A DNA stretch of 64,000 bases, from assembly GCF_002848135.1 (NCBI RefSeq), contig NZ_PKGB01000011.1:1-64000 (forward strand). The letters run 5' to 3'. Of the stretch, positions 1 to 64,000 are shown in pieces. Below the pieces are notes generated by a model. That model saw nothing but the letters and a program-made list of their open reading frames with translations. It was not told the origin of the DNA and did not search any database. Position numbers and translations under genes: made by a program. This DNA is from Hydrogenovibrio sp. SC-1 (lineage in GTDB: Bacteria; Pseudomonadota; Gammaproteobacteria; Thiomicrospirales; Thiomicrospiraceae). Every line of letters starts with the position of its first letter. The first letter of the stretch is position 1.

Positions 1-609
1 TGTTATGATGATGTTACATTCCTCGATAGTGTAGACGAGTTTTTTGAGTTATCCTCAAATATCGCGTGGGATATTATCGTTATTGATTTAAGATGCCCTG
101 GTTCTTTCTGTTTTGTCTCTCGTTGTATAAATACCCTCCCTCAAGTAAATGTGATTGTATTAAGTCAGCGTTACTCCCTGCAAGAAAAATTTAAATGCTA
201 TGAGTTAGGTGCTGAAATGTACCTGGTTAAACCCTTTTCACCCGTCGATATATTAAATGCGATTGCTCTAGTGAAAGAGCGTGATGCGCTTCATTCTTCT
301 AAAAAATCTTTTGTAAAATTATCGACTTCTTCGCGTATTATGTACTTTAATGATTCCCTTATTCGTTTATCTATCAAAGAATGTTTATTAGTCTACGCTT
401 TAGCGCTTGCGGATCAAAGAAAGCTTGAAAGCTGGCAGTTGATGGAACGTTTGAATATTTTAGATTTTGATAATGGTCATAAGTATTTAGGCATTATCGT
501 GTCCCGATTGCGTACAAAATTAAGAAAATATAATTTTCCAGAACATGCAATAACAGCCGTTAGAGGGTATGGGTATCAATTAACAATACCAATCCAGCTT
601 GTGTTGTAA
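1..609 (+). CDS. Response regulator, OmpR/PhoB type (5' end outside window)
   Basis: The frame is open from base 1, so the gene begins before the window. What remains is the second half of a receiver domain and a whole winged-helix DNA-binding domain. The likely phosphorylated aspartate is codon 85-87, in the context VIDLRCPG, and the conserved receiver lysine is codon 229-231, in LVKPF. The C-terminus has the AVRGYGYQL signature of the OmpR winged helix. It is presumably a DNA-binding response regulator. The gene for its kinase is not visible. A PAS-only protein starts 40 bp downstream on the same strand and may be its signalling partner, which is inference. Confidence 0.85.
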   Translation, partial: CYDDVTFLDSVDEFFELSSNIAWDIIVIDLRCPGSFCFVSRCINTLPQVNVIVLSQRYSLQEKFKCYELGAEMYLVKPFSPVDILNAIALVKERDALHSSKKSFVKLSTSSRIMYFNDSLIRLSIKECLLVYALALADQRKLESWQLMERLNILDFDNGHKYLGIIVSRLRTKLRKYNFPEHAITAVRGYGYQLTIPIQLVL

Positions 610-649
610 TGGTGTAGTATTTAAGTATAGAAATTAAAGGTTTTTTTGC

Positions 650-2170
650 ATGGCGAAAGATGTTGAACAACAACTTAAAATAGAAAATATCCATCAGCTA
701 CTAACTGAAGCAATGGATGTTGTTTTTGACTCCATCTTTCTTATCTCTGCAGATACTGCAAATTTTATTTATGTAAATCAAGCCGCTTCGACTAAGCTTG
801 AATATGCTACAGAGGAAATGATCGGCGGCATGTCAGTATTTGATATTGATCCTGACTTTCCGTCACTCGACATTTGGCAGAAGCACGTTTGCGATTTAAA
901 AGTATTAAAGTCCCTTCAGTTTGAAACACGTCACAAAAGCAAATCAGGCTATTGCTACCCAGTGGAACTCACTGTTACGCTTTTTCAACAACTTGGACAA
1001 GATGTCATATTAGCCATTGCAAGAGATATATCCGAACGTAAAGCGTGTGAAGAAAATATCATTTTCCGAGAACAAGAGCTTAGAGCATTAGCCGAATCAT
1101 CTCCAGGTGTAATGGGAAGTTTGGTGATGCAGGATGGTAACTTAGCTGCGACCTATGTTTCCCAGAATGCGCTAGACCTCTTCGGAATTTTCCCCAATAA
1201 AATGATCAATAATTTTCAGTCATTCCAACAATTAATCTACCCTAGGGATGTAAGAAAAGTTTATAAATCACTTGAAAACGCTGCTAAGAATTTAAATGAA
1301 TGGTGTGACGAGTTTCGGATTGTTCATCCGAATAAGGGTTTAAGGTGGTTAGAGGTAAAATCGAAACCACAACCCTATCCGCAGGGAGGCGTTATTTTTT
1401 ACGGCCATGTATATGATATTACAGACCGTAAAGATACTGAGGATAGCTTACGCCTTTCATTAGATTTCAATGAGGGCATTATTTCAACGATTCCAGATTT
1501 ATTGCTAGAAATTGATCATGATGGCACCTATCTAGAAGTCTGGACTAAAAATGAAGCACTTCTTATTGCACAGCGTGATGAGTTGATTGGTAAAAAATTT
1601 CAAGACATACTACCTCCGCCTGCCGCAGAAGTTGCGCGTCAAACAATGAAAGAGGCAAATGAACAAGGGTTTTCTGTCGGTAATATATATTCACTTGACT
1701 TGCCTGATGGGACTCATTGGTTTGAGTTGTATATGACTAAGAAAAAAGCAGCTAATACCTATATCACGCTGGCTCGAGATATTACGGAAAAGAAAGAATC
1801 TGAAAGTATTCTCAGTACACTCGCCAAAGCGCTGGATATCTCATCCGAATCAATTTTCCTTATTAAACTAGATACAGGAAAATTTGTGTATGTTAATGAC
1901 CGCGCCTGTCAAAAATTGGGTTACTCTAAAAATGAATTACTGGATGGGATGGCTGTCGTTGATATTGATCCAAATATGGCAGATGGGCTATGGTCTGAAC
2001 ATGTTAGAAAAACCCGTGAGTTTGGTAATGGTGGGGCCTCTATTGAAAGTCACCATAAAACAAAAACAGGTAACGTTTATCCTGTTGAAGTGTTATCTCA
2101 TTATTTTGAATTCAAAGGTGAAGAGTTTAGTTTTGCCATAACGCATGAAATTAAGTCATCTGATTCGTAG
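650..2170 (+). CDS. PAS-only signalling protein (four PAS domains)
   Basis: 506 residues made almost entirely of PAS domains, roughly 20-131, 142-261, 272-380 and 392-501. Three of them end in the typical RDI(S/T)E(R/K)K or YDITDRK linker. No kinase, GGDEF, EAL or HTH domain follows, and the protein stops within 10 residues of the last PAS fold. PAS1 and PAS4 are close copies (FIYVNQAA versus FVYVNDRA, FDIDP versus VDIDP), so an internal duplication is likely. No membrane segment is seen, so it should be cytoplasmic. The ATG at 650 is preceded by AAAGG. It may sense a ligand or redox state and pass it on by protein contact, or be a sensor that lost its output domain. Confidence 0.8.
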   Translation: MAKDVEQQLKIENIHQLLTEAMDVVFDSIFLISADTANFIYVNQAASTKLEYATEEMIGGMSVFDIDPDFPSLDIWQKHVCDLKVLKSLQFETRHKSKSGYCYPVELTVTLFQQLGQDVILAIARDISERKACEENIIFREQELRALAESSPGVMGSLVMQDGNLAATYVSQNALDLFGIFPNKMINNFQSFQQLIYPRDVRKVYKSLENAAKNLNEWCDEFRIVHPNKGLRWLEVKSKPQPYPQGGVIFYGHVYDITDRKDTEDSLRLSLDFNEGIISTIPDLLLEIDHDGTYLEVWTKNEALLIAQRDELIGKKFQDILPPPAAEVARQTMKEANEQGFSVGNIYSLDLPDGTHWFELYMTKKKAANTYITLARDITEKKESESILSTLAKALDISSESIFLIKLDTGKFVYVNDRACQKLGYSKNELLDGMAVVDIDPNMADGLWSEHVRKTREFGNGGASIESHHKTKTGNVYPVEVLSHYFEFKGEEFSFAITHEIKSSDS

Positions 2171-2239
2171 GCGGTCAACAAATCTCCGAGCGAATTAAGT
2201 GGGTTTAAACAGGTTGAATCTATTTTAGAGGGTTATAGT

Positions 2240-2527
2240 TTATTCGTTGGAATTCAATGAGTAAGTCGTATCGTCATCTCTTTTTATCGCAATAACATCA
2301 ATATCATCAATTTCTTGATAGGTCGTTAATATTCCGTTTTCTTTGGTAAAGCTTTTTGTCTTGTATGCTACTCGATGTCTAACTTCTTGCACGATATAGT
2401 CTTCGAAATCAATGTTCAAAATATGATTAATGGAGGGTAGAACCGATGCGTTCCGTATATTAATGGTTTTTAGGCGTTGAGGCGGGGTTTGATTGTCAAA
2501 GGTCTGGATTTTGTAATTTATGTTCAT
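2240..2527 (-). CDS. Hypothetical protein, 95 aa
   Basis: I do not recognise this protein. The frame could start at 2569, but the ATG at 2527 is preceded by GAGGA at good spacing, giving a product that begins MNINYKIQTF. It is soluble and charged, with no membrane segment and no cysteine. The C-terminal half, rich in Asp, Glu and Ile, looks like a small beta-rich domain. It stands alone between the PAS protein, which converges on it, and a 47-aa gene on the same strand. Confidence 0.55.
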   Translation of the reverse strand: MNINYKIQTFDNQTPPQRLKTINIRNASVLPSINHILNIDFEDYIVQEVRHRVAYKTKSFTKENGILTTYQEIDDIDVIAIKRDDDTTYSLNSNE

Positions 2528-2717
2528 CTTTTTGTCCTCGGAATATCTAAGCAATAGCAAGACAATCATAGTTTATTCTAATCAATGTTAAGCCATTATC
2601 TTTGAATATTAGATCGACAAAAGAGAAAAATCAGTTTAATTGATGCTTAAAAAGACGAACAAGAATGCCCTGCTGGCAGACATAAATTTTAGTTTTAGAA
2701 GGGCATGAATTGTGGGT

Positions 2718-2749
2718 TGGTGCTATAGAGAGGAGGGGCTATAGCACCA
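2718..2749 (-). terminator. Perfect 11-bp hairpin with a C-rich loop
   Basis: TGGTGCTATAG at 2718-2728 pairs exactly with CTATAGCACCA at 2739-2749 around a 10-nt loop. It lies 14 bp beyond the stop of the 47-aa minus-strand gene. On that strand the loop reads CCCCTCCTCT, an anti-Shine-Dalgarno sequence. No T-tract follows, so it is not a standard rho-independent terminator. It may be a 3' stabilising or regulatory stem. Confidence 0.5.
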
Positions 2750-2762
2750 GATTGATTACTGA

Positions 2763-2906
2763 TTAAGCGATTGTGCCGACAAAGAATAGCTTGTCGTTTA
2801 TGGCATAACTCGTTGCCACGAAAGCAATTCCAGCTAGCATTAATGCAGCAAATCGCGATTGCGTTTGTGAAGGTTTGTTAATTTTGACTTGTGTTTCTTT
2901 AGTCAT
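2763..2906 (-). CDS. Small membrane protein, 47 aa, unknown
   Basis: A short open frame with a polar basic N-terminus (MTKETQVKINKPSQ) and one hydrophobic segment at about residues 19-35 (FAALMLAGIAFVATSYA), suggesting a single-pass inner-membrane peptide. Two ATGs are possible, at 2912 and 2906. AAGGA lies 8 bp from the 2906 start but only 2 bp from the other, so I chose 2906. A perfect hairpin lies just beyond its stop. No family is recognised. The membrane call rests on composition alone. Confidence 0.5.
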   Translation of the reverse strand: MTKETQVKINKPSQTQSRFAALMLAGIAFVATSYAINDKLFFVGTIA

Positions 2907-3146
2907 AGCCATTTTCCTTAAGTATTGGTTGTTTGTCATAAATAGGATTTTACAGAGGAATGTAATAGATTATTTATGACTTTCTATAAGTATAACTTAT
3001 TTAACCTTAATTGAAACTGAATGGTATAAAAAAAATTTATAAAGAAATATTAAAGCGCCTTGGTCTTGCTTTAAATATTTCTCTATCAATCTTTAACAGT
3101 TAACAAGAGATGCTGAATTTGGGTGGTGTTTTTGGTGTTAAAACAA

Positions 3147-3156
3147 CCAGGCCTGG
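3147..3156. repeat. CCAGGCCTGG palindrome, copy 1 (intergenic)
   Basis: Exact 10-bp palindrome with left flank TTAAAACAA and right flank TCGGAAAAG. First of the family scattered through the window. Confidence 0.9.
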
Positions 3157-3180
3157 TCGGAAAAGGCGTATTTTGCGGAA

Positions 3181-3224
3181 AGTCACCTTTAGAGAGTGGC
3201 AATGACAATTTTCTAAAGGTAACT
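3181..3224. repeat. Imperfect inverted repeat with 18-nt spacer
   Basis: ACCTTTAGA (3185-3193) pairs with TCTAAAGGT (3212-3220). The pairing resumes after one mismatch with AGT (3181-3183) and ACT (3222-3224). It lies 15 bp beyond the stop of the EncFtn-like gene on the minus strand. It could be a 3' hairpin of that transcript. There is no T-tract on either strand. Confidence 0.5.
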
Positions 3225-3239
3225 CTATTTGAATAGCTG

Positions 3240-3524
3240 TTAATGATCTAGGGCTTTGTCAGTAAATAACCAGTCTCTGAGTTCTTTATCAAACACAGGG
3301 TCATTTCGGCGAATCCATTCAAGTGCCATGGCCGCGTGTTCTTTTTCTTCATTCGCATTGTGTTGCAGAATTTTTTTAAGTGCCGGGTCCTTACAGGCAT
3401 CGACACGTTGGTTATACCAGTCGATAGCTTCTAGCTCTTCCATGGTGGACACAATGGCTCGGTGCATATCGCGAGTTTTGTCGGTCAGTTCAGAAATGGG
3501 TTCGTGATAACCTTCATGAGACAT
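3240..3524 (-). CDS. EncFtn-like ferritin-fold protein (orphan)
   Basis: 94 residues closely resembling the encapsulated ferritin family (Rhodospirillum rubrum Rru_A0973 type). HRAIVSTMEELEAIDWYNQR is followed by ANEEKEHAAMALEWIRRNDP, with the iron-ligand glutamates and histidine of the two half-ferritin helices. Such proteins form a decamer with ferroxidase centres at dimer interfaces, normally inside an encapsulin shell. Here the protein ends soon after LFTDKALDH, with no encapsulin-targeting tail, and no encapsulin gene is in the window. The ATG at 3524 is preceded by AGAGGA at 7 bp. A longer frame to 3578 is less likely. Role in iron oxidation is inferred from the family. Confidence 0.8.
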   Translation of the reverse strand: MSHEGYHEPISELTDKTRDMHRAIVSTMEELEAIDWYNQRVDACKDPALKKILQHNANEEKEHAAMALEWIRRNDPVFDKELRDWLFTDKALDH

Positions 3525-3714
3525 GGATGAATCCTCTTGATTAAATAATAAATAGAATAAGCTTGTTTGGTTTTGCATTAAAACGAGCGCTCACGACTAT
3601 GTTAAATCAGCTTTTCATATTTGAAGAGTTTTTTTAGCAGTCGAGTGAAATATTTTTGTAAATGCTTTAAAGCGCAGCGTTAAATTGTTAGGATGGGATT
3701 AATGAATTTTAATT

Positions 3715-3741
3715 TCAGTTAGTGCGTTATTCGCTAACTGA
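3715..3741. promoter_or_regulatory. Inverted repeat before the doe-like operon
   Basis: TCAGTTAG (3715-3722) and CTAACTGA (3734-3741) are perfect 8-bp arms around 11 nt, ending 9 bp before the GGGGG ribosome site of the next gene. It is a candidate operator or leader hairpin. The cognate regulator is unknown. Confidence 0.45.
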
Positions 3742-3760
3742 CTGAATATTGGGGGTTTCT

Positions 3761-4924
3761 ATGGTGTGGGATGAAATTGTCAATCAAGCGATTGAGCTTC
3801 GACACTGGTTTCATCGTCACCCTGAATTAACTTGGCAAGAAGAAAATACCTCTGAAAAAATTCGCAGTCTTTTAGATGATTGGCAAATTCCTTGGCGAAG
3901 TTGTGCAACCTATGGCGTCGTAGCGACGTTAGCGAAAGATAAGCTTGGTAAACATATTGCATTGCGTGCGGATATGGATGCGCTTCCGATTCATGAGCAG
4001 ACTGAAGTCAACTTTTGTTCTACAGAAGAAGGCAAAATGCATGCCTGTGGTCATGATGGTCATATGGCAGCACTGTTAGGAACCGCCAAATGGCTTAAAC
4101 AGAATGAGGCTCATTTATCTAGCCCAATTAGCTTGATTTTTCAACCTGCTGAAGAAGGGGGGCATGGCGCTCAGAAAATGATAGAAGATGGAGCGCTTGA
4201 GGGGGTCGATATGATTTTCGGCTGGCATAACTGGCCAGCGATGCCATTTGGCACTGCAATTTGTCCAGATGGTGCGGTTATGTCTGGCAATGGCAGTTTT
4301 CATATTGATTTAGTTGGCCTTGGTGGACATGCCTCTCAGCCAGAAGCTTGTCATGATCCAGTACTTGCTGCTTCAGCGATTACCCTGAATCTTCAGCAGA
4401 TCGTCAGTCGGCGCTTACCGCCGCAGGCCGCTGTTGTTGTTAGCGTCACTCAATTACTCGCCGATTCCGATGTCACGATTATTCCTCAAACCGTTCATAT
4501 GGCAGGAGGAATTCGACTATCTGATCCAAAATGGCGTCCTCAAATTAATAAACTGATCACTCAAATTGCCGAAGATACGGCAGCCACTTACGGTGTAAAG
4601 GCGACTGTTAAGATACTGCCAAGATATGAAGCAACGGTGAATCATCCAGATGTTGCACATCTATACCGCTCCGTTTTACATGATGTTTTGGGAGATCACT
4701 ATAATCATATTGATTTAATGATTCCGATTATGGCATCTGAAGATTTCAGTTATTACTTGCAAGAAATTCCAGGCGCCTTTGCCTTGATTGGCATGTCTGA
4801 ACAGGGTTCAGAAGATGTTCAGTATCAGTATCCTTGTCACAATCCACATTATGAGTTTAATGACCGCTTGATTGAGCTGATTATGCGTAGTTTTTCAAAA
4901 TTAGCTGGCATTAAAGCTGCTTGA
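3761..4924 (+). CDS. doeB2: M20-family amidohydrolase, probable N-acetyl-diaminobutyrate deacetylase (DoeB2-like)
   Basis: 387-residue M20/M40 metallo-amidohydrolase of the hippurate-hydrolase type. Family metal ligands are visible: Cys96 and His98 in HACGHDGH, the Glu131-Glu132 pair in FQPAEEGGHG, and His156 in GWHNWP. The family removes acyl groups from amino acids. Next to DoeD-, DoeA- and DoeC-like genes, the fitting role is removal of acetyl from N-acetyl-2,4-diaminobutyrate in ectoine breakdown; that substrate comes from context. The ATG at 3761 has GGGGG 5 bp upstream. A TTG at 3749 is possible but has no ribosome site. The next gene follows after 54 bp. Confidence 0.7.
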   Translation: MVWDEIVNQAIELRHWFHRHPELTWQEENTSEKIRSLLDDWQIPWRSCATYGVVATLAKDKLGKHIALRADMDALPIHEQTEVNFCSTEEGKMHACGHDGHMAALLGTAKWLKQNEAHLSSPISLIFQPAEEGGHGAQKMIEDGALEGVDMIFGWHNWPAMPFGTAICPDGAVMSGNGSFHIDLVGLGGHASQPEACHDPVLAASAITLNLQQIVSRRLPPQAAVVVSVTQLLADSDVTIIPQTVHMAGGIRLSDPKWRPQINKLITQIAEDTAATYGVKATVKILPRYEATVNHPDVAHLYRSVLHDVLGDHYNHIDLMIPIMASEDFSYYLQEIPGAFALIGMSEQGSEDVQYQYPCHNPHYEFNDRLIELIMRSFSKLAGIKAA

Positions 4925-4978
4925 TCTTTTGTAGTTGCACAAATAGTTTTCACAACTCAACCAGTAAAGGGGAAAATT

Positions 4979-6235
4979 ATGGATTGGTTTGAAGCCTATG
5001 AATCCGATATCCGAGCCTATAGTCGCGTTTATCCTGCGGTGTTCGTAAAAGGTGATAATGCACGACAGATTGATGAAGATGCACGGGAATATATTGACTT
5101 CTATGCTGGTGCAGGTGTGCTTAATTTTGGACATAATAATCCAAAAATGACGCAAGCCATGGTCGATTATTTGCAATCCGGTGGAGTGTTACACACCCTC
5201 GATATGATGACGCCTCCAAAAAGAGATTTTATTCAAGCATTTGTTGAAACCATTCTTAAACCACGCAAGATGGATTACAAACTGCAATTTATGGGGCCAA
5301 CGGGCACCAATGCTGTGGAAGCTGCGCTTAAATTGGCGCGTAAAGTGACAGGGCGTGAAACGGTAGTGGCCTTTACACAGGGGTTTCATGGGATGACATT
5401 AGGGGCACTTGCTTGCACTGCAAACCAGTATTTTCGTCAAGCTTCAGGCGTGCCTTTACTGAATGTCACTCGTTGCCCGTTTGAAACCCACCAAGGCGGT
5501 GGCTTGGAAGCGATTGAAACATTGGACAGCCTGTACAGCAATACGTCTTCAGGTATGGAGTTACCCGCAGCGTTTATTGTAGAAACGGTGCAAGCGGAGG
5601 GCGGTGTCAATGTCGCTTCGGCTGAGTGGATGCAAGCTTTACAAGCTTTGGCAAAGAAACTGGGCGCATTGTTGATTGTGGATGATATCCAAGCCGGCTG
5701 CGGTCGTACTGGCCAGTATTTTAGCTTTGAAGATTTAGGCATTGATCCAGATATTGTCACTTTGGCAAAAGGCATAGGTGGTGCAGGCACACCAATGGCA
5801 ATGAATTTGGTGAAACCAGAACATGATCAGCATTGGCAGCCAGGTGAACATACGGGTACTTTCCGTGGACAGAACCTTTCTTTTGTCGCAGGTCGTGAAG
5901 CGCTTCACTATTTTGAAGATGATCGCTTGATGCAACAAGTCAGGGAAAAAGGCGACGTGATGCGCAAAGCACTGCAATCGATCGCTGATACTTATCCAGA
6001 TAAGGGATTTGAAGTCAGAGGTAAAGGGATGATGCAAGCGTTAGATGTCCATGACGGCGCACTGTCTAAAGCGATTGCCAAAGACTGTTTTGAGCATGGT
6101 TTGTTGTTTGGTCCCTGTGGTATCGGTGGTGAAGTTATGAAAATGATTCCACCTTTGACCATTCCGGATACTGATTTAGAACAAGGGTTATCAATCTTAA
6201 CGGCAGCAGTTGAACGCCAAGTTAATACGGTTTAA
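4979..6235 (+). CDS. doeD: Diaminobutyrate-type class III aminotransferase (EctB/DoeD-like)
   Basis: 418-residue PLP enzyme of aminotransferase class III, very similar in pattern to EctB: FYAGAGVLNFGHNNP, QFMGPTGTNAVEAALKLARK, FHGMTLGALA, IVDDIQAGCGRTG and the PLP lysine Lys264 in TLAKGIGG. EctB and DoeD catalyse the same interconversion of 2,4-diaminobutyrate and aspartate semialdehyde, so sequence alone does not give direction. No ectA or ectC is present while hydrolase-type genes flank it, so the catabolic name is preferred. AAAGGGGAA precedes the ATG. It sits 11 bp before the M24 gene. Confidence 0.75.
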   Translation: MDWFEAYESDIRAYSRVYPAVFVKGDNARQIDEDAREYIDFYAGAGVLNFGHNNPKMTQAMVDYLQSGGVLHTLDMMTPPKRDFIQAFVETILKPRKMDYKLQFMGPTGTNAVEAALKLARKVTGRETVVAFTQGFHGMTLGALACTANQYFRQASGVPLLNVTRCPFETHQGGGLEAIETLDSLYSNTSSGMELPAAFIVETVQAEGGVNVASAEWMQALQALAKKLGALLIVDDIQAGCGRTGQYFSFEDLGIDPDIVTLAKGIGGAGTPMAMNLVKPEHDQHWQPGEHTGTFRGQNLSFVAGREALHYFEDDRLMQQVREKGDVMRKALQSIADTYPDKGFEVRGKGMMQALDVHDGALSKAIAKDCFEHGLLFGPCGIGGEVMKMIPPLTIPDTDLEQGLSILTAAVERQVNTV

Positions 6236-6246
6236 GGAGTAGAGCG

Positions 6247-7497
6247 ATGAGAGAAAGAGATGATATGACTTTTCCGTATGTTGAATATCAACGGCGTATT
6301 AGTGAGCTCAGAACTCGAATGGCAGAACGACTATTAGATGCGGTGATCATCTCTGATGCCGAAAATATTTTGTATCTGACTGATTACCAGACAACTGGTT
6401 ATTCGTTTTTTCAAGCGCTCGTAGTGCCTTTGGAAGGCGAGCCTTTTATGGTGACCCGTAAGCTAGAAGAGTCCAATGTGATTCATCGAACTTGGGTTGA
6501 GGTAACACGACCCTATCCTGATACAGGGGATGCGATTCAAATGTTGATCAGCTCATTAGTTGAGTTTGGGTTGGCTGGGAAAACCATTGGTTATGAACGA
6601 AACTCTTATTATTTTAATGCCTATCATCAAGATGTGTTTCGTACCTCGTTTGTTCGCAGTCGATTAATGGACTGCTTTGGCATTGTCGAACAAAGTCGTG
6701 TTTGCAAGTCGGAATATGAGTTAGAGGCGATGAAAAAAGCGGCTTATGCAACCAAAGCCGGTATGCAAGCAGGGTTAGATGCGGTTCAGGCGGGTGTAAC
6801 AGAAAATGAAATTGGCGGGGCGATAAGTCAGGCGATGTTTTCAGCGGGTGGTGAAATTCCAGCGGTGATGCCGTATGTGACTTCAGGACCAAGGACGATG
6901 ATTGGTCATGCATCCTGGGAAGGGCGAGTTGTTAAGCCTGGCGAACACGTCTTTATTGAAGTTGCTGGCTGTTACCGTAAATACCACACGGCAATGATGC
7001 GTACTGCAATTTGTGGTGACTTGTCAGACAGTATGTTTCAAGCACAAGAAGTCATGAAAAAAGCCATTAAGGCATTGCGCTATGAATTAAGACCTGGTGT
7101 GACGGTTTCGGATGTGGATCGAATGGTTCGAGATATTTTGCATGAAAATAAAGTCGGGGCACGTTTGATTACCCGATCGGGTTATTCAATCGGGATTGCA
7201 TTTCCACCTTCTTGGGATGAAGGCTATATCCTAAGTTTAAATCAAGGACAGTCAGATATTCTCCGGCAGGGTATGACATTTCACATTATCCCCTGGTTAT
7301 GGGGAGTGGACGGCGATAAGACCTGTGGCATTTCGGATACCTTTTATATTACTGAAGATGGTTGTGGTTCTTTCTTTGAAGATTTTGAACAGGATTTTGT
7401 GATTAAGCCTGGCAAAACCGATGATAAGGGAAATTCAGTGACCTCGATCGCCAAACCGAAACCAGCCCGTGAAAAAACCAAAAAAGAGACGGTATAA
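6247..7497 (+). CDS. doeA: M24-family hydrolase, probable ectoine hydrolase (DoeA-like)
   Basis: 416 residues with a creatinase-like N-terminal domain (about 10-155) and a pita-bread M24 domain (about 160-390). It shares with DoeA a C-terminal pattern GYSIGIAFPPSWDEG, then GMTFHIIPWLW, and CGISDTFYITEDG. DoeA opens the ectoine ring to N-acetyl-2,4-diaminobutyrate. The basic tail after residue 390 (KPKPAREKTKKE) is unusual. AAGGAG lies 7 bp before the ATG and overlaps the stop of the preceding gene, indicating one transcript. A generic Xaa-Pro peptidase is the main alternative, but the operon context argues for ectoine. Confidence 0.7.
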   Translation: MRERDDMTFPYVEYQRRISELRTRMAERLLDAVIISDAENILYLTDYQTTGYSFFQALVVPLEGEPFMVTRKLEESNVIHRTWVEVTRPYPDTGDAIQMLISSLVEFGLAGKTIGYERNSYYFNAYHQDVFRTSFVRSRLMDCFGIVEQSRVCKSEYELEAMKKAAYATKAGMQAGLDAVQAGVTENEIGGAISQAMFSAGGEIPAVMPYVTSGPRTMIGHASWEGRVVKPGEHVFIEVAGCYRKYHTAMMRTAICGDLSDSMFQAQEVMKKAIKALRYELRPGVTVSDVDRMVRDILHENKVGARLITRSGYSIGIAFPPSWDEGYILSLNQGQSDILRQGMTFHIIPWLWGVDGDKTCGISDTFYITEDGCGSFFEDFEQDFVIKPGKTDDKGNSVTSIAKPKPAREKTKKETV

Positions 7498-7523
7498 CGG
7501 CTAAAAACGTATTAGGAGATGTT

Positions 7524-8909
7524 ATGTTAATTGCAACCAATCCTTATAATGGTGAAGAAATTCATCGTTATCCCCCTCTTGATGAATCGCAATTGTCAGC
7601 TGCGATTGACCGTTCAATAACGGCTCTTAATCAATGGAAACACACTGATTTCGATACTCGTTCTAAGTTGTTGAAAGGGATCGCAAAGCGGATGCGTAAT
7701 GATAAAGCACATCTGGCACAATTAATGACGATTGAGATGGGTAAACCCATTACCGAATCTTATGGTGAAGTTGAAAAGGCGGCTTGGTGTGCTGAGCATT
7801 ATGCCGACCATGGTGCCGATTATTTGCAATCGATCAAACTGCCTTCAGATGCAACGAACAGTTATGTTCAACATCTGCCTCTCGGCACAATCTTGGGTAT
7901 ATTGCCTTGGAATGCCCCTTTTTGGTTGGCATTTCGTTTTTGTGCGCCCGCGATTATGGCTGGTAATACTTGTTTAATGAAGCATGATGAACATGTGCCT
8001 GCTTGTGCCGAAGCGATTGCTGAACTTTTTACTCAGGAATGTGCATCTCAAGGGTTACCACAAGGTATTATGCAGAATTTACCGATTCACCGCGAACAAG
8101 TCGAACAGGTGATAAGGCATCCTGCTGTAAAAGCGGTTTCTTTGACGGGGTCTAGTCGTGCGGGCAGTCAGGTGGCTTCTTTGGCGGCATCGTTAATTAA
8201 GCCAGCGGTGATGGAACTCGGTGGTTCTGACCCCAGTATCGTGCTTGCCGATGCGGATATTGATCAGGCGGTTGAAGTCTTAGCCTTGTCTTGAATTATT
8301 AATGCGGGTCAGTCTTGTATCGCAGCGAAACGTTTAATTGTGGAGGAAGCGGTTTATGACGAATTTGTCGAAAAACTCCATAAACGATTGGCGACATTAA
8401 AGATGGGCGACCCATCCGAACCGGAAACACAAGTCGGTCCGATTGCACGTCCCGATTTACGAGACGCCTTGCATCGTCAAGTGACAGTGACCGTTGAACA
8501 GGGCGGAAAATGCCTCTTGGGCGGTGAAATGCCTGAAGGTCCTGGTTATTTTTATCCAGTAACGTTATTGGTCGATGTGACAAACGACATGCAGGCCTCC
8601 TGTGAGGAAACCTTTGGTCCTATTGCGGTGGTGATGAAAGCAGCATCTGAACGTGAGGCACTGCAAATTGCCAATGATACGCCTTATGGGTTAGCGGCCT
8701 CTATTTGGAGTGCGGATACCGAAAAAGCCATTAAACTGGCCTCCACGATTGAAGCGGGTCAGGTGGCGATTAATGGCATCGTTAAAACAGACCCAAGATT
8801 GCCGAGTGGGGGAATAAAACAATCTGGCTATGGTCGAGAGCTGGGACCTCACGGCATTATGGAGTTCGTCAATATTCAGCAAGTCTGGGTGGGTCCAAAA
8901 GTCGATTAA
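7524..8909 (+). pseudogene. doeC: Aldehyde dehydrogenase (DoeC/Sad-like) split by an in-frame TGA
   Basis: One reading frame of 461 codons of the NAD-dependent succinate- or aspartate-semialdehyde dehydrogenase family, broken by a TGA at 8292-8294 (codon 257). Before it: NPYNGEEIHRYP, LGTILGILPWNAPFW, TGSSRAGSQVAS and the catalytic-glutamate motif ELGGSDPSIVL. After it, in the same frame: INAGQSC with the catalytic cysteine at 8316-8318, then ETFGPIAVV and GIKQSGYGREL. Relatives such as E. coli Sad have Arg at the stop position, so a single CGA to TGA change explains it. With no other damage, the loss is recent, the codon is read through, or the base is an error. It would finish ectoine breakdown by making aspartate. 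Confidence 0.8.
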
Positions 8910-8913
8910 AGTG

Positions 8914-8956
8914 TTGAGTATTTTCTACTCAATAAAAACCGCTCTGATTGAGCGGT
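8914..8956. terminator. Two hairpins between doeC and umuD
   Basis: TTGAGTA (8914-8920) pairs with TACTCAA (8926-8932), and ACCGCTC (8938-8944) pairs with GAGCGGT (8950-8956). Read on the minus strand, the second stem is followed by TTTTTATT, a good rho-independent terminator for umuD. On the plus strand its tail, CGTTGTTTG, is weak. Confidence 0.7.
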
Positions 8957-8986
8957 CGTTGTTTGTGCTGTTCGTGCGACTTTAGG

Positions 8987-9625
8987 TTAAAACTCTCGAA
9001 TGGTTGAGGTGACTACGCCCCAGATGGTGATGTCGGTCTCTTCTTTAATTTCAATTGGTGGATAGTCATCATTTTCGGGCAGTAACCAATTGGCTGTCGG
9101 AGTCATCGACAGGCGCTTAACCGTGAGTTCACCATCAATCGCGGCAATCACAATCTTGCCGCTTACCGGTTTAATACTTTTATCGACCAGTAATAAATCG
9201 CCGTCTAAAATACCGACATTTTTCATAGAGTCGCCCTCCACGCGCAAAATAAACGTGGTTTCTGGGTGATGAATCAACCGCTCATTTAAGTTTAAACGCG
9301 CTTCAATATAATCATCAGCAGGGCTGGGAAAACCAGCAACGACCTTGTGCCCATAGAGCGGAATATCCGCATACGAGGGTGTTTGGGTGGTGTCTGGTAG
9401 AAACAAGGTGACGGATGTGTTGTGGTGTGTTTTGAGTGCAGTTTCTGTTGCGTGTTGTGTAGGTTGGTTTGTCAGCCAATTTTTAATAACCGATACCTTA
9501 GAAGCAGGGACACGCATCACTTGGGTGGGTTCGCCATAAAGACCACTGCCTTTTTTTCGACCCGCGCCTTTTCGTAATCCGCCATGTGCAGGCCTGGTTG
9601 TTTTAGAGGCTTCTTTTTGGCTCAT
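8987..9625 (-). CDS. umuD: UmuD-like S24 autoprotease with extended N-terminus
   Basis: 212 residues. The second half matches UmuD: an Ala97-Gly98 cleavage site in VVAGFPSPADDY, Ser133 in EGDSMKN and Lys170 in ELTVKRL form the Ser-Lys self-cleavage centre triggered by RecA filaments. About 70 extra N-terminal residues, including KGAGRKKGSGLYGEP, precede the usual UmuD start and are strongly basic. After cleavage it should activate the translesion polymerase encoded divergently 71 bp away. I start at the ATG at 9625. The frame runs on to 9886 but that part overlaps umuC. No strong ribosome site is seen. A copy of the CCAGGCCTGG family lies in the N-terminal coding region. Confidence 0.85.
   Translation of the reverse strand: MSQKEASKTTRPAHGGLRKGAGRKKGSGLYGEPTQVMRVPASKVSVIKNWLTNQPTQHATETALKTHHNTSVTLFLPDTTQTPSYADIPLYGHKVVAGFPSPADDYIEARLNLNERLIHHPETTFILRVEGDSMKNVGILDGDLLLVDKSIKPVSGKIVIAAIDGELTVKRLSMTPTANWLLPENDDYPPIEIKEETDITIWGVVTSTIREF
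9588..9597. repeat. CCAGGCCTGG family, one mismatch (in umuD)
   Basis: Reads GCAGGCCTGG, followed by TTGTTTTAG. In umuD it lies in the third frame (ACC AGG CCT GCA, Thr-Arg-Pro-Ala), the only coding copy in that frame. Confidence 0.7.
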
Positions 9626-9648
9626 ATAGTGTCTCGTCTTCTGTGTGG

Positions 9649-9668
9649 AATGGTATGATAATGCCATT
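9649..9668. promoter_or_regulatory. Imperfect 20-bp palindrome between umuD and umuC
   Basis: AATGGTATGA joined to TAATGCCATT matches its own complement at 8 of 10 positions per half. It is centred in the 71-bp divergent gap and could serve both genes. It does not match the enterobacterial SOS box (CTGT-N8-ACAG), so any LexA role is a guess. Confidence 0.4.
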
Positions 9669-9696
9669 ATTGTAACAGTTTTCAAGTGGGGTTTGA

Positions 9697-11061
9697 ATGT
9701 CGTCTGGTTCTCATCTTTTTGCTTTGGTTGATGGCAATTCATTTTATGCCTCCTGTGAAATTGCGTTTCAACCGAAACTGGCGAGACGTCCAGTGGTGGT
9801 GTTATCGAATAATGACGGCTGTATTGTCGCCGCCAATGCCGTCGCCAAGTCCTTAGGCGAACAGTGGATGCGACAGCGCGGCTCACTGGGGTCGGGCGGT
9901 TATCGTTCGGCCGTGCCGACCAATATGATGTTTCAGCCGTATTTTAAAATTAAACCCTTATTAGATCGTTATCAGGCGGCGGTCTTTAGCTCAAACTATG
10001 AACTCTATGCCGATATGTCGAGTCGTATGCACCGTCTTGTCGGGCATTTTGCGCCTCGTCAAGAAATCTATTCGATTGATGAAAGTTTTTTAGACTTGTC
10101 CGGTCTGTCACATTTGGATTTAACCGATTATGGGCTGCAAATTAAACAGACGGTACAGCAGGGCATTGGCATTCCCGTGGCAGTTGGTATCGCTCAAACC
10201 AAAACCTTAGCCAAACTGGCCAATCATCTAGCGAAAAAACAATTAAGCCAGCAAGGGGTTTTCGATCTGACGCAATTTAAAGATGAAACGTTAAACGCGC
10301 TTTTAGCTCAAGTGGGCGTCGAAAAAATTTGGGGCATTGGTCGGCAGTTGTCCAAGCAGTTAAAGCAAGATCATATTCAGACGGTGTATGATTTAAAAAT
10401 AGCCAATTCTAAGCGTATTCGTAAGCGTTATGGTGTGGTGGTTGAGCGTACTTTAAGAGAGCTGAATGGTGAGTCTTGTTTAGCCTTGGAGTCGGTGCGA
10501 GCGAATAAGCAGCAAATAATCTGTTCACGATCTTTTGGCATTGCAGTACAGTCTTATCAAGAGATGGAGTCGGCCGTGGTTAATTATGTTTGCCGTGCGG
10601 CAGAAAAATTACGTCAACAGCAATCGGTGTGTAATTTTGTGACGGTTTGGGTGACCACTAATCCATTTGACGATAAACGCCCAGTGTATCGTAACCAGCA
10701 AACCATCGGCTTGATTTACCCATCGGATAACAGTAGCTTGCTGACGAAATTGGTTAAGCGAGCGTTAAAGCAAATTTGGGTGCCAGGGTTGAGCTACCAA
10801 AAAGCGGGGGTCATTTTGTCAGAAATTGCCACTAAAGGGGCTTTGCAAGAGGATATTTTTGCACCGAATCCGACCTATTCGGGCAACCCCAAACAAGCTA
10901 AGTTAATGGCACTGATGGATCAATTGAATTTAACATCCGGTAAAAATACGCTGTTTTTAGCGGCTGCAGGTATGCCTGATAAACAAGGTTGGCAAATGAA
11001 ACGAGATTTAATGTCGCCGCGTTATACCACTTGTTGGGATGAATTGTTGACGGTACGTTGA
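9697..11061 (+). CDS. umuC: UmuC-like translesion DNA polymerase (Y family)
   Basis: 454 residues. Y-family active-site motifs are visible: FALVDGNSFYASCE near the start and SIDESFLDLSG at about 126-136. The C-terminus has the UmuC ending MKRDLMSPRYTTCWDEL. Compared with typical UmuC there is an extra stretch of roughly 20 residues after AKSLGEQW (RQRGSLGSGGYRSAVPTN) before the usual FKIKPLL. With cleaved UmuD it should form error-prone Pol V at stalled forks. GGGG lies 5 bp before the ATG. The divergent arrangement with umuD is unusual, because most genomes have a umuDC operon. Confidence 0.9.
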   Translation: MSSGSHLFALVDGNSFYASCEIAFQPKLARRPVVVLSNNDGCIVAANAVAKSLGEQWMRQRGSLGSGGYRSAVPTNMMFQPYFKIKPLLDRYQAAVFSSNYELYADMSSRMHRLVGHFAPRQEIYSIDESFLDLSGLSHLDLTDYGLQIKQTVQQGIGIPVAVGIAQTKTLAKLANHLAKKQLSQQGVFDLTQFKDETLNALLAQVGVEKIWGIGRQLSKQLKQDHIQTVYDLKIANSKRIRKRYGVVVERTLRELNGESCLALESVRANKQQIICSRSFGIAVQSYQEMESAVVNYVCRAAEKLRQQQSVCNFVTVWVTTNPFDDKRPVYRNQQTIGLIYPSDNSSLLTKLVKRALKQIWVPGLSYQKAGVILSEIATKGALQEDIFAPNPTYSGNPKQAKLMALMDQLNLTSGKNTLFLAAAGMPDKQGWQMKRDLMSPRYTTCWDELLTVR

Positions 11062-11093
11062 TCCGTTAAAGGTCAAAATCGGTAAAAAAACAA

Positions 11094-11103
11094 CCAGGCC
11101 TGG
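11094..11103. repeat. CCAGGCCTGG palindrome (umuC/recJ convergent gap)
   Basis: Exact copy, left flank AAAAAAACAA, right flank GCATTTT. It fills most of the 47-bp gap between convergent gene ends, where it could also form a short stem with T-tracts. Confidence 0.9.
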
Positions 11104-11108
11104 GCATT

Positions 11109-12908
11109 TTAATGCTTGGTTGGAATTAAATGACTGATCCTGAGTTGAACAGAAGTGCGGCCATGGAAGGTGTTTAGACTGGGTTCATAAACGGCAATAA
11201 TCGTATCATGGGGTTTGACGTTCAATTCAGTCTTGGTATCGGGTCGGGCATTAAATTGAATGGCGGAAAGCCGACGACGATCTTCAGTCAACAGCTTCAA
11301 GGATAGATGGGTTTGTGTTTGCCCCACCAGTCGCATGTCCAAAATTTTAAAGTGTCCATAAAAAACGGGTTTAGGCCATTCTCTGCCATAAGGTTCCAAA
11401 CTGTTGAGTTGCTGAATCAGCTCGGGGGTCAGGTCTTGGCCTGCTAATTGACCATCGGTTTCAATGTGTGGTTGAGGGACTTGGCCTTGTAATTGTTCGG
11501 TAATGGCCGTTTCAAATAAGTCGGAGAAATCTTCAAATTTATCGAGTGGGATCATACAGCCCGCCGCACCTTTGTGGCCGCCCATTGAACGGAATAGCGA
11601 ACTATCTTGATCCGACATCCATTGAAAAGCTTCACGTAAATCAATATTGGAAACAATACCACGTGCACTACCGGCCAACAATCCACCTTCAAGTTCGGTC
11701 ATGGCGATGGTTGGCCGACTATAGTGTTCACCAATACGAGATGCAATAATGCCTTGAATACCTGCATTCCCCGTCATTTTGATGCAAAGAGTGTATTTTT
11801 GGTCATGGAAAATGGATTCGGCATAAGCTTGCGCTTGTTCCAACATGACTTGTTGTTGCTCGCGTCGGTTGAGGTTGTCTTTTTCTAATTGATCTAAATG
11901 ATGTTGGGCCTCTCGGAAGTCGCTGGCATTTAGAAAATGAAAGGCTGAGGTAACATCACTAACTCGACTAGCGGCATTGATACGGGTCGCCACTTGAAAA
12001 GCAAGATAGTCGGCGGTAAACGGTTGGCCTTGGTTGTTATTGAGCTGACTCATGGCTTGCCAAGCAGGGTGTTTGCGTTGATTAATAATTGCTAGGCCGG
12101 CTTGAACAATGGCGCGGTTATTAACGCTTTTTAAACTGACACTATCGGCCACGGTGCCCAGGGCAATATTTTGTGCCAAGTCTTTTAAAGAAGGGGTCTC
12201 TTTTGGAATCGCTTTTCGCTCAATCAGTTCAGTGCGAGTTTGGCTCATGACCAAGAAAATAACAAAACAGCCAGCAACGGTTTTATCATAGTCACAGCCT
12301 GCTTGTTGTGGATTCACTGTGCAAGCAGCACTTTTTGGGGGGCCTTCCATTGCCATTTGGTGGTGGTCTGTGACACAGACTTTAATGCCGTGTTTAGCCA
12401 GTTGTGCAATTCTAGGCTCATCACTGGAACCCTGGTCAGCGGAAATCACCAAGTCAATAGGATCTGTCAGCGTCAACATTCGCTGTACCATTTCGTCGGT
12501 AATGCCATAGCCTTCTTTACGTTCACCGATTAAATGTTCAATGCGCTCGGGAGCAACACCAAAATAATTGACTAATGCCTGTGTTGCCACCCAGGCTGAG
12601 GTGACCCCATCGGTATCATAATCGGTTGCCAAAATAATTTTGCCATTAGACTGAACGGCATCGGCAATGAGTTTTGCAGCCTGTTTGGCATTTTTGAGCT
12701 CGTTTGGCGATTGGATATATTGCAGTTTTGGAAAGACGATTTTTTGTACTGCATCGGCCATGTTATCATGGGCTAACTCTTCAGCATGGATGCGACTGGC
12801 AACTAAATTTGCTTGTAGAGGCGTCAACCCCAGCGAGAGGGCAGCTTGATAGACCTTTTGGCAGGCGGGTCTTTCGGTGATGAGGCTCGATGAATCGGAA
12901 TTTAACAT
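11109..12908 (-). CDS. recJ: Single-strand-specific 5'-3' exonuclease RecJ
   Basis: 599 residues of the DHH phosphoesterase superfamily: DYDTDG at 96-101 (motif I), SADQGSS at about 156-162, the DHH triad at 181-183 (VTDHHQ), a DHHA1 domain with SMGGHKGAAGCMIP, and a C-terminal OB-type domain. RecJ degrades single-stranded DNA 5' to 3' in RecFOR recombination and mismatch repair. The ATG at 12908 lacks a clear ribosome site, and the region upstream is shared with the divergent esterase gene (15-bp gap). The true start could lie slightly further in. It converges on umuC. Confidence 0.9.
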   Translation of the reverse strand: MLNSDSSSLITERPACQKVYQAALSLGLTPLQANLVASRIHAEELAHDNMADAVQKIVFPKLQYIQSPNELKNAKQAAKLIADAVQSNGKIILATDYDTDGVTSAWVATQALVNYFGVAPERIEHLIGERKEGYGITDEMVQRMLTLTDPIDLVISADQGSSDEPRIAQLAKHGIKVCVTDHHQMAMEGPPKSAACTVNPQQAGCDYDKTVAGCFVIFLVMSQTRTELIERKAIPKETPSLKDLAQNIALGTVADSVSLKSVNNRAIVQAGLAIINQRKHPAWQAMSQLNNNQGQPFTADYLAFQVATRINAASRVSDVTSAFHFLNASDFREAQHHLDQLEKDNLNRREQQQVMLEQAQAYAESIFHDQKYTLCIKMTGNAGIQGIIASRIGEHYSRPTIAMTELEGGLLAGSARGIVSNIDLREAFQWMSDQDSSLFRSMGGHKGAAGCMIPLDKFEDFSDLFETAITEQLQGQVPQPHIETDGQLAGQDLTPELIQQLNSLEPYGREWPKPVFYGHFKILDMRLVGQTQTHLSLKLLTEDRRRLSAIQFNARPDTKTELNVKPHDTIIAVYEPSLNTFHGRTSVQLRISHLIPTKH

Positions 12909-12923
12909 AAGGTGAATTTTATC

Positions 12924-13517
12924 ATGATTCTCTATTTACATGGATTTTTAAGCTCTGGAAATAGTTTTAAAGGTCAATGGATGAAAGCGGAATTTGCCGC
13001 TTTAGGTATCGACGTGTTGACGCCAACCTATCCGATTAGTGATCCTGAACAAACTGCAGCAGCCATTGATGCTGAAATTCATGCCGCAGGCCTGGCTAAA
13101 AAAAAGGCAGCTCCCTGGTGTATTATGGGCTCTTCTATGGGCGGTTTTTGGGGGCACTATTTTGCCCAAAAATATCGAGTGCCTTTGGTGATGATTAATC
13201 CTGTCTTAAATCCAACGGACACCTTGTCTCCTTATCTAGGAACCCATGCCAATCCGGCAACAGCGGAAGTTTTTCAATTAACACATGCGTATTTAAAGTC
13301 GCTGAAACAGTTCGCTTGTCAACCCGATGAATCACTAAAAACACTGGTTTTGCTGGATGAGGGCGATGAAGTCATTCCCTATCAGTCAGCGAAACTTGCA
13401 TTTGAGAAAATTGCGACAGTGAAGGTGTTTAAAGGTGGAGATCACGCTTTTCAACACTTGGAAGATGCTTGGGTAGAGGTTGAGTCGTTTGTGCGGAAAG
13501 CTGGGATTACCGAATAA
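12924..13517 (+). CDS. yqiA: YqiA-family alpha/beta-hydrolase esterase
   Basis: 197 residues with an alpha/beta-hydrolase fold. LYLHGFLSSGNSFK at the N-terminus, the nucleophile elbow GSSMGG (about residue 68), the acid in LLDEGDEV and the catalytic histidine in GGDHAFQHLED match E. coli YqiA in order and spacing. YqiA is a small esterase of uncertain physiological substrate. AAGGTG at 12909-12914 lies 9 bp before the ATG at 12924, favouring it over the in-frame GTG at 12912. It is divergent from recJ. Confidence 0.85.
   Translation: MILYLHGFLSSGNSFKGQWMKAEFAALGIDVLTPTYPISDPEQTAAAIDAEIHAAGLAKKKAAPWCIMGSSMGGFWGHYFAQKYRVPLVMINPVLNPTDTLSPYLGTHANPATAEVFQLTHAYLKSLKQFACQPDESLKTLVLLDEGDEVIPYQSAKLAFEKIATVKVFKGGDHAFQHLEDAWVEVESFVRKAGITE
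13086..13095. repeat. CCAGGCCTGG family, one mismatch (in yqiA)
   Basis: Reads GCAGGCCTGG. In frame it encodes Ala-Gly-Leu, the same frame as the Pro-Gly-Leu copies. Confidence 0.7.
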
Positions 13518-13535
13518 AATTAGGCGAAATGCTTC

Positions 13536-13757
13536 CTAAGCCATAATATCAATTAAAGAGCCAATCATTTCATCATGGGCTTTAACGGCTTTAGCTGAGG
13601 CTTCCACTTGAAGCGTCTGTTTGGGTAGCTCTAGCAGCGCTTGTGTTTTATCTGTTTGATTCGGGTTTGCCAGTTGCTGGCTAGCGGCATCTAAACGGTT
13701 AAACCCTTCCTGTATCCCTTTATAGCCATTAATAGCTGCTGAATTGGATATTTGCAT
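13536..13757 (-). CDS. Small protein resembling the flagellar rod/hook C-terminus
   Basis: 73 residues. The N-terminus (ISNSAAINGYKGIQEGFNRLDAASQQLAN) and C-terminus (LQVEASAKAVKAHDEMIGSLIDI) resemble the paired terminal helices of flagellar rod and hook proteins (FlgE/F/G type) with the central part missing. Similar short proteins are common in marine gammaproteobacteria. Their function is not established, and no flagellar genes are nearby. CAGG precedes the ATG. Confidence 0.65.
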   Translation of the reverse strand: MQISNSAAINGYKGIQEGFNRLDAASQQLANPNQTDKTQALLELPKQTLQVEASAKAVKAHDEMIGSLIDIMA

Positions 13758-13796
13758 AACTGACCTGCTTTAATGTGTGTTTAACCGATAACCGTT

Positions 13797-14372
13797 CTAC
13801 TGAAGTGAGACCCAATAAGGATTGCGTTGATTAACAATGTATTGCACATAGATATTACCAAACGCATCATTATCTTCTCGATCAATTTTAACCATTATTT
13901 TATCATCTTGCCAGATATAAGCAGCATAATTCGGGCTGCCGTTTTGTCCTTTGGTTTGAATAAGGGTGGGTTCGCCAATTTGTTGTTGTATGTCTTTGGC
14001 AATGTCCTGCGTGGTCAGTGCCGTTTTAGATTCGCTAAAGCGATAGGAAACAGGGCGGAAGAGTTGGTAGACTGAAGTGATTTTACCGGCATTGTCGTAA
14101 AAAAACTCAAGATAGTAGCTTTCGGTTGCGCGAGTGACTGCGAAAAATTTATCAACATTACGCTTCCTGACCGAAAAAGCAGCCTGTTTAAAGCCGCCGA
14201 TATTCCATAAGTGGCGACGAACACTATTCAAACTATGTTTAAGCGGGTTAATTCCCATGACGGTCACCTGGTCAATCGGTTTTGGGTCGCTAGCTTGGGT
14301 GGGGGCGATCACACCCCATGATATGAGTAGCCACAACAAGTGGCGATAGAAAAATTTTGTAGAAGACGTCAT
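13797..14372 (-). CDS. Hypothetical exported protein, 191 aa
   Basis: I do not recognise a family. The N-terminus (MTSSTKFFYRHLLWLLISWGVIAPTQA) looks like a signal peptide cleaved after TQA, so the mature protein is probably periplasmic. The rest is a soluble alpha/beta protein with repeated YYLEFFYDNAGKI- and YAAYIWQDDKIMVKI-like strands, suggestive of a small beta-sheet domain. There are no cysteines in the mature part. It sits between the flagellar-like small gene and the kinase/ATPase fusion, all on the minus strand with separate gaps. Confidence 0.6.
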   Translation of the reverse strand: MTSSTKFFYRHLLWLLISWGVIAPTQASDPKPIDQVTVMGINPLKHSLNSVRRHLWNIGGFKQAAFSVRKRNVDKFFAVTRATESYYLEFFYDNAGKITSVYQLFRPVSYRFSESKTALTTQDIAKDIQQQIGEPTLIQTKGQNGSPNYAAYIWQDDKIMVKIDREDNDAFGNIYVQYIVNQRNPYWVSLQ

Positions 14373-14400
14373 AATCGAGATTCAGTGATTGTTATCATAA

Positions 14401-15981
14401 TTAAGTTAACGTCGCATCAAGCCAAACCTTGAGTTGTTTTTCATTTAGGGATTCCATTGGCTGAATCGTCAACACTGCGTCTGAGGGGGTGGGTTCTTCA
14501 AAGTGCTGACATTGCATTTCCATGACCTCTAAAGTGGCATCAGATGGATCTTGATTGGTCCGTTGACGCTGTTTCAGGTTGTGTTGGATTTGGGACAAAT
14601 GATTAAAAGGATAGATAGAAAATAGTTTGAATTCACTTTTGGTTTGTGTTGCAAGTTCATGAAAAGGCAGTTGATGTTCCTTTTTTAGAAAGGTTGCATC
14701 AACAATCACACTATAACCAATGGATAACAATTTTTCAGCGAGTACCAACAATCGTTGGTAGGTTTTTTGGTTCATGTCTGCAGAATAAAGTTGGCGTTTT
14801 TCGTCATCGCCAACACGGTGTAATGGGTCGATACCAAACAATCGTTTTCGTTCAATGTCTGAACTGATAATGATTGCATCTTCATAATTCAATAATTGTT
14901 GCGCATACAGGCTCTTTCCCGATCCGGAAACCCCTTGCATTAGAATGAGTTTGGGTGGCGTCACTTGGTATGCGGTTGCTTCGGCTTGCTGAATATAATG
15001 ACGTGCTAGTAACAGCATGTGAGTCGCCTGTTCAGGGTGTGCTTCCAATTGATGAGCACGAAGCGCACTGATTTTGGCTCGTACCATTGCGCGGTAAACT
15101 TGATAAAACACCATACTCGTCAAGCCGTCATAGTCTCCGGTTGTAGCAAGATATTGATTTAATAGTTGTCTTTTTAACAACGGTTGTTGGCGGTTCTCTA
15201 GGTCGACTAATAAGAAAGCTAAATCATTGATCACATCGATCCAGCGGAACTGTTCGTTAAACTCAATCCCGTCAAAGAGAGTGGGAATGCCATCAAGGAG
15301 AGCAATATTGTCGAGGTGCATATCACCATGGCAGGCCTTGACAAAGCCTGTTTGTCGACGGGCTTCTAAAAATGGAATCAGTGATTTTTGCGTGTAAACT
15401 GTCCATTTGGCCAGTTGATTCAATCGATATTGGTCGTCAGGGTGATTAAAGGTTTTTAATAGGGTTGGAAAGTTGTCCATCATGGGATGCAGCAGGTTAT
15501 CCGGATGACCCCAAGGGAGTGTTTGATCCTCATTCTGACAAATGGGTTGGGCATTTTGATGGAATCGAGCAATATCCGTCGCTAAACGGTGTATTTGCTC
15601 GGTAGACAAGGTTTCATTCTCTAAAATGCGACCCAATACCGCGTTGGGGTCAAATTGAACCATTTGATTGACATAATCGATAAGTTCGCCAACCGGGTTG
15701 AAGCTAAACTGTTCGCCATCAAAATACAAGGGCAAGGTTTTAAGATATAGGTTTGGCGCAGTTCTTTGGTTAAGGGTGATTTCAAGTTCACAATAGCGTT
15801 TGCGAAGAGCCAAGGTGCTGAAATCTAAAAAGCCAAAATCAACGGGTTTTTTGAGTTTATAGGCAAAGTGCCCTGTTAAAAAAATAACAGAAATGTGCGT
15901 TTCGATGGTGGTGATGACTTCAACTGGATGCGGGTAGGTTTCAGGAGAAGTTAATCCATCAATGAGCTTGGATAAGTTCAC
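14401..15981 (-). CDS. Aminoglycoside phosphotransferase-like/P-loop kinase fusion
   Basis: 526 residues in two parts. The first (about 25-300) is an APH-type kinase-like fold with the catalytic loop HGDMHLDN (HGD at 218-220) and a metal aspartate in LFDGIEF (Asp237). The second (about 343-526) is a P-loop ATPase of the zeta-toxin/AAA_33 type with GVSGSGKS at 350-357. This fused family is widespread in proteobacteria with unknown substrate. The name does not imply drug resistance. It lies downstream of dksA on the same strand, separated by a terminator-like hairpin. Confidence 0.8.
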   Translation of the reverse strand: MNLSKLIDGLTSPETYPHPVEVITTIETHISVIFLTGHFAYKLKKPVDFGFLDFSTLALRKRYCELEITLNQRTAPNLYLKTLPLYFDGEQFSFNPVGELIDYVNQMVQFDPNAVLGRILENETLSTEQIHRLATDIARFHQNAQPICQNEDQTLPWGHPDNLLHPMMDNFPTLLKTFNHPDDQYRLNQLAKWTVYTQKSLIPFLEARRQTGFVKACHGDMHLDNIALLDGIPTLFDGIEFNEQFRWIDVINDLAFLLVDLENRQQPLLKRQLLNQYLATTGDYDGLTSMVFYQVYRAMVRAKISALRAHQLEAHPEQATHMLLLARHYIQQAEATAYQVTPPKLILMQGVSGSGKSLYAQQLLNYEDAIIISSDIERKRLFGIDPLHRVGDDEKRQLYSADMNQKTYQRLLVLAEKLLSIGYSVIVDATFLKKEHQLPFHELATQTKSEFKLFSIYPFNHLSQIQHNLKQRQRTNQDPSDATLEVMEMQCQHFEEPTPSDAVLTIQPMESLNEKQLKVWLDATLT

Positions 15982-16055
15982 AAAAAGGATGGTTACCTTT
16001 TGTTGGTTAAAAACGGATTACCAATCAGTCGCAGGTCTGATAGTCGGGAATGAAA

Positions 16056-16078
16056 AGCGCTTATTTTTGATAAGCGCT
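16056..16078 (-). terminator. Terminator of dksA
   Basis: AGCGCTTA (16056-16063) pairs with TAAGCGCT (16071-16078) around a 7-nt loop. On the minus strand it is followed by TTTTC, 37 bp beyond the dksA stop. Confidence 0.7.
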
Positions 16079-16114
16079 AAACAAGGAAGGTTAAATCACC
16101 AATACACAAAGCCG

Positions 16115-16543
16115 TTAAACGATGCCTTGTTTTTCACGAATTTCTTGTTTGGTCTTCATTTCAACGGTCATAGTCGCTGTTGGACGAGCTTCCATTCGTG
16201 CTAAACCGATTTCATCGCCGCTGATTTTGCAATAACCATAATCGCCTGATTCAATATCACGCAATGACTTATCGATTTTTGAAATTAATTTACGTTCACG
16301 ATCACGTGTACGAAGCTCCAAAGCAAATTCTTCTTCTTGAGACGCACGGTCATTTGGATCGGCTGGTGTTGAAGAGTCGGTTCTTAAATGCTTAACGGTG
16401 TTTTCAGCTTCCCAATAAAGCTGCTTTTTCCATGCAAGTAATTTTTCTTTGAAATGCTCTAACATTTCACGGCTCATATATTCTTCGCCGGGTTTCATCT
16501 CATATTTTGGATAGTTTTCAATAAAATCTGTTGAGTCTTCCAT
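16115..16543 (-). CDS. dksA: DksA-family RNA polymerase regulator lacking zinc cysteines
   Basis: 142 residues with a long N-terminal coiled coil, the conserved tip DPNDRASQEEEF (Asp62, Asp65, Ala67) and the C-terminal EIGLARMEARPTA motif followed by IREKQG. DksA binds in the RNA polymerase secondary channel and acts with ppGpp. In classic DksA a zinc is held by four cysteines. Here the equivalent positions are Cys105, Ser108, Thr126 and Met129, so only one cysteine survives and zinc binding is unlikely. Pseudomonas DksA2 is a known zinc-independent precedent. The tip residues needed for activity are kept. GGTTAC precedes the ATG. Confidence 0.85.
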   Translation of the reverse strand: MEDSTDFIENYPKYEMKPGEEYMSREMLEHFKEKLLAWKKQLYWEAENTVKHLRTDSSTPADPNDRASQEEEFALELRTRDRERKLISKIDKSLRDIESGDYGYCKISGDEIGLARMEARPTATMTVEMKTKQEIREKQGIV

Positions 16544-16731
16544 AAGTAACCTTCATTAATGTTTTTATATCAAGCTTGTAAAATAAAGCTCAGGCTCTTG
16601 TTGCATAGTGATGATGCCCCGAGAGTTTGGGTAAATTTCATCAAGACACAGGATGAACTTGTTTGAAATTAACTGCGTTTTATACCAAGTTTTAAAAAGC
16701 CTGACAACCTAATTTTTTTTATAAGTTTTTG

Positions 16732-16760
16732 TTGACTTAGCTTGCTTTTTAGCACTAATT
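16732..16760 (+). promoter_or_regulatory. Possible cbbY promoter
   Basis: TTGACT at 16732-16737, then 17 bp, then CTAATT at 16755-16760, resembling a sigma-70 promoter with a weak -10. It starts 71 bp before the cbbY ATG in a 259-bp gap that otherwise shows nothing recognisable. Confidence 0.35.
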
Positions 16761-16802
16761 CGCTTTAATACCCTAAATCAATTTTTATAAAGAGAGAAAG
16801 AA

Positions 16803-17567
16803 ATGGCGAAACTTGAAGCGCTTTTATTTGATGTAGATGGAACCTTATCTGACACGGAACGCGATGGGCATAGGGTCGCCTTTAATATGGCCTTTGAAGC
16901 CGCTGGGTTAGATTGGCATTGGGATGAAGCCCTGTATGGTGATTTATTGTCAGTGACGGGCGGTAAAGAACGAATTAAACTCTATTGCAATCAATTCAAT
17001 ACCGATTTTGAACAACCACAGGATATGGATGGGTTTGTTAAAGAACTGCATGCCTCGAAAACAGCTTTTTATACACAGTTGTTGAGTAAGGGTAAAATAC
17101 CGTTGCGACCAGGCGTCGAACGGTTGATTCATGAAGCAAAAGCGGCTGGCATGCGTATGGCGGTGGTAACCACCACCACGCCCGAAAATGTGACGGCTTT
17201 ACTGACACATACCTTGGGTCCAGATAGCGAAGCTTGGTTTGAAGTGATTGCTGCAGGTGATATTGTTCCGGCCAAAAAACCAGCTCCAGACATCTATGAA
17301 TGGGCGCTACAAGAAATGAACTTATCTCCAGAAGAAACCATTGCCTTTGAAGATTCTGCGAATGGAATTCTGTCTTCAACGGGCGCGGATGTTCGTACGA
17401 TTATTACTGTGAATGAATACACTAAAGAGGATGATTTTTCACAAGCAGCTTTAGTGTTAGATCATCTTGGAGAGCCTGACAGACCGTTTGCCGTTTTGTC
17501 TGGTAATGCTTATGGACATCGCTATATGGACTTAGATTTAGTTCATAAAATTGCGCGTGGTGAATAA
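16803..17567 (+). CDS. cbbY: CbbY-family HAD phosphatase (xylulose-1,5-bisphosphatase)
   Basis: 254 residues of the HAD superfamily. The nucleophile motif FDVDGTLSDTERDGHR (Asp10, Asp12), a threonine in VVTTTTPENV, lysine in PAKKPAPDIY, and FEDSANG follow the CbbY pattern closely. CbbY removes the 1-phosphate from xylulose-1,5-bisphosphate, a RuBisCO inhibitor made by misprotonation, yielding xylulose-5-phosphate. This points to a Calvin cycle, although RuBisCO genes are not in the window. It ends 3 bp from the convergent sugar-kinase gene. Confidence 0.9.
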   Translation: MAKLEALLFDVDGTLSDTERDGHRVAFNMAFEAAGLDWHWDEALYGDLLSVTGGKERIKLYCNQFNTDFEQPQDMDGFVKELHASKTAFYTQLLSKGKIPLRPGVERLIHEAKAAGMRMAVVTTTTPENVTALLTHTLGPDSEAWFEVIAAGDIVPAKKPAPDIYEWALQEMNLSPEETIAFEDSANGILSSTGADVRTIITVNEYTKEDDFSQAALVLDHLGEPDRPFAVLSGNAYGHRYMDLDLVHKIARGE

Positions 17568-17570
17568 ACC

Positions 17571-18890
17571 TTAAAGCTTTGCCAAAAGCGTTACGCCAAA
17601 AGCGGCATCCGTTTGTTGTGCCGTCGTTACGGGTGCCATTAGGTGTTTTTGGCGTAATTGCATCCAAATCAGGTTTTTCGTGCCGCCTCCACAACTGTAG
17701 ATTTGACGAATCTTGGGTGCGCCCAATTCAACAAGTCGCTCAAAACATTGCCCCTCAATGGCAACCAGTCCTTCCATAATGGCTTGACAAAAGAGTGCAT
17801 CGTTATCAGGACGAGGTGTTAGGCGAGGTTGTAGCTGGGCATCGGCGATTGGAAAACGCTCTCCAGGTCTTATCAATGGGTAGTAATCGAGTCCTGTGGG
17901 CTGGCTGATGTCGATTTCAGCTAACAGCGCTTGCAAGGTTTCTAAAGAAAAGTAATGGCGTAAAACCGCGCCGCCACTATTAGACGCTCCGCCCACCAAC
18001 CATTTTGATTTTAACTTATGACTGTAAATGCCATATTGATCGGCAAAAATGGGTTTGTCTATCAGTACTTTGATGGCAAGCGTTGATCCCAAAGAAACCA
18101 CTGCATCGCCAATTTGATTCGCACCGGCTGCGAGAAACGCCGCAATACTGTCGGTGGTTCCGCTTAACACGGTCATTTTAGGGTTAAACCCATAGCTTTT
18201 GACCAGGCCTGGTTGAATTTGACCGATTTCAGTACCCGGCGGCACGACTTTTGGCAGAGGGGTTTTAATTAAGGGTTTGAGCCAGCCAGGCCATTGTTGT
18301 TGAACACTGTCATATCCCAGCTTGAGGGCATTGTTTTCATCGGTAATGCCTAACTGACCCGTCAAAATGTAGTTTATAAAGTCAACTTGATGACAAATAT
18401 AACGATCGGATGGTGAGGTATCTTTTGTTGTCGATAAAGTGGATTCCAGCAACATCACTTTGCTTAACGTGCTTGAAGCGCCTTTTGCTCCTGTTTGCTG
18501 GGGGGCAACCTCGGAAACTCGTTTCGCCTCGGCTGTTGCGCTTTGGTCGTCATACATCAGGGCCTGAGTCAGCGGGTTGCCTTTGCCATCACAGAGCAAT
18601 ACTGTTGAAGAGGTGGCATCGACAATACATTGATCAATCTGTTGACAGTCTGAGTATTCAGAAAGTTTTTGAAAGAGGGAATTTAAGGCGTTCGCCCAAA
18701 CAGTGGGAGATTGTTCGCTGTGGCATCCCTCTCTTTTGGGTAGGGGTAAAGTGACTTCGGCACTGAAACGTAATTTGGGTGTTGACGAACCAAACTCAAC
18801 AATCGCACCTCGAATACCTGACGTACCGACATCAATTCCCAGTACGGTATGATTTTTTTTGTGATGGGTTGCTAGATGGGTTGAAGTCAT
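17571..18890 (-). CDS. FGGY carbohydrate kinase, ribulose/xylulose-kinase-like
   Basis: 439 residues of the FGGY sugar kinase family: GIDVGTSGIRGAIV (phosphate loop), DATSSTVLLCDGKGNPL, the catalytic aspartate in SGTTDSIAAF and a C-terminal SCGGGTKN adenosine motif. The pattern DATSSTVLLCD resembles the D-ribulose-kinase group of plants and cyanobacteria more than E. coli XylB. It should phosphorylate a pentulose, but the substrate is not fixed by sequence. It converges on cbbY, whose product is xylulose-5-phosphate, so a sugar-phosphate salvage role is tempting. AGAGCG lies before the ATG. It contains a CCAGGCCTGG copy. Confidence 0.75.
   Translation of the reverse strand: MTSTHLATHHKKNHTVLGIDVGTSGIRGAIVEFGSSTPKLRFSAEVTLPLPKREGCHSEQSPTVWANALNSLFQKLSEYSDCQQIDQCIVDATSSTVLLCDGKGNPLTQALMYDDQSATAEAKRVSEVAPQQTGAKGASSTLSKVMLLESTLSTTKDTSPSDRYICHQVDFINYILTGQLGITDENNALKLGYDSVQQQWPGWLKPLIKTPLPKVVPPGTEIGQIQPGLVKSYGFNPKMTVLSGTTDSIAAFLAAGANQIGDAVVSLGSTLAIKVLIDKPIFADQYGIYSHKLKSKWLVGGASNSGGAVLRHYFSLETLQALLAEIDISQPTGLDYYPLIRPGERFPIADAQLQPRLTPRPDNDALFCQAIMEGLVAIEGQCFERLVELGAPKIRQIYSCGGGTKNLIWMQLRQKHLMAPVTTAQQTDAAFGVTLLAKL
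18203..18212. repeat. CCAGGCCTGG palindrome (in FGGY kinase)
   Basis: Exact copy, flanks CTTTTGA and TTGAATTT. Encodes Gln-Pro-Gly-Leu-Val in the kinase. Confidence 0.9.
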
Positions 18891-19108
18891 TCAATTCGCT
18901 CTGTTTGCAGATTAAATCAGTAGGGCTGACAAAAAACAACTGCGATAAATGAGTCAGGTTGCTTTTCATTAGCCTCGATATAAAGTAAAATTTTCAGTTT
19001 TAGGGCGGCCTTAATTGTACGCCATTCGCTGACCGCAAACCACACCCTAAAAACAATCAATGTGATCGTAATGAAGAACCCTCTTACTAAATTTAAGGAT
19101 GATGCAAG

Positions 19109-20002
19109 ATGAATGAATTGCAACAAGTATTACTAATTTTTGCAATGATTGTCATAGTTGGGTTGTATCTCTTAAACAAAGCCAAGTCTAAAAAGCATCC
19201 AGCGGATGCCAATCAACAACAAACCTCTTCTCAGTCGAAGGGTGATAACTCACATGACCTTAATGACTTGGGTGAAGCACATCTACCGCTATCAGAAAAG
19301 ACCCAACATCGTTTACATCTCGATGAAGATTCGCAACTTGAAGAAACGGTCCCTGATGCGCAGCTAGGATTGTCCTTCGGACAAGAGTTTGAGGTTCATA
19401 AAACGGCGAAGTCACAGACAAAATCCGAGCAAGTTACCTTGGCTGAAGATCGCAGAAAACCACAAGAGATTCAGATTGAATCGATTGAAGAAGAAGCAGA
19501 TGAATCAAGCGTTGCTGAAGCCGATCCAGAGCAAGAGACTAAAAAAGAAACGGTTGCTGTTCAACCAACTGCCGACACAAAGGATCAGCCAGACGAAAAG
19601 ATCTTTGCATTGATTATTATGGGATCAGAAGATTTTGTGTGGCCAAAAGTCAATCAAACCTTGCAAGGCGTTGGGTTGTTGCCCTCTGATTCCGGCATTT
19701 TTGTTAAAAACGATACGATGGGGCAGGAGTTGATTCGGGTGGCAAATCTATTAGAACCCGGCACCTTCCCACTTGAAGAACCCGTGAACAGCGATCATAA
19801 AATTGCAGGACTGGTCTTAATCTTAACCTTACCAACCAGTGTCTCTGCCACCAGCGTGATGCGAGAAATGATTATGATGGCACGTAAAATCTCACAACGT
19901 TTAAATGGACGTTTATATGATGTTGAACGCCATTTAATTAAAGAGTCCGACCTGCAATCCATGCGCGATGCTGCCGCACAATATGAAGCTGATTCTCAAT
20001 AA
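19109..20002 (+). CDS. zipA: Cell division protein ZipA
   Basis: 297 residues. An N-terminal membrane anchor (about 7-24, VLLIFAMIVIVGLYLL) is followed by a long, acidic, low-complexity linker (about 28-165) and a C-terminal FtsZ-binding domain (about 168-290, from IFALIIMGSEDFVWP to YDVERHLIKESDL). ZipA tethers FtsZ to the inner membrane during septum assembly. AAGGATG precedes the ATG. ligA starts 3 bp after its stop, the usual zipA-ligA pairing. Confidence 0.92.
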   Translation: MNELQQVLLIFAMIVIVGLYLLNKAKSKKHPADANQQQTSSQSKGDNSHDLNDLGEAHLPLSEKTQHRLHLDEDSQLEETVPDAQLGLSFGQEFEVHKTAKSQTKSEQVTLAEDRRKPQEIQIESIEEEADESSVAEADPEQETKKETVAVQPTADTKDQPDEKIFALIIMGSEDFVWPKVNQTLQGVGLLPSDSGIFVKNDTMGQELIRVANLLEPGTFPLEEPVNSDHKIAGLVLILTLPTSVSATSVMREMIMMARKISQRLNGRLYDVERHLIKESDLQSMRDAAAQYEADSQ

Positions 20003-22039
<2,037 letters not shown>

Positions 22040-22136
22040 GGGAAAGGTGTTTCCCGAATACTCGTGAGGCATAGCCTGATTTCTATAAGGGTTTAGGGCT
22101 TACTTTTTATATAACATTCAATGTATTGGAAAAATT

Positions 22137-22682
22137 ATGGTTAGACCTCGCAATGTCAATAGAACAAAAGCCAAGCGCGAAATTCCGGATTGGGAACAAG
22201 AAGAATTTGAAAGCCGGACGGATATTAAAAAGGCTGCCCAAGCAGTCACAGAAATGGGCGAAACCTTAGCTCAGTATTCTCCAAGCCAATTGAAAAAATT
22301 TAACTTGCCTGATGAACTTCTCAAGGCCCTTTTATTATTGCAAGAAATGAAGAATGGGCCCGCCATTAAGCGTCAAAAAGGGTTTATTGGCAAATACCTT
22401 CGTAAAGATGAAGCGTTAATTGCAGACATCAAAGAACAACTGTTTGCCATGGAGCAAAAAGCCAAGCAACAAACGGTTCACTTTCACCGCTTGGAAAAGT
22501 GGCGTGATCGTTTAGTGAGCGAAGGGGATGATGCATTGAATGAGTTTATGGAGCTGTATACGCATGCAGACCGAACTCAACTACGGCAATGGATACGCAA
22601 TGCCCAAAAAGAAGCTGAACAAAATAAACCGCCTAAAGCCTATCGCGCGATTTTCCAATATTTAAAAGGCTTAGAGTGGTAA
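22137..22682 (+). CDS. darP: DarP/YjgA ribosome-associated protein (DUF615)
   Basis: 181 residues, highly charged and helical, with the DUF615 signature: SRTDIKKAAQAVTEMGE near the N-terminus, LKALLLLQEMKNGPAIKRQKGFIGKYLR in the middle and DRTQLRQWIRNAQKE at the C-terminus. In E. coli DarP takes part in late assembly of the 50S ribosomal subunit. It stands 97 bp after ligA. A copy of CCAGGCCTGG lies 38 bp beyond its stop. Confidence 0.9.
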   Translation: MVRPRNVNRTKAKREIPDWEQEEFESRTDIKKAAQAVTEMGETLAQYSPSQLKKFNLPDELLKALLLLQEMKNGPAIKRQKGFIGKYLRKDEALIADIKEQLFAMEQKAKQQTVHFHRLEKWRDRLVSEGDDALNEFMELYTHADRTQLRQWIRNAQKEAEQNKPPKAYRAIFQYLKGLEW

Positions 22683-22719
22683 ATAGGTAATAACAAGCGT
22701 TTTTATGAGCTAAAAACTC

Positions 22720-22729
22720 CCAGGCCTGG
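22720..22729. repeat. CCAGGCCTGG palindrome (intergenic, near-perfect long arms)
   Basis: Exact copy with flanks AAAAACTC and TTGTTTTT, making a nearly perfect 26-bp palindrome. It sits just beyond darP and could act as a two-way terminator. Confidence 0.9.
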
Positions 22730-22743
22730 TTGTTTTTGCTCCT

Positions 22744-22835
22744 TTAAGTTCGATATTCAAATATGCCTTGTTGCGGTTTTTGAACATTGGATGCGTTAAA
22801 AAGTTCACCATTCTTGGCAATATAAATGCCACGGC
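22744..22835 (-). pseudogene. Remnant of an asparaginase 3' end
   Basis: On the minus strand this encodes GIYIAKNGELFNASNVQKPQ, then QGIFEYRT and a stop. It is plainly a diverged copy of the C-terminus of the asparaginase at 23836-24348 (GIYIAMNGELFNASEVQKNR, then DGVFERLT). No start codon or upstream part of the gene is present. The DMT transporter gene lies between the two copies. It is the tail of a duplicated gene, otherwise deleted. Confidence 0.75.
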
Positions 22836-22894
22836 GATTAAACGTCAAAAAAGTTTGGAATGATAGAGGGGATTAACTTTAAGTTGTGCCATCT

Positions 22895-23815
22895 TTAAAA
22901 AAATCGACGACCCATTAGTAGTCTAAAATTTTCTTGGGTTAAGTGATGTCCAAATTCAAATAGAATCAACCCAATAATAACCAGGCCTACACCGCTTGCA
23001 ATTGAGATATTGAGCGGCTCATTATTAAAGTAATAGCCAATTAAAATAGCCATGACTGGGGCAATTAACGTAATTAACCCGAGTCGAATGGCATCCATGC
23101 GTTTCAGCACATAATAATACAAAATATAGCCAACTAAAGAGCCAAAGATACCTAAATAGGCAATGGCCAGTAAGGATTGTGTGGGCAGTAGCGGCAGTTC
23201 TGTTAAATAGCTGGGTTGGAACAATAAATAGCAGAGGCTGCTGATCCAAACGGCAGCTGCGACTAAATGGGTGTTGGGCAGGCCGTGATTGGTTTTTTTG
23301 ACCAAGACTGTACTTAATGAATGGTTTAAAGCCGCAAATGCCGCCAGGGCTATTCCCAACCCTAATTGAGGATATCGGTCTAACGAATCGAATGCGAGTT
23401 GAGGGTAGAATATGACCATGAGCCCCATAAGACTGACTAAGCTGCCGACATATTTACTGAAGCTCATTTTAAAGCCATCTAAAAGAAAGCTTGCGAAAAA
23501 CCCCGTTAGAATCGGCGTTAAGCCAAAAATAAGCGACATCCAACCAGACGGCATGGTTTGCGCCGCATAATACATGGGCGTCATGCCGCCTAATATCCCT
23601 AGGCTGGCCGAAAAATAGACCTTTAAATCTCGGGGTGCCAGTGAAAAACGCTGCCTTGAAAACCAAAGGATGACGGGGATAATCAAAATGGCACTGATGA
23701 GGATGCGTGCTGAGATCCCGATGAACCAATCGGTTTGGCCACTCCACTGAATGGCTAAAGGGGTGGTCGCCCAAATAAGCACCACCGAAAAATATGCGAT
23801 CCAAGTTATTTGCAT
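22895..23815 (-). CDS. EamA/DMT-family transporter
   Basis: 306 residues with about ten hydrophobic segments arranged as two EamA repeats, each around five helices. Recognisable features are ATTPLAIQW early, a first-repeat end at GLMVIFYPQL, and a second repeat with YLGIFGSLVGYILYYYVLKR. The family exports or imports small metabolites such as amino acids. The substrate cannot be read from the sequence. It starts 20 bp after the asparaginase stop, so it is probably the last gene of the yciB operon. A half copy of the CCAGGCCTGG repeat lies in it. Confidence 0.85.
   Translation of the reverse strand: MQITWIAYFSVVLIWATTPLAIQWSGQTDWFIGISARILISAILIIPVILWFSRQRFSLAPRDLKVYFSASLGILGGMTPMYYAAQTMPSGWMSLIFGLTPILTGFFASFLLDGFKMSFSKYVGSLVSLMGLMVIFYPQLAFDSLDRYPQLGLGIALAAFAALNHSLSTVLVKKTNHGLPNTHLVAAAVWISSLCYLLFQPSYLTELPLLPTQSLLAIAYLGIFGSLVGYILYYYVLKRMDAIRLGLITLIAPVMAILIGYYFNNEPLNISIASGVGLVIIGLILFEFGHHLTQENFRLLMGRRFF
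22981..22990. repeat. CCAGGCCTGG family, degraded (in EamA gene)
   Basis: Reads CCAGGCCTAC after ATAA, two mismatches. It encodes Gly-Leu-Val in the usual Pro-Gly-Leu frame. It may be a decayed copy or chance. Confidence 0.4.
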
Positions 23816-23835
23816 GTGAGTGTGTTCAGTCGGGG

Positions 23836-24348
23836 CTAGGTGAGTCGTTCAAATACGCCGTCTTGGCGGTTTTTTTGAACTTCAGATGCGTTAAACAGTT
23901 CACCATTCATGGCAATATAAATGCCATTGCTTGCCAGTTGTGATGCCATTAAGGCACTGCCGATATTAAAGGCTGCATCGGATTGTCCGAGTTGAAAAGG
24001 GCGCATGGCACCCGTTAAGACAATTGTTTTGGATTGTGCTAGTGGTGAGTTCAGTAAGTATTCGGCTGTCTCTGCCATGGTGTCTGTACCATGGGTAATC
24101 ACTAGCCGTTGGCAAGGCGACGCCAAGCACGCATTTAAAATATGCTGTCGATCTTCGATCGTCATTTCTAGGCTGTCTTTCAGCATTAACACTTCGGGTT
24201 GAACGGCAAGGGTCATATTAGCTTGATCCATCAAGACGGGTAGGTGGGTTTTTGAAAATTCTAGATTGCCGCTCAGCTCGTTATAGTCTTTGTCGAGTGT
24301 GCCACCAGTAATTAAAAGACCAATGGGGTTGCGTGTGTTTGAGGTCAT
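23836..24348 (-). CDS. One-domain asparaginase-family protein
   Basis: 170 residues matching only the N-terminal catalytic domain of asparaginases (full enzymes are about 330). Catalytic threonines are present in LLITGGTLDK and THGTDTMAETAEYL, and TGAMRPFQLGQSDAAFN is kept. The second domain, which completes the active site in classic enzymes, is absent and no frameshift follows, so this is a natural short form. Such short proteins are found in several marine gammaproteobacteria. Asparagine hydrolysis is plausible but unproven. It lies between the LexA-like gene (21-bp gap) and the transporter (20 bp). Confidence 0.75.
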   Translation of the reverse strand: MTSNTRNPIGLLITGGTLDKDYNELSGNLEFSKTHLPVLMDQANMTLAVQPEVLMLKDSLEMTIEDRQHILNACLASPCQRLVITHGTDTMAETAEYLLNSPLAQSKTIVLTGAMRPFQLGQSDAAFNIGSALMASQLASNGIYIAMNGELFNASEVQKNRQDGVFERLT

Positions 24349-24369
24349 GGCTTTAACTATTTCGGCTTA

Positions 24370-24831
24370 TTAAGGTTGGCGCAAAATACCGGTGACGATA
24401 CCGAGTATTTCGATTTGATCGTTAGTAATGTAGATGGGTTCCATGTCACTGTTGGCGGGTTGTAGTCGAATACCATTCTTTTCAATATAGAATTTCTTCA
24501 TGGTGACTTCTTCATTATTGATTCTAACGACGACGGATTCGCCATTTTCAGCGGTTGAACGGCGTTCGATAATGACAATGTCGCCATCTTCAATATTTTC
24601 TTCAATCATGGAGGTGCCTTTGACTCTTAGTGCAAAGGTTTCCTTTCGCACCATGCTTTGAGGCACGGCAACCGTATCATAATCCATTTCCATTTGGATG
24701 GGTTGACCGGCTGATGTCCAACCTAATAGCGGGACTTGGACAAAGTCTGTCTCGACCAGTTCAATTGGGTCAGCGGTTTCCAACTGCAATTTTTGTTGGC
24801 GTTTGGGGATTAAATAGGCCACATTCGTCAT
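24370..24831 (-). CDS. LexA-like S24 autoprotease without DNA-binding domain
   Basis: 153 residues aligned with the C-terminal half of LexA: the Ala41-Gly42 cleavage site in GWTSAGQPI, Ser74 in VKGTSMIEENI and Lys112 in VTMKKF, with IRLQPANSDMEPIYI as in LexA rather than UmuD. Only about 30 residues precede this domain, with no helix-turn-helix. GAGGTG before the ATG and an in-frame TGA just upstream fix the start. It may be a RecA-triggered decoy or signal protein, or a second UmuD. It is part of the yciB-yciI operon. Confidence 0.75.
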   Translation of the reverse strand: MTNVAYLIPKRQQKLQLETADPIELVETDFVQVPLLGWTSAGQPIQMEMDYDTVAVPQSMVRKETFALRVKGTSMIEENIEDGDIVIIERRSTAENGESVVVRINNEEVTMKKFYIEKNGIRLQPANSDMEPIYITNDQIEILGIVTGILRQP

Positions 24832-24846
24832 CAGAACACCTCAGTT

Positions 24847-24861
24847 ATTGATCTTATCAAT
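24847..24861. promoter_or_regulatory. 15-bp palindrome before the LexA-like gene
   Basis: ATTGAT and ATCAAT flank CTT, ending at the yciI stop and 15 bp before the LexA-like start. It could be an operator or chance, as the arms are short and AT-rich. Confidence 0.25.
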
Positions 24862-25163
24862 TAGGCTGGCAATACTTTCTTAAAGGGTTTAACGTCCACT
24901 TTTGCATAGACGCCTGCTTCCAAATAGGGGTCTGCATTGGCCCAGTTTTGGGCTTCAGCTAAGCTGTCAAACTCAGCCACGATCAAGCTGCCACTAAATC
25001 CGGATTCACCCGGTTCATCCGAATCGATAGCTGGGTTAGGGCCAGCTAATATTAAGCGGTTTTGCTCGGCAAGCAGTTTAAGTCTTTCGATGTGCTGAGG
25101 GCGAGCAGAGGCTCTTAGAGGCAGACTGTTTTCCACATCGTAGGCAAAAATTGAATACAACAT
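24861..25163 (-). CDS. yciI: YciI-family protein
   Basis: 100 residues of the YciI-like dimeric ferredoxin-fold family: YSIFAYDVENSLPLRASARPQHIERL at the N-terminus, GSLIVAEFDSLAEAQNWANADPY in the middle, and KPFKKVLP at the end. The conserved His and Asp of the putative active site are present. Function is unknown in E. coli, where yciI also lies near yciB. It starts 6 bp after the yciB stop, so it is co-transcribed. Confidence 0.88.
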   Translation of the reverse strand: MLYSIFAYDVENSLPLRASARPQHIERLKLLAEQNRLILAGPNPAIDSDEPGESGFSGSLIVAEFDSLAEAQNWANADPYLEAGVYAKVDVKPFKKVLPA

Positions 25164-25169
25164 AGTCTA

Positions 25170-25817
25170 TTATCCTTTCTTCTTGTCAGAGTGTGTTGGG
25201 TGGTCAACCACCGCATCCATTTCAACATCGGCCAGGGTTTCATAGGCATTGTCCATTGCTTCTGTTGGATGGGTATCTGCTGCACCGTCCGACGATTTCA
25301 GGAAACGACTGATATATAACCCTTGAACAATAATAAACACAAAAGTGAGTCCCATTAACCCGAATAACTTAAAGTTGACCCAGGTATCGGTGTCGTATTG
25401 ATAAGCGACATAGATATTGGCTGCACCAGAGAATATAAAAAATAGCACCCACATAAAGCTCAGTTTGGTCCAAACTGCATCAGGTAAACTAATGGCTTGA
25501 TCCATCATGCGGCGGATAATCGGCTTTTTACCGATAAAATGACTGCCAAAGAACACCAATGCAAAGCCCCAGTTGACGACAGTTGGTTTCCATTTAATAA
25601 AGGCTTCATCTTGAAAGATTAAGGTGGCTCCCCCAAGAATAACAATTAATGCCAGAGTGATAAGGTGCATCTTTTCGACGCGCTTATTTTTAAAATAGAC
25701 ATAGGCAACTTGTACAATAGACGCTACGATTGCAACGGCAGTGGCGACATAGATACCATAAACTTTAAAGGCTATAAAAAATAGCAGAATGGGGAAAAAA
25801 TCAAATAACAGTTTCAT
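25170..25817 (-). CDS. yciB: YciB inner-membrane protein (intracellular septation A family)
   Basis: 215 residues with five or six membrane segments and the family start MKLLFDFFPILLFF, plus GKKPIIRRMMDQAISLPDAVWTKL and the conserved WVNFKLFG motif. E. coli YciB is linked to envelope synthesis and septation. The last 35 residues, acidic then KKKG, are a soluble tail longer than usual. GGGT lies before the ATG. It appears to be the first gene of the minus-strand operon yciB-yciI-lexA-like-asparaginase-EamA. Confidence 0.9.
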   Translation of the reverse strand: MKLLFDFFPILLFFIAFKVYGIYVATAVAIVASIVQVAYVYFKNKRVEKMHLITLALIVILGGATLIFQDEAFIKWKPTVVNWGFALVFFGSHFIGKKPIIRRMMDQAISLPDAVWTKLSFMWVLFFIFSGAANIYVAYQYDTDTWVNFKLFGLMGLTFVFIIVQGLYISRFLKSSDGAADTHPTEAMDNAYETLADVEMDAVVDHPTHSDKKKG

Positions 25818-26049
25818 GAGAACCCTTTTGTAGCCCTAATGAATGCGATACGCACTCAAGAATAGGGTAAAATTTAGCAAATACAACCTGTGTCAGCAAT
25901 CATTCTCAGCAGTATGAATGATCGCCACAATTCAATAATCGTTATTGAGATTGTTTAAATAACGTCTTTTCAAAAAATAATGGCCATTTTATATGGGATT
26001 GCGCCTTAAAGAAAGGCGTTTATCTTTGGCAAGGTCCGAATGGAGTAAA

Positions 26050-26892
26050 ATGAAAATTGATTTACACTGTCATACCACGGCTTCAGATGGCACCCTAACA
26101 CCAAAGCAACTTATTGATCTAGCAGTTGATCAAGAAATTACAACGCTTGCGATCACCGATCACGACACAACGGCTGGGTATGAACAAGCTTATGATTATG
26201 CAAAACAAAACGAGTTACAACTGATTGTGGGCACCGAAATATCCTGCCAATGGCGAGGTCATACCATTCATATTGTGGGTTTGGATTGTGAGGTTGATAA
26301 CGCAGTATTACAAGCAGGGTTAAAACAAAACCGCTTAAAACGCTGGCAAAGAGCATATCAAATTGATCAAAAGTGCAAAGCCTTAAAGTTGGATGGGGTG
26401 TTGGATGAAATCATGCCACTGACTGAAGATGAGATGATTGGTCGTAATCATTTTGCACAGGTCTTGATTGATCGAAATAAGGTTAAAAGCCAGCAGCAAG
26501 CTTTTGATAAATATTTGAAAAAAGGAAAACCCTTGTATGCGGAAGTTGATTGGCCTTCCTTGCAGGAAGTGGTCGGCTGGATTACAGGGGCTAAGGGTAT
26601 TGCCGTGATCGCTCATCCGCACCAATACAAAATGACCTCTAACAAATTGAACAAAATGATTGAAGACTTTATGGAAGCGGGCGGACAAGCGTTGGAAGTG
26701 GTGAATCAACCTCGGCCAAGCGCTGATCAAATTGGTATGGCAGAAAGAACCGTTCGGTTTGGCCTGTACGCTTCGATGGGGTCGGACTTTCACCGACCAG
26801 AACATACATGGCGTGGATTAGGTTGGCTTGCGCCTTTGCCCTATAAATGCCAGCCCGTTTGGCAATTGTTTAAAAGCCCCGTTGCGCCTTAA
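26050..26892 (+). CDS. rnm: PHP-domain 5'-3' exonuclease RNase AM
   Basis: 280 residues of the PHP phosphoesterase family: DLHCHTTASDGTLTP, ITDHDTTAGYEQA, EISCQW, IAHPHQYKM and GSDFHRPEH supply the metal-binding His and Asp residues. E. coli RNase AM (YciV) trims 5' ends of rRNA and short RNAs. GGAG lies 4 bp before the ATG at 26050, so the longer frame from 25993 is not used. It is followed by yciO, as in E. coli. Confidence 0.88.
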   Translation: MKIDLHCHTTASDGTLTPKQLIDLAVDQEITTLAITDHDTTAGYEQAYDYAKQNELQLIVGTEISCQWRGHTIHIVGLDCEVDNAVLQAGLKQNRLKRWQRAYQIDQKCKALKLDGVLDEIMPLTEDEMIGRNHFAQVLIDRNKVKSQQQAFDKYLKKGKPLYAEVDWPSLQEVVGWITGAKGIAVIAHPHQYKMTSNKLNKMIEDFMEAGGQALEVVNQPRPSADQIGMAERTVRFGLYASMGSDFHRPEHTWRGLGWLAPLPYKCQPVWQLFKSPVAP

Positions 26893-26938
26893 GTTTCAGG
26901 TATAATTTGGCCGTTTTTTAAATAGATGGAATCCCAAC

Positions 26939-27562
26939 GTGCAGAAGGAATGTTTATATTTATCGGTTCATCCTGAAAACCCACAAGATCGGTTACTGGT
27001 TCAGGCAGTTGAGCTTTTAGAAAAAGGCGGCGTGATTGCTTATCCAACTGAATCGGGTTATGCGTTGGGATGCTTGCTAGATAATAAAGAAGGCGCTGAC
27101 CGGATTCGGGCAATTCGTCGTTTGGATGACAAACATTATTTTACACTGGTCTGCCCAGATTTAAGTCATTTGTCTGCTTATGCAAAGGTAGGGAATGTCC
27201 AGTTTCGCTATCTAAAATCCCATTTGCCTGGTGCTTATACGTTTATTTTGCCCGCCAGCCGAGAAGTCCCGCGCCGTTTACAAACCCCGAAACGTAAGTA
27301 TATCGGTTTAAGAGTGACTCCAAATGTGGTGGCGAATGCCTTATTATCTTATTTTGATAAGCCGTTGATTTCTGTGTCATTGATCTTGCCTGGAGAAGAA
27401 ATGCCCATGACAGATGGTTGGAGCATTCTTGAAACCTTAGGGCATGCGTTGGATGCGGTGGTCGATGGAGGTTTTTGTGGGTTTGAACCGACTACGGTCA
27501 TTGATTTTACAGAAGATGTCCCTGTTCTAGTTCGTCAAGGACAGGGCGAGTTTCAAAGCTAA
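26939..27562 (+). CDS. yciO: YciO, Sua5/YrdC-fold protein
   Basis: 207 residues of the Sua5/YciO/YrdC family: GGVIAYPTESGYALGC, the substrate-loop RLDDKHYFTLVCPDLS, and LPGAYTFILPASREVPRRL. The family binds nucleotide and double-stranded RNA. YrdC members make threonylcarbamoyl-AMP for tRNA, while the role of YciO is less certain. The start is a GTG with GATGGA 9 bp upstream. TATAAT at 26901-26906 is a possible -10 in the short gap after rnm. Confidence 0.85.
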   Translation: MQKECLYLSVHPENPQDRLLVQAVELLEKGGVIAYPTESGYALGCLLDNKEGADRIRAIRRLDDKHYFTLVCPDLSHLSAYAKVGNVQFRYLKSHLPGAYTFILPASREVPRRLQTPKRKYIGLRVTPNVVANALLSYFDKPLISVSLILPGEEMPMTDGWSILETLGHALDAVVDGGFCGFEPTTVIDFTEDVPVLVRQGQGEFQS

Positions 27563-27579
27563 ACAAAAAAGGGATTGGC

Positions 27580-28242
27580 ATGATTGAACTGACATTAATG
27601 CAAAAGATCGCCATTTGGACATTACCTGTTTTAATGGCTATTACCCTGCATGAAGCGGCTCACGGTTGGGTTGCTTCAAAACTCGGGGACAAAACCGCAT
27701 TAATGTTAGGGCGTGTCACCCTAAATCCGATCAAGCATATTGATCCTATTGGCACGATTTTGGTGCCAATCGTGTTATTAGTGCTTGGCGGGTTTGTGTT
27801 TGGTTGGGCTAAAGCAGTTCCCATTACACCACGTAATTTTAAAAATCCGGCGCGCGATATGGCTTGGGTTGCGATTGCTGGCCCTTTGTCGAATCTGTTA
27901 ATGGCAATTGGTTGGGCTTTATTGGCAAAACTGGGTTATCTGATGAGTGTTGATGGCCATGATGCCATGGGAATAGGGCAATTTTTAATCTACTCAGGCT
28001 TAGCAGGGATAGCCATTAACTTGGTGTTAATGGTGTTAAACCTCATCCCAATTCCCCCTTTAGATGGCAGTCGTGTTTTGTCTGCACTATTGCCGAACAC
28101 TCTGGCTTATCGGTTTAATCAACTTGAACCCTATGGCTTTTTTATCTTATTAGGTTTATTAATTTTGGGGGTGCTTGGCCCAATTATTTCAGGCCCTTAT
28201 CAAGCGATACAAGGGGCTTTATTGAAAATGGTAGGACTTTAG
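27580..28242 (+). CDS. Site-2-protease-like membrane metalloprotease (M50)
   Basis: 220 residues with about five membrane segments. The zinc motif HEAAHGW lies in the first segment, and NLIPIPPLDGSRV, the second metal motif, in the third or fourth. This small S2P group lacks a PDZ domain. Its substrate is unknown. It begins 17 bp after yciO and ends 3 bp before rluB, so the three genes are co-transcribed. The same neighbourhood is common in gammaproteobacteria. Confidence 0.87.
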   Translation: MIELTLMQKIAIWTLPVLMAITLHEAAHGWVASKLGDKTALMLGRVTLNPIKHIDPIGTILVPIVLLVLGGFVFGWAKAVPITPRNFKNPARDMAWVAIAGPLSNLLMAIGWALLAKLGYLMSVDGHDAMGIGQFLIYSGLAGIAINLVLMVLNLIPIPPLDGSRVLSALLPNTLAYRFNQLEPYGFFILLGLLILGVLGPIISGPYQAIQGALLKMVGL

Positions 28243-28245
28243 CCC

Positions 28246-29226
28246 ATGAGCACAGAAAACGAAACAACGCGCAAAAAACAACCCGTCGGTGAAAAGTTAC
28301 AAAAGATTCTTGCTAGAGGTGGATTTGGTTCACGTCGAGAAGTGGAAAAACTTATCGAAGCAGGATTGGTCAAAGTCAACAACAAAGTCGCCACCTTAGG
28401 TGACAGAGCCATGCCAACCGATGCAATTAAAGTGCGTGATAATTTGGTCAAAGAGACTCGGTTAGAAAAACAACCCACCCAAGTGATTTTATACAATAAG
28501 CCAGAAGGGCAGGTGTGCACGCGTAAAGATGAAAAGGGCCGTGAGACCATTTTTAGCAGTTTGCCACGCATTATTAACAGTCGCTGGGTCAGTATTGGTC
28601 GTTTGGATATTAATACTTCAGGGCTGCTGATTCTGACCAATAATGGCGAATTGGCGAATCGAATGATGCACCCCTCTTATGAAGTAGAACGAGAATATTC
28701 GGTTCGAGTATTTGGTGAAGTTAGCGAAGCCATTCTAAAACAATTAAAAAAAGGGGTGATGCTGGATGACGGCATGGCCCGTTTTGAAACGATCGGCAAA
28801 ATCCCGCAGCAAGAAGAAGACTCCATTAACCAGTGGTATCGTGTGGTGATTAAAGAGGGACGAAACCGTGAAGTTCGACGAATTTGGGAGTCGCAAGGCG
28901 TGCAGGTTAGTCGCCTCATTCGAACGCGTTACGGATTGTTTAGTTTGCCTAGAATGCTAAAACGCGGTAAATCCGAACCCTTAACCTGGAAGCAAGTTAA
29001 TCAGTTATTAAAATCCGTGGGCTTGCCTGAAGAAAAAAGCCCAGATTTACGGGATAAAACCTCTTCACTATCCAGTAAAGCGTTATCAAAAGCGAAGACA
29101 AAGCCCATTAAAACCACCGGTCGAGGTCAGTATAAAGTTAAGGGGGAAAATCATCGTGAGGAAATTTCATCCCGTAAAAAAGTGCCTAATCGCATCAAGT
29201 CATCGCGGCGTCAAGGAGCGAAATAA
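28246..29226 (+). CDS. rluB: 23S rRNA pseudouridine synthase RluB
   Basis: 326 residues. An S4 RNA-binding domain (about 15-75, EKLQKILARGGFGSRREVEKLI) is followed by the RsuA/RluB catalytic domain with the aspartate in GRLDINTSGLLILTNNGELANRMMHPS and the NREVRRIWESQGVQVSRLIR motif. RluB makes a pseudouridine in helix 80 of 23S rRNA. The last 70 residues are a basic, disordered tail, typical of RluB. It follows the M50 gene by 3 bp. Confidence 0.9.
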   Translation: MSTENETTRKKQPVGEKLQKILARGGFGSRREVEKLIEAGLVKVNNKVATLGDRAMPTDAIKVRDNLVKETRLEKQPTQVILYNKPEGQVCTRKDEKGRETIFSSLPRIINSRWVSIGRLDINTSGLLILTNNGELANRMMHPSYEVEREYSVRVFGEVSEAILKQLKKGVMLDDGMARFETIGKIPQQEEDSINQWYRVVIKEGRNREVRRIWESQGVQVSRLIRTRYGLFSLPRMLKRGKSEPLTWKQVNQLLKSVGLPEEKSPDLRDKTSSLSSKALSKAKTKPIKTTGRGQYKVKGENHREEISSRKKVPNRIKSSRRQGAK

Positions 29227-29229
29227 CCA

Positions 29230-29239
29230 CCAGGCCTGG
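29230..29239. repeat. CCAGGCCTGG palindrome (after rluB)
   Basis: Exact copy 3 bp beyond the rluB stop, flanks ATAACCA and TTTAAATT. Confidence 0.9.
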
Positions 29240-29330
29240 TTTAAATTAAAGTTAATTTGAGCCAATTTAACCCAACTTTCTGCATAGAGTTACTGTTTAA
29301 CATCATTCAATACGAAAAAGAGACCTGAGT

Positions 29331-30029
29331 ATGATAAAGAGTTTTTTTACCAACCTCGTCAGTTTGATACTTTTATTAGCTGGATACATTCACCATATTG
29401 ACTGGTTAACCTTGATTGGGTTGTTTGCGCTGTCCGGCGCATTGACCAATTGGTTAGCGATTCATATGTTGTTTGAAAAAGTACCAGGCCTGGTCGGATC
29501 TGGGGTGATTCCAAAACGATTTGATGCCTTTAAATCGGCTATTCGTGACATGATGATGGCACAATTTTTCAGTCAAGAAAATATTGACCGGTTCGTTAAT
29601 CAGTCTACCCAACCCAATTTACATCTTGCTCCCGTAATTGAACAGGTTGATTTAGCACCTGCTTATGATCGTTTAGTAGACGTTATTCTGAATTCCAGTT
29701 TTGGCAGTATGTTGTCGATGTTTGGTGGTGCGGATGCTTTAACGCCGCTTAAAGACCCTTTTATCGTCAATATGAAAACAGCTTTGATTGAAATTACTGA
29801 GAAAGATTCATTTAAAACCCTTGTGCAATCACAAATTGATCAACCGGAAGTGATGGCGGATATTCGTAACCAAATTGAAACCATTATTGACGCTCGACTC
29901 AATGAACTGACGCCGCAAATGGTTAAAGAAATGGTACAAACCATGATCAAAAACCATTTAGGCTGGTTAGTGGTTTGGGGTGGCGTTTTCGGTGGTTTAA
30001 TCGGATATGCCTCGAGTTTTATGTTATAG
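29331..30029 (+). CDS. DUF445-family membrane protein
   Basis: 232 residues. Two hydrophobic segments at the N-terminus (about 5-45) contain GALTNWLAIHMLFEKVPG, the DUF445 motif. A long helical cytoplasmic or periplasmic middle follows, and a final membrane segment (LGWLVVWGGVFGGLIGYASS) ends the protein. Function of the family is unknown. It stands alone between rluB and the diguanylate cyclase. A CCAGGCCTGG copy in the gene encodes VPGLV directly after the signature motif. Confidence 0.8.
   Translation: MIKSFFTNLVSLILLLAGYIHHIDWLTLIGLFALSGALTNWLAIHMLFEKVPGLVGSGVIPKRFDAFKSAIRDMMMAQFFSQENIDRFVNQSTQPNLHLAPVIEQVDLAPAYDRLVDVILNSSFGSMLSMFGGADALTPLKDPFIVNMKTALIEITEKDSFKTLVQSQIDQPEVMADIRNQIETIIDARLNELTPQMVKEMVQTMIKNHLGWLVVWGGVFGGLIGYASSFML
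29484..29493. repeat. CCAGGCCTGG palindrome (in DUF445 gene)
   Basis: Exact copy only 254 bp from the previous one, flanks AAAAGTA and TCGGATCT. Encodes Val-Pro-Gly-Leu-Val. Confidence 0.9.
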
Positions 30030-30154
30030 GCCAAGATAAATAGGGCCTGACGGTTGGTTTCAAAGCAGCGATATTATTTGTTTTTGCGTTAAGATCGGTA
30101 TATTCTATTAGGGTTATTTGCTTAATAAGCTATTCAAAACTCAGTAGGGGAATG

Positions 30155-32557
30155 ATGTCCGATAATCTCTATCAAATCTCAATTGACTCCATTCCGCTTA
30201 ATGTTGTCGTCTATCGTTATATTGACAATGAGTTTGTAATCGTTGATTTTAATCATCTGGTTGAACAAACTGAGCAGCTTGATCGAAAAAGCCTCCTAAA
30301 TAAAAAACTACTCGATGTGTTCCCCGCCGATAAAGAATTTGGTTTATATGATGTGCTTGAGCAGGTTTATCAAACTGGGAAAACACAAACCTTAGACAAA
30401 GAGTTATATCACGATGACCGTTTACAAGGCTGGCGGAAAAATACGGTGGTTAAGCTACCCAACCAAGATGTCATGGCCATTTATGAAGACTTAACGGCCA
30501 TCAAACAATTAGAACAAGAAAAAGATCGACGCCAATTTCAGTTGGAAAAAATGCAGGAAATTGCGCGTTTAGGCAGTTGGACTTGGAATATGCTCACTGA
30601 TGAAATTGAATGGTCTAATGAAGTCTTTAAGCTATTTGATGAGCCCCCACAGAGTTTTAAACCAACCTTTCAGCGGTTTTTATCCTATATAGATGACGCT
30701 GATCAACCGGCATTGATGGATGCGATTGATCAAGCTATTAAAAATAAATCCCCGTATCAATTTGAACATTGGATAAGACTTGCTTCAACAGGGCGATCGG
30801 TTTACCTGCTTGAGTCGGGTAAGGTTCAGTATGATGAAAAAGGGCAACCCTTAATGATGTTTGGGGTTGTTCAAGACATTACCGAATACAAGCTGAATTT
30901 AGATCAACTGCAATCACTTGGATTGATTATTGATAACAGTTTCAATGAAGTCTTTGTGTTTGATGCGGAAACCCTAAAATTCACTTACCTGAATCAATCG
31001 GCTTTGAAAAACCTCGGGTACACGCTTGATGAAGTCCGGAGGATGGAACCCTACCAAATCAACCCCGCATTTTCTTCTCGACAGCAGTTTGTTGATGAAC
31101 TGCTAGAACCCTTAATCAGTGGAAAAAAAGCCTCTGTTATTCACGAGACGGTTCATCGACGAAAGGATGGAACTGAATATGATGTGCAGGTGCGTATTCA
31201 GAAAATGCAATTATCCGGCAAGGAAGCCTTTGTGGTGATGGCTAATGACATTACCGATATCAAAAAACAGCAGAAAAAAAGTGAGATAGCTCAGGCTCGT
31301 TACCAAACTTTATTCAATTTATCACCTGTCGGAATATTGCTGGTTGATCCTGCAACCCAAAAAGCATTTGAATTTAATGTCACAGCACATCAACAACTTG
31401 GCTATTCAGCAGCAGAGTTTGCTGATTTAACCATTGCAGACTATGAAGCATTAGAGCAACCTGAAGAGATTGCAACCAAGGTTGCTCAGTTTAAGGTTGG
31501 TGAAGAAGTCAGTTTTACCACGCAACACAAAACCAAAACCGGTGATATAAGGGATGTGATGGTGTTTGTGCAACTGATTGACCTTTATGATCATTTGGCA
31601 TTATTTGCGGTTTTCCAAGATATTACTGAACTGAAACGAAACGAAAGGGCTTTAGAAACGGCTTCATTGCGTTTTAACTTGGCTGCCGAAGTCGGTTCAA
31701 TGGGCGTTTGGGAATGGGATTTAGAAACTGATGAGTTGATTTGGGATGACAATATGCGCCGTCTTTATGACTTAGAGGGTGGGCAATCTATTGACCATTA
31801 TCGACAATGGCGAAATATGCTGACACCTGAGGATCTTCAAGCCGTTGAAGGTTCAATTGATGATGCCATGAAGACGGGCGCTGAGTTGAATACCGAATTT
31901 CAATTACGAACACCTAAAGGCCGAGAGAAACATATTCAAGTGATGGCGGCTTTTGTAAAGGATGATAATGGCAAGCCCATTAAGATGGTTGGGGTTAATT
32001 GGGATGTCAGTCAGAGGAAGCAATATGAACGTGCTTTAGAAGAATATGCCTATATTGATCCTTTAACCCAAGTTGCCAATCGTCGTCAGTTTGACCAGAC
32101 TTTTGAAAATGAGTGGCGGCGTGGCGAACGTAACCAAAGTCCGCTTTCGTTATTAATGATTGATATTGATTTCTTTAAAGCATTTAATGACTCTTTGGGA
32201 CATCAAGAGGGTGATGACTGTTTGCAGCAGGTTGCAAAAGCTATTGATTCATCAGCCTCCCGCGCTGGAGAGCTAACAGCACGTTATGGCGGTGAAGAGT
32301 TTGTGGTGTTATTACCGAATAATGATGCTGACAAGGCCGCGAGGATGGCTGAAACGATTCGCCAAAATATTGAATCGCTCAAATTACCTCATCCGGATTC
32401 TTCCATATCCGATCATGTGACGATCAGTGTTGGTTTTACAACGGCTGATTTTATTGATCAACCCTCAAGCCACACCCCATCTCAGTTACTAAAACTGGCA
32501 GATGAAGCCTTATATCAGGCTAAAAAAGCAGGGCGTAATCGCGTTTGTCGAAATTGA
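30155..32557 (+). CDS. PAS-rich diguanylate cyclase
   Basis: About 800 residues: five PAS-type domains (roughly 1-113, 133-247, 258-376, 384-499, 505-627), then a GGDEF domain from about 631. The active site is ARYGGEEFVVLLP (GGEEF at about 712-716), intact for making cyclic di-GMP. The product-inhibition I-site is RAGE rather than RxxD, so feedback may be weak. No membrane segment is evident. PAS3 resembles the repeats in the PAS-only protein at 650. I use the second of two adjacent ATGs because GGGG lies 4 bp before it but only 1 bp before the first. Confidence 0.9.
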   Translation: MSDNLYQISIDSIPLNVVVYRYIDNEFVIVDFNHLVEQTEQLDRKSLLNKKLLDVFPADKEFGLYDVLEQVYQTGKTQTLDKELYHDDRLQGWRKNTVVKLPNQDVMAIYEDLTAIKQLEQEKDRRQFQLEKMQEIARLGSWTWNMLTDEIEWSNEVFKLFDEPPQSFKPTFQRFLSYIDDADQPALMDAIDQAIKNKSPYQFEHWIRLASTGRSVYLLESGKVQYDEKGQPLMMFGVVQDITEYKLNLDQLQSLGLIIDNSFNEVFVFDAETLKFTYLNQSALKNLGYTLDEVRRMEPYQINPAFSSRQQFVDELLEPLISGKKASVIHETVHRRKDGTEYDVQVRIQKMQLSGKEAFVVMANDITDIKKQQKKSEIAQARYQTLFNLSPVGILLVDPATQKAFEFNVTAHQQLGYSAAEFADLTIADYEALEQPEEIATKVAQFKVGEEVSFTTQHKTKTGDIRDVMVFVQLIDLYDHLALFAVFQDITELKRNERALETASLRFNLAAEVGSMGVWEWDLETDELIWDDNMRRLYDLEGGQSIDHYRQWRNMLTPEDLQAVEGSIDDAMKTGAELNTEFQLRTPKGREKHIQVMAAFVKDDNGKPIKMVGVNWDVSQRKQYERALEEYAYIDPLTQVANRRQFDQTFENEWRRGERNQSPLSLLMIDIDFFKAFNDSLGHQEGDDCLQQVAKAIDSSASRAGELTARYGGEEFVVLLPNNDADKAARMAETIRQNIESLKLPHPDSSISDHVTISVGFTTADFIDQPSSHTPSQLLKLADEALYQAKKAGRNRVCRN

Positions 32558-32569
32558 TTCGCTCTTGGT

Positions 32570-34249
32570 TTATAACAGTTGGGTGGTAATCAACCAACCG
32601 ATAACGCCAACACTCAGCGCATAAAATAGCATTGGCCAGAGCGTAAAGCGAATAATGTGACCTTCCTTTCCAGCTAAATTCACCACCGATGCTGCCGCTA
32701 CGACATTCACCACACAAATCATATTACCGGCATTCGCACCCAACATTTGCAATGCTAATATCCAATGGCTGGGTAAGTCGGTTGCCGTTGCCGTCGCTGC
32801 TTGGAATTGAGCAAACATCATATTAGAAAAGGTTGCCGATCCCGCAATAAAACTGCCTAATGCACCCACAAAAGGCGCAGCGAGAGCCCAATTGGATTGA
32901 AAATGTTCAGCTGCCATCACCGCTAACTCCATCGGCATACTCAATAATTCGGCGTTATTCACATCTGAGTGTAGAAAAATCCGAACCATAGGAACCGAAG
33001 TTAATAATGCGATAAGCGTTGGAGCCAGACTTTTAATCGATGTTAGCCAAGCCGCCCGCGCTTGACGCATCGGAACTTTATGGATGACGATTGTCAGTAG
33101 CGCAACCAAAATAAACAAACTGCCAGGTAAATAAAAGGGCACCAGTTTGGCAGAAATATCGGTTGCTAACAGCTGGTTAAATTCAATGCTGGTTGACAGT
33201 AAGATTCCTTTGAAAGGCAAAAAATCTAGGCGACTCAGCACCAATAGAATGGCCACGATCAAATATGGAAGCCAAGCTCTGGCCAATGATATGCGGCGAT
33301 GTTTATCAGGCTCACTAATCAGGCAGGGTTGACTAGGAATACAGTCGTCATTTTTAACCAGGCCTGGGGTATTTGGCTTTAAATGGGTTGCAGCATAGAG
33401 GGTTTGATCCGAGTCAAAGAGCCAGGTTTCTTTGGGGATCAAAAAGCCCTTACGTGCAGCAAACACGGTAATCATCAGTCCGGTTAATCCACCGAGGATC
33501 GCTGGGAATTCAGGACCTAACCCCCAAACCACCAGCAAAGCAGGTAAGGTGTAACTAAAACCGCCCAACAAGGCAAACTTCCAGGCAGCTAAGCCTTCTC
33601 GCCAACTTTTATTACCGCCAAAAAAGCGCGTTAAAATCAATACCATAATCAAAGGCAAAAAGCTGGCAACCATTAAGTCAATTTGACTGGCGGTGACTGC
33701 AATTTGCAGTATTTCGGTTTGTGTTGGGTTTTCCAAACCTTGTCCCAAACCGACTAGTACTGGCGTGCCGACCGCTCCATAGGATACCGCGCCACTGTCG
33801 GCGATCAGCGCCAGAACCACAGCCGCCATTGCCGGAAAGCCAAGCGCTAATAATAACGGGGCAACAATGGCAGCAGGGGTGCCAAAACCACTCGCACCTT
33901 CTAAGAAAGCAACAAATAACCAACCGACGATAACGGTTTGGATGCGTCGATCAGGTGAAATATGGGTAAAGCCTTGTCGGATCGTATCCATCGCACCACT
34001 GACTTTCAGGGTGTTTAATAACAGTATGGCACCAAACACGATAATGAGAATACTGGAGGCGATCACCCAGCCCTCTAAGATGGCTGCACCGATCTGCTGA
34101 CCGGGCATTTGCCAAACCCACCAAGCCAACCCTGTTACCAAAACAAAGCTTAAGCTCATGGCTCGACTGGCGGGTAAACGCAAGATGACCAAGAAAAAGA
34201 GAACGGCTAGTATGGGCATGGCGGCGGTTAAGCCCTGAATCATCGACAT
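32570..34249 (-). CDS. L-lactate permease family transporter
   Basis: 559 residues with twelve or more membrane segments and family motifs: [69 protein letters not shown] and [19 protein letters not shown]. The LctP family takes up lactate or glycolate with protons. In an autotroph, glycolate or another 2-hydroxy acid is a reasonable guess, but unproven. It converges with the diguanylate cyclase gene, 12 bp apart. A hydrophilic loop at about 290-315 contains a CCAGGCCTGG copy. Confidence 0.88.
33358..33367. repeat. CCAGGCCTGG palindrome (in lactate permease)
   Basis: Exact copy, flanks TTTTTAA and GGTATTTG. Encodes Thr-Pro-Gly-Leu-Val in a variable loop. Confidence 0.9.
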
Positions 34250-34436
34250 GGTTATGGTCTTATGGTTTATTAGGTTGTGAAAAAGAGGCTTCTAGTTTAA
34301 TCATATTTAATTCAGAATGGATAAAAAGCATTGATAGTAGTCATAATAAAACAAGTCTTTTAATATTAAAAAAGGCACGTATAATGAAAAAAACCTTATT
34401 TAGTAAAAGGTTAGTCGCTAACTGTAGGAGATCATT

Positions 34437-34907
34437 ATGTATTCCATTGATATTGGTATTTCAGAGTCGGATCGTTTAGCCATCGCTGAAGGTTTAAAAA
34501 AATTACTGGCGGATTCTTACACGCTGTATTTGCAAACCCATTATTTTCATTGGAATGTGACGGGGCCGAAATTTAGGGATTTGCACTTGATGTTTGAAGG
34601 ACACTATACCGAGCTGGCTATTGCCGTTGATGACATCGCCGAACGTATTCGAACATTGGATGTGGTGGCGCCTGGAACCTATCAAGCTTTTGCAAAATTA
34701 TCATCTATTGAAGAAGTGGAAGAAGTCCCCGAAGCCATGAAGATGGTGGAATACCTGACGCGCGGTCATGAACAAGTTGTTAAAACAGCCAGATCTGTAT
34801 TAGCCGTCGCTGGGCAGGCTAACGATGAATCGACTGCGGCATTGGTTTCTGACCGAATGAGAATTCACGAAAAAACCGCTTGGATGTTAAGGGCCATGCT
34901 TCAGTAA
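34437..34907 (+). CDS. dps: Dps-family ferritin-like DNA-protection protein
   Basis: 156 residues forming a four-helix bundle with the Dps inter-subunit ferroxidase ligands: [23 protein letters not shown] and [11 protein letters not shown]. Dps dodecamers oxidise iron with peroxide and guard DNA in stress. The N-terminus is short and not lysine-rich, so direct DNA binding is uncertain. AGGAG lies 6 bp before the ATG. The gene stands alone, with 187 bp of AT-rich upstream sequence where its promoter must lie. Confidence 0.9.
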
Positions 34908-34989
34908 GCTTATTCAATAGATAATCAAAAAATGCTGATTGTTTGATTGGCAAGACATGTTGTCGTGCGTAAAGAAGGAATGATCTAGA

Positions 34990-37900
34990 ATGTTTAAACG
35001 AAAACAGCGATTTTCAATTAAGGTCACCATCTTTACGCACTTATTATTGATGATTGCAATCACCTCTTTGGCTTTGATTGGCATTCAATCCTATTACAAT
35101 CATCAATATGCAAATCAATCTGTTACCGAACGTTTTCAACAATTGTTTGAACGCATTGAACTTAAAAATAAAATACTAGACCAGCAGAGTCGAGCTCTGT
35201 TGAGTTTTATTGAAGAATACCCCAGCTTAAAAAGCAGTACCGCCGAACACCAATCTCAAGAAGCCATATTACAGACCCTTGTCAAAACATTAACCAACTT
35301 TCCCGAAGCCTATGCTATTTATATTGGTCATGCCGATGGGCGGTTTTTTGAAGTGATTAATATGAACCATAGCCCGGACTTGTGGCAACTTTTAAAGGCA
35401 CCGAAATTAGCACGGTGGGGTGTGATTGAGGTTTCTCCAGACGGTGGGGATCAAGCCTACCAACATCGTTTTTATAATGAAGCGTTGCAATTAATTGACC
35501 AGAGAAGAACGGCTACAAATTATGTCCCCGCTGAACGTCCTTGGTATCAGGGGGCTATCAAAAGTACCCGCATCTATAAATCAAACCCCTATTTATTTTG
35601 GCACCTTAAAAGTCCAGGTATTACCTATTCCAAACGGATTAGAGACACCCAATCAGTGGTGGCTGTGGATTATACTGTTCAACATATGACCCAGTTGCTA
35701 GAAAAGTTCAAACCGACTCCAGACAGTCATGTTGTCCTTTTTAATGAAGCTGGTCAGCGAATATTAGAAAGTAGCCCAAGACAGATACAAGAGCCCTTAC
35801 CAACTTCAGCCCCCATGAAACTGAGTGTTAAGGAGCAAGCTCTAATAGAAAATACGCCTGAATTGAAGGTGTCTAACCAATTGAATTGGGCACCCTTTGA
35901 TTTTGTTCGCAATGGTCAGCCTCAAGGTTTTTCAGTCGATGTCATGCGGTTGATTGCGGCTAAAACAGGGTTGAGGCTACAATTTGTTAATGATTATACT
36001 TGGCAACAGATCCTAAAACAGTTTGAAGCGGGTCGGCTGGATATGGTTCACAGTATTTTCCATACGGTGCAGCGGGCTGAAATTGGAAGTTTTAGTGATG
36101 CTTATTATCCAATACGGGAATATCTCATTACTCATAAAGATGTTGGCGATATTATCGATGATAAGGTATTTGAATCATTAACTTTTGCTTTGGTAAAGGG
36201 TTGGAAAAATACCGAGTATTTATTAAACCGTTATAAAAATCTGAAATTTAAACTCTATGACGATACCTTAAGTCGGATGATTGCCGTTAATAAGGGTGAA
36301 GCCGATGCGCTGATTGATAATTCAGATACTTATGCAAGACTTAAAGCTCAGTATCAACTCAACCAGTTAAAGCTTAATCGTCCAATGGATGAGTTGATGC
36401 CTCTTCCTGCCGAAAAGTTGCGGTTGATGCTTCATCCAGATTATCACTATCTACTTCCCATTTTAAATCGGGCATTAGCCGCGATCAGCCAAACAGAATT
36501 TCAAACTTTAAAACAACGTTGGCAACTCAATGGTCAGGCCTCTCTAGATCGGATGTCGTTACCCGATCGGCTTTATTATGAATTATTAAACCGAATGCCG
36601 TTAGCTGAGGCAAAAACTTTTTATGAGTTTAATTTGGATAGTCAGCGTTATTTGTCGGCATATAGTCTGATCAACTACACTGGCAGTGAAAAAAACTATT
36701 TGGCAGTTTTTGTTCCTAAATCAGCCTTGATGGCGCCTTTTAATCAACAACGGACGATGACTCTTTGGGCGGTTACAGCTGTGTTATTGATTATTTTATG
36801 GTTAGCGCATTATTCATCAACGGTTTTAGTGAAGCCTATTCGAGAATTAATGCATAGAAACCAATTGGTTGAGAAACGAAACTTTGACCAAGTAACACCT
36901 GTTAAGACTTATATTCAAGAACTGGATGAATTATCCCAAACCTTCCTGAAAGTGGCCGATAGCTTTAGGAACCATGAAAAAGAGCAGGATGCACTGCTTA
37001 AAAGCTTTATTGAATTAGTTGCTAAAGCAATTGATGAAAAATCACCTTATACCGGTGCCCACTGTGCCAGAGTGCCCCAGTTGGCATTAATGATATTAGA
37101 TAAAGCTAAGCAGGAAGAAAGCCAACCTTTTAAAAACTTCCAAATGGATGAGAACGAACAAAAAGCATTTGAGATGGGGGCTTGGTTACATGATTGCGGC
37201 AAAATTACGACACCTGACTATGTGTTGGATAAGAGTACCAAACTAGATACTTTTTATAACCGAATTCATGAAATCAGAACGCGATTTGAGGTGTTATGGC
37301 GGGATGCAGAAATTCAGTATTATCGGTCGTTAATCAACCAAGTTGATAAGGTTCAGGCAACAGCAAAATTAAAAGCCATGCAAGACCAGTTGCAGCACGA
37401 GTTTGCTTTGGTTGCGCAGGCAAATTTGGCAACGAATGGAGTCGATGCAGAGCTGTGTGAAAAGTTAACAGCGATTGGTAGCCGAGATTGGCAACGCCAT
37501 TTTGATAATCGTCTAGGCCTGTCTGACATTCAGCTAGCAGAGTTTCCAGCAAAGGAGGAGTCTTTGCCTGCTACTGAAAAACTGTTGGATGATAAACCTG
37601 AACACTGTATAGCACGCCGTCATTTTGACGAACAAGCGTATCACCAAGAGGGCTTCAAACTGCCCGTGCCATCGTTATTATATAATTTGGGTGAGTTACA
37701 TAACTTAACCATTCAGCAGGGCACCTTGTCACCAGAAGAGCGCTTTAAGGTCAGTGAACACGTGATGATGACGTTACGTATGCTTGAACATTTACCTTTC
37801 CCAGACATTTATCAAGGTGTTGCTACTTACGCCGGCACCCATCATGAAAAGCTGGATGGTTCAGGCTATCCTCGCCAATTGGATGCATCTCAATTGTCAA

Positions 37901-38160
37901 TACCGGAAAGGATTATGGCAATTGCCGATATTTTTGAAGCCTTGACAGCACCTGACCGTCCTTATAAAAAAGCCAATAAATTATCGGTCGCCTTAAATAT
38001 TTTATTGGATATGTGCCAATCGGGTCAGTTAGATAAAGAGGTTTTTGCATTATTACTGACCTCAGGCGTTTATCAACAGTATGCACAACAATATTTAAAG
38101 CCCGAGCAAATTGATGAAGTCGATATTGATCGGTACTTAAATGCGTTGAATGAAACTTGA
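34990..38160 (+). CDS. HD-GYP cyclic-di-GMP phosphodiesterase with periplasmic sensors
   Basis: 1056 residues. A membrane helix (about 11-31), a Cache-like periplasmic region (about 35-275), a substrate-binding-protein domain of the SBP_bac_3 type (about 280-515, NWAPFDFVRNGQPQGFSVDV), a second membrane helix (about 594-612), a HAMP-like linker and a cytoplasmic HD-GYP domain. Catalytic residues are seen in YTGAHC (His694), LHDCGK (His734) and HHEKLDGSGYP (from 951). About 150 extra residues separate the HD and HHE motifs compared with standard HD-GYP. It should hydrolyse cyclic di-GMP in response to an extracytoplasmic ligand, perhaps an amino acid. AAGGA precedes the ATG. Confidence 0.88.
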   Translation: MFKRKQRFSIKVTIFTHLLLMIAITSLALIGIQSYYNHQYANQSVTERFQQLFERIELKNKILDQQSRALLSFIEEYPSLKSSTAEHQSQEAILQTLVKTLTNFPEAYAIYIGHADGRFFEVINMNHSPDLWQLLKAPKLARWGVIEVSPDGGDQAYQHRFYNEALQLIDQRRTATNYVPAERPWYQGAIKSTRIYKSNPYLFWHLKSPGITYSKRIRDTQSVVAVDYTVQHMTQLLEKFKPTPDSHVVLFNEAGQRILESSPRQIQEPLPTSAPMKLSVKEQALIENTPELKVSNQLNWAPFDFVRNGQPQGFSVDVMRLIAAKTGLRLQFVNDYTWQQILKQFEAGRLDMVHSIFHTVQRAEIGSFSDAYYPIREYLITHKDVGDIIDDKVFESLTFALVKGWKNTEYLLNRYKNLKFKLYDDTLSRMIAVNKGEADALIDNSDTYARLKAQYQLNQLKLNRPMDELMPLPAEKLRLMLHPDYHYLLPILNRALAAISQTEFQTLKQRWQLNGQASLDRMSLPDRLYYELLNRMPLAEAKTFYEFNLDSQRYLSAYSLINYTGSEKNYLAVFVPKSALMAPFNQQRTMTLWAVTAVLLIILWLAHYSSTVLVKPIRELMHRNQLVEKRNFDQVTPVKTYIQELDELSQTFLKVADSFRNHEKEQDALLKSFIELVAKAIDEKSPYTGAHCARVPQLALMILDKAKQEESQPFKNFQMDENEQKAFEMGAWLHDCGKITTPDYVLDKSTKLDTFYNRIHEIRTRFEVLWRDAEIQYYRSLINQVDKVQATAKLKAMQDQLQHEFALVAQANLATNGVDAELCEKLTAIGSRDWQRHFDNRLGLSDIQLAEFPAKEESLPATEKLLDDKPEHCIARRHFDEQAYHQEGFKLPVPSLLYNLGELHNLTIQQGTLSPEERFKVSEHVMMTLRMLEHLPFPDIYQGVATYAGTHHEKLDGSGYPRQLDASQLSIPERIMAIADIFEALTAPDRPYKKANKLSVALNILLDMCQSGQLDKEVFALLLTSGVYQQYAQQYLKPEQIDEVDIDRYLNALNET

Positions 38161-38230
38161 GCATTTTTTAGGCGTATTTTTCGATTACAATAGCCGCACT
38201 GAATAGACATCCATAAAAATCTCTTGCCCC

Positions 38231-40774
38231 ATGTCTGCAAATAATCAAACCGAATTACCGATCACACAGTTTTTACCTCAATTGGTCGATGGTTTTAGCC
38301 AAAATCCAAATTGGGTATTACAAGCCGAACCCGGTGCGGGAAAATCGACTTTGGTGCCACTCGCCTTTTTGGCCTCTGCAGCGTTTTCTAATCAAATCAT
38401 TATACTTTTAGAGCCAAGACGATTGGCTGTGCGAACCCTTGCAAACTATTTAGCCAAGCAGTTAGGAGAAAGGGTCGGTGAAACCGTTGGTTATCATGTG
38501 CGAAATGATCGGCGCGTCTCGTCCCAAACACGTTTAGAAATTGTGACCGAAGGCATCTTAACAAGACGCCTGCAACAAGACCCGGAATTGCCAGGGGTTG
38601 GGCTCATTATTTTTGATGAATTTCATGAAAGATCCATTCATGCTGACTTAGCCTTAACGTTATGTTTGGATGTTCAAACCGCATTGCGCCCTGAGCTCAA
38701 GCTGTTGGTGATGTCGGCGACCATCGAAACAACCACTCTCAGTCGGTATTTAAAGCAAGCCCCCATTTTGCAGGTTCCAGGTCGCACCTTTGAGGTTAAA
38801 ACTGTTTATGCGCCACAGCCCATCAAGGGAACGCATTTCCATGACTGGTCAGGGGACTGTATTCATCTGATCCAACGGGCATTACAAAATAGTCAGAAAG
38901 ATGTGCTGGTTTTCTTACCGGGTAAAGCGGAAATTCATCGGCTTCAAAATCAACTGGAGGCTAAAAATTGGCCAGGCCTGGTCGTTTTGCCTTTGTATGG
39001 CAGTTTGCCCATTGCCGAACAAGAGGCCGCTATCATGCCGGACGTTCAAGGACGACGAAAAGTGGTGTTGTCTACCAATTTAGCCGAAACCAGCTTAACC
39101 ATTGAAGGGATTGATGCGGTAGTGGATTCAGGATGGGTGCGTAAAGCGGTTTACGATGTGACTAGTGGCATGACTCGATTAATGACACAACCTTGTTCGA
39201 AGGCATCAGCCGATCAACGTCAGGGACGAGCGGGGCGTTTAGGGCCGGGCATTTGCTATCGACTGATGTCGGAGAGTCAATATCAACAAAGAGCGGACTT
39301 TGATGCTGAAGAAATCACCCAAACTGAGTTGACGCAATTGTGTATGGAGTTGGCGCAATGGGGCGTTCATGATATTGACGAACTGGATTGGTTAACACCA
39401 CCACCCGAAGCCCATTTTAAAGTGGCTCAAACCCTATTACAGTCACTGGACCTGTTAACGGAAACCGGCCAATTATCAGCGCGGGGCCAACAAGCGGCGC
39501 AATGGTCAATCGATCCACGTTTGGCTAGAATTTTAATTTTTGCCCAAACCCAATCCGCTGAAATTCAACATTTGGCGTGTGATTTGGTTGCGTTATTGAT
39601 TGAAGGGGATGTGTTTCAATCTGCCGACGATGTTGATATGACACAACGTTTGCTAGCGATACAGTCTGCGAGAGATTCATCGGCAAAGCATCGCCAAAAC
39701 TCACAAATTCGTCCGCACTTAATGCGGCAACTGCTAAAAACAGCGACGCGCCTTAGACAACAATTAGGCGCACAGCCCAGTCAGTTGGCGCTTGACCTGT
39801 TACATTCGCAGACAGGACGGTTATTGGCGGTCGGGTTTCCCGATCGCATTGCACAATGTCGTTCCAATAAAAGCGGCCGCTATCGACTGAGTAATGGTAA
39901 AGGCGCGATACTTTCGCAACAGGATTCCCTTATCCAACACTCTTGGTTGGTGGTAGCTGCTATTGATGGGCAGCGTCAAGCTGCCAGAATTTTTCTTGCG
40001 GCCCCCATCGATGTGAATACGCTTAAGTCGCTGTTCGAATCCAAAATTCGCTGCGAACCTCGATTGCAGTATGACGAAGCCAAACAGACGGTAACGGCTC
40101 AACAAATCACTCGGTTAGGCGCATTAATCCTATCCGAAACCACTTTGCCCAAGCCCAGCCGGGCAGAGTTCCAGCAAGCACTGGCCGCTTTGTTGCCGAA
40201 ACATCCGTCTTTATTGCATTGGTCTGAGAAAACCATGCAGTGGTTGAGTCGAGTGAGATGGCTGGCTGTGTATCAGTCAGATTGGCCTAATTTCGACCAG
40301 GCCTGGTTAGAATCGAATTATGACCACTGGTTATCGCCATATTTGAATCATGTTCAATCGGTGAAAGATTTACAAGCGGTTGACCTATTGCCCTTATTAC
40401 AGGCCCAGCTCAACTACGAACAATTGCAAGTGTTGGATCAACAAGCACCCTCAGTTTATACCGCGCCATCTGGAAAACGCGTGCCTATTGTTTATAGCCA
40501 ACAACTGGCGCCCAAAGTTGCTATTCAATTACAAGAAGTGCTAGGGGAGCAGAATGCACCTCGATTAGCTGGCGGTCAGGTGTCTTTAACCTTTGAACTG
40601 TTGTCGCCAGCCAGAAGGCCGATTCAGACCACGGCTGACTTAGCTGGATTTTGGCAAAGTTCTTATTTTGAGGTGATTAAAGAGATGAAAGGGCGTTATC
40701 CTAAGCACCGTTGGCCAGATAACCCTTTAGAAGCTCCCGCTGGGCATTCCATTAAGCGCCGCCAAACCAACTGA
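38231..40774 (+). CDS. hrpB: ATP-dependent helicase HrpB
   Basis: 847 residues of the DEAH/RHA helicase family, HrpB subgroup. Walker A is AEPGAGKST, motif II is DEFHERSIHADLAL, motif III MSATIE, motif VI QRQGRAGR, followed by the helicase-associated domain and the HrpB C-terminal region ending RRPIQTTADLAGFWQSSYFEVIKEMKGRYPKHRWPDNP. Bacterial HrpB is a presumed RNA helicase of uncertain role. Its last 23 bp overlap the convergent yqaA gene. It holds two CCAGGCCTGG copies in two different frames. Confidence 0.93.
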   Translation: MSANNQTELPITQFLPQLVDGFSQNPNWVLQAEPGAGKSTLVPLAFLASAAFSNQIIILLEPRRLAVRTLANYLAKQLGERVGETVGYHVRNDRRVSSQTRLEIVTEGILTRRLQQDPELPGVGLIIFDEFHERSIHADLALTLCLDVQTALRPELKLLVMSATIETTTLSRYLKQAPILQVPGRTFEVKTVYAPQPIKGTHFHDWSGDCIHLIQRALQNSQKDVLVFLPGKAEIHRLQNQLEAKNWPGLVVLPLYGSLPIAEQEAAIMPDVQGRRKVVLSTNLAETSLTIEGIDAVVDSGWVRKAVYDVTSGMTRLMTQPCSKASADQRQGRAGRLGPGICYRLMSESQYQQRADFDAEEITQTELTQLCMELAQWGVHDIDELDWLTPPPEAHFKVAQTLLQSLDLLTETGQLSARGQQAAQWSIDPRLARILIFAQTQSAEIQHLACDLVALLIEGDVFQSADDVDMTQRLLAIQSARDSSAKHRQNSQIRPHLMRQLLKTATRLRQQLGAQPSQLALDLLHSQTGRLLAVGFPDRIAQCRSNKSGRYRLSNGKGAILSQQDSLIQHSWLVVAAIDGQRQAARIFLAAPIDVNTLKSLFESKIRCEPRLQYDEAKQTVTAQQITRLGALILSETTLPKPSRAEFQQALAALLPKHPSLLHWSEKTMQWLSRVRWLAVYQSDWPNFDQAWLESNYDHWLSPYLNHVQSVKDLQAVDLLPLLQAQLNYEQLQVLDQQAPSVYTAPSGKRVPIVYSQQLAPKVAIQLQEVLGEQNAPRLAGGQVSLTFELLSPARRPIQTTADLAGFWQSSYFEVIKEMKGRYPKHRWPDNPLEAPAGHSIKRRQTN
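38972..38981. repeat. CCAGGCCTGG palindrome (hrpB, first)
   Basis: Exact copy, flanks AAATTGG and TCGTTTTG. Encodes Trp-Pro-Gly-Leu-Val. Confidence 0.9.
40297..40306. repeat. CCAGGCCTGG palindrome (hrpB, second)
   Basis: Exact copy, flanks TTTCGA and TTAGAATC. Encodes Asp-Gln-Ala-Trp. Confidence 0.9.
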
Positions 40775-41183
40775 GCGCGCCTAGTAAAAGCGCATAACGG
40801 GTTCCTTTGCCAATGGCGACTAGAATACAAAACCCAATAAAAGACAATCGCATCATCCCGGCAATAAATGTGAGTGCATCTCCTAAAATGGGCAGCCAAG
40901 CAAACAATAATGACCAATAGCCATAACGTTGAAACCAGCGCTGGCTACTATGGAGGCGTTCGGCTTTAAACGGAAACCAGCGATGTTGTTGATAGTGCAG
41001 AAAATAGCGACCCAAAGCATAATTCACCATTGAGCCAAGTGTATTGCCCGCCGTGGCCCAAACCCAAAGCAGCCAAAGTGAGTCGCCAGATGTAGCCAAA
41101 CTTAATAACAGCACTTCCGAGCCAGCTGGAATAAGCGTGGCCGCCAAAAAAGCACTGAAAAAAAGCGTTAGATAAGAGTCCAT
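40752..41183 (-). CDS. yqaA: YqaA-family (SNARE-associated/DedA-like) membrane protein
   Basis: 143 residues with about four membrane segments: LFFSAFLAATLIPAGSEVLLL, GNTLGSMVNYALGRYF, RYGYWSLLFAWLPILGDALTFIAGMMRL and a final segment. This is the VTT/DedA-like fold of YqaA. DedA relatives flip or transport lipids, but the role of YqaA is unknown. It converges with hrpB and overlaps it by 23 bp. The MsrA/B gene lies behind it on the same strand. Confidence 0.88.
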   Translation of the reverse strand: MDSYLTLFFSAFLAATLIPAGSEVLLLSLATSGDSLWLLWVWATAGNTLGSMVNYALGRYFLHYQQHRWFPFKAERLHSSQRWFQRYGYWSLLFAWLPILGDALTFIAGMMRLSFIGFCILVAIGKGTRYALLLGALSWFGGA

Positions 41184-41257
41184 GTGACTATTTTAAGCGA
41201 TGCCTAGAACTGTATTTAGGTGTTTATCACGTTTGTGAGACAAAGATAATCTATCTT

Positions 41258-42565
41258 CTAGTCGGCAACAAATTTAAGCACATTGCCGTTAATGCAATAG
41301 CGCTTATGAGTCGGTGGTGGGCCGTCATTGAAAACATGACCTAAATGAATGCCAGAGCTGGCGCTGCGCACTTCGGTTCGCGTCATACCATGACTATGGT
41401 CTGGATGTTCAGTAATCGCGCCTTCAACCGGGTTAAAAAAGCTGGGCCAACCGGAGCCACTTTCAAATTTAGTATCGGTGCGAAATAGTGGCGCACCGGT
41501 GATTGGGTCCACAAAGGTGCCTGGACGTTTTTCATCAAGATGCGATCCACTAAAGGCGGGTTCGGTGCCTTGTTCAAACGCGATTCGCTGTTGTTGTGGC
41601 GTGAGAAGTTGAAAGCCAAGCCATTGCCAAAAACGCGTTTTATCGCCGGTATAGCCGGTAAAACGAGAAGTCTCTTGACCGTCTTTGAATAAGACAATGG
41701 TTGGGGTGGCAAATAACGGTTGGGCTAGCTTCCAACCTGCAGGCGGTTGCGGGGTTAGGGTAGTTGCAACGGCGACTTCAGATTGCCAGTTGGATAAAAT
41801 TTCTTGCTTAAATGCTTTGCAATATTGACATTCTTCTGCTTCAAAAACAATTAATTGTAATGACTTGTTCAAGTCTTTTGCCGATAAGGTAGTCGCAGGA
41901 TCGGTTGGTGCGGTAGTTGAAGTGGAGGGTGTCGTATTTGGATATTTGACGCCAGTTCCGCCTAAGCCACAATAGCCATTGGGATTTTTTTGCAGATAAT
42001 TCTGGTGGTATTCTTCCGCGGATGTGTAGTGACGTAACGGTGCAATTTCGGTGGTGATTTTGGGGTAGCCGGCCTTATCTAAAGCAACTTGATATTGTTG
42101 TTTGGTGGCTTCCGCCAAATTGGCTTGTTTAGGTGACTGAGTGTAGATAGCACTTCGATAGTTACTGCCAATATCATTGCCCTGACGGTCGCCCTGAGTG
42201 GGATTGTGATTCTCCCAAAAGTGAATCAGTAGGGTTTCAAGCGAGACGACTTGTGGATCAAAGGTCACTTTAATCACTTCGGCATGATTACGCGCTTGAC
42301 TCATCCCCATCCGAATCTGTTTTTCAAGCCTTAAGACTTGTTCATAGCTAGTCTGAGGTTGATCGCCACCCGCATAACCGCTTTCAACATCTAGCACGCC
42401 CTTTATCGCACTCATGCGTTTTTCGGCACCCCAAAAACAGCCCATCGCAAACACAATGGATTCGGTTTTATTTGCGGTTTGGCTATCAGACATCTTGACC
42501 TCCTGAGCATAGGCTTGAACAAATAGACTACTAACGAAATATGATAACAAGATCAGAATGCGCAT
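41258..42565 (-). CDS. msrAB: Exported MsrA-thioredoxin-MsrB fusion
   Basis: 435 residues. A signal peptide (1-20, cut after AYA) is followed by MsrA (about 35-205, Cys43 in GCFWG, Cys199 in GYCG), a Ser/Thr/Pro linker, a thioredoxin-like domain (about 231-320, CQYC at 246-249) and MsrB (about 320-435, Cys424 in RYCINGN). It should repair both methionine sulfoxide isomers in periplasmic proteins. The MsrB part lacks the two zinc CxxC pairs. The order differs from Neisseria PilB, where thioredoxin comes first. The inner domain may recycle the two reductases. Confidence 0.92.
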   Translation of the reverse strand: MRILILLSYFVSSLFVQAYAQEVKMSDSQTANKTESIVFAMGCFWGAEKRMSAIKGVLDVESGYAGGDQPQTSYEQVLRLEKQIRMGMSQARNHAEVIKVTFDPQVVSLETLLIHFWENHNPTQGDRQGNDIGSNYRSAIYTQSPKQANLAEATKQQYQVALDKAGYPKITTEIAPLRHYTSAEEYHQNYLQKNPNGYCGLGGTGVKYPNTTPSTSTTAPTDPATTLSAKDLNKSLQLIVFEAEECQYCKAFKQEILSNWQSEVAVATTLTPQPPAGWKLAQPLFATPTIVLFKDGQETSRFTGYTGDKTRFWQWLGFQLLTPQQQRIAFEQGTEPAFSGSHLDEKRPGTFVDPITGAPLFRTDTKFESGSGWPSFFNPVEGAITEHPDHSHGMTRTEVRSASSGIHLGHVFNDGPPPTHKRYCINGNVLKFVAD

Positions 42566-42669
42566 AACAATATCCTAGTAGATAAGTGGGTTATTGATAG
42601 CTTACACAAAATTGATACTTGAAACTATGACTCAAGCTTTGAGATGGTCGAAAAATCGCTTAAAAGCAA

Positions 42670-42679
42670 CCAGGCCCGG
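42670..42679. repeat. CCAGGCCTGG family, one mismatch (intergenic)
   Basis: Reads CCAGGCCCGG, flanks AAAGCAA and TCGTTTTAG, 14 bp beyond the stop of the DnaT-like gene. It keeps the full right-hand flank of the family. Confidence 0.8.
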
Positions 42680-42692
42680 TCGTTTTAGCCCG

Positions 42693-43391
42693 TTATTCGT
42701 GGGTAATTTTAGGGGAGTGGTACAACTGTGGATCTTGAGATTTCTTCTTTAACCAGTTGCTGGCTGCGGTTTGAGCCGATCTCTCAATGGCGGCACGTTT
42801 GCCGTTGCCGGGTGTCTGGTTTTGTTGCTGTTTGTCTTTGCTGTTACTGACCCAGAACCGCCAATAGGCAACTAGGTCACTGTTCCAAAAGCGATCTGGG
42901 TTGGCCGCAACATAGTGTAGAAACTTGTCAAAGCTTTGATTGGCCATGGCTTCAGATAGCCCTTCTTGTTGCGCATAAAGCAATAGTGATTCGGTTTGAT
43001 CCTTTAATAATCGAGACAGATTTTTATTGAGTAGAGTGTCGGTGCCTTCAAAGCGTTTTAAGTGTTTCTTTAAGTTATCGTCCAATAAGGGTTCTGAACT
43101 ACGTAAATTGGCATCGGCTTCAAGGGAGAGTCCGGTTTGTTGCTGAAAGGTGGTAGGGTTAATGGTAAAAATGCAATAGCCTTTTTGATTGCGACGCACA
43201 CTGATAATCTGGCGCTTTTCCAGCCGCAGTAGCACCTTGTGGAGCAGTTCATCATTCCAAAAAGCGAATAGGCTTTCGAGCGCATCCGTTTTGATGGGGG
43301 CTTGGTCGTAATTGTGCTGTATCCATCCTAGAAAGATGGCTTCATGGATCGATAGCGCTTCGGCAACTTGGGTGTCAAATTGAATTTGCAT
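42693..43391 (-). CDS. DnaT-like replication protein
   Basis: 232 residues. The N-terminal half (about 1-95) looks like a winged-helix replication domain (ALSIHEAIFLGWIQHN, then LHKVLLRLEKRQIISVRRN). The C-terminal region (about 145-190) has NQSFDKFLHYVAANPDRFWN then AYWRFWVSN, similar to the DnaT single-strand DNA-binding domain. DnaT helps PriA load the replicative helicase at stalled forks. The gene begins 2 bp after the stop of the gene behind it, so the two are made together. Could instead be a phage-derived replication initiator. Moderate certainty. Confidence 0.6.
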   Translation of the reverse strand: MQIQFDTQVAEALSIHEAIFLGWIQHNYDQAPIKTDALESLFAFWNDELLHKVLLRLEKRQIISVRRNQKGYCIFTINPTTFQQQTGLSLEADANLRSSEPLLDDNLKKHLKRFEGTDTLLNKNLSRLLKDQTESLLLYAQQEGLSEAMANQSFDKFLHYVAANPDRFWNSDLVAYWRFWVSNSKDKQQQNQTPGNGKRAAIERSAQTAASNWLKKKSQDPQLYHSPKITHE

Positions 43392-43393
43392 GG

Positions 43394-44047
43394 TTAATTA
43401 GACTGAGTTTGATTTTGTAAACTTTTGACCAGTTTATCAGTCTCGTGACTAATAGTGATTAAGTTGTCGGCACGACAAAGCTGTTGCATGACTTGCCTGG
43501 CCTTCACAGGATCTCCAATCAGGACTGGCGGGTTCTTTTTGGCGCCTTTTAGCTTGGCATTTTGGGCATTGATGATACCGGTCAACTCGACAGGAGGTTG
43601 GTGTTGCGCAGGCGTGCCGTAAAGGGCACGATAGGCATTTTTAAATTCATTGGCCTTAAAGGTTAAAGATTTTTCATCGGGAATATCGCACAGCGCCATC
43701 CAGCCGCCCATTTTATGAATAATTTGATGAATTAATGGGTCGTGAAAGACCACGTCCTGATAAGCCCCGACTTTTCGAATGGCGGTTTCCACTTCGTTCC
43801 AAGCGCGTAAGGCGTTATCCATAGTGCCGCCTTTACAGTTTTTGATAATGTCGGACACTTTGGGCCACCAGCGGCCTTCTTCTGGATGCTGTAGATGGGC
43901 ATTAAAAGCCGCCTGCACTTCTTCAATACTGTAATCTTTTAAGCCGTTCCAGTACATTTCAAAGGTCAGATCGGTTAAATCTTTTTCATAATAACTAAAC
44001 ACCCAACTAAGGATTTGCGAGAATTTTTCCATATCTTGAACTTGCAT
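43394..44047 (-). CDS. DUF6475-like replication-associated protein
   Basis: 217 residues. The N-terminal region has FSYYEKDLTDLTFEMYWNGL, then EVQAAFNAHLQHPEEGRWWPKVSDII, the pattern of phage-replication-P-like/DUF6475 proteins. The middle has GGWMALCDIPDEKSLTFKANEF, and the C-terminal 70 residues are basic and probably flexible. Such proteins may bring a helicase to replication complexes. Its stop is 2 bp from the start of the DnaT-like gene, so the pair probably forms one functional unit. AAGGAA precedes the ATG. No phage genes surround it. Confidence 0.55.
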   Translation of the reverse strand: MQVQDMEKFSQILSWVFSYYEKDLTDLTFEMYWNGLKDYSIEEVQAAFNAHLQHPEEGRWWPKVSDIIKNCKGGTMDNALRAWNEVETAIRKVGAYQDVVFHDPLIHQIIHKMGGWMALCDIPDEKSLTFKANEFKNAYRALYGTPAQHQPPVELTGIINAQNAKLKGAKKNPPVLIGDPVKARQVMQQLCRADNLITISHETDKLVKSLQNQTQSN

Positions 44048-44219
44048 AATATCGCTGGGTTCCTTTCTCTTAATGTTGATCTAGGGTATCGTTGGGTTTG
44101 TCTTTAAATGAACAGATTATTTTAGCATCTTCGTCATGAACGTGTATTGCCAATATTTTATTTTGACTGACGATAAATAGGTAAAATAAAGCGTTCATGG
44201 TGTTAATCGAAAGGACTTT

Positions 44220-45518
44220 TTGTTTGTGCTCAACCTAGGCTATTTAAACAAAAGCAGACTCTCTGTGCGCTGGCTCCTGTATTTAAGCGTATGGATGTTG
44301 CCGATAAGCTTACAGGCGCAATCGCTGCCGACTGCTTTTGCTGAGCTCGAAAATGCTAGCTTATTACTACTCAACCCACAACAACAGCCTGTGATGATGA
44401 AAGATGCCGACAAGGCCATGATACCGGCCTCAACCACCAAATTAATTACGGCGTTTTTAGCACTAAAACAATGGGGGCCATCTCATCGATTTCATACCGA
44501 TTTTTACCTGAATCAATCATCACAGTCGTCACCTGTGCTAACGGTGAAAGGCTATGGAGATCCGTTTTTGGTTTCGGAAGAAATTGAACGGTTAGCTAAG
44601 CAATTAGCGGAGCGTCTAAAGTCTCAAGGCGTTGATCAAATTTCGCATTTGGCTTTGAATACCGATCACTTTAAAAGTCAGGTTATTTTGCCCGGTCGAT
44701 CTGCCTCTCAAAACCCTTATGATGCGATCCCCAGCGCTCTAGCCGCCAACTTTAATACCCTCAATATAAAGCGTCAGCAGGGCGTGTTGGTTTCTGCTGA
44801 ACCTCAAACACCATTAACACCGCTGGCAAAAAGTTGGGCCAGTCGTCCAGAGGCAGACTTATCACAAGGTCGTATCAATTTGGGGAGTGATTCAAAACGC
44901 TGTGAACAGTATTTCGCGGAGTTATTAAGCCTTTTTTTAACACAACAAGGCATTCGTATTGAACAGCCAGTGAAGTGGCGTTCTGGCATGGATGATGACG
45001 CTGAGTTGGTTTATCAGCATTTTAATCGTCTCACCTTAGCTGAAATGATTCAGCCAATGATGCGTTATTCAACCAACTTTATTGCCAATCAGTTGGTGTT
45101 GATGATGAGTGCGGAACGATATGGTGCCCCAGCAACGCCAGCAAAAGTGGCCAGATTATTACAAGCGGATTTGCAACACTATTTTGGTTGGCAGCATTTT
45201 TCGTTGGAAGATGGCGCAGGATTATCTCGGCAGAATCGTCTCAGTGCCAGGCAGCTAGTTACCTTATTAGAAGCGTTTAAACCTTGGCGACAGCTATTGC
45301 CTGAGGTGTTGCCGAACGTTTATGCGAAAAGTGGTACCTTGATTGGCGTGACGACCTTGGCGGGTTATATTGAAATCGCTGACCCTAAGGGGAAAACCCC
45401 TAACTGGGCACCTTTTGCTTTGCTGATTAATGAGTCGGCGTCTTATCGTGTTCGCAATCAAATTGCTCAGCGTTTAAAAGCGGCCTTAAACACCACAACC
45501 CTTGTTAGTGCGCCTTGA
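44220..45518 (+). CDS. dacB: PBP4-type D-Ala-D-Ala carboxypeptidase/endopeptidase
   Basis: 432 residues. An N-terminal hydrophobic segment (about 17-33) ends in LQAQS, a likely signal peptidase site. Penicillin-binding motifs are SxxK at Ser71-Lys74 (ASTTK), SxN in YSTNFIANQLV and KSG in YAKSGTLIG. PBP4 trims and opens peptidoglycan crosslinks in the periplasm. The start is a TTG at 44220 or GTG at 44226. AAAGGA is 4 bp from the first and 10 bp from the second, so the choice is open. Confidence 0.87.
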   Translation: MFVLNLGYLNKSRLSVRWLLYLSVWMLPISLQAQSLPTAFAELENASLLLLNPQQQPVMMKDADKAMIPASTTKLITAFLALKQWGPSHRFHTDFYLNQSSQSSPVLTVKGYGDPFLVSEEIERLAKQLAERLKSQGVDQISHLALNTDHFKSQVILPGRSASQNPYDAIPSALAANFNTLNIKRQQGVLVSAEPQTPLTPLAKSWASRPEADLSQGRINLGSDSKRCEQYFAELLSLFLTQQGIRIEQPVKWRSGMDDDAELVYQHFNRLTLAEMIQPMMRYSTNFIANQLVLMMSAERYGAPATPAKVARLLQADLQHYFGWQHFSLEDGAGLSRQNRLSARQLVTLLEAFKPWRQLLPEVLPNVYAKSGTLIGVTTLAGYIEIADPKGKTPNWAPFALLINESASYRVRNQIAQRLKAALNTTTLVSAP

Positions 45519-45541
45519 AATAAAATCCGCTTGCTTAATTC

Positions 45542-46195
45542 TCAATCAATTCCTAATAATTTATGCGTTTGCAAACTCAGTTGCCATTGCGGATGGTCAA
45601 GGCAATACCGAATAGCCGCTTGTTGATTGGCTTTTTGTTTAACTGGATCGGTTTCATCCATCGGCTGTAAATAAAAATATTTAAAATCGAGCTGTGCCAC
45701 TTTCTCAGGCAGTAGGTCGGTTTGCGGATAAACCAATTTTAATTCATCGCCAGAGGTCAATAATAAAGGTGCATTGGCTTTTGGGCTAACACAAATCCAA
45801 TCGAGTCCGGCTGGCGGGTTTAAAGTGCCATTGGTTTCAACCGCCACTTCAAAATGCTGTTGATGAAGATGGTTAATGAGGGTTTCATCAACTTGTAGCA
45901 AGGGTTCGCCGCCGGTTAGTACCACAAACGGATTTGACCAGGCCTGGTCGTTTTGGGTCGGCCAAAGCTGCAAAAGATGATTGACCAGTGATTCTGCTGT
46001 GGCAAAAACACCGCCATTTTGACCATCGGTGCCAACAAAGTCGGTATCGCAAAATTGGCAGGTGGCCATGGCGCGATCCGCCTCTTTGCCTGTCCATAAA
46101 TTACAGTGACTAAACCGGCAAAAAATGGCCGGGCGTCCGCTGTGCTTGCCTTCGCCTTGTAATGAATAGAAGGCTTCTTTAATGCGGTAATTCAT
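45542..46195 (-). CDS. queE: 7-carboxy-7-deazaguanine synthase QueE
   Basis: 217 residues of a radical-SAM enzyme of queuosine synthesis, converting carboxytetrahydropterin to 7-carboxy-7-deazaguanine. The iron-sulfur cysteines are spaced CX14CX2C (HCNLWTG then ATCQFCDTDF), as in the Burkholderia-type enzymes, instead of CX3CX2C. VLTGGEPLLQVD and VETNGT are the SAM-binding and substrate motifs. The ATG at 46195 has AAGGAT 6 bp upstream, so I prefer it to the TTG at 46216. A CCAGGCCTGG copy lies in the variable loop before the GGEP motif. Confidence 0.92.
   Translation of the reverse strand: MNYRIKEAFYSLQGEGKHSGRPAIFCRFSHCNLWTGKEADRAMATCQFCDTDFVGTDGQNGGVFATAESLVNHLLQLWPTQNDQAWSNPFVVLTGGEPLLQVDETLINHLHQQHFEVAVETNGTLNPPAGLDWICVSPKANAPLLLTSGDELKLVYPQTDLLPEKVAQLDFKYFYLQPMDETDPVKQKANQQAAIRYCLDHPQWQLSLQTHKLLGID
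45938..45947. repeat. CCAGGCCTGG palindrome (in queE)
   Basis: Exact copy, flanks GATTTGA and TCGTTTTGG. Encodes Asp-Gln-Ala-Trp. Confidence 0.9.
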
Positions 46196-46273
46196 GAGGA
46201 TCCTTGGGTGTATCAATTAGGGTAGAAAACAAAAGTTCATTGCAAAAATCCCAGGTGGATTGTCGCTATTTTG

Positions 46274-46303
46274 TATCATCGGAAAAATTTGAACTGCTAT
46301 AAT
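46274..46303 (+). promoter_or_regulatory. Probable leuCDB promoter
   Basis: An extended -10, TGC followed by TATAAT (46298-46303), lies 83 bp before the leuC ATG. The -35 region (TATCAT, 18 bp upstream) is weak. Between the promoter and leuC, GCGG...CCGC with an inner CCC/GGG pair could fold, but no leucine-rich leader peptide is seen. Confidence 0.5.
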
Positions 46304-46386
46304 ACCAAGCTACTTTGAATAAACGTCATTGCGGTTTTAATCCCCGAATAAAAGGGCCGCTTTAATAACAAGAGAGATTATATCAA

Positions 46387-47811
46387 ATGTCTGCTAAGAC
46401 CTTATACGATAAATTGTGGGACAGCCATGTGGTCAGACAAGAAGAAGATGGCACCGCGCTAATATATATTGACCGTCAATTATTGCATGAAGTCACCTCT
46501 CCTCAAGCCTTTGAAGGATTGAGGTTGGCAAATCGTAAACCTTGGCGCATTGATGCAAATCTCGCGACGCCCGATCATAATGTACCGACGACGGCTTATG
46601 ACTCGGTTGAAGATATTGTTGATCCGATTTCTCGTATTCAAGTGCAAACTCTAGATGCCAATGCACAAGAATTTGGCATTACCGAGTTTGGCATCGGCGA
46701 TATCCGCCAAGGGATTGTGCATGTAGTTGGCCCTGAAGAAGGAGTGACCTTACCTGGCACAACCTTGGTCTGTGGTGATTCTCATACCGCTACTCATGGT
46801 GCCTTAGGCGCTTTGGCGCATGGTGTCGGGACGTCCGAAGTAGAACATGTATTAGCAACACAATGTTTGATCCAAAAAAAGATGAAAAACATGTTGGTTA
46901 AGGTTGAAGGAACGCTTCAACCCGGTGTTGGTCCTAAAGATGTGGTGTTGGCCATTATTGGAAAGATTGGTACAGCTGGTGGAAATGGTCATGCGATTGA
47001 ATTTGGGGGTCAGGTGTTCCGAGACATGTCGATTGAAGGGCGAATGACGGTTTGTAATATGGCTATTGAAGCGGGTGCTCGAGTCGGATTGGTTGCTGTT
47101 GATGACAAAACCATCGACTATGTTAAGGGACGTCCGTTTGCGCCGAAAGGTGCTCAGTGGCAAGTCGCTGTAGCTGCTTGGCAGGACTTGAAATCGGATG
47201 AGAATGCTGAATTTGATAAAGTCATTGAATTGGATGGAGCGAGTATTGAGCCGCAAGTGTCTTGGGGCACTTCACCTGAAATGGTGTTGTCAGTCAATGG
47301 TCAAGTCCCCGATCCTAGTTTAGAAACGGATGCGGTTAAGGCTGATGGGATTCGTCGAGCGCTTTCTTACATGGGGCTTGAGGCGGGTATGGCTATCAGT
47401 GACATTCCGGTTGATTATATTTTTATTGGTTCTTGCACCAATTCTCGAATTGAAGATTTGCGTCAAGCAGCTGAAGTGTTAAAAGGGCAGAAAGTCGCTC
47501 CATCGGTTGAGCAGGCTTTGATCGTCCCTGGCTCAGGATTGGTTAAACAGCAAGCAGAGGCCGAAGGGTTGGATCAGATTTTTATTGAAGCGGGTTTTGA
47601 ATGGCGTAATCCAGGTTGTTCAATGTGTTTGGCAATGAATGCCGACCGTTTACCAAGTGGTAAACACTGTGCGTCAACCTCTAATCGTAATTTTGAAGGA
47701 CGTCAGGGCGCGGGTGGGCGAACCCATCTTGTCAGCCCACAAATGGCAGCGGCCGCAGCCATTGCAGGGCATTTTGTCGATGTGCGTCAATTGATTGGTT
47801 CAAACCAATAA
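46387..47811 (+). CDS. leuC: 3-isopropylmalate dehydratase large subunit
   Basis: 474 residues, aconitase family. Early motifs are [20 protein letters not shown] and [31 protein letters not shown]. The [4Fe-4S] cysteines are in GSCTNSR and in [11 protein letters not shown]. It converts 2- to 3-isopropylmalate in leucine synthesis, together with LeuD encoded 15 bp downstream. GAGAG precedes the ATG. Length is normal. Confidence 0.96.
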
Positions 47812-47826
47812 GGGATAAGATTAACA

Positions 47827-48471
47827 ATGGAAAAGTTTACAAAACTCACCGCGATAGTGGCTCCGATGGATCGAGCAAATGTGGATACCGACGCCATTAT
47901 TCCAAAACAATTTTTAAAGTCGATTAAACGGACTGGTTTTGGGGTTAATTTGTTTGATGAGTGGCGTTATGAAGATGTGGGTGAGCCAGGCAAGGATAAT
48001 AGCGCACGCCCGTTGCGCAAAGATTTTGTGCTGAATCAACCCCAATATCAAGGCGCAAAAATTTTATTGGCGCGTGAAAATTTTGGCTGTGGTTCCAGTC
48101 GTGAACATGCACCTTGGGCATTGAAAGATTATGGCTTTGATGTCATTATTGCACCAAGTTTTGCCGATATTTTCTTTAACAATAGTTTTAAAAATGGTAT
48201 TTTGCCAATAGTTTTAGATGCCGATGTGGTTTCGTCCTTATTTGATGAGGTGTTTGCAAACTCTGGGTATCAATTGACGGTAGATTTGGATTTACATCAA
48301 ATAATTAAGCCCTCTGGAGAAACCATTCAGTTTGAAGTTGATGCATTTCGTCGTCACTGTTTATTAAACGGTTTAGATGATATTGGTTTAACATTACAAC
48401 ATCAAAGTGAAATTGAAACTTTTGAAGCGGCACATAAAGCTAAAAATCCTTGGCTTTTTGCTGCAGAATAA
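47827..48471 (+). CDS. leuD: 3-isopropylmalate dehydratase small subunit
   Basis: 214 residues: [18 protein letters not shown] near the start, and the swivel-domain motif [23 protein letters not shown] with [16 protein letters not shown]. It forms the active dehydratase with LeuC. It lies 15 bp after leuC and 35 bp before leuB, in the order typical of Pseudomonas and relatives. Length is normal for the family. Confidence 0.96.
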
Positions 48472-48506
48472 CCCTTTTATAATTTTAAGAATAAAGAGAC
48501 GGATTG

Positions 48507-49577
48507 ATGACCCAACAGATTTTAATTTTGCCAGGTGATGGTATTGGCCCTGAAATTACAGCAGAAGCGGTTAAGGTTTTAACGGCATTACAAGCAGATG
48601 GTTTAGACATTGAAATGACCGAAGACCTTGTAGGCGGCGCAGCTTATGATGTGCATGGAGTGCCTTTGGCAGACGCGACCTTGGAAAAAGCAAAACAGGC
48701 CGATGCGATTTTATTAGGGGCAGTTGGGGGTTATCAGTGGGAATCTTTAGATATTTCTGTTCGCCCTGAAAAGGGATTACTAGCCTTGCGCTCAAATTTG
48801 GAATTGTTTGCCAATTTACGTCCTGCTTATTTGTTTCCGCAACTTGCCGATGCTTCAACGTTAAAACCTGAAGTGGTCGCGGGATTGGATATTTTGATTG
48901 TGCGTGAGCTAACTGGTGGTATTTATTTTGGGCAACCGAGAGGCATTCGTCAGCTCGATAATGGTGAACGTCAAGGGTTTAATACCTATGTCTATACTGA
49001 ATCTGAGATCAAACGCATTGCACATGTGGCGTTTGATGCGGCCATGAAACGTAATAAACGTTTGTGCTCAGTTGATAAGGCGAATGTATTGGAAGTGACT
49101 GAGCTTTGGCGCGAACTGGTTGATGAGGTTGCGAAAGACTATCCTGAGGTTGAAGTTCAACACATGTATGTTGATAATGCGGCTATGCAGTTGGTCTTAA
49201 ATCCAAAGCAATTTGATGTGATGGTGACGGGCAATATGTTTGGTGATATTTTGTCAGATGAAGCCTCTATGTTGACTGGATCGATTGGTATGTTAGCGTC
49301 CGCCTCACTAGATGCCAATAATAAAGGGATGTATGAACCTAGTCATGGCTCGGCTCCAGATATTGCTGGACAAAATATTGCCAACCCGCTGGCCACCATC
49401 TTATCAGCGGCCATGATGTTACGATATAGTTTAGGTCGTGAGGACTTGGCAGTTCGCATTGAAAGTGCGGTCAGTCGTGTATTGGATAAAGGCCTTAGAA
49501 CAGGGGATATCTGGTCTGAAGGTATGCAAAAGGTGTCCACCTCTGAAATCGGATCAGCGGTTGTTGCTGAGCTATAA
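48507..49577 (+). CDS. leuB: 3-isopropylmalate dehydrogenase
   Basis: 356 residues: [11 protein letters not shown] at the N-terminus, [28 protein letters not shown], the metal-binding [20 protein letters not shown] and the NAD-binding [20 protein letters not shown]. It oxidises and decarboxylates 3-isopropylmalate to the leucine precursor. I use the ATG at 48507. An upstream TTG in frame is one codon earlier. GAGACGG lies just before it. Confidence 0.95.
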
Positions 49578-49614
49578 GTGCAGTTGATTAAAGTCTAATG
49601 AGAAGCCTTCAAAA

Positions 49615-50577
49615 GTGCCACATCGAATGAAAAATCACTTTACCATTACCATTAGTGATGTTCATGGTTCACGCCATTTTTCATTTAAACAATTTATGCG
49701 CAAGTTTGCATTGTTTGTGGTGCTGTTTATCATTTTGATGTTAGCCAGTTCTGCGGTGATTATTTGGTGGTTGAATCAAGAAATTGTTGCGATTGAAAAC
49801 AATCGAATTTCAGCACAAGCCGAATACAACGAGGTGTTGGAAAAACGGGAACAGGCCTATTATCTTCTCGAAAAAGAGAAACATAAAATTCAGGAAGAAC
49901 TGGATACCAAGTCCAAACAAATCCAATTCTTAGATCAAACGTTAAAGGGTCTTGAAGACTTAATTGGCGTTGAGTCAGATGAAGATGCTTTGGTGTTGGA
50001 TCGGGTCAAAATTGCCCAGTTAACCACACTGGAAAAGCAGGTGATGTTAGAAGATATTCCAAACGATCGACCTGTTAAAACCTTTAAAGGGGTCAGTAGT
50101 AGCTATGGATGGCGAACTCACCCTGTAAAAGGCTCTAGAGAGTTCCATCGCGGGATTGACTATCGTGGGAAATATGGTGATGGTGTTATTGCAACCGCAA
50201 ATGGTACAGTTGAGTATGCTGGCTATCACAAACGAAGTGGCTATGGACGTTTGGTAATTATTTCGCATGACTATGGTTTTAAAACACTCTACGGTCATAT
50301 GAGTAAATTACATGTCAAAACTGGACAAGTCATTAAGAAAGGCACTTTAATTGGTGAAATCGGTTCTTCCGGACTTTCTTCTGGTCCACACTTGCATTAT
50401 GAAATAAGTTTTGTTCAACGGAAATTAAATCCAGTCGCTTTCATCAACTGGAATTTAAAAAATTATGATGGAATTTTTAAAGAGGTAAAAGGGGTGCCAT
50501 GGGGATCTTTAAGTCAAATGATTCAAGAACGCGTGAAGCGGGTGGAAAAACAATTATTGCTCCGGGATGTAAAATAA
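49615..50577 (+). CDS. M23-family peptidoglycan endopeptidase, membrane-anchored
   Basis: 320 residues. A short basic start, one membrane helix (about 30-52), a coiled coil (about 55-115, rich in Glu/Lys) and a LytM-type peptidase domain (about 160-275): HRGIDYRGKYG, YGRLVIISHDYGF, YGHMSKL and GPHLHYEISF carry the zinc ligands. It should cut peptide crosslinks in the periplasm. The next gene, a bactofilin, overlaps it by 79 bp. M23 plus bactofilin pairs shape cells in other proteobacteria (for example the Helicobacter Csd proteins with CcmA). Start is GTG 49615 or ATG 49627. Confidence 0.88.
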   Translation: MPHRMKNHFTITISDVHGSRHFSFKQFMRKFALFVVLFIILMLASSAVIIWWLNQEIVAIENNRISAQAEYNEVLEKREQAYYLLEKEKHKIQEELDTKSKQIQFLDQTLKGLEDLIGVESDEDALVLDRVKIAQLTTLEKQVMLEDIPNDRPVKTFKGVSSSYGWRTHPVKGSREFHRGIDYRGKYGDGVIATANGTVEYAGYHKRSGYGRLVIISHDYGFKTLYGHMSKLHVKTGQVIKKGTLIGEIGSSGLSSGPHLHYEISFVQRKLNPVAFINWNLKNYDGIFKEVKGVPWGSLSQMIQERVKRVEKQLLLRDVK

Positions 50578-51020
50578 TTGGTGAAATCAAGGGCCTAGAT
50601 GGCACTTTACATATCGATGGTTGCGTTGAAGGCATTGTTGAAACCGATTACGATGTTTCGATTGGGAATGAAGGTTCTGTTACCGGGTTAGTCAAAGCTA
50701 AAACGATTGTTGTCAGTGGTGCCCTTGAAGGTAAAGTCGCTTGCGAAAGCATTGATATTTTGTCTACAGGGAAAGTCCTGGGAGAGGTCATCTGTGGTGA
50801 AATGATGATCGAGTCAGGCGGCCGATTTATCGGTGAAAGCCGTGAATTAACAGAAGGCGGCCTAGTGGTCAGCTTCCCTGAAATTGAGAAACAAAGAAAT
50901 ACACCTCAAGCCATTTCAGAATTTTTACAAAGACTTGAAAAATCACATGTGACTTCGACAAACGAAAATAAATCTGATGTTGCTGCACAGTCTGATGAAA
51001 AGCAAAAGGAATCAAAATGA
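50499..51020 (+). CDS. Bactofilin
   Basis: 173 residues. The DUF583 beta-helix core (about 15-115) begins TIIAPGCKIIGEIKGLDGTLHIDGCVEG and repeats every 17-18 residues, with GSVTGLVKAKTIVVSGALEGKV as later rungs. A flexible charged tail follows. Bactofilins polymerise without nucleotide into membrane-associated filaments that position cell-wall enzymes. It starts inside the M23 gene (79-bp overlap, AAAAGGGGTG before the ATG) and overlaps asd by 4 bp (ATGA), so all three are translationally coupled. Confidence 0.9.
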   Translation: MGIFKSNDSRTREAGGKTIIAPGCKIIGEIKGLDGTLHIDGCVEGIVETDYDVSIGNEGSVTGLVKAKTIVVSGALEGKVACESIDILSTGKVLGEVICGEMMIESGGRFIGESRELTEGGLVVSFPEIEKQRNTPQAISEFLQRLEKSHVTSTNENKSDVAAQSDEKQKESK

Positions 51021-52039
51021 CAAAACAGTATGATATTGCCGTCGTCGGTGCAACTGGTGCCGTTGGAGAAACTATTTTAAAAGTTCTAGAAGAAAGAAAC
51101 TTTCCTGTTGGCAATCTGCACCTGTTAGCCAGTAGTCGATCTGCTGGAAAAAAACTCGAGTTTAAAGGTCATTGGATTGAAATTGAAGATTTGGCGACGT
51201 TTGATTTTTCAAAAGTTCAAATTGGTCTTTTCTCACCAGGCGCAAGTATTTCTAGAGAATATGCCCCTAAGGCTGCGGCAGCTGGGTGTATTGTGGTGGA
51301 CAATACTTCTGAATTTCGTTACGACGATGATATCCCTTTAGTGGTGCCTGAAGTCAATCCAGATGCGGTGATTGGTTATAAGAACAGAGGCATTATCGCT
51401 AACCCGAATTGTTCAACCATTCAAATGTTGGTGGCTTTAAAACCGATTCAAGATGCAGTGGGTATTAGCCGTATTAATGTGTGTACCTATCAGGCTGTTT
51501 CAGGATCTGGTAAGGAAGCGATTGAAGAGTTGGCAACTCAAACAGCCAATTTACTCAATATGAAATCCGTTGAATGCAATGTTTACCCTAAGCAAATTGC
51601 TTTTAACTGTATCCCGCAAATTGATGTTTTCCAAGAAAATGGCTATACCAAAGAAGAAATGAAAATGGTTTGGGAAACGAATAAAATTATGGAAGATGAC
51701 ACGATTAAGGTGAACCCTACCGCTGTCAGAGTTCCCGTTTTTTATGGTCATAGCGAAGCGATTCATATCGAAACCAAACAAAAAATAACGGCTGAAGAAG
51801 CTAAGGCGTTGTTTAAGAAAACAGAAGGCATCGTCTTAATTGATGAGCACCAGGATGGCGGTTATCCGACAGCAGTGACTGATGCAGCCGATACCAATCC
51901 GGTGTATGTTGGGCGAATTCGAGAAGACATCTCTTTTGAAAATGGCTTGAACCTATGGGTTGTGGCCGATAATGTGCGTAAAGGGGCAGCTACCAATACG
52001 GTGCAAATTGCCGAGCTGTTAATTCAAAACCACATTTAA
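51017..52039 (+). CDS. asd: Aspartate-semialdehyde dehydrogenase
   Basis: 340 residues: VVGATGAVGETILKVLEERNFP at the N-terminus, the catalytic cysteine in IANPNCSTIQML, GSGKEAIEEL and the C-terminal VADNVRKGAATNTVQIAE. It makes aspartate semialdehyde for lysine, methionine and threonine, and for the diaminopimelate of the wall. Its ATG overlaps the bactofilin stop. It follows leuB at a short distance, as in Pseudomonas, but without fimV between asd and truA, which is only 4 bp away. Confidence 0.96.
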   Translation: MTKQYDIAVVGATGAVGETILKVLEERNFPVGNLHLLASSRSAGKKLEFKGHWIEIEDLATFDFSKVQIGLFSPGASISREYAPKAAAAGCIVVDNTSEFRYDDDIPLVVPEVNPDAVIGYKNRGIIANPNCSTIQMLVALKPIQDAVGISRINVCTYQAVSGSGKEAIEELATQTANLLNMKSVECNVYPKQIAFNCIPQIDVFQENGYTKEEMKMVWETNKIMEDDTIKVNPTAVRVPVFYGHSEAIHIETKQKITAEEAKALFKKTEGIVLIDEHQDGGYPTAVTDAADTNPVYVGRIREDISFENGLNLWVVADNVRKGAATNTVQIAELLIQNHI

Positions 52040-52043
52040 GCGG

Positions 52044-52844
52044 ATGCCATCAAAATTTGCGATTGGTATTGAATACCAAGGAACGGCTTATTGTGGCTGG
52101 CAATTCCAACAACATTGCATTTCAGTTCAGCAAGAATTGGAACAGGCATTATCGAATATAGCGAATGAGCCGATCAGTTTGCATTGTGCGGGTCGGACTG
52201 ATACCGGTGTTCATGCCATTGGCCAAGTGGCACATTTTTGCAGTCACTCGCAACGGCCTATTCGGGCTTGGGTTCAAGGCGTTAATACCCAATTACCGCA
52301 AGATATTCGGGTGACTTGGGCGGTACCCGTTGCCGAGGATTTTCATGCTCGGTTTTCCGCTCAGGCGCGGCAGTATCGTTATGTGATTTTCAATCGCCCC
52401 GTTCATTCGGCCATCCTAGCCAACCGCGTTACATGGGAAGGGCGACCACTGAATGAACAGCAAATGCATTTGGCAGCACAGGCGTTGGTCGGTGAACAGG
52501 ATTTTTCCGCGTTCCGAGCTGCAGGTTGTCAAGCAGCACATGCGCGACGTCAGGTTCAATCTATTTCGGTCACGCGCCAACAGGATTTTGTATTTGTCGA
52601 TATTCAAGCAAATGCTTTTTTACATCACATGGTACGCAATATTGTTGGCAGCTTAATGGTTGTTGGCCGAGCGGAGAAATCGGCAGATTGGATAGCTGAT
52701 TTATTATCGAAAGGCGATCGAACACAAGCGGGGGTCACGGCACCTGCAGCAGGGCTATATTTTGTTAATGCCATTTATCCAGCAGAATTTAAGATTCCAC
52801 AACAATCACTCAATCGTTTGTTATGGCAAGGATCAGATTTATAA
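52044..52844 (+). CDS. truA: tRNA pseudouridine synthase A
   Basis: 266 residues: IEYQGTAYCGWQFQQ, the catalytic aspartate in CAGRTDTGVHAIGQV, and the C-terminal FLHHMVRNIVGSLMVVGRAEKS motif. It makes pseudouridines 38-40 in the tRNA anticodon arm. The ATG is 4 bp after asd, and its TAA overlaps the trpF ATG (TAATG). Confidence 0.95.
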   Translation: MPSKFAIGIEYQGTAYCGWQFQQHCISVQQELEQALSNIANEPISLHCAGRTDTGVHAIGQVAHFCSHSQRPIRAWVQGVNTQLPQDIRVTWAVPVAEDFHARFSAQARQYRYVIFNRPVHSAILANRVTWEGRPLNEQQMHLAAQALVGEQDFSAFRAAGCQAAHARRQVQSISVTRQQDFVFVDIQANAFLHHMVRNIVGSLMVVGRAEKSADWIADLLSKGDRTQAGVTAPAAGLYFVNAIYPAEFKIPQQSLNRLLWQGSDL

Positions 52845-53473
52845 TGCACAGAACGCGTGTCAAAATTTGCGGTATTACCTCCACTGAAGATGGTTTAAGT
52901 GCCGCTCGATTGGGAGCTGATGCATTAGGGTTCGTTTTTTATGAAAAGAGTCCTCGGGCTGTCAAAGTTGACCAGGCCTGGGACATTTTTCGTGTTTTGC
53001 CTCCGTTTATTACTCGGACAGGGTTATTTGTAAACCCCAGTTCTGATGCAGTGCAACAGGCCATTGAGACCTTAGGTATTGACCTGTTGCAATTTCATGG
53101 ACAGGAGTCGGCAGCCTTTTGTGAACAATTTGATCGACCCTATATTAAAGCTGTTGCGATGCAGGCCGAGACCGATTTGAGCCATTTGGCTCATCAGTTT
53201 TCGGATAGCCAAGGGTTGCTTTTGGATACCTACAAAAAAGGGGTTGCGGGCGGAACAGGCGAAGTTTTTAATTGGGACTGGGTGACCCCTGAAAAACGCA
53301 CTGAGATTTCCTTGCCCATTATTCTTGCAGGCGGATTAACTGCAGACAATGTTGCTCAGGCAATTGATCGGGTTCAACCTTGGGCGGTTGATGTCAGTGG
53401 CGGTGTTGAACAACACCCAGGTAAAAAGTCGGCTGTAAAAATAGCGGCATTTATTAATCAAACCTTTAAGTAA
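52844..53473 (+). CDS. trpF: Phosphoribosylanthranilate isomerase
   Basis: 209 residues: VKICGITSTEDGLSAARLGADALGFVFYEKSPR, then LQFHGQES, LLDTYKKGVAGGTGEVFNW, and ILAGGLTADNV near the end. It catalyses the third step of tryptophan synthesis. I take the ATG at 52844, which overlaps the truA stop, over the one at 52823. A CCAGGCCTGG copy encodes DQAW in helix 2. The truA-trpF linkage is common in Pseudomonas. Confidence 0.94.
   Translation: MHRTRVKICGITSTEDGLSAARLGADALGFVFYEKSPRAVKVDQAWDIFRVLPPFITRTGLFVNPSSDAVQQAIETLGIDLLQFHGQESAAFCEQFDRPYIKAVAMQAETDLSHLAHQFSDSQGLLLDTYKKGVAGGTGEVFNWDWVTPEKRTEISLPIILAGGLTADNVAQAIDRVQPWAVDVSGGVEQHPGKKSAVKIAAFINQTFK
52972..52981. repeat. CCAGGCCTGG palindrome (in trpF)
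   Basis: Exact copy, flanks GTTGA and GACATTTTT. Encodes Val-Asp-Gln-Ala-Trp. Confidence 0.9.
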
Positions 53474-53546
53474 AACAGATGATGCTCAAATTTACTATAG
53501 CATCAGGATTGAGGTTACTACAACGATTTAAAATAATAGGATGAGT

Positions 53547-54752
53547 ATGAGTACAGATTATTCGCAATACCCGGATATTCACGGTCACTTTGGTATCTAT
53601 GGAGGCATTTTTGCGCCTGAGACCTTGATGTCGGCGTTAGAAACCTTGAATAAACAGTATAACCAGCTAAAGGATGATGCTGATTTTCTTGCAGAATTGA
53701 CTCAAGATTTTCAAGATTATGTGGGTCGCCCCAGCCCTTTATATTTTGCCAAACGTTGGTCCGAGTCTTTAGGCGGTGCCAAAATTTACTTAAAACGAGA
53801 AGACTTAAATCATACGGGTGCGCATAAAATCAATAATACCATTGGTCAAGCGCTATTGGCGAAACGACTTGGCAAAACCCGTATTATTGCCGAAACGGGT
53901 GCAGGGCAGCACGGCGTTGCCAGTGCAACGGTTGCTGCGCGTTTAGGCTTGGAATGTGTGGTTTATATGGGGGCTGAAGATGTGGTTCGTCAAGCACCAA
54001 ATGTCGCTCGAATGAAAATGTTGGGGGCTGAAGTCGTTGCCGTGGAATCCGGTACGCGGACCTTGAAAGATGCTCTTAATGAAGCCATGCGAGACTGGGT
54101 GACCAATGTTGATGATACTTTCTATATTATTGGCACGGTTGCCGGTCCCCATCCTTATCCAGCGATGGTAAGGGATTTTCAAGCTATTATTGGACGTGAA
54201 GCTAAGCTGCAACATCTTGAAAAAGAAGGGAAACTCCCTGATGCTTTGATTGCTTGTGTCGGTGGCGGCTCCAATGCGATTGGCCTGTTTTATGATTTTT
54301 TACCAGATGAGGCTGTTCAGATTTTTGGAGTGGAAGCCGCCGGTCATGGATTGGAGACAGGTCAACATGCAGCGCCTTTATGCCAAGGTCGGATAGGTGT
54401 GCTTCATGGGAATCGAACTTATTTAATCGGAGATAAAAATGGCCAGATTACGCCGACTCACTCCATTTCAGCTGGGTTAGATTATCCTGGCGTTGGTCCA
54501 GAGCATGCTTGGTTAAAAGATATTGGCCGCGTTAATTATGTTGCCATTAATGATGATGAAGCCATGCAAGGATGTCGCGACTTAACTCGAATGGAAGGGA
54601 TTATTCCAGCATTGGAAAGTAGTCATGCATTGGCCTATGCCACTAAATTGGCACCGACCTTGTCACCTGATCAATCGATTATTGTTAATCTATCGGGTCG
54701 CGGAGATAAGGATATGAATACCATTGCAAAAATCGAAGGGTTTGAATTTTAA
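53547..54752 (+). CDS. trpB: Tryptophan synthase beta subunit
   Basis: 401 residues: [14 protein letters not shown] at the start, the PLP lysine in [40 protein letters not shown] and the C-terminal [11 protein letters not shown]. It joins indole and serine. The AGGA at 53538 fits the ATG at 53547 better than the one at 53541. In the 73-bp gap after trpF a 7-bp stem (TGATGCT, AGCATCA) occurs at 53480-53505 without a T-tract. Confidence 0.96.
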
Positions 54753-54753
54753 C

Positions 54754-55575
54754 ATGAATCGAATTGATACAACCTTAGCCGCATTGAAATCGGCTAACAA
54801 AACAGCTTTAATTCCCTATATTACCGCAGGAGACCCTCATCCAGGAATGACGGTTTCACTAATGCATGGCCTAGTTGAGTGCGGTGCTGATATGCTTGAA
54901 TTAGGCGTGCCCTTTTCTGATCCAATGGCGGATGGTCCTGTGATCCAAAAAGCTGTGGAACGCGCATTGGTGCATGAAGTTAATCTACGGCAAATTCTGG
55001 CGATGGTCGCCGAATTTCGGAAGACCGATTTGCAGACGCCCATTATTCTAATGGGCTATTTAAATCCGATTGAAGCCATGGGTGGGGATGAATTTGCAAA
55101 ATCCGCAGAGCAAGCTGGTGTAGATGCAGTCTTGACGGTGGATATGCCTCCTGAAGAGTCGGAAGGCTATTTTGCGCAGTTGCAATCATCTGATTTACAT
55201 CGAATTTTCTTAGTATCGCCTACCACACCCGACAGCCGTTTGACGGCAGTCACCGAAAAAGGCAGTGGCTTTGTGTATTATGTTTCATTAAAAGGGGTGA
55301 CGGGCTCTAATCAAATTGATGTCGCGGATGTGGCTCAGCATGTCGCTCATTTAAAACAAAAAGTGGCGATGCCAGTGGCAATTGGCTTTGGAATTCGTGA
55401 TGGTGAAACCGCCTATCAAATGGCGCAGTTAGCCGATGCGGTCATTGTTGGGTCTGCGTTGGTTTCCATTATTGAAAAGCATGCTAAATCACAATTATCG
55501 GATATACAAGGGCATTTAAATGATAAAATGCGCGAATTTAGAGAAGCAATCGATCGAGCTGATGCAGAGGCCTAA
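54754..55575 (+). CDS. trpA: Tryptophan synthase alpha subunit
   Basis: 273 residues: PYITAGDPHPGMTVSLMHGLVECGADMLELGVPFSDPMADGPVIQKA holds the catalytic Glu and Asp of the first motif, followed by VDMPPEESEGY, FLVSPTTPDSRL and FGIRDGETA. It releases indole to TrpB. The ATG lies 1 bp after the trpB stop. An earlier in-frame ATG at 54724 would overlap trpB and is not needed. Confidence 0.95.
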   Translation: MNRIDTTLAALKSANKTALIPYITAGDPHPGMTVSLMHGLVECGADMLELGVPFSDPMADGPVIQKAVERALVHEVNLRQILAMVAEFRKTDLQTPIILMGYLNPIEAMGGDEFAKSAEQAGVDAVLTVDMPPEESEGYFAQLQSSDLHRIFLVSPTTPDSRLTAVTEKGSGFVYYVSLKGVTGSNQIDVADVAQHVAHLKQKVAMPVAIGFGIRDGETAYQMAQLADAVIVGSALVSIIEKHAKSQLSDIQGHLNDKMREFREAIDRADAEA

Positions 55576-55616
55576 CTAATTAGGTACTCAAACAAACGGC
55601 GACTTTGGAGAAAAAC

Positions 55617-56471
55617 ATGAGTTGGTTTGAAAAGATTTTACCCAGTATCAAACAGGTAACGGATCGTAAAAAAAACGTTCCTGAAGGATTATGGACCAAG
55701 TGTCCCAAATGTGAAAGTACTTTGTATCGTTCAGAAGTGACGCGCAATCAGGAAGTTTGCCCAAAATGTGACCATCATATGCGACTGGGAGGACGTCAAC
55801 GTTTAGAAGCCTTCTTTGACGAAGGCACAGGCAGTGAAATCAGTGCCGATGTGACCCCCGTTGATGCACTAAAATTTAAAGATATTAAACCCTATAAGAC
55901 GCGTATTTCTCAAGCTCAAAAGGCTACTGGGGAAAAAGATTCGTTTGTCACTATGACCGGTAAAATTCAGGGGTTGGATGTCGTTGCCGGCGCATTTGAA
56001 TTCAAGTTTATGGGCGGTTCCATGGGTTCAGTCATGGGTGAAAAATTTGTTAGAGCCGTTAATAAAGCGATTGAATTGCGTTGTCCTTTGATTGTCTTTT
56101 CAGCCAGTGGTGGCGCGCGGATGCAGGAAGCGCTTTTTTCACTCATGCAGATGGCCAAAACCAGTGCGGCATTGGGGCGTTTGCGAGCTGAAAAGTTACC
56201 ATTCATTTCGGTGTTGACTGATCCAACGATGGGCGGCGTCTCTGCCAGTTTTGCGATGTTGGGCGATTTAAATATTGCTGAACCTAAAGCGCTAATCGGT
56301 TTTGCTGGGCCGAGAGTGATTGAGCAAACCGTGCGTGAAAAACTGCCCGAAGGTTTTCAACGCAGTGAGTTTTTATTAGAGCATGGTGCGATAGATCGTA
56401 TTGTTCACCGCCATCATTTGAGTCGTGAATTAGCTTCCATTTGTCGTATGTTACTTAAAAAGCCTGCTTAA
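55617..56471 (+). CDS. accD: Acetyl-CoA carboxylase carboxyltransferase beta subunit
   Basis: 284 residues. A four-cysteine zinc ribbon (about 22-50, TKCPKC and [12 protein letters not shown]) precedes the carboxyltransferase domain with [36 protein letters not shown] and [23 protein letters not shown]. With AccA it transfers carboxyl to acetyl-CoA, starting fatty-acid synthesis. GGAG lies 7 bp before the ATG at 55617. folC follows 6 bp after its stop. Confidence 0.96.
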
Positions 56472-56477
56472 ACCCGG

Positions 56478-57782
56478 GTGAACAGTCAGTCAACCTCAAC
56501 TGCGATGCCAAATACTTTACATTTAGTCGATTGGCTAGATTGGTTGTTGGCAATGCATCATGCCGAAATTGATCTGGGCATTGAACGGGTTCAAGTGGTG
56601 GCCCAAAAACTGGGCTTATTGCCTTACCCAATGCCTGTGATTACCGTTGCCGGAACCAATGGAAAGGGATCCAGCGTCGCTATGCTGGCAGCGATCTATG
56701 AGGCGGCTGGCTATCAGGTTGGGGTTTATAGTTCTCCCCATATTATTCGTTTTAATGAACGCATTCGACTTCAAGGACGGCTTGCCACAGATGTCGAAAT
56801 TGTTGAAGCATTTAAAACCATTGAGTCGCTTCGAGACGGTATTAAACTCACTTACTTTGAATATGCAACTTTGGCGGCCTTATGGTTGTTTTTCCAATCA
56901 AAATTAGATTTGGTGATTTTAGAAGTGGGGTTGGGCGGACGCTTAGATGCCGTCAATTTATTGGATGCAGATATCGCGTTAATAACGGCCATTGGTCTGG
57001 ATCATGAAGACTGGCTAGGCAGTGATCTCAATCAAATTGCATTGGAAAAAGCGGGTATTATGCGAAGCGGACATCCTTGCATTTGCTCTGACCCAGAAGT
57101 ACCTAACAGTTTAGTCAAGTATGCACTCGCAAACCAAGTTCCGTTAAACCAATTCAAAAAAGACTTTTGGATTGAAATAAATGACCAGGCCTGGTCATTT
57201 TTAACCGCGGAAACCAATCAACTTTCATCCTACGAAAATTTACCGCCATCTGCTTTATTAGGGGACTTTCAATATCAAAATGCAGCAGGAGTGGTTGCGG
57301 TTATTTCTAGTCTTCAACCGTCATTACCGGTTACCCAATCTGCCATCGCATCCGGCTTGCAACAAACTGAACATCCTGGTCGGTTACAGGAGATGTTGAT
57401 TGAACAACAAACCTGGTGGCTGGATGTGGCACATAATCCGCAAGCCGCAAACGCATTAGCGCACTTTTTAAAAACACAACCTCAACCAATGGTTGCTGTT
57501 TTTTCTGCGTTAGCAGATAAGGATATTCAGCCGATGATTCGGGCTTTATTACCCTATATCAATACCTGGTATATTGCTGATCTGTTGGAGCCGAGAAGTG
57601 CATCTTTGCAACACTTGACAGATTCATTGCAACAAGCAGGCGTTTTGGCTCAGAATATTGTAAAATGCGCGACCATAAAAGAGGCCGTTTTGACAGCAAA
57701 ACAGGTGGCACCTGTGCCGGTATTAGCATGGGGCTCTTTTTTAACCGTCTCTCAAACATTGGCAACGTTGAATAATGGATGA
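56478..57782 (+). CDS. folC: Folylpolyglutamate/dihydrofolate synthase
   Basis: 434 residues of the Mur-ligase-like family: VAGTNGKGSSVAMLAAIYEAAGYQVGVYSSPHIIRFNERIR (ATP loop), EVGLGGRLDAVNLLDAD and AHNPQAANAL. It adds glutamates to folate. The start appears to be a GTG at 56478, 6 bp after accD, with ATG 56505 as an alternative. Its 3' end overlaps the SPOR gene by 8 bp. The region at about 235-245 is variable and holds the longest perfect copy of the window's palindrome. Confidence 0.92.
   Translation: MNSQSTSTAMPNTLHLVDWLDWLLAMHHAEIDLGIERVQVVAQKLGLLPYPMPVITVAGTNGKGSSVAMLAAIYEAAGYQVGVYSSPHIIRFNERIRLQGRLATDVEIVEAFKTIESLRDGIKLTYFEYATLAALWLFFQSKLDLVILEVGLGGRLDAVNLLDADIALITAIGLDHEDWLGSDLNQIALEKAGIMRSGHPCICSDPEVPNSLVKYALANQVPLNQFKKDFWIEINDQAWSFLTAETNQLSSYENLPPSALLGDFQYQNAAGVVAVISSLQPSLPVTQSAIASGLQQTEHPGRLQEMLIEQQTWWLDVAHNPQAANALAHFLKTQPQPMVAVFSALADKDIQPMIRALLPYINTWYIADLLEPRSASLQHLTDSLQQAGVLAQNIVKCATIKEAVLTAKQVAPVPVLAWGSFLTVSQTLATLNNG
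57179..57200. repeat. CCAGGCCTGG palindrome, extended to 22 bp (in folC)
   Basis: The core at 57185-57194 is extended on both sides by AAATGA and TCATTT, giving a perfect 22-bp palindrome. Encodes Asp-Gln-Ala-Trp-Ser. Confidence 0.92.
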
Positions 57783-58404
57783 TTCAGAATCACAATATGA
57801 AAATACCTCTGTTAAATACCGTTTAACAGGTGCTTTCTTTTGGTTGGGGTTGATGGTGATTATTGTGCCCACTTGGTACAGTCACCCGGTTAATTTTGAT
57901 CCGGATCAAGCGGTGAACGAACCCAAAAACCAATCGGTTCTCATTGAAAAGCCATTTGCATTACCTGCAAAAAAATTGGATCAATCACCTACTTCGGACG
58001 TGATTCAGGCGGCAAAAGAAAGTGATGCGCCTGTTACTAAAGCGGATACGCCACAGATTGAAAAATCCTCTTCAAAGGATGTTGACAGTCAAACGGTTAA
58101 AAATAGCACCCGTGCAAAGAATTCACCGCCAAAGTCAGCGACACCCGCTGAAGGGCAAACGGTGAATTGGGTGATTCAACTAGTGGCTTATAAGACAAAA
58201 GCTACGGCAGAGGCGTTAAAAGAACGCTTAAAATATGACTATGATGCCTTCGTTAAGTTCTTTCCGAAAAATGGGTATTATTCCGTTCGTGTAGGACCTT
58301 ATCAAGATGAATCAATCGCCCTGAAGGATCAAGCGAGATTAAATCAGTTGTTACGGATTGAATCTATTTTGATAAAAGGGCAGTTTAAAAACGTAAATAA
58401 TTGA
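57775..58404 (+). CDS. dedD: SPOR-domain cell-division protein (DedD-like)
   Basis: 209 residues. A cytoplasmic start, one membrane helix (about 17-37), a Pro/Lys/Ser-rich linker (about 45-125) and a SPOR domain (about 130-205, WVIQLVAYKTKATAEALKERLK and YSVRVGPYQDESIALKDQARL). SPOR domains bind stripped glycan strands at the septum. It overlaps folC by 8 bp. In most gammaproteobacteria the next gene is cvpA, which is missing here. Confidence 0.88.
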   Translation: MDDSESQYENTSVKYRLTGAFFWLGLMVIIVPTWYSHPVNFDPDQAVNEPKNQSVLIEKPFALPAKKLDQSPTSDVIQAAKESDAPVTKADTPQIEKSSSKDVDSQTVKNSTRAKNSPPKSATPAEGQTVNWVIQLVAYKTKATAEALKERLKYDYDAFVKFFPKNGYYSVRVGPYQDESIALKDQARLNQLLRIESILIKGQFKNVNN

Positions 58405-58414
58405 TGAAGCGTGT

Positions 58415-58436
58415 AAGCGTTAAAATTGCTACGCTT
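58415..58436 (+). terminator. Possible terminator between dedD and purF
   Basis: AAGCGT (58415-58420) pairs with ACGCTT (58431-58436) around 10 nt, then TTATTA. The stem is short. If it works, purF has its own promoter in the following 90 bp. Confidence 0.5.
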
Positions 58437-58530
58437 TTATTACGGTATAGATTTTAAAAACCTAAGCGCCCACCCAATGCGCTTATGGCTGTTATGCAAG
58501 TTTGGGTACATTAATCGGAGATAACTCATC

Positions 58531-60051
58531 ATGTGCGGGATTGTTGGAATCGTATCAAACTCACCTGTTAATCAAGAAATTTATGATGCTTTAACGGTTT
58601 TGCAACATCGTGGTCAAGATGCCGCGGGTATCGTTACCTGCGCGAATGGACGTCTCTATCAGCGCAAAGACAATGGCATGGTCAAGGACGTTTTTAGAAC
58701 ACGCCACATGCGTGATTTAATCGGTAATAGCGGGATTGGCCATGTTCGTTATCCGACAGCGGGATCTTCATCAAGTGCTGAGGCACAACCTTTTTATGTG
58801 AACTCGCCTTACGGTATCGCAATGGGGCACAATGGTAATTTAACCAATGCGGACCAACTCAGTAAAGAAATCTACCAACAAGATTTACGTCACTTAAATA
58901 CCAACTCCGATTCCGAAGTGTTACTCAATATTTTTGCCCATGAATTGATGCAACAAAAGAAGCTGTTTATTGATGCTGAGGATATCTTCAACGCGATTCA
59001 GCGGGTTCATAAACGCGTCAGAGGCGGCTATGCCGCCGTTGGAATTATTCCCAGCATCGGTTTGTTTGCATTCCGAGATCCGTTTGCGTTGCGTCCGGTC
59101 GTGGTTGGCAAAAGAGTGACCGATCTTGGTACTGATTATATGGTGGCCTCAGAGAGTGTCGCTTTGGATGCTGCTGGGTTTGAAATTATGAAAGATTTAG
59201 CACCGGGCGAAGCGGTGGTGATTACCGGAAATAATGAAATCCAATTTAAGCAATGTGCCGAAAGCCCGCAATACAGTCCTTGTATTTTTGAATTTGTTTA
59301 TTTTGCACGCCCTGATTCAATGATTGATGACATTTCAGTTTATAAGTCACGTTTAAGAATGGGTGAAAAATTAGCTGAACAGATTTTGGAAGCTTGGCCA
59401 GATAACGATATCGATGTGGTCATGCCGATTCCTGATACCAGTCGTACTTCAGCGCTACAGCTGGCTGATAAACTTGGAAAGCCCTATCGTGAAGGGTTTA
59501 TCAAGAACCGGTATATTGGTCGTACCTTTATTATGCCGGGGCAGAAACACCGTAAAAAATCGGTTCGCCAAAAACTCAACCCAGTGCCTTTAGAATTTGA
59601 AGGTAAAAATATTCTGTTGGTGGATGATTCAATTGTCCGTGGAACCACCTCTGGTGAAATCGTGCAGATGGCACGGGATGCTGGTGCCAAAAGGGTTTAT
59701 TTTGCGTCAGCAGCACCTGAAGTGCGCTATCCCTATGTATATGGCATCGATATGCCTAGTGCCAGTGAGTTAGTTGCAAATGGACGTGGAATTGATGAAA
59801 TTGCCGATTATATTGGTGCGGATCGTCTGTTTTATCAAAAACTGGATGACTTAATTGAAGCAGTTGGTCAGGGTAACAAAAATATTAACGAATTTGATAC
59901 TTCCTGCTTTAGTGGTGTTTATGTCACGGGCGATATTACCGCCGAATATTTAACTTCAATTGATGTCTCACGAAATGATGATGCCCAGTCGAAACAGACA
60001 TTGGTTGGCCAAGAATCTGTCGGCATTTATAATGGAGCTTCCGATGACTGA
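58531..60051 (+). CDS. purF: Amidophosphoribosyltransferase
   Basis: 506 residues. The glutaminase nucleophile Cys2 is in MCGIVGIV, followed by [12 protein letters not shown]-like [22 protein letters not shown], and the PRPP-binding loop [18 protein letters not shown]. It commits PRPP to purine synthesis. GGAG lies 11 bp before the ATG. The metZ ATG overlaps its 3' end by 8 bp. No PurR-type box is recognised upstream. Confidence 0.96.
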
Positions 60052-61222
60052 CTCTTTTGATTTAGCGACCTTGGCGATTCGGTCAGGCTATGATCAAACG
60101 CCAGAACAAGAGAATTCCGAAGCGATTTTTCCAACCTCCAGCTTCCGTTATCACTCCGCACAGCAAGCAGCTGATCGGTTCAGCGGCAAGGAAGAGGGTA
60201 ATGTCTATTCGCGTTTTACTAACCCAACCGTTAGAACCTTTGAAAAGCGTTTAGCGCAATTAGAAGGCGGCGAAAGTTGTGTCGCTACTTCTTCAGGAAT
60301 GGCGGCCATTTTATCTACCTTTATGGGGCTGCTAGAAGCGGGGGACCATATTGTTTCTTCACAAAGTGTGTTTGGAACCACCAAAGTTTTATTTGAAAAA
60401 TACTTACAGAAGTTTGGCGTAGAAGTGACTTTTGTTGAACAGACAAATTTGACTAGTTGGACAAACGCCATCACTCCTAAAACGAAAGCCTTCTTTTTAG
60501 AAACACCTTCAAACCCCTTAACTGAAATTGCTGATATTCGTGCTTTGTCTGATTTGGCTCATCAGCATCAGATTTTACTGGTGGTAGATAATTGCTTTTG
60601 TACACCTGCTTTGCAACAACCATTGCAATTAGGTGCAGATATTGTCATTCATTCGGCAACCAAGTTTTTGGATGGCCAAGGTCGAGTGGTTGGCGGGGCT
60701 GTCGTTGGTCCCGAATCGATTGTAGGGGATGCGGTCCGAGGCTTTTTAAGAACGGCTGGGCCGACGATGAGTACGTTTAATGCTTGGGTTTTTTTAAAAG
60801 GTTTAGAAACCCTAACGATTCGAATGGATGCACATTGCCGGCAAGCCCAGCAACTGGCTGAATGGTTAGAGTCTCATTCGGCAGTGGAGCGGGTTTTTTA
60901 CCCAGGCCTGGCCTCACATCCGCAGTTTGACTTGGCAAAATCACAACAAACTGGCGCAGGTGGGTTACTCTCTTTTAGAGTCAAAGGGGGGCAGGAAGAG
61001 GCTTGGAAAGTCATTGATCAAACCCAGATGTTATCTATAACCGCAAATTTAGGGGATGTGAAAACCAGCATTACTCATCCGGCAACCACCACTCATGCGC
61101 GGGTTTCAGATGAAGCCAAGCAAAAAGCGGGCATTACGGATAATTTAATTCGAATTTCGGTTGGGCTTGAAAGCTTGAAAGATATTCAAGCGGATTTACA
61201 ACGTGGCTTAGCGCTTCTTTAA
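60044..61222 (+). CDS. metZ: O-succinylhomoserine sulfhydrylase
   Basis: 392 residues of the Cys/Met-metabolism PLP family: [47 protein letters not shown], the PLP lysine in [13 protein letters not shown], and the C-terminal [17 protein letters not shown]. It makes homocysteine directly from O-succinylhomoserine and sulfide. GGAG lies 7 bp before the ATG at 60044, which overlaps purF. A longer frame from 59960 is not needed. The purF-metZ order is typical of Pseudomonas and allies. Confidence 0.93.
60902..60911. repeat. CCAGGCCTGG palindrome (in metZ)
   Basis: Exact copy, flanks TTTTTTAC and CCTCACATC. Encodes Tyr-Pro-Gly-Leu-Ala. It is the last copy in the window. Confidence 0.9.
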
Positions 61223-61238
61223 CCTTTAGATCATGATA

Positions 61239-61544
61239 TTATTTTGGGAGTTGTAATAAAGGCTCTTTGGCTTGGCGATAAATCACCACAACTTTACCAA
61301 TAGATTGCACCAATTGGGATTGAGTGCTGCTTACAATGGTTTCAATAATTTCTTTGCGGTCTTCTCTTTCGGCGGACGCAATTTTGATTTTAAGTAATTC
61401 GTGATGGGCTAAAGACTTTTCAAGCTCTTTCATAAGACCCTCAGTTAAACCGTTGGCACCGATTAAAATAACCGGGTTTAAGCCGTGAGCAATCCCCTTT
61501 AAAAAGCGTTTTTGAGTATTTGAAAGAGCGTTTTTATCTGACAT
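61239..61544 (-). CDS. yhbY: YhbY-family ribosome-associated RNA-binding protein
   Basis: 101 residues, a CRM domain: LSNTQKRFLKGIAHGLNPVILIGANGLTEGLMKELEKSLAHHELLKIKIAS with the GANGLT loop that binds RNA. YhbY associates with pre-50S ribosomes. It is divergent from rlmE by 82 bp, as in E. coli, and converges on metZ. Confidence 0.93.
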   Translation of the reverse strand: MSDKNALSNTQKRFLKGIAHGLNPVILIGANGLTEGLMKELEKSLAHHELLKIKIASAEREDRKEIIETIVSSTQSQLVQSIGKVVVIYRQAKEPLLQLPK

Positions 61545-61626
61545 GGTGTTTCCAAAATTGTGCGTTATGTATTAAAGCGCTAATTTATAGCACAGTTCTA
61601 AAAGAATACAAAGTGATTTAAAGAAT

Positions 61627-62247
61627 ATGGCAAAAAGTAAATCAAGTAACAGCTGGCTGAAAGAACATTTTGATGATTATTATGTCAATAAAGCCAAGCA
61701 AGAAGGCTGGCGTTCTCGAGCGATATATAAGCTACAAGAAATCGATGAGAAGGATAAATTATTTCATCCGGGGATGACGGTCGTTGATTTGGGTGCAGCA
61801 CCGGGCGGCTGGTCTCAATGGACTGCTCAAAAAATTGGCACGAATGGACAGGTCTTTGCACTGGATATTTTGCCAGTTGAACCATATGCTGGTGTGACTT
61901 TTATCCAAGGCGACTTCCAAGAAGACTCAGTTTACAATGCCTTGATTACGGCCTTAGACGGTAGGGAAATTGATTTAGTCATGTCTGATATGGCGCCAAA
62001 TATGACGGGGAATAAAGGCATTGATATGCCTAGATCTATGTATCTGGTTGAACTAAGCATGGACTTGGCACAACAAGTTTTAAAACCGAATGGAACCTTG
62101 TTGATGAAAGTTTTTCAAGGAGAAGGCTATGATGCGCTCTTGAAAACGCTTCGACAAGACTATACTAAAGTTGTTGTGCGCAAACCAAAAGCTTCTCGCC
62201 CACGCAGTACAGAGGTGTATTTGCTGGCTTTAGGAAAGAAATCATGA
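61627..62247 (+). CDS. rlmE: 23S rRNA 2'-O-methyltransferase RlmE (FtsJ)
   Basis: 206 residues: SRAIYKLQEIDEKDKLFHPGMTVVDLGAAPGGWSQW contains the SAM-binding loop, and catalytic residues lie in VMSDMAPNMTG, LLMKVFQGEGYDAL and KASRPRSTEVYLLALG. It methylates U2552 of 23S rRNA. ftsH follows after 137 bp, the classic ftsJ-ftsH arrangement. Confidence 0.95.
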   Translation: MAKSKSSNSWLKEHFDDYYVNKAKQEGWRSRAIYKLQEIDEKDKLFHPGMTVVDLGAAPGGWSQWTAQKIGTNGQVFALDILPVEPYAGVTFIQGDFQEDSVYNALITALDGREIDLVMSDMAPNMTGNKGIDMPRSMYLVELSMDLAQQVLKPNGTLLMKVFQGEGYDALLKTLRQDYTKVVVRKPKASRPRSTEVYLLALGKKS

Positions 62248-62384
62248 GATCTGGCGTGATATGAGTCAGGACTCCTCAATGTTCAAAGGGTTATTCAACA
62301 CGGGTTTTGTGTTAAAGTAGCACTCTTAATTTAAATATAAAAGCCCTTAAAAGGCTCGATATAGACGTATTCCAAAGGTGGATT

Positions 62385-64000
62385 ATGAAAAATGATATGT
62401 TAAAAAACATTTTAATTTGGATCGTAGTTGCGACAGTGATGTTGTCCATTTTTAATCATTTTAGTGGACAAAAATTCATGGGCGGTTCATCGCAGGTCGC
62501 CTATTCGGACTTCATTGACCAAGTCCGTAGTGGTGTTGTGAGTGAAGTTGCGATTGAAGGTGGAACCATTCGTGGTGCCTATACGGATGGTAAAGCCTTT
62601 ACCACCTATAACCCTGGCGATGCCGGGTTAATGGGAGATTTATTAAACAATAATGTTAAAGTCGTGGCGAATCCACCAGAAAAACAAAGTTTGCTTATGC
62701 AGATTTTCATTTCTTGGTTCCCAATGTTGCTGTTAATTGCCATTTGGATTTTCTTTATGCGTTCAATGAGCGGTGGTATGGGCGGCAAGGGCGGTCCTAT
62801 GTCATTTGGTAAAAGTAAGGCACGAATGCTCAGTGACGACCAAGTCAAAGTGACTTTGGATGATGTTGCCGGAGCTGATGAAGCTAAGGAAGAAGTTGGA
62901 GAAATCGTTGATTTTCTTAGAGCGCCAGAAAAATACCAGAACTTAGGCGGGAATATCCCTCGTGGTGTATTAATGGTGGGGCCGCCAGGGACAGGGAAAA
63001 CTTTGTTAGCCAAAGCGATTGCTGGCGAAGCGAAAGTACCTTTCTTTAGTATCTCTGGTTCTGATTTCGTTGAAATGTTTGTTGGGGTTGGTGCTTCTCG
63101 TGTCAGAGATATGTTTGAACAAGCGAAAGCCCATTCACCTTGTATTATCTTTATTGATGAAATTGATGCGGTTGGGCGGAGTCGTGGTTCAGGAATGGGC
63201 GGCGGAAACGATGAGCGTGAACAAACACTCAACCAGATGTTGGTCGAAATGGATGGGTTTGAAGGCAATGAGGGCGTTATTGTTATCGCTGCGACGAACC
63301 GTGCAGATGTTTTAGATCCCGCTTTATTACGTCCTGGACGCTTTGATAGACAGGTCACTGTTGGTTTACCGGATGTTAGAGGCCGTGAGCAAATTCTAAA
63401 GGTACATATGCGAAAAGTGCCCATGTCGGAAAATGTTGAACCTGCTGTGATAGCCCGTGGTACCCCCGGTTTCTCTGGCGCAGACTTAGCCAACTTAGTG
63501 AATGAAGCGGCATTATTTGCAGCAAGAGAAAACGATCGTGTGGTGACACAAAAGCACTTTGAAAAAGCCAAAGATAAAATCTTAATGGGTGTTGAGCGCA
63601 AGAGCATGGTTATGAGTGAAGATGAGCGTAAACTCACTGCTTACCACGAGGCAGGGCATGCGATTGTTGGCTATATCGTTCCTGAGCATGATCCAGTCTA
63701 TAAAGTGAGTATTATGCCGCGAGGTCGAGCTTTAGGTGTGACTATGTATTTGCCTGAAGAAGATTCTTATAGCTATAGTAAGCGTAAACTGGAAAGTCAG
63801 TTATCCAGTCTTTATGGTGGACGAATCGCAGAAGAAATGATTTTTGGAAAAGAAGCGGTGACGACTGGGGCCAGTAATGACATTATGCGCGCAACGCAAA
63901 TTGCCCGAAATATGGTTACGAAGTGGGGATTGTCGGAAAAACTTGGACCGCTGATGTATGAAGAGGAAGACAATGGCAGTTTGATGGGCACTTCTCGTAA
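62385..64000 (+). CDS. ftsH: ATP-dependent zinc metalloprotease FtsH (3' end outside window)
   Basis: The frame starts at ATG 62385 (AAAGGTGG upstream) and stays open to the window end, 538 codons. Two membrane helices (about 4-24 and 105-127) flank a short periplasmic part. The AAA domain has Walker A GPPGTGKT at about 199-206, Walker [12 protein letters not shown] and the second region of homology with RPGRFDRQV. The protease zinc motif HEAGH is at about 421-425. It degrades membrane and regulatory proteins. Roughly 100 residues are missing at the edge. A long open frame on the opposite strand here is a shadow. Confidence 0.97.

Follow-up and report, generated by a model that had tools for sequence, protein, structure and literature searches.

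The doeC gene of Hydrogenovibrio sp. SC-1, which codes for a DoeC-type semialdehyde dehydrogenase and is positioned last in an operon for degrading the salt protectant ectoine, is interrupted by an in-frame TGA codon. The probable explanation (we estimate a probability of around 0.8) is that a single base changed recently to create the stop, a nonsense mutation that is either fixed in SC-1 or still polymorphic within its species, with loss of DoeC. Most likely, this is an ordinary gene-breaking mutation in a known operon rather than a new way of reading the code. Note that "the window" refers to the whole 64,000-nucleotide stretch of DNA analysed. Coordinates are those of the window unless a contig is named.

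An in-frame TGA codon divides doeC

The doeC frame (7524-8909, plus strand) has 462 codons and ends with TAA. The premature TGA (8292-8294) is codon 257, and the next base is A. The frame is open on both sides, with 256 codons before the TGA and 204 after, and has neither a frameshift nor a second premature stop. In profile searches, the 5' part including the TGA (7524-8294) and the remainder up to the TAA (8295-8909) match positions 12-257 and 263-461 of the same 461-position profile, PF00171 (Aldedh). Likewise, they match positions 5-252 and 260-457, of 457, in NF006915 (NADP-dependent succinate semialdehyde dehydrogenase). The first-pass annotation, which reported a TGA at this position with the frame intact either side, was therefore correct.

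It also placed the stop eight codons before the catalytic cysteine, and we find the same. The codon in question is the TGT of a GQSC motif (8316-8318); in solved succinate semialdehyde dehydrogenases such as 4it9, the aligned residues are likewise GQSC. We take this to be the catalytic cysteine of the aldehyde dehydrogenase family. The product made up to the TGA, of 256 amino acids, ends eight residues short of it. Standard in-frame start codons after the TGA are GTG (8340-8342), TTG (8388) and ATG (8403), in that order, and all are 3' of the cysteine codon. Neither fragment should be active, since the first ends before the cysteine and every standard restart follows it. Hence, the doeBDAC operon of the window has no intact DoeC reading frame.

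The window was scanned for coding signal continuing in the same frame on both sides of a stop. Four candidates, including the doeC TGA, were obtained. Inspection by eye showed the remaining three to be genuine gene ends: M50 peptidase/pseudouridine synthase, leuC/leuD, and accD/folC. Hence, the split in doeC is beyond what chance would give.

doeC is the last gene of an ectoine degradation operon

Three intact genes precede doeC on the plus strand. These are doeB (3749-4924), encoding an N-acetyl-L-2,4-diaminobutanoate deacetylase of the DoeB2 type (NF038260, 638.3 bits, cut-off 550); doeD (4979-6235), encoding a diaminobutyrate-2-oxoglutarate transaminase (NF006733, 623.6 bits, cut-off 438; TIGR02407, 560.6 bits, cut-off 552.2); and doeA (6247-7497), encoding an ectoine hydrolase of the DoeA2 type (NF038259, 755.8 bits, cut-off 575). 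NF038259 and NF038260 are curated family models. The earlier view that the upstream genes are healthy is thus confirmed. The four genes are adjacent and co-directional, in the order doeB-doeD-doeA-doeC. An AGGAGA sequence just 5' of doeC (7510-7523, plus strand) probably marks its ribosome-binding region. Two strong hairpins on the same strand, 3' of doeC (8912-8956), probably form the transcription end; the fold of 8910-8985 has an energy of -24.9 kcal/mol and a z-score of -3.81. Directly 3' of doeC, at 8990-11061, are divergent DNA polymerase V genes, UmuD-like (NF007621, 163.2 bits, cut-off 110) and, by eye, UmuC-like. On the other side, an encapsulin-associated ferritin-like protein is encoded on the minus strand at 3243-3578 (TIGR04535, 131.8 bits, cut-off 125).

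The operon had been called "ectoine-type". The link to ectoine stands but the label needs to read ectoine degradation, because biosynthesis is encoded by a separate, intact ectA-ectB-ectC-aspartokinase (ectABC-ask) cluster on contig C1, with an ectB distinct from doeD. With this cluster intact, the cell is expected both to synthesise ectoine and to degrade it.

The doeBDAC order has been described, in excerpts of PMC7192451, for Methylomicrobium alcaliphilum 20Z and Methylophaga. As far as those excerpts go, the likeness extends to the lack of a regulator gene in the cluster and to a host ectABC-ask; the premature TGA in doeC is the difference. The Halomonas elongata cluster has the same four enzyme functions assigned in PMC3187862, but there the order is doeA-doeB-doeX-doeC-doeD. 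Furthermore, the classical DoeA model (TIGR02993, cut-off 613) gives DoeA of the window no more than 186 bits. A literature search with ectoine, judged by title, found no paper on the doe operon in Thiomicrorhabdus or Hydrogenovibrio.

The stop is confined to one of 15 orthologues and replaces an invariant arginine

DoeA exceeds its cut-off in 15 of 62 genomes of the family, and the same 15 carry a doeC orthologue. The gene is open in 14; only the window doeC has a stop inside the conserved core. More broadly, among 81 dehydrogenase matches in the 62 genomes (E <= 1e-60), it is again the only one with an internal stop.

The first-pass annotation stated that relatives have arginine in place of the stop. 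This holds: of 50 relatives aligned, 45 have a residue at this position, and it is arginine in every one. The other five comprise two contig ends and three loci on the other strand, and the three genomes concerned have arginine once correctly oriented. Each of the 14 other family genomes that carry the operon has arginine too, as do all 19 paralogue-type loci compared, the paralogue of doeC in the genome itself, and solved succinate semialdehyde dehydrogenases such as 4it9. In the 14 family orthologues, and one metagenome-assembled relative, it is encoded by CGA, CGC, CGG, CGT, AGA or AGG. A change from CGA to TGA, as proposed previously, fits because the nearest relative (G060) has CGA. However, AGA, the codon of two relatives on a neighbouring branch (G056 and G078), likewise lies a single base away from TGA.

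The doeB-doeD-doeA-doeC order recurs in all 14 other genomes with one exception: no doeB was detected upstream in the stretch of G060 examined. That stretch (L042:1-3400) has doeD-doeA-doeC, with four tRNA genes in the place of doeB.

No decay in doeC past the stop

Against a profile of its orthologues, the window doeC scores 871.5 bits, within the range of intact orthologues (869.7-902.1 bits). In an alignment of 16 rows, unique changes at otherwise invariant columns number two of 115 before the stop and one of 111 beyond it, much as in intact genes. Identity is higher after the stop than before it in comparisons with all 18 loci used, which include one paralogue and two genomes represented twice. 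In a two-omega branch model with six taxa, omega was 0.102 after the stop and 0.036 elsewhere. This difference was non-significant (2dlnL 3.35) and synonymous sites were saturated, since no close strain was in the comparison. The same test, applied to control branches and intact genes, gave 2dlnL values of up to 6.33, with similar or larger values for several intact genes, so the model favours neither reading.

Judged on these comparisons, the break in doeC appears to be recent on the scale of the compared species, or not real. The score within the intact range, the higher identity after the stop and the scarcity of unique changes point to a recent loss. In this, doeC resembles bacterial pseudogenes made by point nonsense mutation: a single in-frame stop, in a single genome, with intact relatives and no decay yet. 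It differs from ordinary cases only in that its operon was probably gained by horizontal transfer. Note that lack of decay is equally expected from a consensus error, or from a gene still used via readthrough.

Consensus error, readthrough and other explanations

An error in the consensus or assembly, with doeC in fact intact, is unlikely. Such an error would account for a gene that is otherwise undamaged, scores like intact orthologues, differs by one base from the codon of the nearest relative, and is the only one of its sort in the window. Conversely, the genome is nearly complete, with completeness of 100 and contamination of 0.09, and the window has no N and no other broken gene that we could find. 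A lone substitution error in an otherwise clean consensus is uncommon.

Readthrough of the TGA by the ordinary tRNA-Trp or another near-cognate tRNA could give some full-length DoeC. We regard this, at a useful level, as quite unlikely. In E. coli, tRNA-Trp is reported to misread UGA readily when A follows (Engelberg-Kulka 1981, cited in a passage of PMC5289835). Hence, weak readthrough of doeC, with its TGA-A context, is possible, and the lack of decay past the stop is as readthrough would predict. However, arginine in 14 of 14 other family orthologues argues that this is no conserved recoding site, and tRNA-Trp would insert tryptophan where arginine is invariant in orthologues and paralogues. 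No stimulatory RNA structure was detected after the TGA (z-scores of -0.33 for 50 nt and 0.47 for 100 nt). The tRNA-Trp of the genome also speaks against readthrough. A form with a 4-bp anticodon stem reads UGA, according to part of PMC13092985. The genome's own tRNA-Trp has a CCA anticodon and, by eye, five anticodon-stem pairs, so is not this form. Finally, no UCA anticodon was present among 35 typed tRNAs (150 of 196 first-look candidates scored).

A related scenario, which we consider decidedly unlikely, is that the stop is maintained. The horizontally acquired operon would have been trimmed to a doeB-doeD-doeA module, feeding nitrogen from ectoine, along with aspartate semialdehyde, back into biosynthesis in an ectoine-making cell, with trace DoeC supplied by UGA-A readthrough. 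A functional split dehydrogenase, put together from two separately made chains, is very unlikely: both halves are intact and a GTG restart is available at 8340, but the cysteine is absent from the upstream product and from products started at GTG 8340, TTG 8388 or ATG 8403, and a C-terminal product containing it would need a rare ATT start.

Programmed recoding, as selenocysteine or otherwise, is extremely unlikely: the codon is TGA, but relatives carry arginine, not cysteine, and neither a tRNA-Sec (best 45.7 bits, Rfam cut-off 47) nor SelB was above cut-off in the genome. The locus giving 45.7 bits was typed as a tRNA-Ser with anticodon TGA. An Rfam search of the window gave no match at gathering scores. 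With tRNA-Sec, SelB and, among the 35 typed tRNAs, a UGA-reading tRNA all undetected in the genome, the earlier suggestion of readthrough finds no support in the form of recoding by selenocysteine or a suppressor tRNA.

The operon was probably acquired from another genus

Hydrogenovibrio sp. SC-1 carries the same genus label as its closest genome, G003, and their RecJ proteins are 86% identical (next best 69%). The doe proteins group with another genus, on a branch with seven Thiomicrorhabdus-type genomes (support 100/100). Constraining the doe tree to the organism's own genus was rejected with p-AU 0.014, a somewhat optimistic value since the group was chosen after the tree was seen; constraining it to G003 alone was rejected with p-AU 5e-5. 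DNA synteny with G003 starts at 8987, just past the doe operon, and the neighbouring G003 stretch sits on a different contig in Hydrogenovibrio sp. SC-1. The GC content of the doe genes (0.44-0.47, compared with 0.434 for the window) does not set the operon apart. The grouping with a different genus, together with the break in synteny, suggests that the operon (3749-8909) was probably acquired horizontally.

Consequences for ectoine metabolism

If the nonsense mutation is real, translation of doeC would end after 256 residues, before the catalytic cysteine, and the gene would yield no DoeC activity. DoeB, DoeD and DoeA should still be made because doeC is the last gene. Similarly, with strong hairpins behind doeC, the operon should contain nothing further downstream for the stop to affect. 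Ectoine would still be hydrolysed, deacetylated and transaminated to aspartate semialdehyde. With DoeC removed and the other three enzymes intact, breakdown should end there, the aldehyde no longer being oxidised to aspartate by DoeC. Instead, it may enter ectoine synthesis, flow into the lysine/threonine branch or be oxidised by a different dehydrogenase. An intact paralogue of doeC (44% identical; C10:51985-53343) might act on aspartate semialdehyde. Overall, we infer that translation does stop at the TGA in vivo, that neither fragment is active, that DoeB, DoeD and DoeA are functional and that the aldehyde has one of these fates. Aspartate semialdehyde is described, in an extract of PMC5924519, as an ectoine precursor and a hub of amino-acid metabolism.

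The doeC mutant of H. elongata serves as a model for this loss. All four doe genes have been deleted in that organism; in the relevant extract of PMC3187862, the doeC mutant did not grow on ectoine as sole carbon source but did grow with ectoine as nitrogen source plus glucose. The first-pass annotation had named recent loss, readthrough and a wrong base without preferring any of them, and its proposal that the pathway was "just lost" was right in part. Recent loss is the best supported reading, with a stop in one of 15 orthologues and no decay. However, only the last step is gone, three of four genes remain, and ectoine nitrogen was still used by the H. elongata mutant, so loss of the pathway is too strong a description.

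The named Thiomicrorhabdus relatives are autotrophic sulfur oxidisers. By analogy, if Hydrogenovibrio sp. SC-1 lives likewise, losing the carbon-yielding last step could cost it little. The finding matters little in general, although annotators should flag doeC as an interrupted gene and not take complete conversion of ectoine to aspartate for granted in this strain. The mutation would be nature's equivalent of the doeC deletion made in H. elongata. It may also illustrate how an operon that probably crossed between genera loses its terminal gene before the others, at a position where a nonsense mutation exerts no polar effect.
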